From positions 62,001-126,000 of the forward strand of contig NZ_RYYS01000064.1 of assembly GCF_004138215.1 (NCBI RefSeq): a DNA stretch of 64,000 nucleotides. The letters run 5' to 3'. The first letter of the stretch is position 1; each line of letters starts with the position of its first letter. The position numbers and the translations under genes were made by a program. Of the stretch, positions 1-64,000 are shown in pieces. The notes under the pieces were generated by a model. That model saw only the letters and a program-made list of their open reading frames with translations, was not told the DNA's origin and did no database searches. The stretch comes from Anaerophilus nitritigenes (GTDB taxonomy: Bacteria > Bacillota > Clostridia > Peptostreptococcales > Thermotaleaceae).

Positions 1-87
1 ATTAAAATACTAAAATGAAGAAAATAAAAACATTAAAAACACATATGTATGTCATGTGAATACAAAAAATAAAAAGGAGGATATAAA

Positions 88-1278
88 ATGTCTAGTCAAA
101 TATTAAATAAATTCTTAGAGGAAAATTTAGAAGATTTAAAAAAAAGAGGACTTTATAATGAGATAGATCCATTAGAAGGGGCAAATGGACCTATTATAAA
201 AATAAGAGGAAGAGAACTTATTAATTTATCTTCTAATAATTATTTAGGACTTGCTACGAATGAAAGATTGGTAGATGCTTGTATTGAAGCCACTAAAAAA
301 TATGGTGTAGGAGCAGGCGCTGTTCGTACTATTAATGGAACGTTAGATATACATATAGAACTAGAGGAAAAACTTGCTACATTTAAACATACACAAGGAG
401 CTATTGTTTTTCAATCAGGTTTTAACTGTAATATGGGTGCAATAGGAGCAGTTATGGATAAAAATGATGCTATTTTGTCAGATGAACTCAATCATGCATC
501 TATCATTGATGGTTGTAGATTATCAAAAGCAGAAATTATTCGTTATAATCACTCTGATATGGATCATTTAAGAGAAGTAGCAAAAAAGGCAAAAGAATCA
601 GGAAAATACAATAAAATAATGATTATTACAGATGGTGTATTTTCAATGGATGGAGATATTGCAAAGCTTCCTGAAATTGTAGAAATTGCACAAGAGTTTG
701 ATCTGATTACATATGTAGATGATGCTCATGGTTCAGGAGTATTAGGAAAAGGTGCAGGTACTGTAAAACATTTTGGACTTTCAGATAAAATAGATTTTCA
801 AATAGGAACATTATCTAAAGCTATTGGAGTAGTAGGCGGATATGTAGCAGGGAAGAAAGATCTAATTGATTGGTTAAAGGTTCGTTCAAGACCATTTTTA
901 TTTTCCACTTCTCTTACACCAGGTGCAGCAGCAGCATGTATAGAAGCTATATCTATTCTTACAGAGAGTACCAAACTTCATGATCAGCTTTGGGAAAACG
1001 GAAATTATTTAAAGAAAGGATTAAAAGAGCTTGGATTTAATATAGGAAAAAGTGAGACTCCTATTACACCTTGTATTATTGGAGATGAAAATCAGACTCA
1101 ATTATTTAGTAAAAGACTTAATGAAGAGGGAGTCTATGCAAAATCTATCGTATTTCCAACTGTTCCAAGAGGAACCGGTAGAGTAAGAAATATGCCTACA
1201 GCAGCTCATAATAAAGAAATGTTAGATAAAGCTTTAAAGATATATGAAAAAGTAGGAAAAGAAATGGGCATTTTATAA
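88..1278 (+). CDS. kbl: glycine C-acetyltransferase (2-amino-3-ketobutyrate CoA ligase)
   Basis: PLP enzyme of the alpha-oxoamine synthase family, 396 aa, the usual length. It cleaves 2-amino-3-oxobutyrate with CoA to glycine and acetyl-CoA in the cytosol. Visible landmarks are the N-terminal NNYLGL segment, the DDAHGSG motif near residue 210 that contacts PLP, and the Schiff-base lysine in TLSKAIG near residue 245. An AAGGAGG ribosome site lies 8 bases before the ATG. The close paralogues BioF and HemA share the fold, but the tdh gene 13 bases downstream fixes the role as threonine catabolism. The promoter lies upstream of the window or in the first 87 bases, where I see no clear one. Confidence 0.95.
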
Positions 1279-1291
1279 GGGGGAATAGGTG

Positions 1292-2248
1292 ATGAAGAAA
1301 ATATTTGTCACAGGAGCATTAGGTCAAATAGGTACAGAGTTAGTTACTAAAATGAGAGAAGTCTATGGAAATGATAATGTAGTAGCTACAGATATCAGAA
1401 AGCCTACAGATCATCCAGTTGTAGAATTAGGGCCTTTTGAAATATTAGATGCAATGGATGGAGAAAATATGAATCGATTAGTAAAAAAATATAACTCTGA
1501 TACCATTGTACATTTGGCTGCATTACTTTCTGCTACAGCAGAAGCTAAACCATTATTTGCATGGAACTTAAATATGGGAGGCTTAGTAAATGCATTAGAA
1601 ATAGCAAGAGAATATGGATGTCAATTTTTCACACCAAGTTCAATAGGTGCATTTGGTCCGTCTACACCAAAAGACAATACACCACAAGATACAATTCAAA
1701 GACCTACAACTATGTATGGAGTAAATAAAGTATCAGGAGAACTTCTTTGTGATTATTATTATTATAAATTTGGTGTGGATACAAGAGGAGTAAGATTTCC
1801 AGGACTTATTTCGTATGTAGCACCTCCAGGAGGAGGAACTACTGATTATGCAGTAGACATTTACTACGAAGCATTAAAGTCTGGAAAGTATACTTCATAT
1901 ATTGGACAGGGAACTTACATGGATATGATGTATATGCCAGATGCAATAGGTGCAATTATAAATTTAATGGAAGCAGATCCATCAAAATTAAAACATAGAA
2001 ATGCTTTTAACATAACAGCTATGAGTTTTACACCTGAAGAAATTGCACAAGAAATTAAAAAGCATATTCCATCCTTTGAAATGAATTATGATGTAGACCC
2101 AATTAGACAAGAGATTGCAGATAGTTGGCCGAATTCTTTAGATTGTACAGCCGCAAAAGAAGAGTGGGGATTTAAAGCAGAGTATGATTTATCAAAAATG
2201 ACAAAAGATATGCTTGAAAAGTTAAAAGAAAAGGGAATTGGAAAATAA
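1292..2248 (+). CDS. L-threonine 3-dehydrogenase, epimerase (SDR) type
   Basis: NAD-dependent epimerase/dehydratase-fold protein of 318 aa. It should oxidise L-threonine to 2-amino-3-oxobutyrate, the substrate of the preceding Kbl. The Rossmann glycine motif GALGQIG is at residues 8-14, a serine-rich substrate loop (PSSIGAFG) is near 117-124, and the catalytic YxxxK is in [10 protein letters not shown]. This is the short-chain type of threonine dehydrogenase, not the zinc MDR type of E. coli. A GTG codon 3 bases upstream is an alternative start, but the ATG has the better spacing to GGGGG. It forms a two-gene operon with kbl that ends in a strong terminator. Confidence 0.92.
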
Positions 2249-2278
2249 AGAGTTATTAAAAAATTAAACACGTAAGAT

Positions 2279-2340
2279 AAAAAAGTCATAGAAATAGTCA
2301 CGAACTAGATAGTTTGTGTTACTAATTTTATGACTTTTTT
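2279..2340 (+). terminator. intrinsic terminator of kbl-tdh
   Basis: Long hairpin: AAAAAAGTCATA pairs with TATGACTTTTTT, and an inner stem CACGAACTA/TAGTTTGTG has one G-U pair. It ends in a T run. The remaining bases to the next gene hold no ORF. Confidence 0.85.
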
Positions 2341-2550
2341 GTATAAAAAGAGAAAATATATTAAAAAATTTTGTATTAACATATAGCATGTACGGTATTG
2401 GCATACATTTGTTTTTGTGATAGAATAACAACAATGGAAACTTATTCAAATAAGTAAAAATTTTATAAATATTCAAACTATTAAAAAAAGAAAGGAGAGA
2501 AGAAATTTATAAATTAGTAGAAAATAAAAATATATGAAAGGAGTTTAATT

Positions 2551-3747
2551 ATGAAAAAAATTGGATTACTTCCAAGGCTAATTATTGCTATTATTTTAGG
2601 TATTTTATTAGGAACTGTAGCACCAGAATGGCTTGTCAAAATATTTGTTACTTTTAACAATATTTTTGGAAACTTCCTAGGATTTGCTATTCCACTTATT
2701 ATTATAGGTTTTGTTGCTCCTGGGATAGGAGATTTAGGAAAAGGAGCTGGAAAGCTTTTAGGTGTAACTGCATTGATTGCATATGGATCTACTATTATTT
2801 CTGGTTCTCTAGCTTATTTTACAGGTACTACTGTATTACCTAAAGTATTACATCTAAGTTCATTAGCAGTAGATGCAAAAAATCCAGAGGAAGCTCTTTT
2901 GGCACCTTTTTTCAAAGTAGAGATGCCACCTATTATGGGGGTTATGACAGCTCTTTTAATTGCATTTACATTAGGATTAGGTATGGCTGTAATTGAAGGG
3001 GATACAATGAAGAAGTTTTTGCATGAATTTCAATCTATCATTGAAAAGTTGATTTCAAATATTATTATTCCTCTATTACCTATTCATATTTTAGGAATAT
3101 TTGCGAATATGACTCATGCAGGAGAAGTTGCTGCGATTATGTCTGTATTTGCTAAAGTATTTGTTATGATTATCATTCTTCATATTGCTATTTTAATTAT
3201 TCAATATTTTATTGCAGGAACTTTTTTTGCAGGAGCAAATCCATTTAAATTATTTAAAACAATGCTTCCAGCATATTTTACAGCTATTGGAACACAATCT
3301 TCTGCTGCTACCATTCCTGTAACGTTAAAGCAAGCAAAACAAAATGGTGTAGATGATGGAATTGCTGAATTTGTTATTCCACTATGTGCAACTATTCATT
3401 TATCAGGAAGTACTATTACGCTTACAGGATGTGCTATGGCAGTTATGATGATTAATGGAATGGAAACTACTTTTGCATCTATGTTTCCTTTTATCTTGAT
3501 GTTAGGAGTTACTATGGTTGCAGCTCCAGGAGTACCAGGAGGAGCAGTTATGGCGGCCTTAGGACTACTACAAAGTATGCTTGGTTTTTCAGATACATTA
3601 ACATCTTTAATGATTGCACTATACTTAGCACAAGATAGCTTTGGAACAGCATGTAATGTAACAGGTGATGGAGCTATTGCGATTATAGTAAATAAAATTT
3701 CAGGTAAAAAGCTACAACCTAAAGAAAATGTATCTATCAATGGATAA
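2551..3747 (+). CDS. dicarboxylate/amino acid:cation symporter (DAACS family)
   Basis: Integral membrane symporter of 398 aa with the elevator-type fold of the GltP/SstT family. The hydrophobic helices end in hairpin-loop signatures: the serine-rich TQSSAATIP near residue 250 and the later segment around VPGGAVMAALG and DSFGTACNVTGDGA, which forms the substrate and sodium sites. GAAAGGAG precedes the ATG. Family members carry glutamate, aspartate, serine or threonine; the position behind the threonine-cleavage operon suggests serine/threonine uptake, which is inference. It is a monocistronic unit between two terminators. Confidence 0.9.
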   Translation: MKKIGLLPRLIIAIILGILLGTVAPEWLVKIFVTFNNIFGNFLGFAIPLIIIGFVAPGIGDLGKGAGKLLGVTALIAYGSTIISGSLAYFTGTTVLPKVLHLSSLAVDAKNPEEALLAPFFKVEMPPIMGVMTALLIAFTLGLGMAVIEGDTMKKFLHEFQSIIEKLISNIIIPLLPIHILGIFANMTHAGEVAAIMSVFAKVFVMIIILHIAILIIQYFIAGTFFAGANPFKLFKTMLPAYFTAIGTQSSAATIPVTLKQAKQNGVDDGIAEFVIPLCATIHLSGSTITLTGCAMAVMMINGMETTFASMFPFILMLGVTMVAAPGVPGGAVMAALGLLQSMLGFSDTLTSLMIALYLAQDSFGTACNVTGDGAIAIIVNKISGKKLQPKENVSING

Positions 3748-3778
3748 AAAATAGAATCCGAGAGGATTCTATTTTTTT
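3747..3778. terminator. bidirectional intrinsic terminator
   Basis: Stem TAGAATCC/GGATTCTA with a GAGA loop, flanked by A-rich sequence on the left and T7 on the right, so it can terminate both the + strand symporter and the converging - strand acetyltransferase. Confidence 0.85.
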
Positions 3779-3786
3779 GACTGTTC

Positions 3787-4983
3787 TTAAAAGTATTCAT
3801 TAATATAATTTTTTTTCTCATAAAATACTTTTGAAAAATTTTCTATAGCCTTTGGATTATAAACCTTCATATTTTCCATAAATATAGCAGTATTTATATC
3901 AATAGCTCCAAAGAAAAGCTGAGAGAAGGTATTGATAGAACAAGACAAATCTGCTTTTATATGATTATTTTTTTGAACAATAGCTTTTTGATTTTCAATA
4001 TGTACCATAAAGATTCCTTCATTCCATGGAGCATAAGGATCTTTGATTTCGATGGAGAACTTTGTGTTTATATCTTGATGAAAAGTACAATGCTCAATAG
4101 CAGCCTCTACATCTATTACCCTCCCACACATGAAAGGGTAGAGACTAACTTCATTAGTAGGCTCAGGCTGTATAGTATCTTTCAAAAAAAGATGTGTAGA
4201 TTCATCAAAAGGAGTAGACCATTCTACATGAGTAGCTTGAGAAATATGACTATATATAAAACTAAATAAAGCTTTTTTTGCTTTGTAATTTTTATAACAC
4301 ATTTCTCTTACTATAAATTTTTTATCTTTTATAAAATACAATATATATCCAATAGATTCATTTTGGTTATCTTTTAAAATAAAAGCATATCCTCCATAAT
4401 CAATCAAATCTTTCAATATAAAACCCCAATTTTTTTTGTTTCTTTTTATATATCCATGATATCCATTTAAAAAAGATTCATAAATTTTATTTAAATCTTC
4501 AAAATTATGATCTAGATTGATTTCATTGAAATAAAAATCTTTTTGTCTTTGACTAAAATGACCTATAATTTCCATAGGAACTTTGTATTTTTTTTGACTA
4601 TAGGATAATTCCCATCCATAAGCTTGATAAAAGGTAGTATCAAAGGGCATAAGGATAGAGATAAAATGGTTTTTATTTTTCATCTCTTCTAAAGCTTTAG
4701 GGATGAGAAGCTTCATAGTTCCTTTATTTCTATATTCAGCAGATGTAATGACTCCTACTACATAAGAAGTTTCAAATAAAGATCCATTTAAAAAAATAGT
4801 ATAAGGATTTAATTGCATATAAGATATGAGTTTATTTTCTTCAAAAATACCTAATGAGTGCTTTGGAGAAAATACTTCATCAAAATACCAGCTATAAAAG
4901 GGTTCATCTGTTTCAAAAGCATATCCCCATAATTTTTTTGCTTCGGGAATATTTTCTTTTTTCAAAAATCTTAAAAACATCAT
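3787..4983 (-). CDS. GNAT family N-acetyltransferase, Eis-like with C-terminal SCP2-like domain
   Basis: 398 aa, matching the Eis-type layout of an N-terminal GNAT domain, a second degenerate GNAT domain and a sterol-carrier-like C-terminal domain. The acetyl-CoA site is in VVGVITSAEYRNKGTMKLL (residues about 75-93, the V-x-x-x-x-R-x-x-G pattern), followed by the FYQAYGWE segment typical of the family. The family acetylates amino groups of various small molecules or proteins; the substrate here is unknown. It lies 9 bases behind the DUF2156 gene on the same strand, so the two are probably cotranscribed. Start chosen at the first of two adjacent ATGs; AAAGGAG precedes both. Confidence 0.85.
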   Translation of the reverse strand: MMFLRFLKKENIPEAKKLWGYAFETDEPFYSWYFDEVFSPKHSLGIFEENKLISYMQLNPYTIFLNGSLFETSYVVGVITSAEYRNKGTMKLLIPKALEEMKNKNHFISILMPFDTTFYQAYGWELSYSQKKYKVPMEIIGHFSQRQKDFYFNEINLDHNFEDLNKIYESFLNGYHGYIKRNKKNWGFILKDLIDYGGYAFILKDNQNESIGYILYFIKDKKFIVREMCYKNYKAKKALFSFIYSHISQATHVEWSTPFDESTHLFLKDTIQPEPTNEVSLYPFMCGRVIDVEAAIEHCTFHQDINTKFSIEIKDPYAPWNEGIFMVHIENQKAIVQKNNHIKADLSCSINTFSQLFFGAIDINTAIFMENMKVYNPKAIENFSKVFYEKKNYINEYF

Positions 4984-4992
4984 TTCACTCCT

Positions 4993-5913
4993 TTACTTAA
5001 AGGTTACATTAAATTTTTCAACCATTTTATAAGGACGATAAGAAAGCTTTGCTTTTCTTAAATTTTCAAGGCCCATATCTTCTTCTCGATTGATATATTT
5101 TATATCTATACATTCATTTTTGCAAAATTCATTATTAATAGCTTGATATAACCCCTTAATAGTAGGATTGGCTTTTTCTATATGAACAACAATTGTATCA
5201 TCATAAAGCATGCCTCCTAAAGTAAAAGCTTGAAGCTTATGATCAATTAAAATAGCTCCTCCTTTGCATTTAAGATGATCCATATTTAAGAGAGCTTCTT
5301 TTAAAGCTATTTCTTCTGCTTCTATTAAATGATTTGAAAAAGAATTTAGATCTTTATAGTCAATTAAACGTTTATTAAAATCAAGGCAATCTTTTATTAA
5401 ATCTTTTGTTAATGAAACATATTTATAAGGGATATTTCTTATAAAATAATTTAAGTGATTTTTTTTAGAATGATATTTTCGTCCCTTTAATTCTATTAAG
5501 TCATTTTTAAGATATACATAATCAAAATTTACTCGATCTTCCGTAAAGTTAAGCTTATTTTTCATAGCTTCATCAAATATAGATATTAAGTGCTTAGGCA
5601 ATAATTTGATTTGAAAAGGGAAACCTTTTTGATCAAATCTTTTTTTTATTTCATCAATCGTTAAAGAAAGTTTATTCAGATCATATTGGCCGATAGCTAA
5701 AGGAGGGAGAACAAAGGGTTCTTTTTTATCCATATTGAGTAGGCTAACTCCTCCTATACATAAAAAGTCGTTGATTATTTCATACTTAAATTCATTTAAT
5801 TGTCGCCACATAAAAAGGCTTGTAAAACTAAGTCCAGAAGTTTCATAAGGATAACTAAAAATATATTTTTCAAATAAAGCTTTGTCTTTTAATGTAATGT
5901 TATTTTGAAACAT
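4993..5913 (-). CDS. DUF2156 protein, related to the LPG synthase C-terminal domain
   Basis: 306 aa, two GNAT-like folds of the type found in the catalytic part of MprF/phosphatidylglycerol lysyltransferase. Recognisable segments are the early FTSLFMWR, GRKYHSKKNHLNYF near residue 140, and YINREEDMGLENLRKAKLSYRP near the C-terminus. No transmembrane flippase domain is present, so this is a stand-alone soluble acyltransferase; aminoacyl-tRNA-dependent transfer is the family expectation, with unknown acceptor. It is the first gene of a two-gene operon with the Eis-like acetyltransferase. GAAGGAG lies ahead of the ATG. Confidence 0.85.
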   Translation of the reverse strand: MFQNNITLKDKALFEKYIFSYPYETSGLSFTSLFMWRQLNEFKYEIINDFLCIGGVSLLNMDKKEPFVLPPLAIGQYDLNKLSLTIDEIKKRFDQKGFPFQIKLLPKHLISIFDEAMKNKLNFTEDRVNFDYVYLKNDLIELKGRKYHSKKNHLNYFIRNIPYKYVSLTKDLIKDCLDFNKRLIDYKDLNSFSNHLIEAEEIALKEALLNMDHLKCKGGAILIDHKLQAFTLGGMLYDDTIVVHIEKANPTIKGLYQAINNEFCKNECIDIKYINREEDMGLENLRKAKLSYRPYKMVEKFNVTFK

Positions 5914-5992
5914 AAAGCATCTCCTTCGTTGTTTTTTACATCTTCCCTTTGTATACCCAAAAAAATAGATTCTATTCTATATTTTACTCCAT

Positions 5993-6022
5993 AAAAAAAG
6001 AATGTACAAATGTACATTCTTT
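5993..6022 (-). terminator. intrinsic terminator of the AGCS symporter gene
   Basis: On the - strand, AAAGAATGTACA pairs with TGTACATTCTTT across a short loop and runs into T7, 17 bases after the symporter stop. Confidence 0.85.
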
Positions 6023-6038
6023 AAGCTACTTTACTATG

Positions 6039-7397
6039 TTAAAAAGACTTTTTCTCCTTTTTCATTAGTTCAAAGAAAGTTTTTGTTTCAGCTACAATGA
6101 CTCCGCTTAATCCAATCAAACCAATCAAGTTTGGAATAGCCATCAAGCCATTTACAATATCTGCTAAAATCCAAATCATATCTAATTTTAAGAAAGCTCC
6201 ACTAGCTACAAGAAGAATATATATATATTTAAAAGGCTTAATTCCTTTTACACCAAACAAATATTCCGTACATCTTTCTCCATAATAATTCCAACCTAAT
6301 ATAGTAGTAAAAGCAAAGAACATAAGTCCAATTGTAACAATATATTGACCCAATACTGGTAGAGCTTGACTAAAGGCTAAGTTGGTCATAGCAGCTCCTT
6401 CCATATCAGAAGACCAAGCACCTGTTAAAACAAGAACCAAACCTGTCATTGTACATACTACAATAGTATCAAAAAATGTTCCTGTCATAGAAATAAGACC
6501 TTGACGAACACAAGACTTTGTTTTTGCAGCAGCTGATGCAATAGGAGCACTTCCTAGACCTGATTCGTTAGAAAATACACCTCTAGCTATTCCGTTTCGG
6601 ACTGCAAACATGACAGATGCTCCTAAGAATCCTCCAGTTGCTGCAGTTGGAGTAAAAGCACTTTTTAAAACAAGTCCTATAGTTTGAGGAACTAAGTCAA
6701 TATTTAAAATAAGAATTATTAAAGAACCGATAATATAAAATACAGCCATAAATGGAACAACTAATTCTGATACCTTTGCAATGCTTTTGATTCCTCCTAA
6801 AGAAACTAAAGCTACTAAAAGAGTAAGGATCACAGATGAAACAATAATTGGCATATTTAAAGTAATTTTTGCAGCATTTGTAATAGCATTTACTTGTGGG
6901 AAGGTACCAATCCCAAAGAATGCTACTCCAATTCCGAAAAATGCAAACATTTTAGCTAATAATTTATTGCCAAGACCTCTTTCGATATAGTACATAGGTC
7001 CACCAGACATTTGACCATTTTTATCTACAACTCTGTATTTTACAGCCAAAAGACCTTCTGCATATTTTGTTGCCATACCAAAGAAAGCTGCAATCCACAT
7101 CCAAAATAATGAACCAGGACCTCCTGCTTTAATAGCAGTTGCAACACCTACGATATTACCTGTACCAATAGTTGCGGCCAGTGCTGTACATAATGCGGCA
7201 AAACTAGATACATCACCTTCTCCAGTGTGATCATCATCTTTTGAAAATAAATATCTTAAAGCAAGGGGTAATTTAAAGACTTGTAGTAGTCCTAAACGAA
7301 GGGTGAGATAAATACCAGTGCCTACTAAAAGAATGAGTAGGGGAGGACCCCATACAAATGAATCGATTTGTTCCAATACATTGGTTATATTTTCCAT
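6039..7397 (-). CDS. sodium:alanine/glycine symporter (AGCS family)
   Basis: 452-aa membrane protein of the AGCS family with about 11 hydrophobic segments. Family signatures are visible: GTGNIVGVATAI near residue 78, GGPGSLFWMW, and NESGLGSAP near residue 277. It imports alanine or glycine with sodium. It is a single-gene unit controlled by the tandem glycine riboswitch just upstream, which points to glycine as the relevant ligand. AGGAGGAAAG precedes the ATG. Confidence 0.93.
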   Translation of the reverse strand: MENITNVLEQIDSFVWGPPLLILLVGTGIYLTLRLGLLQVFKLPLALRYLFSKDDDHTGEGDVSSFAALCTALAATIGTGNIVGVATAIKAGGPGSLFWMWIAAFFGMATKYAEGLLAVKYRVVDKNGQMSGGPMYYIERGLGNKLLAKMFAFFGIGVAFFGIGTFPQVNAITNAAKITLNMPIIVSSVILTLLVALVSLGGIKSIAKVSELVVPFMAVFYIIGSLIILILNIDLVPQTIGLVLKSAFTPTAATGGFLGASVMFAVRNGIARGVFSNESGLGSAPIASAAAKTKSCVRQGLISMTGTFFDTIVVCTMTGLVLVLTGAWSSDMEGAAMTNLAFSQALPVLGQYIVTIGLMFFAFTTILGWNYYGERCTEYLFGVKGIKPFKYIYILLVASGAFLKLDMIWILADIVNGLMAIPNLIGLIGLSGVIVAETKTFFELMKKEKKSF

Positions 7398-7484
7398 AAT
7401 CTTTCCTCCTTTTGGTTTTAAACTTAAAAACGATAAAGGAAGACTTTTATTATAATTTATACATTAAAAATGCATAAATCATAA

Positions 7485-7513
7485 ATAAAAGCCAAATCCT
7501 ATGTGATTTGGCC
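7485..7513 (-). terminator. riboswitch-controlled terminator before the AGCS gene
   Basis: On the - strand, GCCAAATC pairs with GATTTGGC around a 6-base loop and is followed by TTTTATTT. It lies between the second glycine aptamer and the AGCS start, as expected for the expression platform. Confidence 0.75.
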
Positions 7514-7540
7514 TCTAGAACATGACTAAATAAATCATGA

Positions 7541-7703
7541 TACTCTGTCCTTTTACCTGAGAGATTCACCATATAAATATGGCTTGCTCCTTCGGTGCTC
7601 ATACTGAGTCTCTCCAGAGGCTCGTCCGATAACGGTCCTTTTACCTGAAAGCTTAACCCCTTCGGTGGATGCATTTGCATCTCTCTCCCATTATCATCAT
7701 CCG
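7541..7703 (-). ncRNA. tandem glycine riboswitch (gcvT motif, two aptamers)
   Basis: On the - strand, two successive aptamers show the conserved core. Aptamer 1 (about 7691-7632) has GGGAGAG, CACCGAAGGGG and CAGGTAAAAGGAC. Aptamer 2 (about 7625-7543) has GGAGAGA, CACCGAAGGAGCAA and CTCAGGTAAAAGGAC. This is the classic cooperative glycine riboswitch layout. It precedes a sodium:alanine/glycine symporter. The alternative pairings point to an OFF switch, set out in the findings. Confidence 0.95.
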
Positions 7704-7750
7704 AAAATATTAAATTGATAAAACTTAAATCATAATAACTACTTAATAAA

Positions 7751-7779
7751 ATGATAGCACTTCGTAAAAAAAATAGCAA
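7751..7779 (-). promoter_or_regulatory. predicted sigma-A promoter of the glycine riboswitch transcript
   Basis: On the - strand, TTGCTA (7779-7774), a 17-base spacer and TATCAT (7756-7751). It lies about 50 bases before the first aptamer. Confidence 0.5.
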
Positions 7780-7896
7780 TAGGCTATCGGAAATTTAAAA
7801 ATTCAGAAAAATGCAAGCGTACTACTTATAATTTATATTTTCCAAATTGAAAGTTAGTGATGATTTTTATGACTTTGTTAATAAGTTAAAATTAAA

Positions 7897-8328
7897 TTAT
7901 TTTTTCTTTTTTGTACAATTAGAGCAATATCCATAAAGTTCAAATTTATGTTCTGTCAATGTAAAATCTTCATCTTCTAGGGAGTTTAGTATTTGTTTAA
8001 GTGGACAAAAATGAATAGGTTGAGTTTTTCCACAATCTTTACAAATTACATGATGATGATGATCATGATGTAAAATAATCTCATATTGAGAAGGTTTATC
8101 TTCTAGGTTAATCTTATGAAGCATATCTATTTTTTCAAGAATTTCTAGATTTCGATACACAGTAGAAAAATTTATTTGAGAAAGATCTTTTTTTACTCTT
8201 GTATAAATTTCTTCTGCTGTTAAAAATTGATGTTCATGATGGATTAAAACTTCTAATATTGCTTTTCGTTGATCAGTTAGTTTATAGCCGTTTTCTTTTA
8301 ATTTTTCTTTGATTTTATTTTTGAGCAA
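7897..8328 (-). CDS. Fur family transcriptional regulator (Fur/Zur/PerR type)
   Basis: 143 aa from the preferred TTG start at 8328, which sits 8 bases after GGGAG; an in-frame TTG at 8343 would give 148 aa but has no ribosome site. The N-terminal winged helix includes TDQRKAILEVL and INFSTVYRNLEIL. The C-terminal dimerisation and metal domain has a histidine cluster (HHDHHHH) followed by CKDCGK and CSNC, the two CxxC pairs of a structural zinc site. From sequence alone Fur, Zur and PerR cannot be told apart. The gene stands alone and diverges from the TelA operon. Confidence 0.9.
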   Translation of the reverse strand: MLKNKIKEKLKENGYKLTDQRKAILEVLIHHEHQFLTAEEIYTRVKKDLSQINFSTVYRNLEILEKIDMLHKINLEDKPSQYEIILHHDHHHHVICKDCGKTQPIHFCPLKQILNSLEDEDFTLTEHKFELYGYCSNCTKKKK

Positions 8329-8359
8329 ATGTCTCACTCCCAAGTATCATATTACTTCT

Positions 8360-8388
8360 ATTGTATAATACATAGAAAGAGGATTCAA
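8360..8388 (-). promoter_or_regulatory. predicted sigma-A promoter of the Fur-family gene
   Basis: On the - strand, TTGAAT (8388-8383), a 17-base spacer and TACAAT (8365-8360), about 30 bases before the start codon. Confidence 0.5.
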
Positions 8389-8409
8389 TAAATTAACAGG
8401 AATATACCT

Positions 8410-8437
8410 TTGCCAGTTTTAGATCATTTGATATAAT
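8410..8437 (+). promoter_or_regulatory. predicted sigma-A promoter of the XpaC-TelA-TerD operon
   Basis: TTGCCA (8410-8415), a 16-base spacer and a consensus TATAAT (8432-8437), 33 bases before the first start codon. Confidence 0.55.
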
Positions 8438-8470
8438 GTAGTAGAAAATTCTTTCAATTTCAAAAAGGAT

Positions 8471-8914
8471 GTGGTGGAAATATTTCATCTATTCAAAAGA
8501 AAAAAACAACAAAATCATATAGAAGAAACAAATACTAATGATAATATGATAGAAAAGGCAAAAGAATCATTAGAAAATATAGAAAATATTTTGTATCAAG
8601 TAAAGGATAAACCAATTTTTATAAGTTTGTATTCTTTTGTATCTTATTATACTTTTATTATAGAATTTTATAAAGAAAATGAAGAAGAAATGATTTCTGT
8701 TCAAGAACTTCTGTTTTTTAAATATATTCCTATGATCCAGGATATATTAACAAATTATGAAGAAGACAAAATCATGAAGAAAGAACTTATAAAGACTATT
8801 CAAAAGATGAATACAAAGCTTTATCAAACGATTAAAAATATAAAAGAACAGAAAAATTTAAATTTGAAGATCGATCTAAAAACAATACAGGATTTGATTC
8901 AATCAGATTTTTAA
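8471..8914 (+). CDS. XpaC-like protein of the TelA operon
   Basis: 147-aa soluble helical protein with a GTG start (a second GTG follows directly). The last 70 residues, from QELLFFKYIPMIQDILTNY to the end, resemble the C-terminal part of the XpaC/5-bromo-4-chloroindolyl phosphate hydrolysis family, which commonly sits immediately upstream of telA. The N-terminal membrane segment usual in XpaC is absent; it starts with a basic, polar stretch. Adjacent to telA with no gap. The biochemical role of the family is not established, so the call rests on weak similarity plus position. Confidence 0.55.
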   Translation: MVEIFHLFKRKKQQNHIEETNTNDNMIEKAKESLENIENILYQVKDKPIFISLYSFVSYYTFIIEFYKENEEEMISVQELLFFKYIPMIQDILTNYEEDKIMKKELIKTIQKMNTKLYQTIKNIKEQKNLNLKIDLKTIQDLIQSDF

Positions 8915-8929
8915 ATGGAGGAGATTAAA

Positions 8930-10090
8930 ATGAGCTTTGAGGATTTATTAAACCAAGTAGAACAAAATAATGTATCCGAAATACCTAAACAAGAAAACCA
9001 AGAGGTAGTTTTAGAAAAAAAACAAGATATTTCTATGGACCTAAGCAAATTTAGTCAAAGAGAATTAGAAATGGTAAAGGACTTGAAAAAAGAAATAAAA
9101 ATGGAAGATACAAATAGTATAGGAAGCTTTGGAATGGAAATACAAGGCAATATTGCGAAATTTGCAGATGGTATATTAGAAGGAGTCAAAACAAAAGATA
9201 CAGGATATATTGGAAATGATCTAACCTCTCTTTTAACAACTATTAAGCAAATAGATGTGGAGAAGTTCCAAGAAAAAAAATCAATTATGAGTAATATTCC
9301 TTTTTTCGGGAAACTCAAAAATAGTATGGAAAAAGCAAAAATTCAAGTAGAAAATATTACTCAAACTGTAGATAGAATTGTAGTATCATTAGATACAGCA
9401 AGACAGGAACTTATAAGAGATGTAAATGTATTAGACATTTTATATGAAAAGAATATGGAGTATCTTCACCAATTGGAATTGTATACTGCAGCAGGAGAAT
9501 TGAAATATAAAGAATTAAGAGAAAATACTTTGGTACAATTAAAAGAACAAGCTCAAAAAACTCAAGATATGTTAGATATTCAAAGGTATAATGATTTTAC
9601 ACAACTACTTAGTGAAATAGAAAAAAGAATTCATGATTTAAAATTAAGTAGAGAAATTTCGATTCAAACGCTACCACAAATAAGACTTATGCAAAGCAAT
9701 GATAAAATATTAGCAAGTAAGATTCAAGCTAGTATCTTAACTACAATTCCTATTTGGAAAAATCAAATTGCTTTGGCTATTTCGTTAAATAAGCAAAAAT
9801 CAGCTTTAGAAATTCAAAAAAAGGTTTCGGATACTACTGAAAATATGTTAAAGCAAAATGCAGAGCTATTAAGAGTAAATACTATAGAGATTGCAAAAGA
9901 AAGTGAAAGAGGAGTAATCAGTATAGAGACATTAAAAGAAACTCATCAAAAGCTACTTGAAACGATTGAAGGATCTATGAAAATTTATGAAGAAGGAAAG
10001 ATTAAAAGAGAAAATATAGAAAAAGAGTTAAAAGAACTTGAAAATACACAAAAACAAAAGCTTTTAGAGTATAGAGGTCAATATAAATAA
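8930..10090 (+). CDS. TelA family protein (toxic anion resistance)
   Basis: 386 aa, mostly alpha-helical. The TelA family core runs from about residue 60 to the end: SNIPFFGKLKNS, the IVVSLDTARQELIRDVNVLDILYEKN segment, LPQIRLMQSNDKILASKIQASILTTIPIWKNQIALAI, and a coiled-coil C-terminus. The start is at 8930 because the GGAGGAG ribosome site lies between it and the in-frame ATG at 8915. TelA proteins are linked to tellurite and other chemical or envelope stress; the mechanism is unknown. The TerD gene further down the operon supports a Ter-type stress module. Confidence 0.9.
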   Translation: MSFEDLLNQVEQNNVSEIPKQENQEVVLEKKQDISMDLSKFSQRELEMVKDLKKEIKMEDTNSIGSFGMEIQGNIAKFADGILEGVKTKDTGYIGNDLTSLLTTIKQIDVEKFQEKKSIMSNIPFFGKLKNSMEKAKIQVENITQTVDRIVVSLDTARQELIRDVNVLDILYEKNMEYLHQLELYTAAGELKYKELRENTLVQLKEQAQKTQDMLDIQRYNDFTQLLSEIEKRIHDLKLSREISIQTLPQIRLMQSNDKILASKIQASILTTIPIWKNQIALAISLNKQKSALEIQKKVSDTTENMLKQNAELLRVNTIEIAKESERGVISIETLKETHQKLLETIEGSMKIYEEGKIKRENIEKELKELENTQKQKLLEYRGQYK

Positions 10091-10100
10091 GGGGATTAAA

Positions 10101-10892
10101 ATGAATAAACAAGAATGTATAGAATGGATCAAATCTTATTTTGAGATTGAGAGCTTGATTAGTACTTTAAAAGACCCTGACTTTAATATAAAAAGTCGAA
10201 TTTTTTATTTCAAAGATGTGTTTCGTTCAATTGATGAATTGAAAATTTTAAAAATCTACTCTAAAAATAAGAAACATAATATTGTATTAGAAGTATATTA
10301 TGTAACAGACGATTTTGAAGGATTGTTTCATGGATATTTTAGAATTGAGCCAGTTACAGATTCTGCAAGGAAAATTTTTAAAAATATGAGCAGAGTTTGT
10401 ACTGATTTGGGATATTTTTTCTACCATGCTTATCAGCATAGTGAAATATTGAAAAAATATATAGTTTCAGGAGATATAGATTATATTATAGAAGATGATG
10501 AAAATTTCTTTGAAACCGTGAAGAAAAATACTTATCTAGAATTATCACAATATGAAGAAAAACAAATGAATCAAATGATTCTTAGTAGAGAAAAATTTAA
10601 AAAATATATCACGCATTTTATACATTGGAATAAAAAATGTTCAGAAGAAGTAAAAACATTTTTAATGCATCTATGGACAACTTCTTATAAAAATTGTATT
10701 TGTCCCATAAATAATGTAAATGCAGTAGATTATTCTATAAAAGTAGATACTCAGGATATTTTTTTTCAAAAGAATAAAGACCTTTCTGTATATGGTCTTT
10801 TAGAATATGCACAAACCCATGGTTTTATTGTTTTTTTATACTTACAATTTGATTTTGAAGGTGGGAATGAATATGATTCAAAATCTTATTAA
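10101..10892 (+). CDS. hypothetical protein between TelA and TerD
   Basis: 263 aa, no family recognised. It is acidic and aromatic-rich, with no signal peptide or membrane helix. Features are a beta-rich N-terminal half (NIVLEVYYVTDDFEG, GYFRIEPVT), a helical middle, a CxC pair in YKNCICPINN near residue 200, and a hydrophobic C-terminal strand. AAGGGGATT precedes the ATG. Its 3' end overlaps the TerD start by 20 bases, so it is translationally coupled to a TerD protein and follows TelA by 10 bases. A role in the same stress response is inferred from position alone. Confidence 0.7.
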   Translation: MNKQECIEWIKSYFEIESLISTLKDPDFNIKSRIFYFKDVFRSIDELKILKIYSKNKKHNIVLEVYYVTDDFEGLFHGYFRIEPVTDSARKIFKNMSRVCTDLGYFFYHAYQHSEILKKYIVSGDIDYIIEDDENFFETVKKNTYLELSQYEEKQMNQMILSREKFKKYITHFIHWNKKCSEEVKTFLMHLWTTSYKNCICPINNVNAVDYSIKVDTQDIFFQKNKDLSVYGLLEYAQTHGFIVFLYLQFDFEGGNEYDSKSY

Positions 10893-11379
10893 AGGACAGA
10901 AAGTAGAACTATGTAAAATAAGCGAACCTGTTGATATTTTTATAAAAATGAAATGTGAAATTTCTACATCTATAGATCTGATGCTTTGGATGATGAATGA
11001 AAAAAATCAAGTGGATAAAAATAATATTGTCTTTTACAATCAACCCTATAGTAGTTGTAAAAGCATATCTTATAATGAAGATCAAAAAATTATAAAAATA
11101 TCCATGGATCAAATAGATGAACAAATTAAAAAAATAGTTTGTGTAGCGACGATCTATGATGAGATAGAGGAAAATAGAGAGTTGAATTTTTCTTTGGAGA
11201 TTAGAAAAAATGAACAAACCTTTTTGATAGACTCAGGAACAACTTCTCAAGAATATCAAAGTATAATTATAGGAGAAATTTATTTATACAAAAACTTATG
11301 GAAATGGAATACTATTTCTTATGAAAGTGAAAAAGAGATTGTTTCTTGCATGAAGAAAGTATATGATGTGCATATTTGA
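10873..11379 (+). CDS. TerD family protein (tellurium resistance/stress)
   Basis: 168 aa from ATG 10873, which has a GAAGGTGG ribosome site 8 bases upstream; the longer frame back to 10807 lacks a site and overlaps too far. The TerD pattern is clear: LIKGQKVELCK at the N-terminus, then NNIVFYNQPYSS, IISMDQIDEQIKKIVCVATIYDE and a beta-strand-rich C-terminus ending GEIYLYKNLWKWNTISY. TerD domains are calcium-binding beta sandwiches. Several usual acidic Ca ligands appear replaced, for example where many homologues have DLDA at the first loop this one has SIDLMLW. Last gene of the operon. Confidence 0.8.
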   Translation: MIQNLIKGQKVELCKISEPVDIFIKMKCEISTSIDLMLWMMNEKNQVDKNNIVFYNQPYSSCKSISYNEDQKIIKISMDQIDEQIKKIVCVATIYDEIEENRELNFSLEIRKNEQTFLIDSGTTSQEYQSIIIGEIYLYKNLWKWNTISYESEKEIVSCMKKVYDVHI

Positions 11380-11407
11380 AAAGATGAAAGATATTCTTTC
11401 ATCTTTT
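11380..11407 (+). terminator. intrinsic terminator of the TelA-TerD operon
   Basis: AAAGATGAAAG pairs with CTTTCATCTTT around ATATT, ending in T5 immediately after the TerD stop. Confidence 0.85.
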
Positions 11408-11455
11408 TGTATATATAATGGAAAAAATAAGCTTAGAAAATTAGGAAAATATTGT

Positions 11456-11484
11456 TTGACATGCATGAAAGAGGATGTTAAAAT
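11456..11484 (+). promoter_or_regulatory. strong sigma-A promoter of the TetR-efflux operon
   Basis: Consensus TTGACA (11456-11461), exactly 17 bases, then TAAAAT (11479-11484). A start of transcription near 11491 would put the palindrome at 11500-11516 just downstream. Confidence 0.75.
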
Positions 11485-11499
11485 AATGTTGGTACTGAA

Positions 11500-11516
11500 A
11501 AAACTAAAATAGTTTT
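11500..11516. promoter_or_regulatory. palindromic candidate operator for the TetR regulator
   Basis: Perfect dyad AAAACTA-AAA-TAGTTTT lying between the predicted transcription start and the regulator gene. Position and symmetry fit an autoregulatory operator; binding is inferred. Confidence 0.5.
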
Positions 11517-12104
11517 ATGATTACACGGATGAAAGAAGTGATGTGCATGAGGATGAGAATTATTCAAGGAGCTATTGAAGAAACAGGAGAAAAAGGAATA
11601 AAATTTACAATGAGTGATTTAGCTAGGAAATTAGGAGTGAGTAAAAGAACATTATATGAAAATTTCATTTCAAAAGAAGCTTTAATGGAAGCAATTATAG
11701 AACATTTTTTCACACAAATAGAGGAAAAACAAGAGGAAATTTTAGGAAATGAAAATTTAGATCCTATTCAGAAATTAAAAGAAATTGCAAGGATTCTTCC
11801 TAATGATCCAAAGCTTACGTATATAAGCAAATTTTATGAAATGAAGCAGTGCTATCCGAAGCAGTGGAGGATGGTACAACATTGGGTCAATGAATGGAAA
11901 CCTGAAGAAAGACTTATTGAGGAGGGAATGAAAAGTGGAAAATTAAGAAAAGCCAATAGTGTTGTTTTAAGACAGATCATTGTGCAATCTATTATGTCAT
12001 TAGTGGATAGAAATTTCTTAATGAAAAATGACATTACGTTAAGAGAAGCCTTAAATGATATGATAGATATTATTCTTTATGGACTAGTAATGGATGAAAA
12101 ATGA
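11517..12104 (+). CDS. TetR/AcrR family transcriptional regulator
   Basis: Up to 195 aa. The N-terminal helix-turn-helix covers about residues 15-60, with FTMSDLARKLGVSKRTLYENFISKEAL as the recognition region; the C-terminal ligand domain is typical in size. Several starts are possible (ATG at 11517, 11529, 11541, 11547 and 11553); none has a strong ribosome site, so the N-terminus is uncertain. It heads an operon with a membrane-fusion lipoprotein and an RND pump, and probably represses it, since a palindrome lies next to the consensus promoter. Confidence 0.88.
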   Translation: MITRMKEVMCMRMRIIQGAIEETGEKGIKFTMSDLARKLGVSKRTLYENFISKEALMEAIIEHFFTQIEEKQEEILGNENLDPIQKLKEIARILPNDPKLTYISKFYEMKQCYPKQWRMVQHWVNEWKPEERLIEEGMKSGKLRKANSVVLRQIIVQSIMSLVDRNFLMKNDITLREALNDMIDIILYGLVMDEK

Positions 12105-12127
12105 TATTTTGTAAAGGGGGAGCTAGT

Positions 12128-13300
12128 ATGAAACGAAAAATGGCAACACTACTTATTTTTTTATTATCTATTCAATTGCTTTTAACAGGATGCGGCAAAA
12201 AAGAAGAACAGGTAAAAGCAAATAGCTTAAAGCCTGTTGTAGTAGAAGAAGTAAATGAACAATCTTATTCAGAAGAAATTGATTTGAGTGGGAATATAAA
12301 ACCATCTCAAACAGTAAAAATTGCATATAAGGTTCCAGGAGGAGTAGTTTCTAATATTTTTGTAGAAGAAGGAGCTGTAGTCAAAAAAAATCAAGTTTTA
12401 ATAACATTAGATGCTTATGACTATACATTAAATCTTAGTTCGACTAATGCAAAGCTTGAATCTTCAAGAATGAAAATGGATAGTCAAGTACCATCTAAGA
12501 TTGAACAAGCAAAGGCTTCTTTAGATTTGATTGAGAAAAATTATGAAAGAATGAAAAATCTTTATGAAGAAGGAGCGATTTCTACAGCTCAATTAGATGA
12601 GATACAAACAAAATATATAGCAGCAAAAAATACTTATCAAGAAGCATTAGATGCCAAAGTTTATACAAAAATAGAATTAGAGCAGGCAAAAGCTGCAAAA
12701 GACAAGGCTCAATCTGATCTTTCAGATACAACTCTTAGAAGTCCTATCGATGGAATTGTACTTAAAAAAATCTCAGAGGTTGGAGAAACAGTAGCACAAG
12801 GATATCCTGTTATGGTACTTGGAAATCTTAATCAAGTAGAGATAGAAATAGGAGTAGCAGATGCAAGTATCAATAAAATTCAAAAGGGACAAAAGGCAAA
12901 GGTTTATGTATATGGAGTTGAAAAAGAATTTGAAGGAGTAGTGAGTGAAGTAGGAGCTTTAGCAGATGAAAAAACAAGAACTTTTCCAGTAAAAATTACG
13001 ATTGACAATAAAGACCATCAATTAAAACCAGGTATGATGGGAAAAGTACGTATTCCTCTAGACAAGAAAAAGGCAGTATTAGTTCCTGTAGATGCAGTTT
13101 TAAATACACCACAAGGAGCTGCTGTGTTTGTATATGATCAAGAAACAAAGAAAGTATATAAAAGAAAGGTAGTTCCAGGAGAAATCCTTCACGATAAGAT
13201 AGAAATAAAAGAAGGTTTAAAGTTAGGAGAAAAACTTGTAATAGAAGGACAACTAAAAATAAAAAATGATGAAGCAGTACATGTAGAGGAGATGAAATAA
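12128..13300 (+). CDS. efflux RND transporter periplasmic adaptor subunit (lipoprotein)
   Basis: 390 aa from ATG 12128, preceded by GGGGGAG. The N-terminus is a lipoprotein signal with lipobox LLTGC, so it is anchored on the outer face of the membrane. The HlyD/AcrA order follows: a barrel-sandwich strand near 50-80 (NIKPSQTVKIAYKVPGGVV), a coiled-coil hairpin around 100-190, a second lipoyl half (DTTLRSPIDGIVLKKISEVGETV), then a beta-barrel (KAKVYVYG through KPGMMGKVRIP) and membrane-proximal domain. It should couple to the RND pump, whose start overlaps its stop codon. In a Gram-positive it would act without an outer-membrane channel. Confidence 0.93.
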   Translation: MKRKMATLLIFLLSIQLLLTGCGKKEEQVKANSLKPVVVEEVNEQSYSEEIDLSGNIKPSQTVKIAYKVPGGVVSNIFVEEGAVVKKNQVLITLDAYDYTLNLSSTNAKLESSRMKMDSQVPSKIEQAKASLDLIEKNYERMKNLYEEGAISTAQLDEIQTKYIAAKNTYQEALDAKVYTKIELEQAKAAKDKAQSDLSDTTLRSPIDGIVLKKISEVGETVAQGYPVMVLGNLNQVEIEIGVADASINKIQKGQKAKVYVYGVEKEFEGVVSEVGALADEKTRTFPVKITIDNKDHQLKPGMMGKVRIPLDKKKAVLVPVDAVLNTPQGAAVFVYDQETKKVYKRKVVPGEILHDKIEIKEGLKLGEKLVIEGQLKIKNDEAVHVEEMK

Positions 13301-16300
13301 TGGTAAAATGGAGTGTAAAGCATAGAAGTATAGTAATGCTTATCTGTTTTTTTGTCTTCATTACAGGAGTGTTTATCTATGGAGACATGGAAAGACAAGA
13401 AAATCCTAATGTAATTTCTCCAGATGCTATGGTCAAATGTATTTATCCAGGAGCTAGCCCTGAAGATGTAGAGAAGTTAATCATCAAACCTCTTGAAACT
13501 AAGATTAATGAAATATCTGAAATAAAACAGCTAGAAAGCTTTGCTATGGATAGTGTTGGAGTAATTAAAGTAAGCTTAATAGATTTAAGTGATGAAAGAA
13601 TCAAAGAGGTTTGGGATGAGCTAAAGGATGATGTAGATCAAGTAAAAAAAGATTTACCAGAACAAGCATGGGAGCCAGAAGTAGAAACAGATTTTACAGA
13701 GACATATGGTCTTTTGATGGTACTAACAGGAGAAAATTATACTTATAAAGATTTAAAAGTTATGTCAGAAGACTTAAAGGACCGATTAGAAGAAGATCCT
13801 GATGTAAAGGCAGTAGATTTAGATGGAGAAATTAATGAAGAAGTACATATCAATGTAGATATGGCAAAATTAAAACAATATAAAATTGCCCCAAGTACTA
13901 TTGGAAAATTAATTAAAGCTCATAATGTAAATATTCCTGGAGGAAATTTAGAGATAGGTTCTATCAAAGTGCCTGTTCAGACTTCGGGAGAATATGAAAA
14001 TATAGAGGATTTAAAAAATACAGTAGTAGGAGTATCTGAAACAGGAAATCCAATTTATCTTAAGAATATAGCAGAGATTGTTCAAAAAGAAGAAAAAAAA
14101 GAGATATTTGTCAATTACAATAATGAAAAAACTATTGCTATAGGTGTAAAGTATTCTGAAGGCAAGAATATGGTTAAAACTAGTAAAAGATTAAACAAAA
14201 TTATTGAGGAATTTAAAGGTGAACTCTATGAAGGAATGGAGCTTATTACATTTACAGATCAAGCAGCATATGTAAATGAAGCTATTACATTATTTGAAAG
14301 CAATCTAATATCTGCTATAGGATTAGTAGTATTAGTTGTACTCTTAGCCATGGGAGCTAGAAGTGCTCTTGTAGTATCTAGTTCTATTCCACTAATTATT
14401 ATGAGTGTTTTTGTATATATGAAGCTTCAAAATATGCAGCTTCATCAAGTATCTATAGCATCTTTGATTATTTCTTTAAGTTTATTAGTTGCAAATGGAA
14501 TTGTAGCTAATGATAGTATGTATCTTTATATGCAAAAAGGATTTGACAGAGAGACATCTTGTATAAAAGGAGTAAGTGAAGTACAAATAGCTATTTTGAC
14601 TTCAACACTTACCAGTATTGCATCTTTTTTACCTCTTGCAATGATGGAAGGAGTGGCAGGAAAGTTTGTAAAGACTTTACCTATTTTAGTGTCAGTGGCA
14701 CTTTTTAGTTCTTATATTACCTCTCTTACTATGGTACCAGCTTTAGGATATACATTCTTAAAAGTAAAGGGAGAGGGAAAGAAGAATATATTTCAAAGAA
14801 ATCTTGAAAAGTTTATTCCCATTGATAAAGTATCTACAAATTTACTTAAACAATACAAAAAAAGTCTTTCTATTGCATTAAAAAAACCTAAATTTATTAT
14901 ATTTATTGCCATAGGTGCTTTGCTAGGAAGTTTGACATTGATTCCTAGTCTAGGAGTACAGTTGTTTCCACCAGTAGAAAGGGATCAATATGTTATTGAT
15001 ATAGATGTACAAGAAGGAAGTACAGCACAAAGGACTGGAGAGATTGTAGAAAAGATAGGGCAAATTCTTTTAGAAGAGAAATCTGTAGACTCTTTTATGA
15101 GTAAAGTGGGAGAAGGTCCTTTAAAATATTATATTACATTTATTCCTAATAAAGTTTCTAGTGATAAAGCACAAATTATTGTAAATGGAAAACAAGATGA
15201 TATGCCACGTATTCAAAAGGTTTTAGATGAACAAATAACAGGTGCAAGAATTAATGTAAAGAAACTTGAAATTGCTAAGCCAGTAGATTTTCCAGTACAG
15301 GTGAGAGTTTCAGGTGAAGACATTAAAACACTAAAAGAAATTGCACAAGATATTAAGCATGAAGTAGAATCTATAGAAGGTAGTCAAAATGTACAAGATA
15401 CTTTTGGGCTAGATTCATATAAACTTTCTATTAATGTAAATGAAGAAAAAGCAAATCTTGTAGGTCTTAGCAACTATGATGTTGCAGGAACTGTAAGAAT
15501 GGCTATTAATGGAATAGAGATTACAAAATTAAAACAGGAACATATTGATGATGACGATTTACCAGTAATCATGAAAATTTCAGATGAGAAAAAACATAGT
15601 AGAGATATTTTAGATGATTTATTTTTTACATCTACTATTACGGGAGAAAATATCCCAATACAACATATAGCAAATATAAATAATGAATTTGCTTTAAACA
15701 AAATTATAAGAAGAAACACGAAAAGAACTATTACTGTAGGAATGTTTGTACAAGATGGATATAGTACAGATTCTATAGAGAAGGAAGTTATAAAAAAATT
15801 AGAAAATTATGAGCTTCCTAAAGGATATAGTATAGAGGTCGGAGGAGAAAGTGAAGAGAGAAATGATGCCTTTACATCTATGAAGATACCATCTATTATT
15901 GCAGTAGCTATTATTTACTTGATTTTAGTTATGCAATTTGGAGATTTAAGAGAACCATTTATTATTATGGGAACTATTCCACTATCTTTTATAGGTATTA
16001 TATGGGGACTTAAAATTACAGGATATCCTATAGGGTTTATGTCACTTTTAGGAGCCATTAGTTTGATGGGGGTAGTAGTAAATAATGGAATTGTGTTATT
16101 AGATTATATTAAGATTGTAAAAAATGAGTATGAAAATCTATCAGATGCAATTGTAGAAGCATGTGCTACAAGGATTAGACCTATTATGATAGGGATGATT
16201 ACAACTGTAATTTCCCTAGTTCCACTAGGTATTTCAGGAGGACTTCTATGGGCTCCTATGGCATATTCTATTATATTTGGAATGTTAGTTTCATCTGTTC

Positions 16301-16392
16301 TTACACTATATGTAATTCCAGTAGCATATTTACTAATGGAGAGAGAAGATTCTCCTATGAAAAGATTTATAGCTTTTCTACAATCAAGATAA
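13300..16392 (+). CDS. efflux RND transporter permease subunit (AcrB/HAE-like)
   Basis: 1030 aa, the normal RND length. Helix TM1 is at residues 8-28, two large extracellular loops follow (about 30-330 and 560-860), and there are two blocks of transmembrane helices (about 335-540 and 865-1020). The TM4 region reads LIISLSLLVANGIVANDSMYLYMQ, where the usual DD pair for proton transfer is replaced by N/ND-type residues (VANGIVANDS), as in a branch of Firmicutes RND pumps. The start codon overlaps the adaptor stop by one base (TAATG). The substrate is unknown; drugs, bile-like compounds or lipids are possible. Confidence 0.93.
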   Translation: MVKWSVKHRSIVMLICFFVFITGVFIYGDMERQENPNVISPDAMVKCIYPGASPEDVEKLIIKPLETKINEISEIKQLESFAMDSVGVIKVSLIDLSDERIKEVWDELKDDVDQVKKDLPEQAWEPEVETDFTETYGLLMVLTGENYTYKDLKVMSEDLKDRLEEDPDVKAVDLDGEINEEVHINVDMAKLKQYKIAPSTIGKLIKAHNVNIPGGNLEIGSIKVPVQTSGEYENIEDLKNTVVGVSETGNPIYLKNIAEIVQKEEKKEIFVNYNNEKTIAIGVKYSEGKNMVKTSKRLNKIIEEFKGELYEGMELITFTDQAAYVNEAITLFESNLISAIGLVVLVVLLAMGARSALVVSSSIPLIIMSVFVYMKLQNMQLHQVSIASLIISLSLLVANGIVANDSMYLYMQKGFDRETSCIKGVSEVQIAILTSTLTSIASFLPLAMMEGVAGKFVKTLPILVSVALFSSYITSLTMVPALGYTFLKVKGEGKKNIFQRNLEKFIPIDKVSTNLLKQYKKSLSIALKKPKFIIFIAIGALLGSLTLIPSLGVQLFPPVERDQYVIDIDVQEGSTAQRTGEIVEKIGQILLEEKSVDSFMSKVGEGPLKYYITFIPNKVSSDKAQIIVNGKQDDMPRIQKVLDEQITGARINVKKLEIAKPVDFPVQVRVSGEDIKTLKEIAQDIKHEVESIEGSQNVQDTFGLDSYKLSINVNEEKANLVGLSNYDVAGTVRMAINGIEITKLKQEHIDDDDLPVIMKISDEKKHSRDILDDLFFTSTITGENIPIQHIANINNEFALNKIIRRNTKRTITVGMFVQDGYSTDSIEKEVIKKLENYELPKGYSIEVGGESEERNDAFTSMKIPSIIAVAIIYLILVMQFGDLREPFIIMGTIPLSFIGIIWGLKITGYPIGFMSLLGAISLMGVVVNNGIVLLDYIKIVKNEYENLSDAIVEACATRIRPIMIGMITTVISLVPLGISGGLLWAPMAYSIIFGMLVSSVLTLYVIPVAYLLMEREDSPMKRFIAFLQSR

Positions 16393-16401
16393 AATAGTCA
16401 T

Positions 16402-16441
16402 AAAGGAACCAACCTTTGGATTGAAGGTTGGTTCTTTATTT
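16402..16441 (+). terminator. intrinsic terminator of the efflux operon
   Basis: GAACCAACCTT pairs with AAGGTTGGTTC around a 7-base loop, followed by TTTATTTA. Confidence 0.8.
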
Positions 16442-16469
16442 ATGTAATTCATGTTATGTAGTATATGTA

Positions 16470-17876
16470 TTATTTAACTGTTGCTATATCTTCATCATCT
16501 AATTTATCCATTGTAAATCCTATATATCCATAAAGGACAGATACAACTGGATTAATTAAGTTTAAAAAGGCATATGGAAGATATGCAAAAGGATGAACGC
16601 TAAGTGTTGTACTCATAAATGCTCCACAAGTACTCCATGGGACTAAAGAAGAGGTAAGTGTTCCTGTATCTTCTAACACTCTAGATAAATTTTTAGGGTG
16701 CAGACCTTGTTCTTCATATTTTTTCTTAAACATTCTTCCTGGGACTACGATTGCAAGATATTGATCAGACATAGTAAAGTTACAGAATATGCATGTAAGA
16801 GCAGTTGTCAGTACTAAAGAACCAGTACTTGTTGCAAAAGTAAGAAGTTTTTCTCCGATTACTTCAAGTATTCCTATTTTTTCCATAACTCCACCAAAAC
16901 TCATAGCAACCAAAATTAGTGAAACCGTCCACATCATAGAATCCAATCCACCACGAGTTAACAGCTTGTCTACTGCTTCAAAACCGGTTTCAGATACATA
17001 GCCATAGTGAGAAGCTTTTATAATTTTTCCCATTTTTGCTCCTTGGAAGAAGTATGCAAATATACCACCTAAAATACTACCTCCTAAAAGACCAGGAATG
17101 GCTGGCATTTTGAATATAACCATTAAAATAACTAAAATAGGAGGAATCAAAAGAATTGGAGTAATTTGAAATTGTTCGCCTAAAGCTGTAAGAAGTCTAT
17201 TGATTCCCTCTACATCCAGTTCTTTTCCAGCATATTTCATACCTACAATAGAATATCCAATCATAGCTAAAATAAAGCTTACACCTGTAGTTTTGATCAT
17301 GTGGTTAATGTGATCAAAAAGATTTGTACCGGTTACAGCTGGAGCTAGATTTGTAGAATCAGATAAAGGAGACATTTTATCTCCGAAATAAGCTCCTGAG
17401 ATAATAGCACCTGCTACTAATGGAGTACTAATTTCAAGACCTTGACCAACTCCAAGTAAAGCGATCCCTACAGTTCCTGCAGTTGTCCATGCACTTCCAG
17501 TTGCTAAAGATACAATAGCACAAATTAAGCAAGTAGCAGGTAAGAATATTCCGGGAGATAAAATTTTTAAACCATAATAAATCATAGTAGGGACGATTCC
17601 AGCTATAATCCAAGTACCTATAATAATACCTATAATCATTTGAATTAAAATTGCTTGAAGAGCTGGTAAAATAGTATCAAAAATACCTTGCTCCATTTGT
17701 TCCCAATTATAACCTACACGTTTACCTACTAGTGCTGCTACAATAGTGGTAGCTAAAAGTGGTATTTGAGGATCTCCACCAAAAATTAAGATTGTAGAAG
17801 ATAAAGATAGTATTAAGAATACTATAGGAATAAGAGCTTCCCACATTTTAGGTTTTCTAACCAGACTTTCTTCCAT
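16470..17876 (-). CDS. Na+/H+ antiporter NhaC family protein
   Basis: 468 aa from ATG 17876, with GGAGG 9 bases upstream; an open frame extends further upstream but lacks a ribosome site and would add a non-homologous tail. About 12 membrane helices. NhaC signatures include TGSAWTTAGTVGIAL near residue 135, GAYFGDKMSPLSDSTNLAP near 175 and a C-terminal FNFTMSDQYLAIVVPGRMF. Members exchange sodium for protons, or couple organic acids to malate/lactate antiport. It lies on the same strand behind a D-aminoacylase gene, with 191 bases between them that contain a perfect palindrome, so it probably has its own promoter. Confidence 0.9.
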   Translation of the reverse strand: MEESLVRKPKMWEALIPIVFLILSLSSTILIFGGDPQIPLLATTIVAALVGKRVGYNWEQMEQGIFDTILPALQAILIQMIIGIIIGTWIIAGIVPTMIYYGLKILSPGIFLPATCLICAIVSLATGSAWTTAGTVGIALLGVGQGLEISTPLVAGAIISGAYFGDKMSPLSDSTNLAPAVTGTNLFDHINHMIKTTGVSFILAMIGYSIVGMKYAGKELDVEGINRLLTALGEQFQITPILLIPPILVILMVIFKMPAIPGLLGGSILGGIFAYFFQGAKMGKIIKASHYGYVSETGFEAVDKLLTRGGLDSMMWTVSLILVAMSFGGVMEKIGILEVIGEKLLTFATSTGSLVLTTALTCIFCNFTMSDQYLAIVVPGRMFKKKYEEQGLHPKNLSRVLEDTGTLTSSLVPWSTCGAFMSTTLSVHPFAYLPYAFLNLINPVVSVLYGYIGFTMDKLDDEDIATVK

Positions 17877-17961
17877 AAATGATGACCTCCATATTTTTAA
17901 AATATTTTTTAAAAACGTTTTCATATAATCTATAATATTTAGTACGGTATTGCGATGCTTC

Positions 17962-17979
17962 ATTAAAGGCGCCTTTAAT
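17962..17979. promoter_or_regulatory. 18-bp perfect palindrome upstream of nhaC-type gene
   Basis: ATTAAAGGC/GCCTTTAAT with no spacer, about 90 bases upstream of the antiporter start. On the - strand an extended -10 element (TGCTATTAT, about 17992-17984) lies right beside it, so a repressor here would block the promoter. No T run follows, which argues against a terminator. Confidence 0.5.
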
Positions 17980-18067
17980 AAATATAATAGCATATAAAAA
18001 ATAAAAATAAAGAGGGAATTATCGAAAAATAAATTTTTATGCAAAAAAATTAATAATTCTTATTATT

Positions 18068-19420
18068 TTATTTTTTGATAATTGTTCCATTTCGATGGTC
18101 TATGACTACACCATTCTCAATAGATATTTTTCCATTAATTAAAACATAATCAATACCTTGTGCCTTTAAAATGGGGCGGTCAAAAGAAGCTGTATCTATA
18201 ATTGTTTGATGATCAAAAATAGTAATATCTGCATCCATACCCTCTTTGATTTCTCCTTTGTGAAATAATTTTAATCTTTGTGCAGGCAGTTTTGTCATTT
18301 TTTCTAAAGCATCGATCAATTCCATAGCATTTTTTTCTCTAACAAAATGACCAAGTACTCGTGGAAATGTTCCTGCCCCTCTTGGATGACCTTGTCCGTT
18401 TGTATAAATTCCATCAGAGGCTATGATGATGAAAGGTTCTTTTAAAGCTTGAATAACTTCCTCTTTATTCATAGTAAATGCAACGGTTAATATATTTGGA
18501 TAATTTTTTCTAGCATCTTGAAATATCTCTAAGGTACAACGTTGATTTTTATAAGGATGTTGCGTCAAAAGCAAGTCATTATAATCTTTATGCCAACGAT
18601 CCAAACAGCCTTCGTCGAATACAGCTGAACCAATATGTGTACAAAATGCCTCATAAGGATAAGAATCTGCCATGATATCAATTTTATTATTACGTGCTTT
18701 TCGAATAGTATCTAAACAATCATCCATGAATCCAAATGCTGCAGCACTTCCTAAATGGGAAATTTGAAAAGGTATTTTTGTATATTTTGCAATCTCAATC
18801 ATTTCTTCAATAGATTCTTTAGATCTTGCTTCATCATATCGATAATGAGCACTCAAGAGATAATCATCATTTGGAATAGCCTGTGATGCTTCCACTATTT
18901 CTTCGAATGAAATACCAGGAGTATATTCAATACCAAAACTCATACCTGCTGCTCCTGCACGAATATCTCGTTCAATTAATTTTTTGATTTTTCCAATGGA
19001 TTGTGAATCGATGGAAGTATACCGATTATTATATCCAGCCTCTTCTCTTAAGGTATTATAGCCTGTAAACATAACGTAATTAGTAGGCGCACCTGTTTTT
19101 TTTACAAAAGATATAAAGTCCACCAATGGCGTCATTGATAATCCACAATTCCCGCCTGCACAGGTGGTAACACCCATATTTAACATGTAATTTGTAATAT
19201 CATAGTTGTAATTTTCTGCCCTTAAGTTTTCTTCATGCATATGTATATCTATAAAACCTGGTGAAACAATTTTATTTTGTGCATCAATAACTTTCTTAGC
19301 TTCTTTGTGAATCTGACCTATTTCTACAATTTTTCCTTTTTGAATAAAAATATCTTTTTGAACAAATTTTCTTTGATTAAAGTCAGGGATTTTTCCATTG
19401 ATAATTTTAATAGTACTCAT
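18068..19420 (-). CDS. N-acyl-D-amino-acid deacylase family amidohydrolase
   Basis: 450 aa, amidohydrolase superfamily. The metal ligands appear in order: HMH in FIDIHMHEE near residue 60, the bridging cysteine in AGGNCGLS near 92, histidines in LLSAHYRYDEA and FQISHLGSAAAFG near 190-220, and the aspartate in IIASDGIYTNGQGHPRGAGTFPRVLG near 340. This is the D-aminoacylase/dihydroorotase-like pattern with a cysteine instead of carboxylated lysine. It would release D-amino acids from N-acyl forms. AAAAGGAGTG precedes the ATG. The adjacent NhaC-type antiporter may serve transport of a related ion or product; that is inference. Confidence 0.85.
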   Translation of the reverse strand: MSTIKIINGKIPDFNQRKFVQKDIFIQKGKIVEIGQIHKEAKKVIDAQNKIVSPGFIDIHMHEENLRAENYNYDITNYMLNMGVTTCAGGNCGLSMTPLVDFISFVKKTGAPTNYVMFTGYNTLREEAGYNNRYTSIDSQSIGKIKKLIERDIRAGAAGMSFGIEYTPGISFEEIVEASQAIPNDDYLLSAHYRYDEARSKESIEEMIEIAKYTKIPFQISHLGSAAAFGFMDDCLDTIRKARNNKIDIMADSYPYEAFCTHIGSAVFDEGCLDRWHKDYNDLLLTQHPYKNQRCTLEIFQDARKNYPNILTVAFTMNKEEVIQALKEPFIIIASDGIYTNGQGHPRGAGTFPRVLGHFVREKNAMELIDALEKMTKLPAQRLKLFHKGEIKEGMDADITIFDHQTIIDTASFDRPILKAQGIDYVLINGKISIENGVVIDHRNGTIIKK

Positions 19421-19758
19421 AAGATCACTCCTTTTGGCATAAATACACTAAAATTAGTTGATGTGTTGTAATATAAATTTAAATATAAAAATAATGTGAA
19501 AAATTTAAATCTTCAAATACGAATTAATGTACATGATAACTCATTTATTTAATATTTTCAATAAAATATAGGAATCAAGTAATTATATCTTTTTTAAATT
19601 TAATTTTTCATAATAAAATAATAATTCTTATTCTTAGATATTTTAGAATTTATGCGATATGCACCACTTCGTTTTTTCATACATATTATATAATACAGCG
19701 TAGTCTATATAAGTTCACCCTATAGGATACTAGTGGAGTGATGAAAGGAGAGGATTTT
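19421..19758. other. AT-rich intergenic region between divergent genes
   Basis: 338 bases with no convincing ORF or hairpin. It should hold the promoters of the D-aminoacylase gene (- strand) and the recombinase unit (+ strand). A TATAAT hexamer near 19691 is a possible -10 for the recombinase unit, without a good -35. Confidence 0.4.
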
Positions 19759-19857
19759 GTGAAAAAAGAAAATAAAGTTATTGCAAGATGTACAGGCAAG
19801 AATAGTTTAAGAGATGTAGTGAAAGAATTCATTGTTTTGAAATTAAAAAATAAATAG
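19759..19857 (+). CDS. small 32-aa protein upstream of serine recombinase
   Basis: Short ORF with a GTG start preceded by AAAGGAGAGG at good spacing; its TAG stop is embedded in the recombinase ribosome site (TAGGAGG). The product is basic, beginning MKKENKVIARCTG and ending in an amphipathic helix-like VVKEFIVLKLKNK. An in-frame ATG at 19741 is a weaker alternative. I recognise no family. The tight coupling to the recombinase suggests coexpression, perhaps as an accessory or directionality factor, which is speculation. Confidence 0.5.
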   Translation: MKKENKVIARCTGKNSLRDVVKEFIVLKLKNK

Positions 19858-19868
19858 GAGGAATAAAA

Positions 19869-21305
19869 TTGAGGTGTGCTGTATATGTAAGAGTTTCTAC
19901 AGATATGGATACACAAAAGAGCAGTATTGCACATCAGAAAATTTTTTTTGAAAGATATACTGAACAACGAGATTGGAAAATTCATAAAATTTATGAAGAC
20001 ATTGAAAGTGGTAAAAGTATAAAAAATAGAGAAGGATTAAAAAATTTGATAGAGGATAGCAAAAAAGAAGAATTTGATGTTGTCCTTACAAAATCTATAT
20101 CAAGATTTGCTAGAAATACCTTAGAAGGACTGATGATGATTCGAGATTTAAAATCTAGAAATATAAGATTTATAACTATTGAAGATGGGTTTGATTCAGA
20201 AGAATATGATGAATTTATGTTTACTCTGCTTTTATCAATGGCACAAAAAGAATCTGAAAAAATAGGAGAGCGTATTCGATTTGGAAAATTATGTAGAGCC
20301 AAAAAAGGGTACTATAACGGAAGTCATCCACCTTATGGATATATGAAAAATAAAGATCAAATGACTCCATCAGAAGATATATCTACTTATGTAGTAAAAA
20401 AGATATTTTCTATGTATGTAGAAGGAAACGGAATTTATAAAATTGCAAAAGAACTAAATGACAAAGCTTACCCTACACCTAGTCAAGTAGCTAAAAAGAA
20501 AAATAGTAGTTTTTTATGGCATCAAAGTACGATTCGAAATATTTTATCTAATCCTTTTTATGTAGGAGATTTAGTTCAAAACAAAGAAAAAATAAGTTCT
20601 ATATATAATCAAAAGGATATTATAAAAATACAAAATACTCATAAAGGAATTATTGACCGAGTAACCTTCGAAGAAGTACAAAAAAAACTAAAGGAAAATG
20701 GGAAGAAAAAGGGTTCTCAAGGAATACATCTTTTTTCTAATCTATTGGTTTGTGGAGAATGCGAAAGTGTTATGCATTATAAAAAAGATAAGGAAGCTTA
20801 TTTGTGTGGAAAAGTAAATAAAATGGGAAAAAAATATTGTCAAGGAGCTTATATAAATGAAAAAGAATTAAAAGAAATAGTTACTAAATCTTTAAAAGAG
20901 ATAATTAGCAATTATATACAAAAACAAGAAGATATAATTTGTGAAATTATGGAAGAGATAAAAAAAGAAAATGATAATAATAAAATAGATAAAATACAAG
21001 AGTCTATTAAAAAACTTGAAAATCAAAAAAAAAGATTATTAAATCTTCTCATAGATCATCTAGTAGATGAATATATTTACAAAGAAAAGATTTATGAGAT
21101 ACAACAACAGCAAAAATTATTATATGAAAATAAAAGAGAAATACAAGAAGAATTAAAAAAAGATATGAGGGGATGGAAAGATCATATAAATGATTTATTG
21201 CAATTTAAAAATTTAGATAGAGTAACTCTTTGTAAATTTATAAAGAAAATAGAAGTTTTTCATGATAAAAAAATAGTAATAGAGTATGATTGTGAGAGTA
21301 TTTAA
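19869..21305 (+). CDS. large serine recombinase (resolvase/invertase type)
   Basis: 478 aa with a TTG start 6 bases after AGGAGG. The N-terminal resolvase domain starts AVYVRVSTD, with the catalytic serine at residue 9 or so, and SRFARNT and MAQKESEKIGERIRFG further on. The recombinase domain covers about 150-270 (PPYGYMK, STIRNILSNPFYVGD), and the zinc ribbon about 285-330 has CGEC and a later C...C pair. A long coiled coil follows. All catalytic parts look intact. No integrase-linked cargo, phage genes or obvious attachment repeats are visible, so it is either a solitary domesticated recombinase or a remnant. Confidence 0.93.
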   Translation: MRCAVYVRVSTDMDTQKSSIAHQKIFFERYTEQRDWKIHKIYEDIESGKSIKNREGLKNLIEDSKKEEFDVVLTKSISRFARNTLEGLMMIRDLKSRNIRFITIEDGFDSEEYDEFMFTLLLSMAQKESEKIGERIRFGKLCRAKKGYYNGSHPPYGYMKNKDQMTPSEDISTYVVKKIFSMYVEGNGIYKIAKELNDKAYPTPSQVAKKKNSSFLWHQSTIRNILSNPFYVGDLVQNKEKISSIYNQKDIIKIQNTHKGIIDRVTFEEVQKKLKENGKKKGSQGIHLFSNLLVCGECESVMHYKKDKEAYLCGKVNKMGKKYCQGAYINEKELKEIVTKSLKEIISNYIQKQEDIICEIMEEIKKENDNNKIDKIQESIKKLENQKKRLLNLLIDHLVDEYIYKEKIYEIQQQQKLLYENKREIQEELKKDMRGWKDHINDLLQFKNLDRVTLCKFIKKIEVFHDKKIVIEYDCESI

Positions 21306-21333
21306 ATATAACATGTCCAAAAAAACAAACATA

Positions 21334-21348
21334 CTGTTTTGAAAACAG
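21334..21348. promoter_or_regulatory. palindrome upstream of the sigma-54 promoter (candidate activator site)
   Basis: Perfect dyad CTGTTTT-G-AAAACAG centred about 105 bases upstream of the -24 element of the thiolase promoter, a usual distance for a sigma-54 enhancer site. Confidence 0.4.
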
Positions 21349-21445
21349 AACAATGCATACAGAAAAAAGGACGAATAATATGCAATAAATTGTAAGAATA
21401 CCGTGCAAATACTGAAAAAATGAGGAAATACAAAGAAAAAATATA

Positions 21446-21461
21446 TGGCATAAATCTTGCA
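21446..21461 (+). promoter_or_regulatory. sigma-54 (-24/-12) promoter of the thiolase gene
   Basis: TGGCATAAATCTTGCA matches the sigma-54 consensus TGGCAYRNNNNTTGCW at every defined position. It lies 60 bases before the thiolase start and in the same orientation. Confidence 0.85.
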
Positions 21462-21520
21462 TAAAATATGTAAGAGTAAATATGACATTATAACTTATAT
21501 ATATTTAAGGAGGAGTATTC

Positions 21521-22699
21521 ATGAGAGAAGTAGTTATTGCTAGTGCTGTGAGAACGGCTGTAGGAAGTTATGGAGGATCTTTAAAAGATTTTAAACCAGC
21601 TGATTTAGGAGCGATTGTAATTAAAGAAGCTCTAAACAGAGCAAAAGTTGCACCAGAAAAAGTGAGTGAAGTTGTATTTGGTTGTGTACTACAAGCTGGA
21701 CAAGGTCAAGGAGTTGCTAGACAATCTTCTATAAAAGCAGGTATTCCTGTAGAAATTCCAGCAACAACTATAAACATCATTTGTGGTTCTGGATTAAAAT
21801 CAGTAGCACTAGCTGCTCAAACTATTGCAGCAGGAGACAATGATATTGTTATTGCTGGAGGAACAGAAGTAATGAGTGGGGCTCCATATGTAGTTGAAAA
21901 AGCAAGATGGGGACAAAGAATGGGAGATGCAAAGTTTGTTGATGAAATGATCAAAGACGGACTATGGGATGCATTTAATGATTACCATATGGGTATTACA
22001 GCAGAAAATATTGCTGAGCAATATGGAATTACAAGAGAAGAACAAGATATTTTTTCTGTTAGAAGCCAAAATAGAGCAGAAAAAGCAAAAAAAGAAGGAA
22101 GATTTAAAGATGAAATCGTTCCTGTTGAAATTAAAACTAAAAAAGGAACAATTGTATTTGACCAAGATGAATTCATTAGAGATGGAGTAACATTAGAAGC
22201 TCTTGCAAAATTAAGACCAGCTTTCAAAAAAGACGGTACTGTAACAGCAGGAAATGCATCTGGAATTAATGATGGTGCAGCAGCATTTGTAATTATGTCA
22301 AAAGAAAAGGCTGATGAGCTTGGAATCAAACCTTTAGCTACAATCGTATCTAATGCAACAGCAGGGATAGATCCATCTGTAATGGGATTAGGACCTATTC
22401 CATCTAGTAAAAAAGCTTTAGAAAAAGCAGGACTTACTATTGAAGATATAGATTTAGTTGAAGCAAATGAAGCATTTGCAGCACAATCTATTGCAGTAGC
22501 AAAAGATTTAAATCTTGATATAGAAAAAGTAAATGTAAATGGTGGAGCTATTGCGATTGGACATCCAATTGGAGCAAGCGGCGGAAGAATTTTAGTTACA
22601 TTACTTCATGAAATGGAAAAAAGAGATGCAAAACGTGGTCTTGCAACATTATGTATCGGTGGAGGAATGGGAACAGCTCTAATCGTAGAGAGAAAATAA
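21521..22699 (+). CDS. acetyl-CoA C-acetyltransferase (thiolase)
   Basis: 392 aa, normal for a biosynthetic-type thiolase. The acyl-accepting cysteine is in [11 protein letters not shown] (Cys88), the catalytic histidine in [11 protein letters not shown] near residue 349, and the second cysteine in [11 protein letters not shown] near 379. It interconverts two acetyl-CoA with acetoacetyl-CoA, either entering butyrate synthesis or cleaving the acetoacetyl-CoA made in lysine fermentation. It is a single-gene unit behind a full-consensus sigma-54 promoter, the same class that drives the lysine operon, so coordinated control is likely. AAGGAGGAG precedes the ATG. Confidence 0.95.
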
Positions 22700-22712
22700 G
22701 GATTATGAGTAT

Positions 22713-22745
22713 AAAAAGAGGAGCTTAAGGGCATCCTCTTTTTTA
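22713..22745 (+). terminator. intrinsic terminator of the thiolase gene
   Basis: AAAAGAGGA pairs with TCCTCTTTT around an 11-base loop, with the T run continuing. Confidence 0.8.
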
Positions 22746-22802
22746 ATGTGAAGGAGATATCATTTTATAATAGGAACATGTTAATCTTTAAAGGAGCATA
22801 TA

Positions 22803-23540
22803 ATGAAAATTAATCATAAACATATAGAGAAATCTATTAAATTTGCACAAAAATCTGATTGTTTTGATCGGTTGAATAAAATTTATCGTACTATTCCTAG
22901 AGGAAATTGCTTAGGTTGTACGAAATGTTGTATGGAATCTGTATCTACACATTTTGTAGAGTTTTTAAATATCATTCATTATTTAATAAATAGACCACAA
23001 CTTTATAAGATGATTTTACCTAAAATTGTAAAGTATTATTTTTTAGAGATGGTAGACAAAAACAAATGCCCTTTTTTAGATGAGGAAGGAAAATGTATGA
23101 TTTATGATGTTAGACCGTTAGTATGCAGGGTGTTTGGACACTTGACGAAGGAAGAATATGAAGAAGGATATAAAAGAGTATTAAGTGATAATATTTGCAA
23201 TATGAAAATGTTAAAAAATAAGTATAAAATTTCTATTCCAGAAGAAGTGGCTTATTATAAAATTGATTATTGCACAGATTTTGAAGTTTACAAAAGAATG
23301 ACAAAACAACAAAGGCAGACAATGATTGATAGTATATTCACTATGGAATCTTCTTTTTTTATGAGAGGATTAATCACAGAAGATTTTTTAGACTTAGGAC
23401 TTGTATCTTGGTTTGCATATACTATATGGGAGCAAGAAGAGGCAAGGAAATTAAAAATTCAAGTAATGAGAGAATGCTTACAAGGAGAAGAAAAAACTTT
23501 ATCTCAAATTTTAGAGAATATACAAAGTCATAAATTTTAA
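22803..23540 (+). CDS. YkgJ family cysteine cluster protein
   Basis: 245 aa. The cysteine cluster of the family is present: CLGCTKCC at about residues 36-43, CPFLDEEGKC near 92-101 and the RPLVCRVFG segment, which together may bind a metal or Fe-S centre. The rest is helical with unknown function; a late CTDFEVYKRM adds another cysteine. AAAGGAGC precedes the ATG. Single-gene unit between two terminators. The family function is not established. Confidence 0.8.
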   Translation: MKINHKHIEKSIKFAQKSDCFDRLNKIYRTIPRGNCLGCTKCCMESVSTHFVEFLNIIHYLINRPQLYKMILPKIVKYYFLEMVDKNKCPFLDEEGKCMIYDVRPLVCRVFGHLTKEEYEEGYKRVLSDNICNMKMLKNKYKISIPEEVAYYKIDYCTDFEVYKRMTKQQRQTMIDSIFTMESSFFMRGLITEDFLDLGLVSWFAYTIWEQEEARKLKIQVMRECLQGEEKTLSQILENIQSHKF

Positions 23541-23544
23541 CAGC

Positions 23545-23577
23545 AAAAGATCTAAATAAATTTTAGATCTTTTTTTT
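23545..23577 (+). terminator. intrinsic terminator of the YkgJ-type gene
   Basis: AAAGATCTAAA pairs with TTTAGATCTTT around a short loop, followed by a long T run. Confidence 0.85.
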
Positions 23578-23674
23578 ATATTGTACACTCCATACTAGTC
23601 TATTGTGTAGACCTATTATTCACATATAAAAGATTGAAGATAACAAAGGGTGAGAGTTAAAGGAGGGGCAGAAT

Positions 23675-25108
23675 TTGAATGAGGAAAAATCTATTTTTGT
23701 TAAAATATATGATCATGTTAAAGGAAAAATAATATTTATGGATATAGATCAGGTAGTACAACTTATGGTAGCTAATCAAATGAATATAGATTTTCAAATA
23801 GAAGCGCTAAAAGCACAAGCTATTATGGATAGAACTTTTTTAGTGAAAAATTCAAAAATATTTGGTGGAGAAGGTTGCATAAAATACAAGGGAGTAGATC
23901 TTTGTACAGATGGACATTGTGGAATCATTGGAAATGTAGATGAACTAAAAGAAAAATGGAAAGAAAATTTTGAAGAAAATTGGAATAAAATACAAAAAAT
24001 TGTACACGAGACAAAAGAAAAAATTATTACTATAAATAATAAACCTATTGATCCTAAATATCATCTTATTTGTGGAGGATCTACGGAAAATTGTGAAAAA
24101 GTATTAGGAAATAAAAGCATATATTTAAGAAAAGTATTATGTGATGGTTGTATGAATGCTCCTGGATATAATGAATCAAGAGTTTTATCTCTTGAAGAAA
24201 TGGAGAAAAGATTAAAAACGAAAACTCTTCCCCCTACTGCTTTGGATGGATCTTGTATAGAAGGGATTATAGAAGATATAAAAAGGGATGAAGAAGGAAG
24301 AGTAGTTTCTATAAAGATTGGAGGAAAAGTATTTAAAGGAATAGAAGTAATGAATTTATTAGGTTTAAATTCAACAAGATTTGGATGGAAGCCTATAGCC
24401 TTTCAAATTGAGATGCAAGGAAAAGGTGAGGGGTTAGGACTTTGTCAGTATGGTGCAAATAATATGGCTACACGAGGAAAAAAGGCAGAAGAAATTTTAA
24501 AATATTATTTTACAGGAGTAGAAATCAAAAACTTTGACAAGCCTAGTATAAATAAACCTTTAACGGGGAGAATAATAGTACTTGATCCAGGTCATGGAGG
24601 TGTGAATACAGAGGATGTATATGGACCTACAGGACTTAGAGAGAAAGATGTAAATCTTTATATATCCTTAAAACTTGCCAAAAAGCTTAGAGACTTAGGA
24701 GCTACAGTATATGAAACGAGAAAGGAAGATATTTATGTTTCTCTTGGAAAAAGAGCAAAATTATCTGATGAAGTAAGACCAGATTTTTTTCTAAGTATTC
24801 ATCAAAACTCTTTTTTTAATGATAATATATCAGGAAGTGAAATTTATCATTATAGAGGAGATGAAGAAGGAGAAACTCTCGGAAATCTTATTTTAGAAGA
24901 GATTCATAAAAAAGTAGGATTTATAAAAAGAGGAACAAAAACAGCTGAGTTTTATCTTTTAAGGGAAGTAAAATCTAGTGTTCTTCATATTGAAGTTGGC
25001 TTTATTACTAATCCACAAGAAGAAAATAAATTGAGAGAAGAAAAAACACAAGATAAAATTGCAGAGGCTATCGCCACAGGCTTAATAAGATTTTATTCTT
25101 ATGGATAG
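23675..25108 (+). CDS. SpoIID/LytB-domain and N-acetylmuramoyl-L-alanine amidase fusion
   Basis: 477 aa with a TTG start after AGGAGGGG. Residues about 20-290 form a SpoIID domain: IEALKAQAIMDRTFLVK carries the expected catalytic glutamate, followed by ICGGSTENC and GKGEGLGLCQYGANNMA. Residues about 300-477 form an Amidase_3 domain with all zinc/catalytic residues: the His in DPGHGG, the Glu in GLREKDVN, the His in LSIHQNS and the Glu in HIEVGFITN. SpoIID acts as a lytic transglycosylase on stripped glycan and the amidase removes stem peptides, so both steps of septal wall removal sit in one chain. No signal peptide or membrane helix is visible. Could serve engulfment, germination or spore wall remodelling. 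Confidence 0.85.
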   Translation: MNEEKSIFVKIYDHVKGKIIFMDIDQVVQLMVANQMNIDFQIEALKAQAIMDRTFLVKNSKIFGGEGCIKYKGVDLCTDGHCGIIGNVDELKEKWKENFEENWNKIQKIVHETKEKIITINNKPIDPKYHLICGGSTENCEKVLGNKSIYLRKVLCDGCMNAPGYNESRVLSLEEMEKRLKTKTLPPTALDGSCIEGIIEDIKRDEEGRVVSIKIGGKVFKGIEVMNLLGLNSTRFGWKPIAFQIEMQGKGEGLGLCQYGANNMATRGKKAEEILKYYFTGVEIKNFDKPSINKPLTGRIIVLDPGHGGVNTEDVYGPTGLREKDVNLYISLKLAKKLRDLGATVYETRKEDIYVSLGKRAKLSDEVRPDFFLSIHQNSFFNDNISGSEIYHYRGDEEGETLGNLILEEIHKKVGFIKRGTKTAEFYLLREVKSSVLHIEVGFITNPQEENKLREEKTQDKIAEAIATGLIRFYSYG

Positions 25109-25134
25109 AAGAACCGTGTGTTCTTCTATTTTCG
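25106..25134 (+). terminator. intrinsic terminator after the SpoIID-amidase gene
   Basis: TAGAAGAAC pairs with GTTCTTCTA around CGTGT, followed by TTTTC; the stem starts at the stop codon. Confidence 0.7.
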
Positions 25135-25187
25135 TGTAGTATCGACACAGGTTGCAAATGTTTTCCTGCTGTAACTTAAAAGGTTTA

Positions 25188-25216
25188 TTGACAATATTAA
25201 ATATCCATTATATAAT
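25188..25216 (+). promoter_or_regulatory. consensus sigma-A promoter 1 of veg
   Basis: TTGACA (25188-25193), exactly 17 bases, TATAAT (25211-25216): a full consensus match. Confidence 0.85.
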
Positions 25217-25230
25217 AATAGGTCAAGTGT

Positions 25231-25259
25231 TTGACAATTGTTCTGTAATATGATATGAT
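25231..25259 (+). promoter_or_regulatory. sigma-A promoter 2 of veg
   Basis: TTGACA (25231-25236), 17 bases, TATGAT (25254-25259). It lies 43 bases downstream of promoter 1, recalling the tandem vegI/vegII promoters of Bacillus subtilis. Confidence 0.8.
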
Positions 25260-25290
25260 GGTGTTGTATTATGTGAAAGAAGGTGATTCA

Positions 25291-25557
25291 ATGGCTCAAA
25301 AGAATGATTTGGCTAGGATCAAAAGAGATGTAGAACACCTTGTTGGAGAAAAAGTAAGATTAAAAGCCAACAAAGGAAGAAAGAAGATCAGCATAAAAGA
25401 AGGTATTCTTGAAGAAACTTACCCTGACATCTTTGTGGTATGTATAGACGGTGGATACAATACGGTAAGAAGAGTTTCCTACAGCTATTCAGATATACTT
25501 ACAGAAACAGTTGAAATTACCTTATGCAATAAAGACAAAAAAATTCAAGCTAGTTAA
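25291..25557 (+). CDS. veg: Veg family protein
   Basis: 88 aa from ATG 25291, preceded by GAAGGTGATT; a longer in-frame start at 25255 lies on the second promoter and is rejected. The Veg/DUF1021 pattern is plain: LARIKRDVEHLVGEKVRLKANKGRKK and GYNTVRRVSYSYSDILTETVE. Small SH3-like protein, highly expressed, linked in Bacillus to biofilm formation and control of SinR. Its usual company is spore and ispE genes, and here sipL-ispE follow argGH nearby. Monocistronic, with two consensus promoters and two tandem terminators. Confidence 0.93.
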   Translation: MAQKNDLARIKRDVEHLVGEKVRLKANKGRKKISIKEGILEETYPDIFVVCIDGGYNTVRRVSYSYSDILTETVEITLCNKDKKIQAS

Positions 25558-25565
25558 AGATCATA

Positions 25566-25630
25566 ACCTTCTGGGAAAGCCAGAAGGTATTTTGTTTTTG
25601 GGGTGAAAGCTTTTGCTTTCATCTTTTTTT
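25566..25630 (+). terminator. two tandem intrinsic terminators after veg
   Basis: First hairpin ACCTTCTGG/CCAGAAGGT with GAAAG loop then TTTTGTTTTT; second hairpin GGTGAAAGC/GCTTTCATC with TTTT loop then T7. Confidence 0.85.
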
Positions 25631-25647
25631 GTTTATATTTTAAGGAA

Positions 25648-25708
25648 TTGAATAATTATAAAGAAATATGAATAAATATGTTGAATAATTATAAATTTTT
25701 GTTATAAT
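25648..25708 (+). promoter_or_regulatory. argG promoter with repeated TGAATAAT boxes (candidate ArgR operator)
   Basis: A 15-base direct repeat TTGAATAATTATAAA occurs at 25648-25662 and 25681-25695, with ATATGAATAAATATG between them (25667-25681). These resemble ARG-box halves (TGAATAAW). The second repeat supplies the -35 TTGAAT, followed after 16 bases by TATAAT at 25703-25708. Confidence 0.5.
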
Positions 25709-25743
25709 ATATTCAATAGATAAATTTGAAAGGGGAAATTCAT

Positions 25744-26961
25744 TTGAAAAAAGAAAAAGTAGTATTAGCATATTCTGGAGGATTGGATACTTCTGTAATT
25801 TTGACTTGGTTAAAAGAAACTCAGGGAGTAGAAGTAATTGCTGTATGTGTAAATGTAGGACAAGAGGATGACTTTGAGGAAGTGAAGAAAAAAGCACTAC
25901 AAACAGGAGCAGTAAGTGCTTATGTGGTTGATGTTGTAGAAGAGTTTATTACAGATTATATTTTTCCAACTCTTAAAGCATCTGCTGTATATGAAGATGA
26001 TTATTTATTAGGAACATCTTTTGCTAGACCATTGATTGCAAAAAAATTAGTTGAAATAGCACAAAAGGAGGGAGCTATTGGTATCGCTCATGGTGCTACA
26101 GGGAAGGGAAATGATCAAGTTCGTTTTGAAGCTACTATTAAAGCATTAGATCCCCACATTAAAATTATTGCTCCTTGGAGAATATGGGATTTAAAATCAA
26201 GAGAAGATTGTATTGAATATGCAAAAGAACATAATATTCAAATTACGGTTACAAAAGAAAAAATTTATAGCAGAGATCAAAATATCTGGCATATAAGCCA
26301 TGAAGGAGGAAATTTAGAAGATCCATGGAATGAACATGATGAGAGTATATATATGATGAGTGTATCTCCTAAAAATGCTCCCGATGTACCTACCTTTGTG
26401 GAAATAGAATTTGAAAAAGGAATACCAACAAAAATAAATCAAAAACATTATGATCCTGTGACTATGATGAAGCTACTGAATCAATTAGGTGGCGAAAATG
26501 GAGTAGGAACCATAGATATTATTGAAAATAGATTAGTGGGGATGAAATCACGTGGAATTTATGAAACACCAGGAGGAACAATACTTTTTAAAGCACATCA
26601 AGCTCTAGAGAAGCTTACACTAGATAGAGATACTTTAAATTATAAAAAAATCATATCACAAAAGTATGCACAACTTGTTTATGATGGATTATGGTTTACT
26701 CCTCTTAGAACTGCATTATCTAAATTTGTGGATAGTACACAAGCATGTGTAAGTGGAAAAGTGAAAATAAAGCTTTATAAAGGAAATTGTACATCCGTTG
26801 CATCTTTTTCACCTTATTCATTATATAACGAAGAATTTGTAACTTTTGGAGAAGATGATGTATACAATCAAAAGGATGCAGAAGGTTTTATAAACTTATT
26901 TTCACTTCCTTTGACGATTCGTGCTTTGATGAATGAAAAAAATTCAAAAGGGGAGAAATAA
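25744..26961 (+). CDS. argG: argininosuccinate synthase
   Basis: 405 aa with a TTG start at 25744, placed 8 bases after AAAGGGG; an in-frame TTG at 25726 precedes the ribosome site and is rejected. The ATP-pyrophosphatase P-loop is in [15 protein letters not shown] at the N-terminus, with [13 protein letters not shown] near residue 118 and SREDC later. It joins citrulline and aspartate to argininosuccinate. Forms an operon with argH five bases downstream. Only the last two steps of arginine synthesis are here, so citrulline must come from elsewhere. Confidence 0.96.
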
Positions 26962-26966
26962 AAGAT

Positions 26967-28349
26967 ATGAAGCTATGGGGAGGACGTTTTTCAAAAAATA
27001 CAGCAACTATTGTAGATGAATTTAATGCATCTATTTCTTTTGATCAAAAACTTTATAAACATGATATTATAGGAAGTATTGCTCATGCAAAAATGCTAAA
27101 GTATTCAAATATTATTACAGAAGAAGAAGGACAAAAGATCATAAAAGGATTGGAAGAGATTTTAAAAGATATTGAAGAAGGAAAAATAATATTTCAAACA
27201 GCTTATGAAGATATTCATATGAATATTGAAAAATTTTTGATTGATCGTATTGGAGAAACAGGAAAAAAACTTCATACAGCAAGAAGTAGAAACGATCAAG
27301 TGGCAGTAGATATAAGATTGTATCTAAGAGATGAAATAGATGAAATTTTACAAAAAATAAAAAAATTATTAAATACACTAATATTACTTTCAAAAGAACA
27401 TATAAGTACCATTATGCCAGGATATACACATCTTCAAAGGGCTCAGCCTATTACTTTAGGGTATCATATGATGGCATATTTTCAAATGTTTCAAAGAGAT
27501 TATTTAAGGTTACAAGATTGTTATAAAAGGGTTAATGTAATGCCCCTAGGAGCAGGAGCACTAGCAGGAACCACATATGATACAAATTTGGAATTTTTAA
27601 AAGAAGAGCTTGGATTTTTTGAAATATGTCAAAATTCACTAGATGCAGTAAGTGATAGAGATTTTATTATTGAGTTTATTAGCGATGTATCTTTAATTAT
27701 GATGCACCTTAGTAGATTTTGTGAGGAATTGATTATTTGGAATAGTGCAGAATTTAATTTTGTAGAGCTAGATGATGCTTATAGTACAGGAAGTAGTATT
27801 ATGCCCCAAAAGAAAAATCCTGATGTAGCAGAGCTGATTCGAGGAAAAACAGGTAGAATTTATGGAAATTTATTGAATATATTAACGATTATGAAAGCAT
27901 TACCCCTAGCTTACAATAAGGATATGCAAGAAGATAAAATTCCACTCTTTGATACTATTGAGAATGTAAGTAGTTGTATTGATATTTTTAGTGAAATGAT
28001 TTTAACTATGAAAATAAAAAAAGATGTTATGAAAAAGAATACAAAAGAAGGATTTATGAATGCTACTGATGTAGCGGATTATCTGGTTAAAAAAGGATTA
28101 GCTTTTAGAAGTGCGCATGAAATAGTGGGAAAAATGGTTCTATATTGTGTTGAGAAAGATAAAATCATTGAAGATTTAACAATAGAGGAATTTGAAAAAT
28201 TTTCAACTGTATTTTCAGAAGATATTTTTGAAGTGATAAAAATACAAAATTGTATAGAATCAAAGAAATCATATGGATCTCCTACTAGAAAAAATGTTGA
28301 AAGAATGATTGAAGAAGGAAAGAATTTCATAAAAAGAAGTGAAAAATAA
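26967..28349 (+). CDS. argH: argininosuccinate lyase
   Basis: 460 aa, normal length. The fumarase-superfamily signature GSSIMPQKKNPD is near residue 278, with HTARSRNDQV near 105 and PGYTHLQRAQP near 150. It splits argininosuccinate to arginine and fumarate. Second gene of argGH; GGGGAG lies within the end of argG. The terminator stem begins inside its last codons. Confidence 0.96.
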   Translation: MKLWGGRFSKNTATIVDEFNASISFDQKLYKHDIIGSIAHAKMLKYSNIITEEEGQKIIKGLEEILKDIEEGKIIFQTAYEDIHMNIEKFLIDRIGETGKKLHTARSRNDQVAVDIRLYLRDEIDEILQKIKKLLNTLILLSKEHISTIMPGYTHLQRAQPITLGYHMMAYFQMFQRDYLRLQDCYKRVNVMPLGAGALAGTTYDTNLEFLKEELGFFEICQNSLDAVSDRDFIIEFISDVSLIMMHLSRFCEELIIWNSAEFNFVELDDAYSTGSSIMPQKKNPDVAELIRGKTGRIYGNLLNILTIMKALPLAYNKDMQEDKIPLFDTIENVSSCIDIFSEMILTMKIKKDVMKKNTKEGFMNATDVADYLVKKGLAFRSAHEIVGKMVLYCVEKDKIIEDLTIEEFEKFSTVFSEDIFEVIKIQNCIESKKSYGSPTRKNVERMIEEGKNFIKRSEK

Positions 28350-28368
28350 ATTTTTCACTTCTTTTTTT
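28334..28368 (+). terminator. intrinsic terminator of argGH
   Basis: AGAAGTGAAAAA pairs with TTTTTCACTTCT around TAAA, followed by T6; the 5' arm overlaps the argH stop. Confidence 0.85.
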
Positions 28369-28440
28369 ATGTACTAAATCATAAGTATAGAAAGAGATAA
28401 ATAGTAGTGTGATGTAGGGACTAAAGGAGGAGGAAAATCA

Positions 28441-30015
28441 ATGGCTATGGAATTAATGAGAGATTTACTAAAGATAGATCAAGTGATGGGCGAGGGAGAT
28501 ACACAGGCGCTTGTAGAGGGAGAAATATTAGTGCCAGATGTAAAACCTGATATTTCAAGAATTATATCTGTAGATGGTGATATTAGTCTGACAGGAAAAG
28601 AAACCCTAAAGGATAAAGTGAGCATAGAGGGTGTAATAAATTTTAAAATACTATATGTTGCAGATACAGGGGAGTATCCTATATATGGAATGAATGCTAG
28701 TGCTGGATTTAGTCAAAATATTGATATTCCATCTACAGAGCCGAACATGAGGACGGATATTAGTGCTTTTATAGAACATATTGACTTTTATGTAGTGAAT
28801 GAAAGAAAAATAGGAATCAAAACAGTATTAAATTTAGAAGGAAAAAGCATGGATACTACAAAAATAGAAGTACTTAGGAAAATAGAAGGTTTAGAAGATG
28901 TACAGGTTTTAAAAGAAAATATATATTATGAAGATTTAGTAGGATCAAATCAATCAGAGACTATGGTACGAGAAAAGCTTGAAATTGATGAAAACATGCC
29001 AGATATTCTAGAGATTATAAAATGTGATGCTTATCCTGTAGAAAAAGAAAAACAGGTTACAGATGGAAAGGTTATTGTAGGTGGAGTAGTTAAAATTAAT
29101 ACTTTGTATGTGGGAGATGACGATAAGAATTCTTTGTGTATGATGAGAAATGAAGTTCCTTTTACCCATTTTGTTGAAATTCCTAATGCTATGAAAGAGA
29201 TGGAGAGTAAAATTAGATTAAAAGGGGATGAAGTATACACGGAAGTAAAAGAAAATGTAGATGGAGATCGAAGAATTGTAGAAGTAGAAGCTGTAATCAA
29301 GATTGATGCAGTAGTAAGTGAGATAGAACAAAATGAAGTATTAATAGATGCTTATTCTCCAACAAAAGCACTGAAAATAGACAAAAAACCTATTTTCTTT
29401 TATGAAAAAATAGGTGAAAATACAGGCAATATGGTTGTAAAAGAAATGTTAGATTTACCTTCAGATTCACTTGGAATTTTGAAAGTGCTTCATGTAAAGT
29501 CAAGACCTGTTATGACAGATATGAGTTTAAATAATGAAAAAGTTATCATAGAAGGCGTTTTAGAAACAAATGTATTGTATTTATGTGAAGATGGAGAAAA
29601 GGCCACAAAAAATTTCTCGCAAGAGATTCCTTTTAGACACTTTGTAGAAATTCCTAAAGCAAAGGAAAACATGGACGCAGAAGTAGAATTACATATCTAT
29701 GATGTAGATTATAACTTGATTAATTCAGAACAAATAGAAGTAAAAGTCAATATAGGAGCCGATTGTACAGTTAAAGAAAAGACAAAAATAGAAGTCATTG
29801 TAGATGCACAAGAATCTGATGAAAAAATAGATATGAGTAAAAGACCAAGTATTACTATATATTATGTACAACCTGGAGATACAATTTGGAAGATTGCAAA
29901 GAGGTATAATACTACTGTAGAGGAATTAATTGAAACCAACCATATTGAACAAGTAGATTCTATTAAGCCTGGAGATCAGATTGTCATTCAAAAAACTTTT
30001 GTATATGAGTTTTAA
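28441..30015 (+). CDS. sipL: SipL-like spore coat morphogenesis protein (DUF3794 repeats + LysM)
   Basis: 524 aa. Three DUF3794 repeats are seen, each with a pattern like ILVPDVKPDISRIISVDG, ENMPDILEIIKCDAYP and LPSDSLGILKVLHVKSRP near residues 30, 180 and 340, and a matching strand block such as FTHFVEIPNA and FRHFVEIPKA. A C-terminal LysM domain starts at YYVQPGDTIWKIAKRYN near 475. This is the layout of Clostridioides difficile SipL, which binds the coat protein SpoIVA through its LysM domain. It lies just upstream of ispE, as in other Clostridia. GGAGGAGG precedes the ATG. Confidence 0.9.
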   Translation: MAMELMRDLLKIDQVMGEGDTQALVEGEILVPDVKPDISRIISVDGDISLTGKETLKDKVSIEGVINFKILYVADTGEYPIYGMNASAGFSQNIDIPSTEPNMRTDISAFIEHIDFYVVNERKIGIKTVLNLEGKSMDTTKIEVLRKIEGLEDVQVLKENIYYEDLVGSNQSETMVREKLEIDENMPDILEIIKCDAYPVEKEKQVTDGKVIVGGVVKINTLYVGDDDKNSLCMMRNEVPFTHFVEIPNAMKEMESKIRLKGDEVYTEVKENVDGDRRIVEVEAVIKIDAVVSEIEQNEVLIDAYSPTKALKIDKKPIFFYEKIGENTGNMVVKEMLDLPSDSLGILKVLHVKSRPVMTDMSLNNEKVIIEGVLETNVLYLCEDGEKATKNFSQEIPFRHFVEIPKAKENMDAEVELHIYDVDYNLINSEQIEVKVNIGADCTVKEKTKIEVIVDAQESDEKIDMSKRPSITIYYVQPGDTIWKIAKRYNTTVEELIETNHIEQVDSIKPGDQIVIQKTFVYEF

Positions 30016-30025
30016 AAACTAGTTT

Positions 30026-30054
30026 AAAAGCCTATAAAGTTATAGGCTTTTTTG
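30026..30054 (+). terminator. intrinsic terminator after sipL
   Basis: AAAAGCCTATAA pairs with TTATAGGCTTTT, followed by TTG. Confidence 0.85.
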
Positions 30055-30113
30055 TGTACAATGATAGATAAAAAATGATAAAATAATACGAAAGAACAAA
30101 AGAGGTGAGATAA

Positions 30114-30974
30114 ATGAAGTGTATAGAAATAAAAGGGAGGGCAAAAATTAATTTATCACTAGATGTTCTAAAAAGAAGAGAAGATGGATATCATGAAGTG
30201 AAAATGATTATGCAGCAAATTGATTTATATGATGAAATTGCTTTGAAGATTATTGGAAATGGAATTATTTTAAATTCAAATTGTGAATATATACCTAATC
30301 ATGAGGGGAATATTGCATATAAAGCAGCAATGCTTATGATGGATCATTTTCATATTGAGCAGGGGGTTGAAATTTACATCAATAAAAATATTCCAGTAGC
30401 AGCAGGATTAGCAGGAGGAAGTACTGATGCTGCTGCGGTTATGATGGGAATGAATGAACTTTTTAATCTTCAAGCTACAAAAAAAGAATTAATGGAATTA
30501 GGTGTTTTGTTAGGAGCGGATGTACCATTTTGTATATTAGGAGGAACAGCCCTGGCAGAGGGAATAGGAGAAAGATTAACTCCTATAAAAGGATTTGATG
30601 AGTGGATTGTTTTATGTAAACCTAATATTAGTGTTTCAACAGCTAATGTGTATGGAAATTTAGAGGTAGAACAAATTTCAAATCATCCTAAAACAGAAGT
30701 AATGATTCAAGCTTTAGAAAATAAAGATATAAAACTTATTGCGGAAAATTTAGAAAATGTATTAGAGACTGTAACGGAAAAAATACATCCTATTATAAAA
30801 GATATTAAAAAAAAGATGCTAGAGTATCAAGCTCTAGGGAGTCTGATGAGTGGAAGTGGTCCTACTGTGTTTGGAATTTACAAAGATTATAATAAGGCAA
30901 AATGTGCTTATGAAAATTTAAGCAAAGTATACAATCAAGTATATCTTGTGAAAACTTATGATGAATGCCAGTAA
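30114..30974 (+). CDS. ispE: 4-diphosphocytidyl-2-C-methyl-D-erythritol kinase
   Basis: 286 aa GHMP kinase. The N-terminal GRAKINLSLDVLKRREDGYHEV and the ATP loop PVAAGLAGGSTDAAAVM near residue 93 identify IspE, with the C-terminal SLMSGSGPTVFGIY. It phosphorylates CDP-methylerythritol in the non-mevalonate isoprenoid pathway. GAGGTGAG precedes the ATG. Monocistronic between two terminators. Confidence 0.96.
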   Translation: MKCIEIKGRAKINLSLDVLKRREDGYHEVKMIMQQIDLYDEIALKIIGNGIILNSNCEYIPNHEGNIAYKAAMLMMDHFHIEQGVEIYINKNIPVAAGLAGGSTDAAAVMMGMNELFNLQATKKELMELGVLLGADVPFCILGGTALAEGIGERLTPIKGFDEWIVLCKPNISVSTANVYGNLEVEQISNHPKTEVMIQALENKDIKLIAENLENVLETVTEKIHPIIKDIKKKMLEYQALGSLMSGSGPTVFGIYKDYNKAKCAYENLSKVYNQVYLVKTYDECQ

Positions 30975-31003
30975 AAAGAAACAGCAAATGCTGTTTCTTT
31001 TTT
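30973..31003 (+). terminator. intrinsic terminator of ispE
   Basis: AAAGAAACAGCA pairs with TGCTGTTTCTTT around AA, followed by TTTC. Confidence 0.85.
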
Positions 31004-31045
31004 CGTTGGCGCTATGAGTAGTTTTGATAGGGACATGCGAATTTT

Positions 31046-31075
31046 TGCATATCTTTTTCAAAAGAGGTAAATATT
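31046..31075 (+). promoter_or_regulatory. possible forespore (sigma-F/G) promoter of the germination operon
   Basis: TGCATA (31046-31051), 14 bases, then GGTAAATATT (31066-31075), which partly fits the forespore consensus GYATA and GGnnAnAnT. The downstream ger genes are the kind of targets expected, but the -10 match is imperfect. Confidence 0.35.
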
Positions 31076-31108
31076 ATATTATAGACTTTTAAAAGTGGGT
31101 GATAAAGT

Positions 31109-31327
31109 GTGGAAAAAGTAACTTTGTATGTTTACCAAAAATTACAAGATATATATTCTTTTTATATGCTGTTTTTGATTATAGGAATAGGATTTTTTGC
31201 TATATGGGTAGATGGAAAAAATCTAAAGAACAAAAAATTAAACAAGGAAGCAAAAATTTGTAAGACAATAGGGCTAGTATATATTATAGGAGGAATAGGA
31301 CTTTATATTGTTCTTAAAATAGTTTAA
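31109..31327 (+). CDS. CLC_0170-type small membrane protein
   Basis: 72 aa with a GTG start and a weak ribosome site. Two hydrophobic helices at about residues 17-36 and 52-70 are separated by a lysine-rich loop. Small two-helix proteins of this kind are found next to germination operons in Clostridia. It lies 19 bases before the gerA-type gene and is probably its cotranscribed partner. Function unknown. Confidence 0.65.
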   Translation: MEKVTLYVYQKLQDIYSFYMLFLIIGIGFFAIWVDGKNLKNKKLNKEAKICKTIGLVYIIGGIGLYIVLKIV

Positions 31328-31346
31328 AGAAAGGAGAAAGACTCTT

Positions 31347-32918
31347 ATGAGTTTTTTTGATGATTTATTCAAGCCCAAAGAAGAGAAAGTAAAAGTTCCA
31401 ATTAAAGAAGATTACCAAAAAAATTTAGATACAATCAAAGAAATTTTAAAAAATTGTGATGATGTCATCTATAGGGAATTTCAACCTATGAAAGATAAGA
31501 AAATGAATTTTGCAGTAGTTTATGCAGAAGGCATATCGAATAAAGATCTTTTGCAAGAATATGTTTTAAAAAGTCTGATGCTCTTATCTTCAGATCTTTT
31601 AAAAGAACCTCGGCTGATGAAAGAAAAACTTTATGAAGAAATAAAAAAACAATCTATATCTGTAGCAGATATAAAAGAAATAGATGATATGAATGAAGCT
31701 ATTGATTCTATTCTTTGTGGAGATACTGTTTTAATCGTAGACAAATGGGATAAGTTTTTTGTGATTGCTTCAAAAGGATGGGAATTTAGATCGATCAGTG
31801 AACCCTCAACAGAAACGGTAATTCGTGGATCAAGAGAAGGGTTTGTAGAAACATTGCGTATTAATACTGCTTTAATAAGAAGAAGAATTCGTGACCCTAA
31901 ATTTAAAATAAAACAAATGCAGATAGGAGAAAGATCTAAGACAGATATAGCTATTTTATATATAGAAGGGATTGTGAATAAAGATATACTAAAAGAGGTA
32001 GAAAAAAGATTATATGAGATTAAAATTGATGCTATTTTAGAAAGTGGATACATAGAACAACTTATAGAAGATGAGTGGAAATCTCCTTTTCCACAAATTC
32101 AAAATACTCAAAGACCAGATGTAGTCTCAGCAGCTTTATTTGAAGGAAGAATTGCTATGATTATAGATAATACGCCTGTTGCTCTTTTGATTCCTGCAAC
32201 TATTGTTGCTTTATTGCAATCTCCAGAGGATTATAATGAAAGATTTTTAATTGCATCTGCTTTAAGAATTTTAAGATTTATATCTATTGTATTTGCTTTG
32301 TTTTTGCCAAGTCTTTATATAGCTATTACCTCTTATCATCCAGGGATGTTACCTACTGATTTGGCTCTTTATGTGGCAGGAAGTAGAATGAATGTACCTT
32401 TTCCAGCGTTTATTGAAACTTTTATTATGGAAGCATCTTTAGAGTTATTAAGAGAAGCTGGAGTAAGGCTTCCAGGGGCTATAGGCTCAACCATTGGGAT
32501 TGTAGGAGGTTTGGTATTAGGACAAGCAGCAGTTCAAGCAGGAATTGTAAGTCCATTGATTGTAATTGTTGTAGCACTTACTGCCATGGCAGCTTATACA
32601 ACTCCAAACTATAGCTTTGCTATCGCTTTTAGAATGCTAAGATTTATACTTATGATATTAGCAGGAATATTTGGATTATATGGGATTATATTAGGTATGA
32701 TTGTTATATTAATCCATTTATGTAATTTAAAGAGCTTTGGGGTTCCATACTTAAGTCCGTTTGTAGCTACAGAGACTACATGGAAGGATTTTAAAGATGT
32801 ATTTATTAGAGTACCTCTTCAATTTATGAAAAAACGTCCGGAATTCTTACATAGAAAGAATAATGATCGACTTAAAAATCCAAAATCAGCTATAGAGGAG
32901 GATACAGAGGATGAATAG
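31347..32918 (+). CDS. GerA family spore germination receptor subunit A
   Basis: 523 aa. The large N-terminal soluble domain (about 1-260) is followed by the GerA membrane part with five to six helices (about 265-480); typical segments are GSREGFVETLRINTALIRRRIRDP near 158 and VPFPAFIETFIMEASLELLREAGVRLP near 350. It sits in the spore inner membrane as part of the germinant receptor. AAAGGAG precedes the ATG, and its end overlaps the permease gene by 8 bases. The germinant cannot be told from sequence. Confidence 0.95.
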   Translation: MSFFDDLFKPKEEKVKVPIKEDYQKNLDTIKEILKNCDDVIYREFQPMKDKKMNFAVVYAEGISNKDLLQEYVLKSLMLLSSDLLKEPRLMKEKLYEEIKKQSISVADIKEIDDMNEAIDSILCGDTVLIVDKWDKFFVIASKGWEFRSISEPSTETVIRGSREGFVETLRINTALIRRRIRDPKFKIKQMQIGERSKTDIAILYIEGIVNKDILKEVEKRLYEIKIDAILESGYIEQLIEDEWKSPFPQIQNTQRPDVVSAALFEGRIAMIIDNTPVALLIPATIVALLQSPEDYNERFLIASALRILRFISIVFALFLPSLYIAITSYHPGMLPTDLALYVAGSRMNVPFPAFIETFIMEASLELLREAGVRLPGAIGSTIGIVGGLVLGQAAVQAGIVSPLIVIVVALTAMAAYTTPNYSFAIAFRMLRFILMILAGIFGLYGIILGMIVILIHLCNLKSFGVPYLSPFVATETTWKDFKDVFIRVPLQFMKKRPEFLHRKNNDRLKNPKSAIEEDTEDE

Positions 32919-34017
32919 AAATAATGATAAAATCTCAAGCTTTCAACTAGGTATGCTGATTAGTATCACCGTTGTAGGAGTAGGGATCTTAACGATTCCA
33001 AGAACTCTTACAGAAGAAGTAGGACCAGATGGATGGATTGTTCTAGTATTTACAGTATTTTTAGTTTTAGGAGTAGGCAGGATTCTTACTACTTTAGCAG
33101 GAAAATTTTCAAATCAAAACATAGTGGAATATAGCAACTCTTTAGTAGGAAAATTTTTAGGGACTTTAATTAATGTAGGGCTTTGTATCTACCTTGTTAT
33201 TTTTGCAGCATTTGAACTAAGAATATTTGGAGAAATTACAAAAGCGTATCTACTATTTAATACACCTATTGAAATCTTGATGATTACTCTACTTCTGACA
33301 GCTTCATATTTTGCAAGAAGTGGAATTGAATCTATAGCTAGAATGGCACAGATGATTTTTCCTTTTATAATTATCTTTGCATTTATCATTACTATACCTG
33401 TTTTATCGGAATTAGAATTTAGTAATTTGCTTCCGGTTTTTAGAACCCCTATTTATAAAATCATCCAAGTAATTCCTGTTACATTTTTTAGTTTTGTTGG
33501 AATGGAAATGATTATAGTTTGTGCTAATTTTGTAGTAGACCCTCAGAATATAAAAAAAAATATAGATAAATCTATCTTGATGGTAGCAGCTATATATATG
33601 TTTATATTGATCATTACAGTTACAAGATTTGGTATTATTGAGACAACTCATATTATATGGCCATCTTTAGAATTATTTAAAACTATAGATTTACCAGGAG
33701 CATTTATTGAAAATATACAGATTTTTGTTATTGCTGTATGGATTATTACTGTTTTTATGACATTGGTACCTCTTTATTTTGGTGCAAGCCTAACTTTAAG
33801 TCGTATATTTAAATCAAAAGAACAAAACTATTTGGTATTACCTTTAATTCCTCTTGTTTATTTTATGGCTTTAATTCCAGAAAATATAGCTCAATTAGGA
33901 GATTATTCAGATCGATTTGCCTATTATTTAGGAACCTTTTATATGCTGATTTTACCTTCTACTTTGTTGCTTATTACTTATATAAAGAAAAAGGCAAGGA
34001 GGAATAAAGGTGTATAA
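32911..34017 (+). CDS. GerB family spore germination permease
   Basis: 368 aa, about 10 transmembrane helices, APC-superfamily fold. The start ISSFQLGMLISITVVGVGILTIPR is typical of the GerAB/endospore germination permease family, the subunit thought to bind amino-acid germinants. It overlaps the genes on both sides by 8 bases, which implies translational coupling and fixed stoichiometry in the receptor. Confidence 0.95.
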   Translation: MNRNNDKISSFQLGMLISITVVGVGILTIPRTLTEEVGPDGWIVLVFTVFLVLGVGRILTTLAGKFSNQNIVEYSNSLVGKFLGTLINVGLCIYLVIFAAFELRIFGEITKAYLLFNTPIEILMITLLLTASYFARSGIESIARMAQMIFPFIIIFAFIITIPVLSELEFSNLLPVFRTPIYKIIQVIPVTFFSFVGMEMIIVCANFVVDPQNIKKNIDKSILMVAAIYMFILIITVTRFGIIETTHIIWPSLELFKTIDLPGAFIENIQIFVIAVWIITVFMTLVPLYFGASLTLSRIFKSKEQNYLVLPLIPLVYFMALIPENIAQLGDYSDRFAYYLGTFYMLILPSTLLLITYIKKKARRNKGV

Positions 34018-35167
34018 AAAAATTTTATTATGTATCATGAGTATTTTATTGATGACAGGATGTTGGGATAAAATTGAAATTGAAAAGAGAGCTTTTGTTG
34101 CTATTGTAGGAATTGATAAATATGAAGAAGATAAAAAAAATATAATAGAGACAGAAGAGAAAAATTTAGATCAAATAAAAAATAGATATGTAGTAACAGT
34201 TTCTTCTCCTAATACAGGACTTTTAGCTCAAAAAGGAGAAGGAGATCCCAAATATGTATATAGTACAGTAGGAGATAATTTAGAGGAAGTACTAGATGAA
34301 CTTGAAACAAGAACGGGAAGAACTCTAAATTTTAGACATACACAAGCCATTGTATTAGGAGAAGAGCTTGCTAAAGATGAGACATTAGTAAGAGAATCAC
34401 TAGATAATATTGAAAGAAGTCCTGGAGTAGGAAGAAAAATTTATCTTATGGTTACAAAAGGAAAAGCTCAAGATGTAGTAAATGCAAAGATAAAGGATGA
34501 ACTAGGTACAGGATTGTTTATTCGAGAAATCATGCGGAGGAAAAAAATAACACCTAAAATTCCAGATGCAGATTTAGGATATGTATTAAGGAGTTTGCAT
34601 GAAAGTCGTGCGGCTATTACTCCTAGAATGATTGTTTCTGAGGATGAAATAAAGGTTGCAGGATCAGCAGTATTCAAAAATTTCAAAAAGATAGGATGGT
34701 TAGGAGAACAAGAAACTGAGAAGATGATGTTTATGCTAAACAAATTAAATGGAGGGATTTTGAATACAACAATAGATAATATTAGAATTCCTTTACAAGT
34801 AACAGACTCCAAGACTAAAATGAAAGTATATGAAAAAAATGGACAAATTTATACTTCGTTTGATATAAAAGTAGAAGCAGAGTTAAGTCAACATTTATTT
34901 GAAGTAAGAAATCAACCTCTAGATGATGGATATCTCAAAAGAGTAGAAAAAATAGCATCCAAGGAATTGGATATAGGAATAGAAACTTTGTACAAAAAGA
35001 TCCAAAAAGAATTTCAAGCAGACTTAGTACAAAGTGGAGAATACTTAAGAAAATATGAACCAAATATATGGAAAAGAGTTGAGAAAGATTGGAATGAAAT
35101 ATTTCCCAAAACTCAAGTAAAAGTAAATTCTGAAATTATAATAAGAAGGATTGGAGATACACAATAA
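34010..35167 (+). CDS. Ger(x)C family germination lipoprotein
   Basis: 385 aa. The signal sequence ends in lipobox LLMTGC at residue 20 with the typical CWDKIEIEKRAFV following, so it is a lipoprotein on the spore inner membrane. Domains of the GerC family are recognised by FRHTQAIVLGEELAKD near 105 and the C-terminal helix ending in a conserved basic stretch. It completes the A-B-C receptor operon. No clear terminator follows; spoIIR begins 94 bases on. Confidence 0.94.
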   Translation: MYKKILLCIMSILLMTGCWDKIEIEKRAFVAIVGIDKYEEDKKNIIETEEKNLDQIKNRYVVTVSSPNTGLLAQKGEGDPKYVYSTVGDNLEEVLDELETRTGRTLNFRHTQAIVLGEELAKDETLVRESLDNIERSPGVGRKIYLMVTKGKAQDVVNAKIKDELGTGLFIREIMRRKKITPKIPDADLGYVLRSLHESRAAITPRMIVSEDEIKVAGSAVFKNFKKIGWLGEQETEKMMFMLNKLNGGILNTTIDNIRIPLQVTDSKTKMKVYEKNGQIYTSFDIKVEAELSQHLFEVRNQPLDDGYLKRVEKIASKELDIGIETLYKKIQKEFQADLVQSGEYLRKYEPNIWKRVEKDWNEIFPKTQVKVNSEIIIRRIGDTQ

Positions 35168-35261
35168 TTTCCAAGGGAAAATATATAAAAACTGGTTTAA
35201 AAATTCCCTTATTTGCTAATACTGAAAGTAAGATAATAAATTGGCAGATAGGGGGATTTTT

Positions 35262-35939
35262 ATGAATACATATTTATTGAAAAATAAAAAGATATGGATG
35301 ATAGGAATTATATTTGTATTAAGTAGTACTTTTTTTGTTTATTATTTTACAAAAGATGTATACAACAATCAACAAAGCTACAAAAGCCATTTGATAAGAT
35401 TTCATGTTCTTGCAAATAGTGATGATCCAAAGGATCAAGAATTAAAACTAAAGGTAAGAGACAAAATTATTAAAGAGATGAATCCAAAATTTGAAAAGTC
35501 TAAAAGTCTTGAAGAAAGTAGACAGATGATTGAAGAAAACATAAAAGAGATAGAAAATATAGCAAAAAATGAAATCAAAAAAAATAATAAAAGTTATAAA
35601 GTTACAGCTTCTTTAGGGGATTATGATTTTCCTACAAAAAATTATGGAGCTATTACTCTTCCAGCAGGAAATTATGAGGCTTTACGAGTAGTGATTGGAA
35701 AAGGAGAAGGTCAAAATTGGTGGTGTGTCATGTTTCCACCTCTATGCTTTATTGACATGGAAAATGGACTAACGGACAAAAAAACTGAAAAAGAGATGAT
35801 GAATATTCTTACAAAAGAAGAGTTTAATATGATTCGTACTGCTAGAAGTGAGGGAGAAGTTCCTATTAAATTAAAGTTTAAGGTAGTAGAGATGTTAGAA
35901 GAAGCAAAAGTCAAATTAAATAGAATGGCAAAAAACTGA
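35262..35939 (+). CDS. spoIIR: stage II sporulation protein R
   Basis: 225 aa from ATG 35262, preceded by AGGGGG; the in-frame TTG at 35241 precedes the ribosome site and is rejected. One membrane-spanning signal at about residues 8-28 is followed by the SpoIIR domain, IRFHVLANSDDPKDQELKLKVRDKI, and WWCVMFPPLCFIDMENG near 158. In Bacillus it is made in the forespore, exported, and triggers SpoIIGA to process pro-sigma-E. A terminator separates it from sleB. Confidence 0.95.
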   Translation: MNTYLLKNKKIWMIGIIFVLSSTFFVYYFTKDVYNNQQSYKSHLIRFHVLANSDDPKDQELKLKVRDKIIKEMNPKFEKSKSLEESRQMIEENIKEIENIAKNEIKKNNKSYKVTASLGDYDFPTKNYGAITLPAGNYEALRVVIGKGEGQNWWCVMFPPLCFIDMENGLTDKKTEKEMMNILTKEEFNMIRTARSEGEVPIKLKFKVVEMLEEAKVKLNRMAKN

Positions 35940-35960
35940 GGAAAATTCCTCAGTTTTTTT
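35931..35960 (+). terminator. intrinsic terminator of spoIIR
   Basis: AAAAACTGAGGAA pairs with TTCCTCAGTTTTT around AA, then TTG; the stem overlaps the stop codon. Confidence 0.85.
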
Positions 35961-35987
35961 GCTAAAAATAACCACATAATCAAATGT

Positions 35988-36018
35988 TGAATAATTCAGC
36001 AGAATTTAACAAAAAATA
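35988..36018 (+). promoter_or_regulatory. possible sigma-G promoter of sleB-ypeB
   Basis: TGAATA (35988-35993) equals the sigma-G -35 consensus; after 16 bases CAAAAAATA is a weak match to the -10 CATNNTA. sleB is a known sigma-G target in Bacillus, which is why I list it. Confidence 0.3.
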
Positions 36019-36045
36019 AGATAAATCTATGAAAGGAGGATGTAG

Positions 36046-36753
36046 ATGAATCGTCATAAAAAACTAATTACTATATTGCTTATTGTATTCACTTTCTGTA
36101 CGACTGTTGCCATTCAAACATATTTATATGTAGGGAGTGCACAAGAAACTCTATATTGGGGTTCAAGTGGGGAAAAAGTGAAAACAGTTCAAAACAAATT
36201 AAAACAATGGGGATATTACAATGGACCTATTGATAGTGTGTATGGAGGAGGAACCTTTGAAGCAGTAAAGGCTTTTCAAAGGAAAAATGGACTTGCTGTA
36301 GATGGAGTAGTGGGAAATGAAACTGCAAAAAAACTTGGATTACCTATAAAAGATACTACAGCATCTACAGATTATAAACCTAGTAATAGTAGTGCATCTA
36401 GAGATGATGAAATCAATGTATTAGCAAGAGCTATCACAGGAGAAGCAAGAGGAGAACCATATATAGGACAAGTAGCAGTAGGTGCTGTTGTATTAAATAG
36501 AACAAGACACCCTTCTTTTCCAAATACGATTGCAGGTGTTATTTATCAACCCGGAGCTTTTACTGCTGTAAGTGATGGACAAATTAATGCTCCAGTAGAA
36601 GAGAGTTGTATCAAAGCTGCTAGAGATGCTTTGAATGGATGGGATCCTACAGGAGGATGTTTATATTATTGGAATCCAGCTACAGCTACAAGTAAGTGGA
36701 TTTGGTCTAGAACAGTAGAGAAAAAAATAGGAAAACATTGGTTTGGAAATTAA
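36046..36753 (+). CDS. sleB: spore cortex-lytic enzyme SleB
   Basis: 235 aa. A signal-like helix at residues 8-30 precedes a peptidoglycan-binding domain (GSSGEKVKTVQNKLKQWGYY ... FQRKNGLAVDGVVG) and a Hydrolase_2 catalytic domain with the presumed catalytic glutamate in AITGEARGE near residue 131. SleB is a lytic transglycosylase for muramic-delta-lactam cortex, stored in the dormant spore. AAAGGAGG precedes the ATG. It is followed 12 bases later by ypeB, the conserved partner gene. Confidence 0.96.
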   Translation: MNRHKKLITILLIVFTFCTTVAIQTYLYVGSAQETLYWGSSGEKVKTVQNKLKQWGYYNGPIDSVYGGGTFEAVKAFQRKNGLAVDGVVGNETAKKLGLPIKDTTASTDYKPSNSSASRDDEINVLARAITGEARGEPYIGQVAVGAVVLNRTRHPSFPNTIAGVIYQPGAFTAVSDGQINAPVEESCIKAARDALNGWDPTGGCLYYWNPATATSKWIWSRTVEKKIGKHWFGN

Positions 36754-36765
36754 GGAGGTAGATGA

Positions 36766-38130
36766 ATGAAAAAATTTATTCTTCCCCTTATTCTTGCTGT
36801 AGCTTTGATTGGAACAGGTGTATGGGGATATAATCAACAAGTAGAAAAAGATGAATATTATACTTTTTTAGATAATCAATTTCAAAGAATGTATTATGAT
36901 TTGATGGGAAGTGTAGAGACGATTACTACAGATTTATCAAAACTTATTGTATCTTCTCAAAAAAAAGAAAATATAGTTTTGTATTCTGATATATGGCAAA
37001 ATGCATATAATGCTCAAGAAAAATTGTCTCAATTGCCTATTCGTCATGGAGAGATTACAAAGATTGAAAAATTTTTAAGTCAATTAGGAGATTATACTTT
37101 TGCCATGGCAAAGAGAAGTATTAATAATGAAGCTTTAGGAGAAAAGGAAATTAATAATTTAGAACAGCTTCATAATTATGCATTAGATCTTTCAAAAGAT
37201 TTGCATGAACTTCAAAAAACAGCTCTAAAAGGTACAGTTTGGAAAGATCAATTAAGGAGAAAGGCTAGCAAGAAGCTTAATAAAGAAGCAGAGCAAAAAA
37301 ATCCTATTCAGCTTAAATTTAATCAATTTGAAGAGAGAATGGTAAAATATCCAGAGCTTATTTATGATGGACCATTTTCAGAACATGTGATTGAGGGAAT
37401 GAGACCAAGATTAAAGGGAGATAAAATTACACAAGAGCAAGCTCAAAAAAAGGTAATAGATTTTTTAGGAGGAGGAAAAGTTGATAAAGTAGAAAAAACA
37501 ACAAATGGGAAAGGAAGAATTGATACTTATAGCTTTGAAGTGATTCCTAAAAATCAAGAAGCAGGAAAAGGAAATCCTGTATATATTGATATTAGTCAAA
37601 GAAATGGATATGTAGCATGGCTTTTAAATAATAGAGAAGTGAAAAAAGCTACATTATCTCCAAAGCAAGGAGTAGAACATGCATCTAAATTTTTAAATGA
37701 AAAAGGATTTTTTAATTTAGTTCCTACTTATACCTTACAATATGATGGAGTGTTGCTAATTAATTATGTGTATAAGCAAGATGAAGTGCTTATGTATTCA
37801 GATTTAGTGAAAGTAAAAATTGCTTTAGATAATGGTGAGATCGTAGGTTTTGATTCAACTCATTTTTTAACTACCAATTACATAAGAAGTATTGAGCCAC
37901 CTAAAATTACAAAAGAACAAGCAAGAGAAAAAATTAATCTTCGTGCTACGATTGAAAAAGAACCTAGCCTTTGTATTATTCCTACAAGCTCCTTTGGAGA
38001 AATTTATTGTTATGAATTTGAAGCTTCTTATAAGGGAGATCACTTTTTAGTTTATGTCAATGCAGATACAGGAGAAGAAGAAAAAATATTAAAAGTTATT
38101 AAAAATGAAAAAGGAACACTTATGATCTAA
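36766..38130 (+). CDS. ypeB: germination protein YpeB
   Basis: 454 aa. An N-terminal membrane anchor at residues 4-20 precedes a helical domain (about 25-180) and repeated PepSY-like domains in the C-terminal half (TQEQAQKKVIDFLGGG, SPKQGVEHASKFLNEKGF, TKEQAREKINLR). YpeB and SleB depend on each other for stability and localisation in the spore. AGGAGG lies in the sleB-ypeB gap. Last gene of the unit. Confidence 0.95.
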   Translation: MKKFILPLILAVALIGTGVWGYNQQVEKDEYYTFLDNQFQRMYYDLMGSVETITTDLSKLIVSSQKKENIVLYSDIWQNAYNAQEKLSQLPIRHGEITKIEKFLSQLGDYTFAMAKRSINNEALGEKEINNLEQLHNYALDLSKDLHELQKTALKGTVWKDQLRRKASKKLNKEAEQKNPIQLKFNQFEERMVKYPELIYDGPFSEHVIEGMRPRLKGDKITQEQAQKKVIDFLGGGKVDKVEKTTNGKGRIDTYSFEVIPKNQEAGKGNPVYIDISQRNGYVAWLLNNREVKKATLSPKQGVEHASKFLNEKGFFNLVPTYTLQYDGVLLINYVYKQDEVLMYSDLVKVKIALDNGEIVGFDSTHFLTTNYIRSIEPPKITKEQAREKINLRATIEKEPSLCIIPTSSFGEIYCYEFEASYKGDHFLVYVNADTGEEEKILKVIKNEKGTLMI

Positions 38131-38157
38131 AACAGCTAAATTTTTAGCTGTTTTTTA
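38129..38157 (+). terminator. intrinsic terminator of sleB-ypeB
   Basis: AAAACAGCTAAA pairs with TTAGCTGTTTT, then TT; it begins at the ypeB stop. Confidence 0.8.
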
Positions 38158-38167
38158 CATAAATAAA

Positions 38168-38196
38168 TTGATTAATAAAATTTATAAGTATAGAAT
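38168..38196 (+). promoter_or_regulatory. predicted sigma-A promoter of the ddl operon
   Basis: TTGATT (38168-38173), 17 bases, TAGAAT (38191-38196), 36 bases before the ddl start. Confidence 0.45.
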
Positions 38197-38232
38197 AGAA
38201 ATGAATTAAAGAATTGATATGGAGGCTAGAGT

Positions 38233-39297
38233 ATGGAAAAAATAAATGTAGCAGTAATATTTGGGGGAAAATCAGGAGAACATGAAGTATCTTTAATGTC
38301 TGCAACTTCTGTGATCAAAGCTATAAATAAAGAAAAATACAATTGCTTTCCTATAGGAATTACAAAAGAAGGAAATTGGATGATATATAATGGACCCGTA
38401 GAAAAGATCGAGACAGGTGAGTGGGAAGAAATTGCAAAAAACAAACAAATCGAAGATTTTTCTATAATGCCTATAAATAGAAAATATTCCAAGCTAAAAG
38501 AAATGGCAGATGTAGTATTTCCAGTACTTCATGGGCCTTTTGGAGAAGATGGTACTATTCAAGGATTGTTAGAGATGGCAGATATGTCTTATGTAGGAGC
38601 AGGGGTGTTGGCATCTTCTTTAGGAATGGATAAAATTCTTAGTAAAAAAATATTTGAAAAAGAGGGCCTTCCTGTTGGAAAATATATGTTTGTGATGAAA
38701 TATCAACTAAAAGAAAACATAGACCAATGTATAAAAGAAATTGAAGAAGCTTTTTCTTATCCTGTTTTTATTAAACCTGCTAATTTAGGATCTAGTGTAG
38801 GGATTAGTAAAGCTCATAATAGGGAAGAATTAATAATAGGATTGAATCAGGCATCTTTACATGATAGAAAAATAATTATAGAAGCTTATATTGATGGAAG
38901 AGAAATAGAATGTGCTATTTTAGGAAATGATCATCCTAAGGCATCAGTTTTAGGAGAAATATTACCTTCTCATGAATTTTATGATTATCAAGCAAAATAT
39001 TCCGACGATCAAAAATCTAGACTTATAATTCCTGCGGATCTTCCAAAAGAGAAGTCTGACGAAATAAGAAAAATGGCAATATGTGCATATAAAGCTATAG
39101 ATGGATCAGGGCTTTCAAGAGTAGACTTTTTTGTGGAAAAAGATTCTTTGAAAGTATATATTAATGAAGTCAATACTATGCCAGGTTTTACAAAATATAG
39201 TATGTATCCTCTTTTATGGGAGGCAACTGGACTTTCTTATGAAGATTTAATTGATGAGCTTATACAGCTTGCAATAAAAAGATATAAAAATCGATAA
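38233..39297 (+). CDS. ddl: D-alanine--D-alanine ligase
   Basis: 354 aa, ATP-grasp family. FGGKSGEHEVSLMSATSV at the N-terminus, HGPFGEDGTIQGLLE near residue 97, and KPANLGSSVGISK near 180 are diagnostic, with INEVNTMPGFT at the C-terminus. It makes the D-Ala-D-Ala dipeptide for the cell wall. The active-site stretch reads KYSMYP (Tyr before P), where D-Ala-D-Lac ligases differ; vancomycin-type activity is not suggested. First gene of a three-gene unit. Confidence 0.95.
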   Translation: MEKINVAVIFGGKSGEHEVSLMSATSVIKAINKEKYNCFPIGITKEGNWMIYNGPVEKIETGEWEEIAKNKQIEDFSIMPINRKYSKLKEMADVVFPVLHGPFGEDGTIQGLLEMADMSYVGAGVLASSLGMDKILSKKIFEKEGLPVGKYMFVMKYQLKENIDQCIKEIEEAFSYPVFIKPANLGSSVGISKAHNREELIIGLNQASLHDRKIIIEAYIDGREIECAILGNDHPKASVLGEILPSHEFYDYQAKYSDDQKSRLIIPADLPKEKSDEIRKMAICAYKAIDGSGLSRVDFFVEKDSLKVYINEVNTMPGFTKYSMYPLLWEATGLSYEDLIDELIQLAIKRYKNR

Positions 39298-39310
39298 GTG
39301 AGGGAAACGA

Positions 39311-39727
39311 ATGAAAAATATTATGCTAAAAATAGAAGGAATGCAAATAGATATGGATGGTGAAGAAAACAAAATTGAATTAGTGACAGAAGGAAAACTC
39401 TACGAAAAAGAAGATGCAGTTTATTTAGTATATGAAGAAACAGAAGTATCAGGAATGAAAGGTTGCACAACGAGTGTAAAACTTTCTCAAGATAAAATCT
39501 ATATGAAAAGATTTGGAAGATTAAAGTCAGAAATTATATTTGAAAAAGGTAAAAGATATATGACTCATTATCATACTCCTTATGGAGTATTTGATATGGA
39601 AGTATTAACACAAGATATGAACTATTCTATTACAGATGCGAAAAAGGGTGGAGTGCATATAGAATATTTTATAAATTTAGAAGGAATGACAGAAAGTCAA
39701 AACAAGCTTAATATTACTATTATGTAA
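39311..39727 (+). CDS. DUF1934 protein (YwiB-like)
   Basis: 138 aa, predicted beta-barrel of the calycin-like type. YETEVSGMKGCTTSVKLSQDKIYMKRFG and FEKGKRYMTHYHTPYGVFDMEV are the family hallmarks. The function is not established. In Bacillus the homologue ywiB lies directly upstream of argS; here a core-less ArgRS-like gene occupies that place. It follows ddl by 13 bases. Confidence 0.85.
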   Translation: MKNIMLKIEGMQIDMDGEENKIELVTEGKLYEKEDAVYLVYEETEVSGMKGCTTSVKLSQDKIYMKRFGRLKSEIIFEKGKRYMTHYHTPYGVFDMEVLTQDMNYSITDAKKGGVHIEYFINLEGMTESQNKLNITIM

Positions 39728-39749
39728 TAAATGAATTCATAGAAAGTAG

Positions 39750-40484
39750 ATGAACATGAAAATAATACAAGATAAAATAAAAAAAACAGTATTAACAAAA
39801 TATGGATATGAAGAGCTACCTTCTTATATTGAAGTAACAATACCTAAAAATAATTCTTATGGAGATTATACAACCAATATAGCATTTAAACTTTCTAAAG
39901 GACTTCATAAATTACCTATAGAAATTGCAAATGAAATTACAAAATTATTAAAAACAGATAATATATTTGAGGATGTAGTAGTAAGCTCTCCTGGATTTAT
40001 AAACTTTTTTATAAGTGCTCATGCTTTGTATGAGGAATTGAATCAAAAAAACTTAACCCAAATACCTTTAAAATTTATAGATGAAGAGAAGATTAAACAT
40101 TGTCTAAAGTCTTTTCCTAAAGAAAAAATAGATTCTATGCAATATGTTCATAGTAGAATTTATTCCATCATAAAAATATTTAAACAAGAGGGAATCAATA
40201 TGGATGAAAAAATCAATCTAGGAGAATATGAATTTTCATCTTTACAAAAACAAATTCTTAAAAAGATTTTTCTATATGAAGAGATGATTGATAAAGATAC
40301 AGAAACAATTTTTTTATATGGAATAGATTTAAGTGAACTTTTCTATAAAATAGAAGAAAAAATTTTGTTTAGAAAACTTGAAAAGAATGCACAATATGTT
40401 ATGCTAAATATAATAGAATATGTAAGAAAAATAATTCAGAAAATATTGCAAGTTTTTTTATTAGATGCACCAGAAAAAATGTGA
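39750..40484 (+). CDS. arginyl-tRNA synthetase-like protein lacking the catalytic core
   Basis: 244 aa, against about 560 for ArgRS. Residues 1-95 match the ArgRS N-terminal additional domain (IPKNNSYGDYTTNIAFKLSK, PGFINFFIS). Residues about 130-244 match the C-terminal DALR anticodon-binding domain (MQYVHSRIYSIIKIF, ending in LLDAPEKM as ArgRS ends in APxxM). The whole Rossmann catalytic core with HIGH and KMSKS motifs is missing, joined by a short linker. The frame is intact. The ribosome site is weak (AAAG). It may bind tRNA-Arg without charging it; a complete argS must exist elsewhere. Could also be a decaying pseudogene with the frame preserved. Confidence 0.8.
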   Translation: MNMKIIQDKIKKTVLTKYGYEELPSYIEVTIPKNNSYGDYTTNIAFKLSKGLHKLPIEIANEITKLLKTDNIFEDVVVSSPGFINFFISAHALYEELNQKNLTQIPLKFIDEEKIKHCLKSFPKEKIDSMQYVHSRIYSIIKIFKQEGINMDEKINLGEYEFSSLQKQILKKIFLYEEMIDKDTETIFLYGIDLSELFYKIEEKILFRKLEKNAQYVMLNIIEYVRKIIQKILQVFLLDAPEKM

Positions 40485-40489
40485 AAATA

Positions 40490-40514
40490 AAGCAGCGAAA
40501 GCTGCGTTTTTTTT
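40490..40514 (+). terminator. intrinsic terminator of ddl-DUF1934-ArgRS-like unit
   Basis: GCAGC pairs with GCTGC around GAAA, followed by T8. Confidence 0.85.
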
Positions 40515-40574
40515 GGAGGTGATGACAAAAATTCGGCATGCAATGATTAAAAACTGGCATTATGAGGTGATGAG

Positions 40575-41966
40575 ATGGAAATGATTTTTTCCAAAAGTAA
40601 TGTAGAAACAATTTTAGATTATGTAGAAGAAGGTATACAAATTATAGATGCAAGAGGAAGAATTGTGTATTTCAATTGTTCGGCTGCTCAATATGAAGAT
40701 ATACATAGAGAAGAGGCAATAGGAAGACATATCTTAGATGTATATCCTTCACTAGATCCTGACACGAGTACTCTTTTAAAAGCTATTGAAAAAGGAGTGC
40801 CTACATTTGATATACAACAAAGCTTTTTAAGCTACAAGGGAAATAAAATTACAACTGTAAATTCTTCTTTCCCCATTAAAACAAGAGGAAAAATAATAGG
40901 AGCTATTGAAATTTCTAAAAATATTACTCATGTACAAGAACTTTCTGAAAGAGTAATGGCTTTGCAAGAACAACTTTTGTATAAAGAAAAAAAAGACCAA
41001 AAAAGTCAAGATAGTACAAGTTTTACTTTTTTAGATATTATAGGTCAAAGCAAGGAGATTCTAAAGGTTAAGGAACTGGCTTTAAAAGCTTCTCAAACTT
41101 CTTCTCCAATCATGATTTATGGAGAAACAGGAACAGGAAAAGAGTTATTTGTACATGCTATTCATGCAAGTAGCATAAGAAGAAATAAACCTTTTATTGC
41201 TCAAAACTGTGGAGCTTTGCCTACAAGTTTATTAGAAAGTATATTATTCGGAACGGTAAAGGGAAGCTTTACAGGAGCTGATAATAGAGCAGGATTATTT
41301 GAACTTGCTGATGGGGGAACTTTATTTTTAGATGAAATCAACTCTATGCCTATAGAATTGCAAGTAAAGCTTTTAAGAGTGCTACAAGATGGAACAATAA
41401 GACGTGTAGGAGATATAAAAACTAGAAAAGTAGATGTAAGAATTGTAGCTGCGAGCAATGAAGATCCATTAATAGCAGTAGAACAAAAACGTTTAAGAAG
41501 AGACTTGTACTATCGTCTTAATGTAGTGTCTTTAGTACTTCCGCAGCTTAAGGAAAGAATAGGAGATATTCCTATTTTGACTCAATTTTTTATTGGAAAA
41601 TTTAATTATAAGTTAAACAAAAATGTACAAAAAATTTCTAATGAAGTATTAAAACTTTTTGAAAATTATGATTGGCCTGGGAATGTGAGAGAGTTAGAGC
41701 ATGTAATAGAAGGTGCTATGAATATTATGGATGGTGATACCATTACATTAGAATGTTTGCCTATGCATTTTGAAAAGTATTATAAAAAAAATATAAAAAA
41801 AATAGATGTAGAGGATATTTCTTTAAAAGAAGCTTTAGAAAATTTAGAAATACACTTGATTAAAGATGCTTTAATCAAGTGGGATCAAAATATTAGCCAT
41901 GCAGCAGATGAACTTAAAATACCAAGACAAACTCTACAATACAAAATAAAAAAATATAAAATATAA
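40575..41966 (+). CDS. sigma-54-dependent transcriptional activator (PAS-AAA+-HTH)
   Basis: 463 aa. A PAS sensor covers about residues 8-115, the AAA+ domain about 153-390, and a Fis-type helix-turn-helix (ISHAADELKIPRQTLQYKIKKYKI) forms the C-terminus. Walker A is GETGTGKE at 183-190, the sigma-54 contact loop reads GSFTGA at 230-235 instead of the usual GAFTGA, Walker B is GGTLFLDEI, and the arginine region is RRDLYYRLNVV. It stands immediately upstream of the lysine operon, whose promoter is a perfect -24/-12 site, so it is the likely activator, sensing lysine or a pathway metabolite through PAS. RocR-like in layout. Confidence 0.93.
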   Translation: MEMIFSKSNVETILDYVEEGIQIIDARGRIVYFNCSAAQYEDIHREEAIGRHILDVYPSLDPDTSTLLKAIEKGVPTFDIQQSFLSYKGNKITTVNSSFPIKTRGKIIGAIEISKNITHVQELSERVMALQEQLLYKEKKDQKSQDSTSFTFLDIIGQSKEILKVKELALKASQTSSPIMIYGETGTGKELFVHAIHASSIRRNKPFIAQNCGALPTSLLESILFGTVKGSFTGADNRAGLFELADGGTLFLDEINSMPIELQVKLLRVLQDGTIRRVGDIKTRKVDVRIVAASNEDPLIAVEQKRLRRDLYYRLNVVSLVLPQLKERIGDIPILTQFFIGKFNYKLNKNVQKISNEVLKLFENYDWPGNVRELEHVIEGAMNIMDGDTITLECLPMHFEKYYKKNIKKIDVEDISLKEALENLEIHLIKDALIKWDQNISHAADELKIPRQTLQYKIKKYKI

Positions 41967-42282
41967 TATTCATATTAGAATTGAATTGCTGCTTTGATAA
42001 AAAATATGTCATTTTATTCGAAAATTCAAATGCTTAAAATTCGGCACAAAAAAGAAAAATCAATATTATTCTAAATAAAAAAAGAAAACCTTTTCAAGGA
42101 TGAAAAAATATAAAAAGGGAAAAAACAAGATAAATACAAGGGTTACAAAGGTTTTTTTGAAAAAATATAAAACAAAAAACAAATTGGCATGAAGTTTGCT
42201 TATATATTTAGGTGATAAGAATTAAAGGTCAATATGACAAAATATGATATAAAAATACAAATTAAATAGGGAGGCACTTAAG
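41967..42282 (+). promoter_or_regulatory. regulatory region of the lysine operon
   Basis: 316 bases without a gene. It contains AAAATTCGGCA at 42036-42046 (shared with the regulator leader at 40528-40538), a small dyad CCTT-TTC-AAGG near 42091, and the sigma-54 promoter at 42185. No riboswitch fold is apparent. Confidence 0.5.
42185..42200 (+). promoter_or_regulatory. sigma-54 (-24/-12) promoter of the lysine fermentation operon
   Basis: TGGCATGAAGTTTGCT matches TGGCAYRNNNNTTGCW at every defined position. It lies 83 bases before the kdd start and just downstream of the gene for a sigma-54 activator. Confidence 0.9.
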
Positions 42283-43320
42283 ATGAAAAAAGGATGTCCT
42301 TATGGAACACACAGGGTTATAGAGCCAAAAGGAGCTCTTCCACAACCTGCTACAAAAATTGATAACAATATGGAAATTTACGACAATGAGATTTTATTAA
42401 ATGTTCAAACATTAAATGTTGACTCTGCAAGTTTTACACAAATAAAAGAACAAGCAGGTGGAGACGTAGAAAAAATTAAAGAAATTATGTTAGGAATTGT
42501 TGCTGAAAGAGGAAAGCATCAAAACCCAGTAACTGGTTCTGGTGGTATGTTAATCGGAACAGTTGAAAAAATTGGATCAGCTTTAGAAGGAAAAACAGAT
42601 CTTAAAGTAGGAGATAAACTTGCTACATTAGTATCTTTATCTTTAACTCCATTAAGAATAGATGAAATCGTAACTGTAAGAAAAGATATTGATCAAGTAG
42701 ACATTAAAGGAAAAGCAATTTTATTTGAATCAGGAATTTATGCAGTTCTTCCAAATGATATTCCAGAAAATCTTGCTTTATCTGCACTTGACGTAGCAGG
42801 AGCTCCAGCTCAAACTGCTAAATTAGTAAAACCAGGAGACACTGTATTAGTAATTGGTGGAGCTGGAAAATCAGGTATGCTTTGCTGTTATGAAGCAAAA
42901 AGAAGAGCAGGAGTTACTGGTAAAGTAATTTGCTTAGGACATAGTGAAAAAAGTTTAGAAGTTGCAAAACGTGCAAATGTAGCTGACGTATATGTTGCAG
43001 CAGATGCTACAAAACCAGTTGAAATGATGGAAAAAATCAAAGAACTTACAGATGGACAAATGACTGATGTTACAATCAATAACGTAAATGTTCCAAATAC
43101 TGAAATGTCAAGTATCCTAGCTACTAAAAATGATGGAGTAATTTACTTCTTTAGTATGGCTACAAGCTTTACAAAAGCAGCATTAGGAGCAGAGGGTGTT
43201 GGTTCTGATGTAACAATGATTATGGGTAATGGATATACAAAAGGTCATGCAGAACAAACTCTTCAAATTTTAAGAGAAAGCAAAGAAATTAGAGAAATCT
43301 ACGAAGAATTATATGCATAA
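42283..43320 (+). CDS. kdd: L-erythro-3,5-diaminohexanoate dehydrogenase
   Basis: 345 aa. The opening KKGCPYGTHRVIEPKGALPQPA and the nucleotide-binding VLVIGGAGKSGMLCCYEAKRRAG near residue 188 match Kdd of lysine fermentation. It oxidatively deaminates 3,5-diaminohexanoate to 3-keto-5-aminohexanoate with NAD. Ornithine-pathway 2,4-diaminopentanoate dehydrogenase was considered, but the kam genes that follow fix the pathway. First gene after the sigma-54 promoter; AGGGAGG precedes the ATG. Confidence 0.95.
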   Translation: MKKGCPYGTHRVIEPKGALPQPATKIDNNMEIYDNEILLNVQTLNVDSASFTQIKEQAGGDVEKIKEIMLGIVAERGKHQNPVTGSGGMLIGTVEKIGSALEGKTDLKVGDKLATLVSLSLTPLRIDEIVTVRKDIDQVDIKGKAILFESGIYAVLPNDIPENLALSALDVAGAPAQTAKLVKPGDTVLVIGGAGKSGMLCCYEAKRRAGVTGKVICLGHSEKSLEVAKRANVADVYVAADATKPVEMMEKIKELTDGQMTDVTINNVNVPNTEMSSILATKNDGVIYFFSMATSFTKAALGAEGVGSDVTMIMGNGYTKGHAEQTLQILRESKEIREIYEELYA

Positions 43321-43329
43321 TAGGATAAC

Positions 43330-43396
43330 GCATCGTAGCAAATGCTACGGTGCTTAACCAATAGATAAATAGATTTCTGTGTGCAACGCAGAGAAA
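43330..43396 (+). other. two hairpins between kdd and kamA
   Basis: Stem GCATCGTAGCA/TGCTACGGTGC (43330-43353) and stem CTGTGT/ACGCAG (43377-43391). Neither has a T run, so they look like mRNA-processing or stabilising elements rather than terminators. Confidence 0.55.
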
Positions 43397-43439
43397 ACGA
43401 TTTTCTTTTAAAATATAATTATAGGGGGTTTTTTAAACA

Positions 43440-44693
43440 ATGAGAAACTACAAAGAAATCGAACTATGGAAAGATGTTACAGATGAGCAATGGAATGACT
43501 GGAAATGGCAAGTAAAAAACAGAATTACAACATTAGAAGATCTTAAAAAAGTAGTAAACCTTACACAAGAAGAAGAAGAAGGAATTAGAAAATCATTAGA
43601 AATATTAAGAATGGGTATTACACCATATTATGCATCTTTAATGGATAAAGATGATCCACATTGTCCAGTAAGAATGCAAGCAGTACCTACAATGCTTGAA
43701 ACTCATAAAGCTGATGCTGACATGGAAGATCCACTTCATGAAGATGGAGACTCTCCTGCACCAGGACTTACTCATAGATATCCAGATAGAGTACTTCTTT
43801 TAATTACTGACATGTGTTCAATGTATTGTCGTCATTGTACAAGAAGAAGATTTGCTGGAAGTAGTGACGATGCAATGCCATTAGCAAGAATTGACAAAGC
43901 TATTGAATATATTAAAAATACTCCACAAGTAAGAGACGTATTATTATCAGGAGGAGACGCTTTATTAGTAGATGATGAAACATTAGAATACATCATCAAA
44001 AAACTTAGAGCAATCCCACACGTTCAAATCGTAAGAATTGGATCAAGAACTCCTGTTGTAATGCCTCAAAGAATTACACCAGAACTTGTAAATATGCTTA
44101 AAAAATATCATCCAATTTGGTTAAACACTCACTTTAACCATACAAAAGAAATTACACCTACTGCTGAAAGAGGATTAGAATTACTTGCAAATGCTGGTGT
44201 TCCTCTAGGAAACCAATCTGTACTTTTAAGAGGAGTAAATGATTGTGTACATGTAATGAGAGAATTAATGCATAATCTTGTTAAAAACAGAGTAAGACCT
44301 TACTACATTTACCAATGTGACCTTTCAATGGGTATCGAACACTTCAGAACTCCTGTTTCTAAAGGTATCGAAATTATTGAAGGTTTAAGAGGACATACTT
44401 CAGGATATGCAGTACCAACATTTGTTGTTGACGCTCCTGGTGGTGGTGGAAAAACTCCAGTTATGCCACAATATGTAATTTCTCAATCACCAAATAAGGT
44501 AGTATTAAGAAACTTCGAAGGAGTTATTACAACTTATTCAGAGCCTTCTCCATATAAAGATACCTGTCATTGCCCAGTATGTAGTGGCGAAAAACAACAC
44601 AAAATTACTGGTGTTGCTGGATTATTACAAGGAAATCAAGTTGCTCTTGAGCCAACTGATTTAGACAGAAAAAAAAGAACTCATCATGAGTAA
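43440..44693 (+). CDS. kamA: lysine 2,3-aminomutase
   Basis: 417 aa, very close in pattern to the characterised clostridial enzyme. The radical-SAM cluster is CSMYCRHC (Cys126, 130, 133), with LLSGGDALL after it, the PLP lysine in DAPGGGGKTPVMP near residue 338, and the C-terminal zinc cysteines in CHCPVC. It converts L-lysine to L-beta-lysine using SAM and PLP. A GGGGG run lies 9 bases before the ATG. Central gene of the operon; it uses more C-ending codons than flanking genes, consistent with high expression. Confidence 0.97.
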   Translation: MRNYKEIELWKDVTDEQWNDWKWQVKNRITTLEDLKKVVNLTQEEEEGIRKSLEILRMGITPYYASLMDKDDPHCPVRMQAVPTMLETHKADADMEDPLHEDGDSPAPGLTHRYPDRVLLLITDMCSMYCRHCTRRRFAGSSDDAMPLARIDKAIEYIKNTPQVRDVLLSGGDALLVDDETLEYIIKKLRAIPHVQIVRIGSRTPVVMPQRITPELVNMLKKYHPIWLNTHFNHTKEITPTAERGLELLANAGVPLGNQSVLLRGVNDCVHVMRELMHNLVKNRVRPYYIYQCDLSMGIEHFRTPVSKGIEIIEGLRGHTSGYAVPTFVVDAPGGGGKTPVMPQYVISQSPNKVVLRNFEGVITTYSEPSPYKDTCHCPVCSGEKQHKITGVAGLLQGNQVALEPTDLDRKKRTHHE

Positions 44694-44701
44694 AAATGAT
44701 T

Positions 44702-44740
44702 CGGCAGATTATAGTTAGCAGCCTAGCTGCTAACTAACTG
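44702..44740 (+). other. GTTAGC-type hairpin between kamA and kamB
   Basis: AGTTAGCAGC pairs perfectly with GCTGCTAACT around CTA (about 44714-44736), followed by AACTGCTG, with no T run. Same heptamer family as the hairpin after kamC. Confidence 0.6.
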
Positions 44741-44768
44741 CTGTTCATAACTTTGAGGGGGAAAATTT

Positions 44769-45803
44769 ATGCAGCTATTGGATTTAATACTGAATAAATA
44801 CAAGGTCGTTTCAGTTGTAGGGATGTCAAAAAATGCAGGAAAAACAGTAACCCTAAATCAAATTATTGATGAAGCCATGGAAAAAAATATCAAAATAGGA
44901 TTGACTTCTACAGGAAGAGACGGAGAAAATCAAGATCTTGTGACTCAAACAGAAAAACCTATGATTTATGTAGAGGAAGGAACTTTACTTGCAACAACAG
45001 AAGGGACTTTCAAATACACAGAAGCAAAGCTTGAAATCTTAGAAGTTACAGATTTTTCAACAGCTATGGGAAAAATTGTGATTGTTCAAGCCAAAACTTC
45101 AGGATATGTTCAGATTGCAGGACCAAATACAAACCGAGAAATCAAAATGGTATGTGATAAACTTCTAGCAAGAGGAGCAGATTTAATAGTAGTAGATGGA
45201 GCATTAGATCGAATTTCATCTGCTTCACCATCTATTACAGAGGCTACCATATTGGCAACAGGGGCAGTAATTAGTCGTGATATGAACAAAGTTATAGAAA
45301 AGACAATGCATCAAGTACAGTTATTTGCATTGCCACCAGTACAAGATCGAGATATTAAAATCATGGCACAAGAAATAATAGATCAAAAAGGTTATGCCAT
45401 TATTGATGAAGATAAAAAAGTAACTTCTATTGACATACAAACAGCACTAAATAGTGGAGATATAATTGGAAGAGCTATTACAGATGAAACAAGATATGTA
45501 GTTATAGGAGGGTCTTTAGTAACCAATACTCTAAAAAAGATTGTTGAAACTACTAGAAAATACAAAAATGTAATTTTTATAGTAAGGGATGCAACAAAGA
45601 TATTCATATCTTCAAAAGATTGGCTGTTTTTTAAAAAAGCAGGCGTTCAAGTACAAGTGATCGATAAAATGGATCCTTTAGCGGTGACAATTAACCCTTA
45701 TGCTCCTCAAGGATATTATTATGAGCCAGAAGAATTTCTGGCAAATATGAAAAAGTTTTTAAATCCAATTCCTGTTTTTGATGTTGTGTTAGGTGGTGAG
45801 TAA
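44769..45803 (+). CDS. kamB: KamB, putative lysine 5,6-aminomutase reactivation subunit
   Basis: 344 aa P-loop protein. Walker A is GMSKNAGKT at about residues 18-26 and a Walker B-like LIVVDGAL lies near 140. KamB is a conserved member of the lysine operon in Clostridia and Fusobacteria. It has long been annotated as unknown; pairing with the MutS-like KamC three bases downstream suggests the ATP-dependent activating protein described biochemically for lysine 5,6-aminomutase. That role is inference here. GAGGGGG precedes the ATG. Confidence 0.88.
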   Translation: MQLLDLILNKYKVVSVVGMSKNAGKTVTLNQIIDEAMEKNIKIGLTSTGRDGENQDLVTQTEKPMIYVEEGTLLATTEGTFKYTEAKLEILEVTDFSTAMGKIVIVQAKTSGYVQIAGPNTNREIKMVCDKLLARGADLIVVDGALDRISSASPSITEATILATGAVISRDMNKVIEKTMHQVQLFALPPVQDRDIKIMAQEIIDQKGYAIIDEDKKVTSIDIQTALNSGDIIGRAITDETRYVVIGGSLVTNTLKKIVETTRKYKNVIFIVRDATKIFISSKDWLFFKKAGVQVQVIDKMDPLAVTINPYAPQGYYYEPEEFLANMKKFLNPIPVFDVVLGGE

Positions 45804-45805
45804 AG

Positions 45806-47437
45806 ATGTTTATTTCCGAACAAATATTTAAAAATTTAGAGCTTGACTATATTTTTAATAGAATTACTGTATATACTCCTTATGGAGATACTGCTAAAAA
45901 ACAGATGATTCCTTATTTAAAAGAACAAAAGTCGGTACTTTTAGAAGAATATGAACGAATTGAAAAGGTAGTGAGTTTGATTCAAAAGCATAGATACACA
46001 TTAGTAGATATGCGAAATATATTTAAACACATTAAAGATTTGAGAGGTTCTTTTAAAAGGATTGAAGAAGATGAGGTCTTAAGCACAGTAGAATTATTTG
46101 AAATCAAAAGCTTCTTATTTTTGCTTGAACAAATGGATGTAAATATTCAAAAGTTAAATTGGAACGTGCCACTAGATTTAAAGATTATGCCTATGCCCAG
46201 CCTAATGGATCTATTAGATCCAGAAAAAAATGGTGTCAATACTTTTTATATATATGATACCTATTCAGAAAAATTATTATCTTTAAGAAAACAAATTAAA
46301 GATATGGAAAGCCAAATACAACGTTCTAAAAAACAAGCAAGAGAAGATGTACAACAACAAATTAATATGAAAGTAAGACCAAATGGTGAAATATCTGTAA
46401 ATAAGAGTGATCAAAAAGCAGTAAAGGCTTTGGAAAATTGTTCTCGCCTTGTATATAGTTCAGAAACTTACATGAATATTACTTTTAAAGTCAAACTTGA
46501 AGAAAATATAGATGAAATACTTAAAAAACTAGAAGAACTAAAATTAAAAGAAGAAGAAGAAGAATTTGTTATAAGAACAAGTTTGACTCAAGCTTTAAAA
46601 AAGGAAATTAAAGATCTTTATAAAAATATAAAAGCTATCGGATTATTAGATCTTTTAATTGCTAAGGGATACTTGGCAATAGGAATGGAAGCTGTAAAGC
46701 CTAAAATTTCAGATAAAGAATCCCTTACGATCATCGATGGAAGACATATAAAAGTCTCTGACACTCTTCGAAAACAGGGAAAGGAATTTACACCTATTTC
46801 TGTAAATTTAAAAAAAGGTGTTACCTGTATTACAGGTGCTAATATGGGAGGAAAAACCATATCCTTAAAACTTATAGGAGTTTTAAGTGCTATGGCCCAA
46901 TTTGGATTATTTGTTCCTGCAAAAGAGATGACTTTTTCAATAAAGAATTATATATTTTTCTCTTTAGGAGATTTGCAGTCAACAGATATGGGACTGAGTA
47001 CTTTTGGGGCAGAAATATTACAAATTAAAAATATTATTGAGAGAGCTTATGAAAGTGGACTCATTTTAATTGATGAGCTAGCAAGAGGAACAAATCCATC
47101 TGAAGGATATGCAATTTCTAAAGCACTAATCAATTTCTTAAAGGAGAAAGAGACGATTACAGTGATTACTTCTCATTTTGATGGATTAACATCTGATGAT
47201 GATATTGATCATCTACAAGTAAAAGGTCTTAAAGGAGTAGATTATGAGGCATTAAAAGAAGAAATTGGAAAAACCTTAGAAGGTGGAATAGAAGTTGTTC
47301 ATAAATATATGGATTATAGATTGATAGAAGTAAAAAACAAATATGAAGTACCAAGAGATGCTATTAATATTGCAAGACTTATGGGACTTCAAGAGCATCT
47401 ATTAAAAGATGCAGAGAAATATCTACAACAATGTTAA
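45806..47437 (+). CDS. kamC: KamC, MutS-like ATPase of the lysine aminomutase reactivation system
   Basis: 543 aa with the MutS C-terminal lever and ATPase domains but no mismatch-recognition domain. Walker A is GANMGGKTISLK near residue 348, Walker B is LILIDELARGTNPSEG near 420, with the STFGAE ABC-like signature before it. It is tightly coupled to kamB. A DNA-repair role is unlikely given the operon; it probably uses ATP to exchange damaged B12 in the KamDE mutase. Inference from family context. Confidence 0.88.
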   Translation: MFISEQIFKNLELDYIFNRITVYTPYGDTAKKQMIPYLKEQKSVLLEEYERIEKVVSLIQKHRYTLVDMRNIFKHIKDLRGSFKRIEEDEVLSTVELFEIKSFLFLLEQMDVNIQKLNWNVPLDLKIMPMPSLMDLLDPEKNGVNTFYIYDTYSEKLLSLRKQIKDMESQIQRSKKQAREDVQQQINMKVRPNGEISVNKSDQKAVKALENCSRLVYSSETYMNITFKVKLEENIDEILKKLEELKLKEEEEEFVIRTSLTQALKKEIKDLYKNIKAIGLLDLLIAKGYLAIGMEAVKPKISDKESLTIIDGRHIKVSDTLRKQGKEFTPISVNLKKGVTCITGANMGGKTISLKLIGVLSAMAQFGLFVPAKEMTFSIKNYIFFSLGDLQSTDMGLSTFGAEILQIKNIIERAYESGLILIDELARGTNPSEGYAISKALINFLKEKETITVITSHFDGLTSDDDIDHLQVKGLKGVDYEALKEEIGKTLEGGIEVVHKYMDYRLIEVKNKYEVPRDAINIARLMGLQEHLLKDAEKYLQQC

Positions 47438-47492
47438 CGGTTAGCCGTTAGTATTTTGCAGATGCTAACTGCTAACGGCTAAATGCTAACTA
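47438..47492 (+). repeat. GTTAGC heptamer repeats forming a hairpin between kamC and kamD
   Basis: TTAGCCGTTAG pairs perfectly with CTAACGGCTAA, 11 bp, around a loop; further TGCTAAC units flank the right arm (about 47440-47491). No T run. The unit recurs in the hairpin after kamA. Confidence 0.65.
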
Positions 47493-47510
47493 AAAAAAGG
47501 AGGAAAAAGA

Positions 47511-49067
47511 ATGCAAAGTAAGTTAAACCTAGACCAAAGCATTATTGATAGAGCAAGAAAATCTTCTGAAAAAATTGCAGCAGACACTCAAATTTTTATC
47601 GACAAACATACAACAGTAACAGTAGAGAGAGCTGTTGCTAGACTTTTAGGAATAGATGGTATTGATGAAATTGAAGTACCACTACCAAATGTTGTAGTAG
47701 ACAACATTAAAGAAGGTGGTGGATTAGGAGCAGGAGCAGCTTACTGGATTGGTAATGCGATGATCCACACTAAAAAAGAGCCTCAAGAGATTGCTGAAAT
47801 GGTTTCAAGAGGAGAACTTGATTTGACAAAAGTTCCTGTAGCAGATGATGAAAAAATCAAAGAAGCTGTTCAAGGAATTGCCGTAAAAATGGTTGAAAGA
47901 ATTAGACAAAATAGAGCACAAAGAGATCATTTTTTAGCTACATTAGGAGAAGGTCCAAGACCATATCTATATGTAATTGTTGCGACTGGTAATATCTATG
48001 AAGACGTATTGCAAGCACAAGCTGCTGCAAAACAAGGAGCAGATATTATCGCAGTAATCAGAACAACAGGTCAAAGTTTACTTGACTATGTACCTTATGG
48101 ACCAACTACTGAAGGTTTTGGTGGAACGTATGCAACACAAGAAAACTTCAGAATCATGAGAAAAGCATTAGATGAAGTTGGTCAAGAGGTTGGAAAATAT
48201 ATTAGATTATGTAACTACTGTTCAGGACTTTGTATGCCAGAGATTGCAGCTATGGGTGCAATGGAAAGATTAGACGTAATGCTAAATGATGCATTATACG
48301 GAATTTTATTTAGAGATATCAATATTCAAAGAACGTTAGTTGACCAATATTTCTCAAGAATTATCAATGGTTTTGCAGGAGTTATTATAAATACTGGAGA
48401 AGATAACTATCTAACAACTGCAGATGCTATAGAAGAAGCACATACAGTGCTTGCATCTCAATTTATCAATGAGCAATTTGCATTAGTAGCTGGACTTCCA
48501 GAAGAACAAATGGGACTTGGTCATGCATTTGAAATGGATCCACAAACTAAAAATGGTTTCTTATATGAATTATCACAAGCACAAATGGCAAGAGAAATAT
48601 TCCCTAAAGCACCACTTAAATATATGCCACCAACAAAATTCATGACAGGAGATATCTACAAAGGTCATATTCAAGATGCACTATTTAATATGGTTGCAAT
48701 CATGACAAACCAAAGTCTTCAATTATTAGGAATGCTTACAGAAGCAATCCATACTCCACTACTACAAGATAGAGCATTATCTATTGACAATGCTAAATAT
48801 GTATTTAACAATGCTAGAGATATTTCCGGTGAAATAGAGTTTAAAAAAGATGGAATCATTCAAAAAAGAGCACAAGAAGTATTAGCTCATGCTGCTGATT
48901 TGTTAGAACAAATCGAAGAAGAAGGAATGTTTGAAACAATTGCACAAGGTAAATTTGCAGGAATCAGAAGAGCAATAGATGGAGGAAAAGGTCTTGAAGG
49001 AGTTACTACAAAAGATCCAAAACACTTCAACCCATTTGTTGAATTAATGTTAGGAGGTGCAAGATAA
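47511..49067 (+). CDS. kamD: lysine 5,6-aminomutase subunit alpha
   Basis: 518 aa. It is the large TIM-barrel subunit that binds PLP and adenosylcobalamin with KamE. Conserved stretches include PLPNVVVDNIKEGGGLGAGAAYWIGNAM and RTTGQSLLDYVPYGPTTEGFGGTYATQ. The enzyme moves the terminal amino group of beta-lysine to give 3,5-diaminohexanoate. AAGGAGG precedes the ATG. The stop overlaps the kamE start, so the subunits are coupled. Confidence 0.96.
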   Translation: MQSKLNLDQSIIDRARKSSEKIAADTQIFIDKHTTVTVERAVARLLGIDGIDEIEVPLPNVVVDNIKEGGGLGAGAAYWIGNAMIHTKKEPQEIAEMVSRGELDLTKVPVADDEKIKEAVQGIAVKMVERIRQNRAQRDHFLATLGEGPRPYLYVIVATGNIYEDVLQAQAAAKQGADIIAVIRTTGQSLLDYVPYGPTTEGFGGTYATQENFRIMRKALDEVGQEVGKYIRLCNYCSGLCMPEIAAMGAMERLDVMLNDALYGILFRDINIQRTLVDQYFSRIINGFAGVIINTGEDNYLTTADAIEEAHTVLASQFINEQFALVAGLPEEQMGLGHAFEMDPQTKNGFLYELSQAQMAREIFPKAPLKYMPPTKFMTGDIYKGHIQDALFNMVAIMTNQSLQLLGMLTEAIHTPLLQDRALSIDNAKYVFNNARDISGEIEFKKDGIIQKRAQEVLAHAADLLEQIEEEGMFETIAQGKFAGIRRAIDGGKGLEGVTTKDPKHFNPFVELMLGGAR

Positions 49068-49837
49068 TGTCAACAAATCAAATAGACTTAACTAAAATTA
49101 AACCATATGGAGACACAATGAATGACGGGATAGTACAATTATGCTTTACCCTTCCAGTTCCTTGTGGAGATGAAGCAAAAGAAGCTGCTAAACGTCTTGC
49201 AGCTAAAATGGGACTTGAAGAACCAGCTGTTTCTCATGCACAAGATCTTGGTGTAGGATATACAATGTTTGTAATGTATGGAAAATGCTCTCATACAATT
49301 GATTTTACAACTATTGAAGTACCAAAAGTAGAAGTAACATCTTTTGGTAAAGAAGGTGTAGAAGAATATATTGCAGAAAATATTAAAAGAAAAGTTGTTA
49401 TTGTAGGAGCATGTACTGGTACAGATGCTCATACAGTAGGTATTGATGCTATTATGAACATGAAAGGTTACAATCACCACTATGGACTTGAAAGATATGA
49501 AGGTGTAGATGCATACAACTTAGGAAGCCAAGTGCCAAACGAAGAATTCATTGCAAAAGCAATTGAATTAAATGCAGACGTATTATTAGTATCTCAAGTA
49601 GTTACACAAAAAGATGTTCATATCCAAAACCTTACAAACCTAGTAGAACTTATTGAAGCAGAAGGAATTCGTGATAAAGTGGTATTGATTTGTGGAGGAC
49701 CTAGAGTTAGCCATGAGCTTGCAACAGAATTAGGATATGATGCAGGTTTTGGTGCTGGATCTTATGCAGATGATGTTGGAACTTTTGCTGTAACTGAAAT
49801 TGTTAAAAGAGGATTAGTAGATAGAGAAAAATTATAA
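49067..49837 (+). CDS. kamE: lysine 5,6-aminomutase subunit beta
   Basis: 256 aa. The cobalamin-binding DxHxxG motif is DAHTVG at 120-125 (His122 as the lower cobalt ligand), and Lys133 in NMKGYNHH is the likely PLP lysine, keeping the spacing known in the characterised enzyme (His133/Lys144). A Rossmann B12 domain fills the rest. The start overlaps the kamD stop by one base. It ends the operon. Confidence 0.96.
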   Translation: MSTNQIDLTKIKPYGDTMNDGIVQLCFTLPVPCGDEAKEAAKRLAAKMGLEEPAVSHAQDLGVGYTMFVMYGKCSHTIDFTTIEVPKVEVTSFGKEGVEEYIAENIKRKVVIVGACTGTDAHTVGIDAIMNMKGYNHHYGLERYEGVDAYNLGSQVPNEEFIAKAIELNADVLLVSQVVTQKDVHIQNLTNLVELIEAEGIRDKVVLICGGPRVSHELATELGYDAGFGAGSYADDVGTFAVTEIVKRGLVDREKL

Positions 49838-49842
49838 GAATA

Positions 49843-49887
49843 AATATAAAAATACTTAAGGCATTTGCCTTAAGTATTTTTATATTT
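49843..49887 (+). terminator. intrinsic terminator of the lysine operon
   Basis: Very long stem: ATATAAAAATACTTAAGGCA pairs with its complement around TT, and the right arm ends in a T-rich tract. Confidence 0.9.
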
Positions 49888-49989
49888 AGGTATGATTATA
49901 AAAATCCAATAGAATAGATAGCCTAAAAGTTTCATTTTGAGATTTCTATAATCTCATGAATCTCTAAAATCTAAAACTTTGAAAACTCG

Positions 49990-50028
49990 CCTTGTAGGGA
50001 ACGATCCCAGTGTCGTTCTTGCTTTAGG
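49990..50028. repeat. GC-richer hairpin resembling an intergenic repeat
   Basis: GGAACGA/TCGTTCT stem flanked by a CCT/AGG pair, with TGTAGGGAACGATCCC-type sequence. It stands out from the AT-rich surroundings and has no T run. Confidence 0.4.
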
Positions 50029-50115
50029 ATAATTATGTTTATAAAAATAATATATACTAAAAGAAAAGTAAGAATATGACGAAATAATAAATAGACAAAT
50101 AGAAGAGGTGAAGAA

Positions 50116-51246
50116 ATGAAAAAAACAAGACTATTGGTAGTGATGATGACTTTATTGAGTTTTACATTTTCTGCATATGCTTTTGACCTTACTTATGAAG
50201 GTGTAGAAAACTATACAAGTATGTATCAAAATAGTAACTTTACAGATGTAGGAAATCATTGGGCAAAAAAATCTATTTATAAGATGGGGATTTTAGAAGT
50301 AGTAAAAGGAACAAATAAATTTTATCCAAACGCCAAGATCTCAAGAGAAGAAGCGTTAATGTGGATGGTACGACTCTTAGGAGGAGAAGAAGAAGCTCAA
50401 ACACTAGCACAAGGGAATATAAAAGATATAGATACTGGAAAATATCAATTTAATACAAAAAATGATACTTATATGGATGCTTATATTCAAGTTGCTCAAA
50501 ATCTAGGGATTCTTACTGGAGATGAAATAAAAGCAATTGAAAAACTATCAGATGCTCAAAAGGAAAAAATAGATCAACATATTGAAACTAAAAGAGAGAA
50601 ATATGAGGATGATGAAGATTTAAAACCTCAACAATTAAGAAATATAGAAAGAATAACAAAAGATCAAATGAAAAGAGCATATACTTGGAAAGTATCTGTA
50701 GATAAAGAACAATCTATTTTATGGGCAGCAAGAACTTTAGGGCTTAGTCCTGTCTATGAAAATCAACAAAGAGTTTATACAATGAAAGATTTTAAAAATA
50801 TAAAAACTGAAAATATACCTATGATAGAGGCTGCCTTACAAGCAGGAATAATAAATGGTGATGGGGGACGGTTAAACCCTAAAGCTAATATTACAAGAGC
50901 TCAGTTATCAGCTGTATTAGATACAGCCTCTGAGACAATACTTAGAATGAAAGGATATAATGTAGAATATGGAGAGATACAAAAAATACAAAACTATGTG
51001 TCCTCTCAGCAAAATCCTAGATTTTTAAATTTAGTAGGAGTAGAAAATTCAGTAATTACTATTTTAAATGATGATGGTATCTATGGAGATATTTTGATAC
51101 AAGGATCTAATATATCTAGTTTTCATAAGGGTTTCCCAGTGTATAAAAATGGAAAAGTCAATCCTCCTTCTGTGATTGGAATAGGAGATATGATTAAAAT
51201 TTATAAAAACCCAGAAGGAAAAATATTTTATGTAGAGATAGAATAA
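50116..51246 (+). CDS. S-layer homology (SLH) domain protein
   Basis: 376 aa with a signal peptide (hydrophobic residues 5-22, cleavage after AYA). One SLH domain is at about 40-95 (FTDVGNHWAKKSIYKMGILEVVKGT.KFYPNAKISREEAL), with further SLH-like segments near 100-140 and 225-280 (MIEAALQAGIINGDGGRLNPKANITRAQL). The C-terminal 80 residues form a beta-rich domain. SLH proteins bind pyruvylated wall polymers. It has no ribosome site doubt (AGAGGTG). Head of the surface-protein locus and the only SLH carrier visible here. Confidence 0.9.
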   Translation: MKKTRLLVVMMTLLSFTFSAYAFDLTYEGVENYTSMYQNSNFTDVGNHWAKKSIYKMGILEVVKGTNKFYPNAKISREEALMWMVRLLGGEEEAQTLAQGNIKDIDTGKYQFNTKNDTYMDAYIQVAQNLGILTGDEIKAIEKLSDAQKEKIDQHIETKREKYEDDEDLKPQQLRNIERITKDQMKRAYTWKVSVDKEQSILWAARTLGLSPVYENQQRVYTMKDFKNIKTENIPMIEAALQAGIINGDGGRLNPKANITRAQLSAVLDTASETILRMKGYNVEYGEIQKIQNYVSSQQNPRFLNLVGVENSVITILNDDGIYGDILIQGSNISSFHKGFPVYKNGKVNPPSVIGIGDMIKIYKNPEGKIFYVEIE

Positions 51247-51273
51247 AAAAAATCGCATTATGCGATTTTTTTT
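51246..51273. terminator. bidirectional intrinsic terminator
   Basis: AAAAAATCGCA pairs with TGCGATTTTTT around TTA, with A and T runs on both sides; it serves the converging SLH and - strand genes. Confidence 0.85.
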
Positions 51274-52189
51274 ATTCTTCATATTTTACTTCAAAAGAAT
51301 TATCTTTGTCTTTGAATTCGTATCTTCCAATACTATTTCCTTTGTCTTTGTCATGAACATAAACCATTACATTTATGTCAAAGGCATCATTAACTTCTTT
51401 ACAAACATCTTTTATAAATTTTTCGAATTCTTTTTTATCTCTACTTCTCCAATCTCTATCATTTTTGTAAAAGTCTCCATACATTTTTACATCTATGGTA
51501 TTACTATAATTTACAAGTTTATAATCAAATTTTAAGGTTCTTCCATCATTTTTATGACGATCGTAATGATCATTTAAAATCTTTTCTACATCATCTAGAT
51601 CATTAGAAGAACTAGATGATCCTCCGTAAGTATAATCATCTTTTAATTTATTTCTATATTCATCATAACTATATTCTGCAATTCTATCTCTATCCTTATC
51701 ATATACTGTAATTTCAATATCTTTTTCATATTTCCTGTTTACTTCTTTACAAATATCTTTTATAAAATCTTCGAAATTGGAGTTGCTTCTGCTTTTCCAG
51801 ATACGATCATCCCGATCAAAATCGGCATAAATTTTTACTTGTATTTTACCACTAGAGAGTTGAGATACAGTAAAATCATCAAAATACATAGTTCGACCAT
51901 TGTTTTTATGATTATCATATCGATCGTTTAAAATATCTTGTACGTCTTTAATGCTACTACTAGAATTGCTACTACTAGTAGATGTACTACGTTCATTTCT
52001 TAAAATTTCAAGTTCTATTTTCTTTTGACTAAGTTGAAATTTAAGATTTGTAATTTCAATATTTTTTTGATCTAGTTCATATTGAAGAGCACTTATATTT
52101 GCTGGACTATAAGATGTTGCATTTCCTATTATCGTTCCTGAAAACATTAGACTTAAAGTTAAGGAAAATACTAAAATTTTTCTTTTCAT
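51272..52189 (-). CDS. secreted protein with two copies of an unrecognised domain
   Basis: 305 aa from ATG 52189, with GGAGG upstream (TTG 52204 precedes the site and is rejected). A signal peptide (residues 1-24) is followed by a coiled coil rich in E/K/Q (about 30-70) and a serine-rich linker. Two homologous domains of about 90 aa follow: ILNDRYDNHKNNGRTM ... DFIKDICKEVN and ILNDHYDRHKNDGRTL ... KFIKDVCKEVN, joined by a second serine-rich linker. No known family recognised. It is convergent with the SLH gene and divergent from the giant surface operon, so probably exported to the cell surface. Confidence 0.75.
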   Translation of the reverse strand: MKRKILVFSLTLSLMFSGTIIGNATSYSPANISALQYELDQKNIEITNLKFQLSQKKIELEILRNERSTSTSSSNSSSSIKDVQDILNDRYDNHKNNGRTMYFDDFTVSQLSSGKIQVKIYADFDRDDRIWKSRSNSNFEDFIKDICKEVNRKYEKDIEITVYDKDRDRIAEYSYDEYRNKLKDDYTYGGSSSSSNDLDDVEKILNDHYDRHKNDGRTLKFDYKLVNYSNTIDVKMYGDFYKNDRDWRSRDKKEFEKFIKDVCKEVNDAFDINVMVYVHDKDKGNSIGRYEFKDKDNSFEVKYEE

Positions 52190-52204
52190 AATGAATACCT
52201 CCAA

Positions 52205-52584
52205 AATATTATATACTCATTTTATTGTATCACAATAAAGAGTGAAACCTCAACCGTGAAAAAAGGACTATATTATAGTTTTGTTTAATAAAAGATTTAT
52301 AAAAAACATAAGCAAAATCTAATGAGTATTCCTAATTTTTATGAATTTCTATTTAAATTAACATTTAGCTTAAGAATAGTCCAAAAGAACTATATGAGGG
52401 TTGTAATAAAAAAGAAACAAACAATACAAGAAAAATTTGGTAGAATAAGAAGTAGGTAAAAAATAAAGAAAAGTCGAAATTTGTCCGATAATATAAGCAA
52501 AAGGGTATTTTTTATAGATTTTTTCAAAATTGAAACATATAAAATAAAGTTTATGTTATACGGACTTTAAAATGGAGGGATTAC
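52205..52584. other. divergent intergenic region with sigma-D-like promoter
   Basis: 380 bases without an ORF. It carries the promoter of the - strand secreted gene and that of the + strand giant surface operon. The strongest signal is the sigma-D-like element at 52464-52491; a TTGAAA-type sigma-A candidate at 52530 lacks a good -10. Confidence 0.45.
52464..52491 (+). promoter_or_regulatory. sigma-D (sigma-28)-like promoter of the surface-protein operon
   Basis: TAAA (52464-52467), a 16-base spacer and TCCGATAA (52484-52491), against the consensus TAAA-N15-GCCGATAA: 7 of 8 in the -10. It lies about 90 bases before the start of the 1270-aa protein. Confidence 0.5.
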
Positions 52585-55500
52585 ATGAGAGTTTTTCAAA
52601 AAATATTTAGTCTTACTTTAGCAATTATTTTATTAGTAAGTACTATTCCTATTCAAACAGGATTTGCACAAAATGATGATACAATAGATGTATCTATGAA
52701 AGTAAAGATTGATGAAAATGAGATTAATAAAGGAGAAAAAGGAGTAAATTATAATGTTAAATACATAGACTTATCATTTGATTCGAATCTAACTCTTAAT
52801 AAGAGTCTCAACGAAATAGCTATTTTGGTGAATGGAGAGAAAGATGCAGATCATTTTAAGTTTGAATATTCAATACAAAATAATGAGATAAGAATCACTT
52901 TAAAAGATGGACCAGGAGATAATACGTATATGCATCCTTTAGAATTGAGAAGGCATACTTTGTATAATATTTCTATTCCTAAAGGTTTTTTTATAAATGC
53001 TCAAGGAAAAGAAAGTAAAGGTATAAATTTTCCGTTTGTAACAGAAGGAGATGAAAAGTCTATATATCCACAAGATATTATTAAAGAGACCAAACCTACT
53101 AAAAATCAAGTTGATTATCAAAATGGTACAATTACATTTTCTTTTGTAGATGATATTGAATTTTGTACAGAACTTTTCACTGAAGAAAATAGAGAAAACA
53201 ATAAATCAGACTACATAACCATTCATACAACTTCTATGATGGATCCAAAAGTAGAGCTTTATGGAGAAGATATACCAGATTCAATAGACAATTATGAAGT
53301 ATCTATAGAAGGGAATGAACTGATTCTAAAATCTAAAAGTGGAAAATTAAAAGATTTTGCAGAATACGAAGTGACTATTAAAACGAATACAGTTCTTTTA
53401 AAGAATACAAAGGAACTCGAAAATGGAAAAGAAATATATAATGATGAGCAAACACTTAAATTTAATACAGATGATTTAGTGAATTGGAGTAGTATATATC
53501 CACAAAATAATCAAGAAGATGTAGAAATCAATCCATTGATTCAAATACCTTTTAAATATTCTATAAAAGATATTGATAAGACAAAAATCACATTAAGCTC
53601 TGATGGAAATATTTTTGCTATTGATATGGACAAACATATATGGATTACACCTGATCAAAGAACATTGAAAATTGATATCAATAGTCTTTATAGAGATGGT
53701 AAGCATCCACTAAGAAAAAATACAGTATATAAGATTACAATCGATAAAGAAGCTCTTACATTCACAGATCATAAGTATAGTATAGATGATAGTGATAAAT
53801 ATAAAGAACAGATTTATTTATACTTTATTACAGGACAAAGAGAGGTTCCCAAAGATCCAGGATTAGATATTATAAAATATACTTCAGATATGCAAAATGA
53901 TGATATTACATCTATAGGATCTACAAGGCTGAATAAAGATGGAAATATTTATATTCATTTTAATAGAAGTATACAGTGGAACGGTATATTAGATACAGAG
54001 GCAAAAGCTTATTTTAGGCTTTTAAAAATACCAAAAGCTGATTCAAATGAATATGATCCAGCAGGTAAGATTTATGATAAAAAGGTTATATATCCAAATA
54101 CAGAGGAAGAAGAAGTTCCAGTTGATAAAGTAGAAATACTTAAAGATGCGAATGGAAAAAATCTAAATATTATTAAAATTACTCCAAGACATGAGCTAGT
54201 TCATTTAAATGGATATTATATAAAGCTAGATAATACAGATATTATCATTGATGATTATCAAAAAAAGTTAAGAGAAAATATCAATCAGAAAATATGGACT
54301 TGTCCAACAAATGATAAGAATCATCCAAAATGGCTTGTGGATTTTATCAAAGCAGAATCAATCAAGGAAGATAAAGATGCTCCTTATAAAAAATATACAT
54401 TATTTGGAGTGCCACAATATAGTAAAGCTACACCTATTATTATTCATCTAGATAGAGAAATTATTGTAAATCCTCATCTGAAAGATCCTTTATCAGAGAT
54501 TACACTTTATGAAGGAGATACAGATAAAATGGTATCTACAATAAAATTAAATATTGATCAGTATCATCTTGAATATTACTTTGAAGGAAATGCAAAAAAG
54601 ACTAAATTTTATTTGTATCCAGATAAGACTTTGAGATCAGGAAGCTATTATCAGCTAGATATACCTAATAATACTTTTGTCACAAGAGGAAATGTTCCTA
54701 CAGAAAAACTGCAATTAAATTTTGTCATAGAAGGAAATCAAACATTAGAAACAGGAATCTATAATCTTTTAATTTCTCCAAAAAAAGAGATTACAGTGCT
54801 AGATTTTGTTTATAAAGAAGTAGATGTAACAATTTTAGGATACAACTTTAATGAAGAGATGAAAAATATAAGCTTGATTAGAGAAAAAGATGGAAAAGAA
54901 ATAAAAATACCTAAAGAACATATATTTTTTCAAGATGTAACGAAAATACTCATTAAGATCAATGGAATGTTAGCGCAAGAATTAGCAAAAGAAGAGAATG
55001 TAGGGATTTATGAAATTTGGATTAAAAATGAGAGTGATGACTTGATTTGCAAAGGAGGAACCTTTGAAGTTCAATCAAAAGGAAGACCCAAAAGGATAAG
55101 AGTATCTCCTGAGGGAGTAGAGGCTGCAGAAAACCCCATTCGTTATGATGAGTTTACATTCTATACAAAAAAGATCGGAGAAAAAACAGTTTATCACATG
55201 ATTATAGTGTTTGAAGACATAGATCACAAAGTTTATCTAGCAAACACAGATCCATCTGTATGTAGGCTATCTATACCAGGAACAGATAAAAATTTTGTAG
55301 ATGAAGAAGGAGTGATATTAGGAGAGAGAAAAGGAAATGAATTTTATGTATATATACCTCTTAAGGATAAAGTGAATTCTGGAGAAAAATATACAGCATT
55401 TATTGCGGAGAATATAGTAAAAAATAATACAAAAGATCAATTAGGTAATGAAGCCTATAGTTGGATTTTTTATACAAATTTTATTCCTATAGCAAAAGAT

Positions 55501-56397
55501 GTGATAATAGGAAGTGTAGTAGAAGATTATAGTAAAAATGAAGAAATCCTTATAAAAGGAGATTTATTTTATGAGCATGGAATAAAAGTATATTTTAGGA
55601 ATGTAGCTGGTGAGGAGATTGAAGCGGAATATGTAAGGATTAGAGAAGTTACAGATCCAAAGACAGGAAAAAAAGAGGTGATTGCTTATGTAGAATTACC
55701 ACAGGGTAGAAATAAGCTTGAAGTTGGTATGTATGACATTGTAGTGAAAAATGATTCAAATCATAAAAATGAATTTGTATATGATGTGTTGAGTGTTGTC
55801 CGGGCTGGAGATCATAGGAAGATTCCTAATGAAGAATATAAATTGAAAGACAATGGAAAGTATGGAGAAGTAAGGGGTGATTTGAAAATAAGTAAAGATA
55901 CTTTATTACTTTCTCCAAGTGACATTAATGCAAGAGAGGTTAATGTAAATTTAGATGAAGCCATGGGTATAGATACATATATTAGAAAAATTTGGTATGA
56001 GGGAGAGACAAGATACAAAATAGGCATGCTTAAAACAAAGTCAAAATGGGCAGATGTCACTCTTTATGGACTTACATTACAGCCGTATATAAATGATGAC
56101 AAAATTGAAATGTCTTTGGGCAGAGTAGAGCCAATTGTTGCAAAAACTTTAAATCAAAAGCTAAGAGGAAAAGGAGTATTATCAGATTTTATACAAGTTT
56201 CAGGTAAAAACTTTAAGTTAGATAATATAAAATTATCTATTCCGTTTAAACATACTACAGCTAAAAATATTAAAGTGTTAAGATATGATGAATTAACAAG
56301 AAATTTTTATGAAGAATATGCAACCATCAATTTAGTAGATGGAAAAGTAGAATTGATGTGTCCTAGAGTTGGAATATTTGTAGTAGTAACAAATTAG
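52585..56397 (+). CDS. large Ig-like domain surface protein (1270 aa)
   Basis: Signal peptide at residues 1-28 (ends GFAQ). Repeated Ig-like beta domains of the Big_5/SbsA type follow, each built around DVEINPLIQIPFK-like or STRLNKDGNIYIHFNRSIQW-like strands and GKHPLRKNTVYKI, RHTLYNISIPKG-type tails that end domains. About ten such domains can be counted roughly from the repeating pattern. No SLH domain or LPXTG motif is seen. The last 60 residues, ending in a KVELMCPRVGIFVVVTN-like stretch, resemble the end of the next protein. AATGGAGGG precedes the ATG. Confidence 0.85.
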   Translation: MRVFQKIFSLTLAIILLVSTIPIQTGFAQNDDTIDVSMKVKIDENEINKGEKGVNYNVKYIDLSFDSNLTLNKSLNEIAILVNGEKDADHFKFEYSIQNNEIRITLKDGPGDNTYMHPLELRRHTLYNISIPKGFFINAQGKESKGINFPFVTEGDEKSIYPQDIIKETKPTKNQVDYQNGTITFSFVDDIEFCTELFTEENRENNKSDYITIHTTSMMDPKVELYGEDIPDSIDNYEVSIEGNELILKSKSGKLKDFAEYEVTIKTNTVLLKNTKELENGKEIYNDEQTLKFNTDDLVNWSSIYPQNNQEDVEINPLIQIPFKYSIKDIDKTKITLSSDGNIFAIDMDKHIWITPDQRTLKIDINSLYRDGKHPLRKNTVYKITIDKEALTFTDHKYSIDDSDKYKEQIYLYFITGQREVPKDPGLDIIKYTSDMQNDDITSIGSTRLNKDGNIYIHFNRSIQWNGILDTEAKAYFRLLKIPKADSNEYDPAGKIYDKKVIYPNTEEEEVPVDKVEILKDANGKNLNIIKITPRHELVHLNGYYIKLDNTDIIIDDYQKKLRENINQKIWTCPTNDKNHPKWLVDFIKAESIKEDKDAPYKKYTLFGVPQYSKATPIIIHLDREIIVNPHLKDPLSEITLYEGDTDKMVSTIKLNIDQYHLEYYFEGNAKKTKFYLYPDKTLRSGSYYQLDIPNNTFVTRGNVPTEKLQLNFVIEGNQTLETGIYNLLISPKKEITVLDFVYKEVDVTILGYNFNEEMKNISLIREKDGKEIKIPKEHIFFQDVTKILIKINGMLAQELAKEENVGIYEIWIKNESDDLICKGGTFEVQSKGRPKRIRVSPEGVEAAENPIRYDEFTFYTKKIGEKTVYHMIIVFEDIDHKVYLANTDPSVCRLSIPGTDKNFVDEEGVILGERKGNEFYVYIPLKDKVNSGEKYTAFIAENIVKNNTKDQLGNEAYSWIFYTNFIPIAKDVIIGSVVEDYSKNEEILIKGDLFYEHGIKVYFRNVAGEEIEAEYVRIREVTDPKTGKKEVIAYVELPQGRNKLEVGMYDIVVKNDSNHKNEFVYDVLSVVRAGDHRKIPNEEYKLKDNGKYGEVRGDLKISKDTLLLSPSDINAREVNVNLDEAMGIDTYIRKIWYEGETRYKIGMLKTKSKWADVTLYGLTLQPYINDDKIEMSLGRVEPIVAKTLNQKLRGKGVLSDFIQVSGKNFKLDNIKLSIPFKHTTAKNIKVLRYDELTRNFYEEYATINLVDGKVELMCPRVGIFVVVTN

Positions 56398-56443
56398 AAA
56401 AAGATCAAGTAAATTTTACAGTCTCAGAATAGGGGGTAAAGCA

Positions 56444-59400
56444 TTGAAAAGGATCATAAGTTTTTTATTGATTATGCTCATGGTTGTAGGAATTATACCT
56501 ACATATGAATTGGTAGCTTGGGCAGATGAAGCTACAGTTACAGGTGTACTTGTAACAAAAACATATTCAAAGCCATTACAACTAGATGTGATGTATATTG
56601 AAGTAAAAGGTAATAATTTAGAGAAGTTAGGAGCAAATCCAGTAATTGTTAGAGATCAAATGGGAGAACCTATACCACTTACTACAATTGTAGTGAGTGA
56701 AAAAAGACTTTATTATAAAATAGAGAAGCCTAAAGGAATTGCAAGAATGATAATTCATGGAGAAGATTATTTTATAGGTGCAGAAAAGATGCCACAAGTG
56801 ACAAGTCTGACTCCTTCTAATGGATTAGTGAGGAGTACAGAGACGTTAACTGTTCATGGAAATGGATTTAAAACTTTTGTAGATAATACAAATGGTAAAA
56901 TAATCTTTTATAATAGCACTGGAGCTATAGATAATATAAAACCAGAAAATATAAAAGAAACTGAAATAACTAAAGAATTTTTGCAAAATAGCAAGGGAGG
57001 TCCTTATAGATTAGAACTGAAGTATACTGAACCTAAAGATGGAGAAAAAGCACCTCTTACAATAGAAGATAACTATGTAAATCTATTTACATTATTAGGA
57101 GATTTAAATATTTCTGATGATATAGAAATGTTTCCAAATCAAGGGGCACCAGGAACAGAAGTGACGGTTAGTGGAGATGATTTGATTGAAGATATGAGTG
57201 TTTTTTTCTTAAGAAATGAAAATGATTTATTTGATATTAAAAGTATGGGACAGTTTGTACAATATAGGAAAGATGCTGATGGAAAGAAAGACTATTTTGT
57301 TGTAAAAGTTCCAAATTTAGAACAGGGAACTTATCATGTAATTTTGACCAATAAGGTAAATCCAGGACAAGACCCAAACCAAGTTATTCATAGCACAAAG
57401 GCTTTTGATAATAATATATTTATCATTATATCAGATGTAAATAAACCAACGATAGAAGAAATAGATCCGAACAAAGGACCTGCTACAGGAATAGATGCTA
57501 CTATTCGAGGAAGATATCTAGGAAGCATGAGTCCGAATATTTTTAAGCCAACAGTAGATCCAACTGTACAGCCAAATGGCAATTCATTAGAAGTAACTTA
57601 TAAGAATGGAACAGAGGTGGTTGGTAAGTACTTAGGGGTACATACAGATAATGGAGGCGTAGAGGTATTAGAATTAAAAAGGAAGCTAACAGGATATGTA
57701 GGAAATCAATTGGGATTTAGAGACGGTTCTATATTAAGTATAGAAGGGTATGATCGTATAGAGGTCACTGTTCCACAGGTTGCAGATGAAAAAATAGATC
57801 CTATAAAAGATGTAACAATAGAAATTGAGACCACTATAACTTATAAGGATAAAGATGGAGTACCAAAGACAATAAAATTAACAGAAAGAGTAACAAAGTC
57901 GAAGGGCTTTACATTTGAACAATTAGGATATGATCCAAAGATCGATAGTATACTTCCAGGCAAGATACCTGTAGATAAAACAGGAGTAGTATACAAAACT
58001 TCTTTAGAAGATATGAAAATATCTATATCAGGGCAAAATTTTTCTGTCTATAGATATATACAAAAAGATGCCGAAGGGAATGACATAGTAAAATATAAAT
58101 ATCCAGTAGTGAATATAGGAAATCAAATTATATTAAATAAAAATGAAGATCCAAATGTAGAGATTAAGGTATTGGATAAAAATAATAATGAAATAGATGG
58201 ATCTGAAGGAAATGAGTTGGGAGTTAGAATATTAGTTACTATTCCAAAAGGGTTACCTTCAAAAGGATTGAATCAAGGACATATAGGATCTAATACAGAG
58301 GTTTGGGTTAGAAATCCTTTGAGAAATGAAAATCCTACTGAGCTAGGTACTACTAGTAATCCAGGAGCTATACAATTTGTATCTGTAGATGATGGGAAAA
58401 TACCAAAAATCACTAGTATTAATCCAAATACAGTAACTACAGATGGACAAAAGGGAGTTGTGATTACTGGGCAAGATTTTGGAAAAAATGTAAAAGTGTA
58501 TATGGATGGAGTAGAAATCAAAGGAGCAAAGAGAAATGAAATAGGGACAGAAATAACATTTGATGCGCCTCCTTCAAAAGAAGGTTTTGCTCAAATTATT
58601 GTACAAAATGAAGAAGGAGGAGCTGATGTATATTATCCTTTTACCTATGTAAAAACTTATACAAATCCTAAAATTACAAATTTTACTCCCAAAAAAGGTA
58701 CTGCAAAAACAATCGTGACTATTACAGGGGACAATTTTGTATATCCTAATCCATTAGTAACAGATCTTGCAGGTATAGGAATTTGGAAAGTCATAGGAAC
58801 TAGAGTACTTTTAGGGGGACAAGATGTAAATGAATATTATATGGAAGGGAAATCACCAGGTCTTCAAGCTTATACATCTAATGAACCTATTATTCAAATT
58901 CATAAAGAAGAGTTAAATAATCAAGAAAGATTAATGATTTCAGAAAATTATCATAGTATTATTTTACAAGAAGGAACGACAAATCCAAAATACTATATTA
59001 TATTTTTTGATCCAAAAACAGGAGAATATAAACTAACAGATGGAGACAAACAAGTATATGTTATTGATATAAATAGTCAAAATCAATTAGTAGGGAAAAA
59101 AGATGGACAAGAATATGACTTAATTGTAGAGAATAATAAAATAAATATAGATAGCAAAGAATTAATATTTAAAACTCCTTATGCTATCAAGGATGGAAAA
59201 ATAGTAGGAAATAAAGTAAAGGTAATCAATCATAAAGAGATTATATTTGAAGTACCGCCTATGCCAAGAGAAGGTTATTACGATGTTACTGTAGTCAATC
59301 CAGATACAAATAGAGATTCAAAAATAGGAAATAATGGATTTTATTATTCTTTTCAACCAGAATACAATCCAGAAATTTATGAAATTGATCCTAAAGAAGG

Positions 59401-62400
59401 TTCTGTAGATGGAGGATATTATATTAATATATCTGGAAAAGGCTTTAAAGATAATGGAATAGATCAAAAAACATCTGTAAGTATAGGGTCTGTAGAAGTA
59501 GACTCTAAAGATGTAGAAGTATCCCCAGATGGAAACAATTTAAGAATAAAGGTTCCAAAATATCCAGGAGATCTATCAAAAGAAACAGATATGGATAGAA
59601 AATCTGTAGTTGTATCTATTGTCAATCCAGATGGAGGAACTGCAAGTAGAATCAATGGATTTACTTATATTATTCCAATTTCTGATCCTAAAATTACAGG
59701 ACTTATATTAAATAAAGGTTCAGCAGCAGGAGGAGATACAGTTACCATAGAAGGATCGGGATTTCGTTTTTTTGAACCCTACAAAGATTTAAATAATACT
59801 GGACAATGGAATAAAGAACCTACACCAGATCCATATCGAGATCTAAATAAAAATGGACAGTGGGATGATATAAGATGGTGGTTAAGCCCAGAAATAAAAC
59901 AAGCATATGATGAATTAGCAAAGGATTATCAAAAAAATATAGTTCCCATTCTTCCAAAGGTATATTTTGGAGGTAAAGAAGTACCAGTTCTTAGATTTAC
60001 TGCATCTACACTAGAGATAGAGACACCAAAAGGTGCAGGAGGAGTTATAGAAGTATATGTGGTCAACAATGACTATGGAGTTTCTAACAAACTTTCATTT
60101 ACTTATGAGTCTTCTAATCCTAAAATTAATAAAATATTACCAAATGGAGGGAGAAAACAAGGAAAAGATAAAGTGGAGATACTAGGGGAAAATTTTTACG
60201 AGTCTGAAATTAAAGTAGTAACATCGCCTACTACGACTAAAATAGAAAAAATGCCTCTTGTACAATTTGGAAATCCTACAGATACTAAGATTTCAAATGG
60301 AACTATACCTATAGATGCTCTAGAGAATTCAGGAAGAATTAGAGATAAAGAAAGTACAGTAAAAATTGATAACTTAACTGTAAAGTATAATGCTCATGAA
60401 GATGATCGAAAGTTAAACTTTACTATAGAAGAAGGCATAGGAAAAGATAAACAGATCTACCAACTTCATTATGATAAATATGATGATAAGGAAATATTTG
60501 TGCCTACATATTTATTTAAAAATGATCAAGGAGAAGAATATAGTGGATATGAATATATTAAAGTAAGCCTAGAGAGAGTAACAGGAGCTACGTCCACTTA
60601 TAGACTTCGTGTAGATAGAGGATTTTCACCAGATTCAAAATTATTAAAAATAGGTCAAATAAGTTTACTTACTCCATCTTACTATACAGTAGGAAACGTA
60701 GTAGTTACACTCTACAATCCAGATGGAGGAGTAGCTACTGGAAACTATACTTATAAAAATCCTGATAGCAAACCAGTTATTAAAAATATTTTAAGAGATG
60801 GACAAGAAGGATATATAGAAGAAGATGGGAGAAAAATCATTCGTGTCAATTACAAAGGTGGAAATGTTATAGATGTGATAGGATCAGATTTTAGAAAACC
60901 AGTCAAAATTTCAATTGGAGAAGCAGCAGAAATCATACAAGGGATAGAATATGTTCCAGATAATGCAATTTCACAGAAAATGACATTTACAATGCCTGCA
61001 GTAGATGCAAAATATATAGATACCTATCATAGAGTTGTTATTCAAAATGAGGATGGCGGAGTTGCAGGTTCAGATGAAACAAAACCCAATCCAATTTATA
61101 TTCATATTATAGCAGGAGAGACAGATGGTTTAGCTATTACAAATGTGACTCCGAAAATTGGACCTACTTTAGGAGGAACTGTAGTAACTATAGAAGGTAA
61201 AGATTTTAGATCAAAGATAGATGGTTATCCAAATGAAACATTAAAAGTATATTTTGGAGATGGAAAAGATCAAGTGAGAGTAAAAGATGAAGACATTATC
61301 TATATTTCAATAGATAAGATTCAGCTTAGAACACCAGCTCATATTCCAGGGACCGTTTCTATTAAAGTAGAAAATCCAGATGGAACGATGGCACAGCTAT
61401 CAAATGCATTTACTTATTTAAGTGCTCCAAACATTAATGATGTGGTTTTAACAGATCCAGACAATTTAAGTCAAGAGATATCTACAAATATTATTTCTGT
61501 AGAAGGAGGACAATATTTAAAAATCAAGGGTTCAGGTTTTATGGAAGGAGCAAGAGTTGTATTTGTACCAACTTTAAAAAATGCACCAAAAGATGAAACA
61601 GGAGATTTTGTATATCTTAAAGGAGATCCAAAGGATAAAAAAATAGTAACAGGAACAGATGCAGTTGAAGTGAAATTTATAGACGGAGGAACACTTCTTG
61701 TTAAAACTCCTGCTGGAAAACTTGATACATTAGGAATAATCGTCATAAATCCAGATAAGGGAGCTAGTAATATTTATGAAAATATCAAATATGGTCTTCC
61801 AGAAATGGAAATTCCTCAAGAAGTAAGAGCAGATATTGTATATGATCAGTATATAAAAGTTAATTGGAAAGAAGTAAAAGATGCTAGGGAATATGAAATA
61901 TATGTAGTTGTAGATGGTAAAAAAAGACAATTTGTAGGAAGTACAGAGCTGACATCCTTTGTTTATGAAGATTTGGAGCCAAAAACTAGATACAAATTTG
62001 TAGTTACAGCCATTGGAAAATTTGGAGGATCTAAATATTCTATGGAAAGTAATCAAGTAAAAACTGGATCTAGTGTAGGACCTAAAGACCGCGATGGAGA
62101 ACTAGGACAAAAAACTAAGATAGAAAGACAAGGAAATATTATAAACGTAATCATTGGAGAAGATGATTACAATGATCATACAGATATTGATTTAACCAGA
62201 GGAAACCTAGCAGGAGCAAAAGATGTAGTGATTGCTATCCCATCTTATGTAGTTGCAAGAGCTGATGTAAAAGATATCAATATCATAGGTCAAGATTTTA
62301 ATATTAAAATGAATCCAAAATCTTTTTATTCAGAAAAAGTAAGAGAGAATAAAAATAAAAAAGATTCAGGGGTAAAATTTATGATTTCTCAAGTTCAAAA

Positions 62401-62695
62401 CTCATCAATCATAAGCGGCAACACTTCATTATCTAAAGAATATGAACTAAAGGCATTTGTATATGTAGGAAAAGAAAATAGCCCAATGAATTATCTTCCT
62501 TCTTATATACAAATTACATTAGATGTAGATGGAACAAAAGCAGACTTAAGAAGAGTAAAAAATATATATTTAGCACGTTTCGATGAAGAAACTAGGCAAT
62601 GGTTACCGATTGCAAATGGAAATACAGGAAGCTATGCCATTACAGGACTTAGTCAAAATTTAGGAAGATTTTCCGTAATAGGAAGTAGGAGGTAA
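56444..62695 (+). CDS. giant TIG/IPT-repeat surface protein (2083 aa)
   Basis: TTG start after AGGGGG. A signal peptide (residues 1-27) precedes about twelve TIG/IPT repeats, each with a pattern like ITSINPN...GVVITGQDF or ITNVTPKIGPTLGGTVVTIEG. One repeat near residue 1120 carries two acidic loops (DLNNTGQWN and DLNKNGQWDD), which look like EF-hand/dockerin-type calcium loops. A fibronectin-III-like domain lies near 1795-1880, and a conserved C-terminal module of about 200 aa closes the protein. No SLH, LPXTG or transmembrane anchor is seen. Confidence 0.85.
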   Translation: MKRIISFLLIMLMVVGIIPTYELVAWADEATVTGVLVTKTYSKPLQLDVMYIEVKGNNLEKLGANPVIVRDQMGEPIPLTTIVVSEKRLYYKIEKPKGIARMIIHGEDYFIGAEKMPQVTSLTPSNGLVRSTETLTVHGNGFKTFVDNTNGKIIFYNSTGAIDNIKPENIKETEITKEFLQNSKGGPYRLELKYTEPKDGEKAPLTIEDNYVNLFTLLGDLNISDDIEMFPNQGAPGTEVTVSGDDLIEDMSVFFLRNENDLFDIKSMGQFVQYRKDADGKKDYFVVKVPNLEQGTYHVILTNKVNPGQDPNQVIHSTKAFDNNIFIIISDVNKPTIEEIDPNKGPATGIDATIRGRYLGSMSPNIFKPTVDPTVQPNGNSLEVTYKNGTEVVGKYLGVHTDNGGVEVLELKRKLTGYVGNQLGFRDGSILSIEGYDRIEVTVPQVADEKIDPIKDVTIEIETTITYKDKDGVPKTIKLTERVTKSKGFTFEQLGYDPKIDSILPGKIPVDKTGVVYKTSLEDMKISISGQNFSVYRYIQKDAEGNDIVKYKYPVVNIGNQIILNKNEDPNVEIKVLDKNNNEIDGSEGNELGVRILVTIPKGLPSKGLNQGHIGSNTEVWVRNPLRNENPTELGTTSNPGAIQFVSVDDGKIPKITSINPNTVTTDGQKGVVITGQDFGKNVKVYMDGVEIKGAKRNEIGTEITFDAPPSKEGFAQIIVQNEEGGADVYYPFTYVKTYTNPKITNFTPKKGTAKTIVTITGDNFVYPNPLVTDLAGIGIWKVIGTRVLLGGQDVNEYYMEGKSPGLQAYTSNEPIIQIHKEELNNQERLMISENYHSIILQEGTTNPKYYIIFFDPKTGEYKLTDGDKQVYVIDINSQNQLVGKKDGQEYDLIVENNKINIDSKELIFKTPYAIKDGKIVGNKVKVINHKEIIFEVPPMPREGYYDVTVVNPDTNRDSKIGNNGFYYSFQPEYNPEIYEIDPKEGSVDGGYYINISGKGFKDNGIDQKTSVSIGSVEVDSKDVEVSPDGNNLRIKVPKYPGDLSKETDMDRKSVVVSIVNPDGGTASRINGFTYIIPISDPKITGLILNKGSAAGGDTVTIEGSGFRFFEPYKDLNNTGQWNKEPTPDPYRDLNKNGQWDDIRWWLSPEIKQAYDELAKDYQKNIVPILPKVYFGGKEVPVLRFTASTLEIETPKGAGGVIEVYVVNNDYGVSNKLSFTYESSNPKINKILPNGGRKQGKDKVEILGENFYESEIKVVTSPTTTKIEKMPLVQFGNPTDTKISNGTIPIDALENSGRIRDKESTVKIDNLTVKYNAHEDDRKLNFTIEEGIGKDKQIYQLHYDKYDDKEIFVPTYLFKNDQGEEYSGYEYIKVSLERVTGATSTYRLRVDRGFSPDSKLLKIGQISLLTPSYYTVGNVVVTLYNPDGGVATGNYTYKNPDSKPVIKNILRDGQEGYIEEDGRKIIRVNYKGGNVIDVIGSDFRKPVKISIGEAAEIIQGIEYVPDNAISQKMTFTMPAVDAKYIDTYHRVVIQNEDGGVAGSDETKPNPIYIHIIAGETDGLAITNVTPKIGPTLGGTVVTIEGKDFRSKIDGYPNETLKVYFGDGKDQVRVKDEDIIYISIDKIQLRTPAHIPGTVSIKVENPDGTMAQLSNAFTYLSAPNINDVVLTDPDNLSQEISTNIISVEGGQYLKIKGSGFMEGARVVFVPTLKNAPKDETGDFVYLKGDPKDKKIVTGTDAVEVKFIDGGTLLVKTPAGKLDTLGIIVINPDKGASNIYENIKYGLPEMEIPQEVRADIVYDQYIKVNWKEVKDAREYEIYVVVDGKKRQFVGSTELTSFVYEDLEPKTRYKFVVTAIGKFGGSKYSMESNQVKTGSSVGPKDRDGELGQKTKIERQGNIINVIIGEDDYNDHTDIDLTRGNLAGAKDVVIAIPSYVVARADVKDINIIGQDFNIKMNPKSFYSEKVRENKNKKDSGVKFMISQVQNSSIISGNTSLSKEYELKAFVYVGKENSPMNYLPSYIQITLDVDGTKADLRRVKNIYLARFDEETRQWLPIANGNTGSYAITGLSQNLGRFSVIGSRR

Positions 62696-62697
62696 TC

Positions 62698-64000
62698 ATG
62701 AAGAAAATTTGTATTAGTATAATATTGGTCATACTCACTTCAATGATGAGCTTTGCAGATTACACAACTCCTTATAGAACAGGGATCATAGAAGGATATG
62801 TAAAAGATGTAGCAGATAATCAAATCAAAATAGAGGAATATGATGGATCAGTCCATCTTCTTCCTCTTTCAAACAAAGCAGTGTGTACAATAGATCAAAT
62901 CCCTGTTACTTTAAAGGATTTTAAAGCAGGAATGGAAGTTTTTGGAGAAATAAAAGGAAGAAGCGTGACGCTTCTTGAAAGTTATTCCACACAAAATCCA
63001 GGATATATTCCTCCAGGGGGAAAAGTTAGATCTGGAATTGTAAAAAAAATAGATAGGGATCAACTCATTATTAAAACATTGATGGGAGATGAAACTTATT
63101 TTACTTCTCCTGCTACTATTACCCTCAAAAAAGCTACGGATACACAACTATCTTCCTTGTATGAAGGAGATCGAGTAAAATTATATTTTGATGAAATCAA
63201 CTCTGATGTCATTAGTCGATTAAACATAGAAGGAAATAGTATTTTAATCAAAGACCTTTATAGAGCAGTAGTAAAAAAAGCAGATAATTTAGAAGATAAG
63301 ATTGTATTTGATAAAGTAGAAGTATTTAAAAATGGAAAATGGGATGAAATCAATAGAAGTATAACTCTTCCTTATAGTTCAGAGCTTCCACTTTATATAG
63401 GAGGACAAAAGGTTCCTTATGAAAATTTAAAATACTATAGAGGTAAAACTGCTTATTTAGCTATGAAGGATTTTTTTGGAACAGAAAAAATTGAAAAGAT
63501 GGTACTTAAAAATCAATATGAAAGAAGTTATTCAGATAAAATTGAAAAAATTAATTGGTACGCAGATCAATTTGAACTTAAAAATAAAAAAAATATTAGC
63601 TTTACAGAAGGTACTATGATTATTAAAAATGGAAGATTAGTAGACAAAGATGCTATTACTCCAAATGCAGATGCGTTTGTTGTAGCCGATGGAAGAGGAA
63701 CGAATCAAATTGCAGGAGTGATTAGTATCTATAATGAAGACTTAAATAACTCAAATATAGGGCAGAATTATCTTTATGTAGGTAGAATGAACAGAATATT
63801 TGAAGATGCAGTTTATCTAAAAGATTTTTATCTTTTAAATAATCATGAATGGGAATCTTATAGAACAAGAAGAGAAAGTGATGAAAAAGAATTATATTAT
63901 GATCAAGATACGATGATTTATGATTTAGAAAATCAAAATTATGTTTCTGCAAAAGAATTTTTTGCCAAAGATTATGCAGTAGATGAAGATACAGATTCTG
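62698..64000 (+). CDS. secreted protein, incomplete at the window end
   Basis: Open from ATG 62698 to the last base without a stop, at least 434 codons. AGGAGG lies 5 bases upstream, and the gene begins 2 bases after the TIG-protein stop. The signal peptide is at residues 1-20 (MKKICISIILVILTSMMSFA). The rest is beta-rich, with repeats of about 60-100 residues of the type GVIEGYVKDVADNQIKIEEYDG and VRSGIVKKIDRDQLIIKTLMGDE, like a chain of small beta-barrels. No family recognised. Same operon as the two giants. Confidence 0.8.
   Translation, partial: MKKICISIILVILTSMMSFADYTTPYRTGIIEGYVKDVADNQIKIEEYDGSVHLLPLSNKAVCTIDQIPVTLKDFKAGMEVFGEIKGRSVTLLESYSTQNPGYIPPGGKVRSGIVKKIDRDQLIIKTLMGDETYFTSPATITLKKATDTQLSSLYEGDRVKLYFDEINSDVISRLNIEGNSILIKDLYRAVVKKADNLEDKIVFDKVEVFKNGKWDEINRSITLPYSSELPLYIGGQKVPYENLKYYRGKTAYLAMKDFFGTEKIEKMVLKNQYERSYSDKIEKINWYADQFELKNKKNISFTEGTMIIKNGRLVDKDAITPNADAFVVADGRGTNQIAGVISIYNEDLNNSNIGQNYLYVGRMNRIFEDAVYLKDFYLLNNHEWESYRTRRESDEKELYYDQDTMIYDLENQNYVSAKEFFAKDYAVDEDTDS

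Follow-up and report, generated by a model that had tools for sequence, protein, structure and literature searches.

A core-less arginyl-tRNA synthetase-like gene behind ddl and ywiB in Thermotaleaceae: a probable in-place remnant of an ancestral argS with a putative tRNA-Arg-binding role

Why would a bacterium keep an intact gene for the two tRNA-binding domains of arginyl-tRNA synthetase (ArgRS), but for none of the enzyme between them, at a place that belongs to argS elsewhere in its phylum? The question is raised by the following gene in the window (the whole stretch of 64,000 nucleotides analysed here).

39750-40484 (+): core-less ArgRS-like remnant, 244 aa from an ATG, frame without internal stops; from Pfam, orthologues and an AlphaFold2 model
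39762-40013 (+): ArgRS N-terminal (D-loop-binding) domain, residues 5-88; Pfam PF03485 (Arg_tRNA_synt_N), E 1.7e-20
40014-40136 (+): short linker, residues 89-129, in place of the whole catalytic core; from alignments
40137-40481 (+): DALR anticodon-binding domain, residues 130-244; Pfam PF05746 (DALR_1), E 2.2e-6

The preliminary description had read the protein in just this way, as an N-terminal and a DALR domain without a core in an intact frame, and the open reading frame and Pfam matches bear it out. The DALR_1 match scores 28.2 bits against a Pfam cut-off of 22.3, the N domain carries GDYTTN at residues 38-43 and PGFIN at residues 81-85, and the C-terminal end reads APEKM, as in true ArgRS. 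No catalytic domain of ArgRS is matched in the protein by Pfam, the columns of the HIGH and KMSK motifs are empty in the alignment, and across the linker region type-A ArgRS has over 300 residues more. The score of 78.3 bits against the NCBIfam argS equivalog falls below its cut-off of 261.65 bits. With the N and DALR domains of the enzyme present, the class I core and its HIGH- and KMSK-type motifs missing and the cut-off not reached, the remnant is, judged by its sequence, not an ArgRS; lacking HIGH, KMSK and CP1, it cannot charge tRNA.

The remnant is the last gene of a short unit, with these neighbours in the window.

about 38129-38158 (+): terminator-like inverted repeat (AAACAGCTAAATTTTTAGCTGTTTTTT) with a T-run, between ypeB and ddl; found by eye, absent from the terminator scan list
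38233-39297 (+): ddl, D-alanine--D-alanine ligase, which opens the ddl-ywiB-remnant unit; Pfam/NCBIfam and conserved order
39311-39727 (+): ywiB-like gene (DUF1934), ancestrally located just upstream of argS; Pfam E 2.5e-36 and adjacency across the phylum
40492-40513 (+): intrinsic-terminator-like stem and T-run closing the unit; terminator scan
40575-41966 (+): PAS/sigma-54 activator of neighbouring genes; comparison across families

The inverted repeat forms the 5' boundary of the unit, and the gene before the remnant, first described as ywiB-like, does belong to DUF1934/YwiB. The pairing with ddl had also been taken as a possible sign of tRNA-linked control. This is not supported: ddl and ywiB stay together in relatives that have no remnant, so the ddl link is not evidence of tRNA control, and it is an old neighbourhood. 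The PAS/sigma-54 activator adjoins the remnant in the families labelled here f1 and f6 but has another place in f3 and f12, and is probably functionally unlinked to it; a link to the downstream metabolic genes was rejected, as these genes differ in f3 and f12. Across the compared loci no partner gene is constant beyond the ddl-ywiB pair, none hints at a specific pathway, and the search for defence systems gave only a weak PADLOC match (E 0.042). Elsewhere in the window, a tandem glycine riboswitch (7543-7700, minus strand; two aptamers of 58.6 and 56.5 bits) lies directly in front of a gene of the sodium:alanine symporter family (6039-7397, minus strand).

Orthologues of the remnant were the best matches among 98 related genomes searched, with 244-260 aa and from the same family. 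Within Thermotaleaceae (order Peptostreptococcales; named members Marinisporobacter and Anaerosolibacter), 13 of 16 genomes, the window's included and spread over different genera, carry an intact core-less orthologue in the same place. The 12 other carriers share the order sleB-like gene, ypeB, ddl, ywiB, remnant and PAS/sigma-54 activator, followed by genes that match 42283-43320 and 43440-44693 of the window as far as the contigs extend. Three genomes of family f3 have core-less forms of about 230-240 aa after ddl-ywiB, with the C-terminal tail missing in both of those aligned (two of the three genomes), which brings the core-less orthologues overall to 230-260 aa. None from outside the order appears among the matches listed in profile searches of 398 phylum and 291 class genomes. 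Short frames of 166-274 aa that match the ArgRS N domain occur in the class and phylum (G831:C13, G751:C110, G480:C3, G599:C184 and G363:C27) and may be contig ends, frameshifts or further remnants.

Occurrence in 13 of 16 genomes of several genera, always in the same place, is therefore more than chance or assembly error. That a sequencing or assembly error split or truncated a normal argS has a negligible probability: nothing was found in its favour, the architecture recurs in the 12 other Thermotaleaceae genomes and in three outside the family, and a genome search for a full-length argS, the check proposed with the preliminary description, found one on a separate contig (G000:C110:12582-14267, 568 aa from the first ATG). 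It is the one full-length argS of a genome of 3.06 Mb that is 99.5% complete. The remnant is nevertheless dispensable within Thermotaleaceae, since it is absent from G013 (100% complete), where ywiB is directly followed by the sigma-54 activator, and from the fragmentary G002, which has the same arrangement; the third genome not counted as a carrier, G004, is also fragmentary. Most families of the order lack the remnant altogether.

From which argS does the remnant derive? In the phylum sample ywiB occurs in 66 of 199 genomes, and of the 58 for which the place of argS is listed, 49 have a full-length argS that follows ywiB on the same strand at a distance of 33-302 bp. The ywiB-linked ArgRS examined are of a type that we call A, with NPTG near the HIGH motif and KMSKR or RMSKR. 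In the order to which the window belongs, ArgRS is instead of type B (SPNIAKPFHIGHIRST and similar), encoded away from ywiB. For each of the 20 remnants, type A is a better match than type B. In a tree built on the columns of the N and C domains the remnants form one clade (100/99), as does type B (100/98), and, where A and B divide, the remnant clade joins the side of A; the branches are long, so that the clade may or may not nest inside A. Both the locus, directly downstream of ywiB, and the sequence and tree evidence thus indicate descent from ywiB-linked type A. With type-A ArgRS (B. subtilis-like ArgS) the remnant shares the N-DALR order, the terminal APEKM and the place behind ywiB, but it alone is without the core (HIGH, KMSK, CP1) and without Y459, Y534 and R551 (E. 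coli numbering). Taken by itself, the evolutionary part of our reading, that the ancestral argS decayed at its own locus into the remnant once type B had taken over, is highly probable. The phrase 'usual argS locus' in the preliminary description is apt for the ancestral locus across the phylum (49 of 58), although the working argS of the order lies elsewhere. Similarly, the suggested pseudo-synthetase left after argS had moved is right in outline, in that a gene was left behind; argS itself did not move, and it is type B that charges.

Intermediate stages survive in families f6 and f12, where five genomes have versions of 343-446 aa behind ddl-ywiB (some f6 frames may begin further upstream) with a core that is recognisable but shortened. 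At the position of the type-A NPTGxLHxGHxRG they carry, for example, LEDIFRLESLRAF; in the alignment HxGH is absent and the MSKR stretch deleted in five of five, and with HIGH and KMSK lost these versions therefore cannot be normal synthetases. In one shrunken f6 form (L068, about 5440-5535) the start is apparently upstream of the first ATG, perhaps at a rare start codon that follows a AGGAGGGG motif, and the frame is open for 406 aa. The gene tree groups f1 with f3 and f6 with f12, and a midpoint-rooted tree of ddl and ywiB is compatible with this grouping. A single clade of f1 and f6 is not rejected (AU p 0.31), so that one or two losses of the core are both possible. The presence of the remnant takes seven changes on the ddl and ywiB tree.

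A graded series from dead core to shrunken core, no core and no gene would also be expected of a functionless relic in slow decay, with an ORF that is harmless or kept by chance and erosion continuing. The loss of the gene in G013 and G002 and its absence from most families of the order agree with such decay, as does its faster evolution, with 79% identity in the nearest pair versus 92-93% for the neighbouring genes. The dN/dS of the remnant (NG86) is 0.10-0.44 in six pairs, compared with 0.006-0.17 for its neighbours ddl, ywiB and the activator; two of the pairs have nearly saturated silent sites, which makes their ratios rough. The window and its sister species give 0.31 (bootstrap 95% interval 0.19-0.50) and a second bootstrap estimate is 0.29 (0.18-0.48). 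By part, the window and sister pair gives 0.29 in the N domain and 0.24 in the C domain, so both terminal domains are constrained, with a loose linker. The remnant is under purifying selection, weaker than that on its neighbours. Upper bounds of 0.48-0.50, a frame intact in 13 genomes of several genera although silent sites are near-saturated in some pairs, GD, PGF and N84-equivalent residues that do not vary within Thermotaleaceae and an intact predicted fold all argue against slow decay, which we regard as unlikely.

The AlphaFold2 model, built from six sequences, has a pLDDT of 88.5 and a pTM of 0.84. Its residues 1-244 align by VIA-align with E. coli ArgRS in complex with tRNA-Arg (5b63_C; Z 20.8, 236 aligned, rmsd 4.3), other ArgRS structures reach Z 14.6-19.6, and Foldseek ranks ArgRS first. 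On the anticodon side, Y462, R466 and S469 are found in 13 of 13 Thermotaleaceae remnants and the terminal Met in 12, while R551 and two tyrosines that both types of ArgRS keep without exception (E. coli Y459 and Y534) are lost. The equivalents in yeast are Y491 for Y462, R495 for R466, Y488 for Y459 and Y565 for Y534, residues that contact the anticodon in the 1F7U structure. With Y459, Y534 and R551 lost, the anticodon specificity may therefore have changed. The pocket that holds the D-loop nucleotide A20 in E. coli ArgRS consists of F36, Q40, A78, F82 and N84 (PMC8975779). N84 is kept in 20 of 20 remnants and F82 in 18, with Y and H in the remaining two; all 13 Thermotaleaceae remnants have PGF[IVM]N, and GD, PGF and the N84 equivalent are invariant there. 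As in type A, the residue at position 36 is H, F or Y. Position 40 holds T or S instead of the A found mostly in types A and B, and position 78 is variable. In both tRNA-Arg genes located in the window's genome the A after GG in the D-loop is A20. We read these residues as pointing to a preserved grip on the tRNA elbow and a partly altered one on the anticodon. Thermotaleaceae remnants have a pI of 5.2-8.6 and a net charge near neutral or negative, and are not notably basic.

The preliminary description had proposed aligning the tRNA-contact residues, which prove to be largely kept, and had named two findings that would speak against it: no second argS together with a sequencing error, or loss of all tRNA-contact residues in homologues. 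Both are excluded, since a second argS and orthologues exist and the contact residues are not all lost. The altered anticodon side would also be compatible with a changed target, as for an RNA-binding regulator that recognises a tRNA-like mRNA element or some other RNA in place of tRNA-Arg and controls expression, for instance that of its own ddl-ywiB transcript, and the terminator-bounded unit common to the remnant, ddl and ywiB could be seen in the same light. We consider such a regulator very unlikely, given that no Rfam element was found near ddl-ywiB within the window, that ddl and ywiB remain a conserved pair where the remnant is missing and that the A20 pocket is largely kept.

The working type-B argS of the window's genome has a T-box leader directly upstream (L053 6310-6519, plus strand; 126 bits), and so does that of the sister species (L033 5266-5475, plus strand). 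Of 20 argS loci in the order, 11 have a T-box, among them loci from genomes that lack the remnant; for several of the other nine the upstream DNA may be too short for a verdict. A special link between T-box and remnant was rejected, the T-box being common on argS of the order and present also where the remnant is not. An extra argS in G003, G010 and G129 (L037 4295-6073, L039 2787-4565 and L209 362-2122) belongs to a third ArgRS lineage, which is divergent and about 590 aa long (GANVAKPLHVGHLRSA), and contig C37 of G003 holds an open frame of 217 aa that contains an ArgRS N domain. The window's genome also has a selenocysteine tRNA gene (G000:C44:69993-70084; L236), so selenoproteins are likely in it.

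ArgRS is usually a monomer, which counts against a reading of the remnant as a helper subunit of type-B ArgRS that would supply or block tRNA binding in trans within a mixed complex. Moreover, the N and DALR domains of the type-B enzyme itself are intact, and in most of the order this enzyme functions with no remnant present. The carriers examined do own a full-length type-B argS as well, and a precedent exists in SLIMP, a SerRS-like protein that pairs with mitochondrial SerRS (PMC9437257); by this analogy a helper role is conceivable, and we hold it to be quite unlikely.

We propose instead that the remnant became a tRNA-Arg-binding factor, along the following lines. In the simplest history, a T-box-regulated type-B ArgRS would have taken over charging in the order, making the type-A argS of ddl-ywiB-argS redundant. 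The type-A gene would then have lost HIGH and KMSK, next had its core shrunk and finally lost the core, keeping the two tRNA-gripping domains, and in many lineages it would have been lost altogether. In the surviving protein the N-domain pocket would grip A20 in the D-loop of tRNA-Arg and the DALR domain its anticodon stem-loop, without aminoacylation. The remnant could thereby act as a non-essential adaptor or chaperone for tRNA-Arg, or for a subset, for example in maturation, modification or availability. The regulation, sequestration or chaperoning of tRNA offered in the preliminary description are conjectures. This account builds on the computed fold and absence of the core, the eroded relatives and single clade, the ancestral locus, the purifying selection and the kept pocket residues. 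As a whole, an eroded type-A argS that is now a non-enzymatic tRNA-Arg-binding factor, whose tRNA binding, target and purpose we infer, has our modest preference.

Several known proteins resemble the remnant in part, NrtL and DALRD3 most closely. NrtL proteins are actinobacterial and lie near argS. Like the remnant, NrtL (NCBIfam NF045898, 'ArgS-related anticodon-binding protein', 327 positions) is ArgRS-derived and too short for a synthetase, and 14 of the 15 members of our alignment A2 match its profile at E 1e-3 or better. The remnant, at 46.4 bits (45.6 in the genome search), nevertheless misses the cut-off of 340 bits, and only the N domain aligns; NrtL is thus probably a parallel case and not the same family. 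Our literature search found no papers on NrtL or on a YwiB-ArgS link. In vertebrates, DALRD3 has a DALR domain and no synthetase core, binds arginine tRNAs and is the partner of METTL2 for m3C (PMC7237682). The remnant likewise has DALR without a synthetase core, but DALRD3 differs in its other N-terminal half, its specificity for tRNA-Arg UCU and CCU and its fixed methyltransferase partner, and no such partner is seen here. DALRD3 may therefore serve as a candidate for how the remnant works, rather than as a member of its family. HisZ, SLIMP and other synthetase-like proteins are, like the remnant, synthetase copies in non-charging roles (PMC9437257); these keep the synthetase catalytic fold, whereas the remnant keeps only the tRNA-binding domains.

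As NrtL shows, proteins that derive from ArgRS but fall short of a complete synthetase are already catalogued, and what is new here is one that is fixed at a locus, with surviving intermediates. The label 'arginyl-tRNA synthetase' on the core-less genes is wrong. More tentatively, and with some doubt, the family may represent a bacterial stand-alone grip on tRNA-Arg that consists of D-loop and anticodon domains only, has living intermediates and fills a new role in tRNA-Arg handling; it would then offer a small, natural two-point tRNA-Arg binder. A synthetase replaced by another is expected to vanish, but here it persists under selection without its catalytic half, and the living in-between stages form a testable natural series from a synthetase to a tRNA-binding protein.
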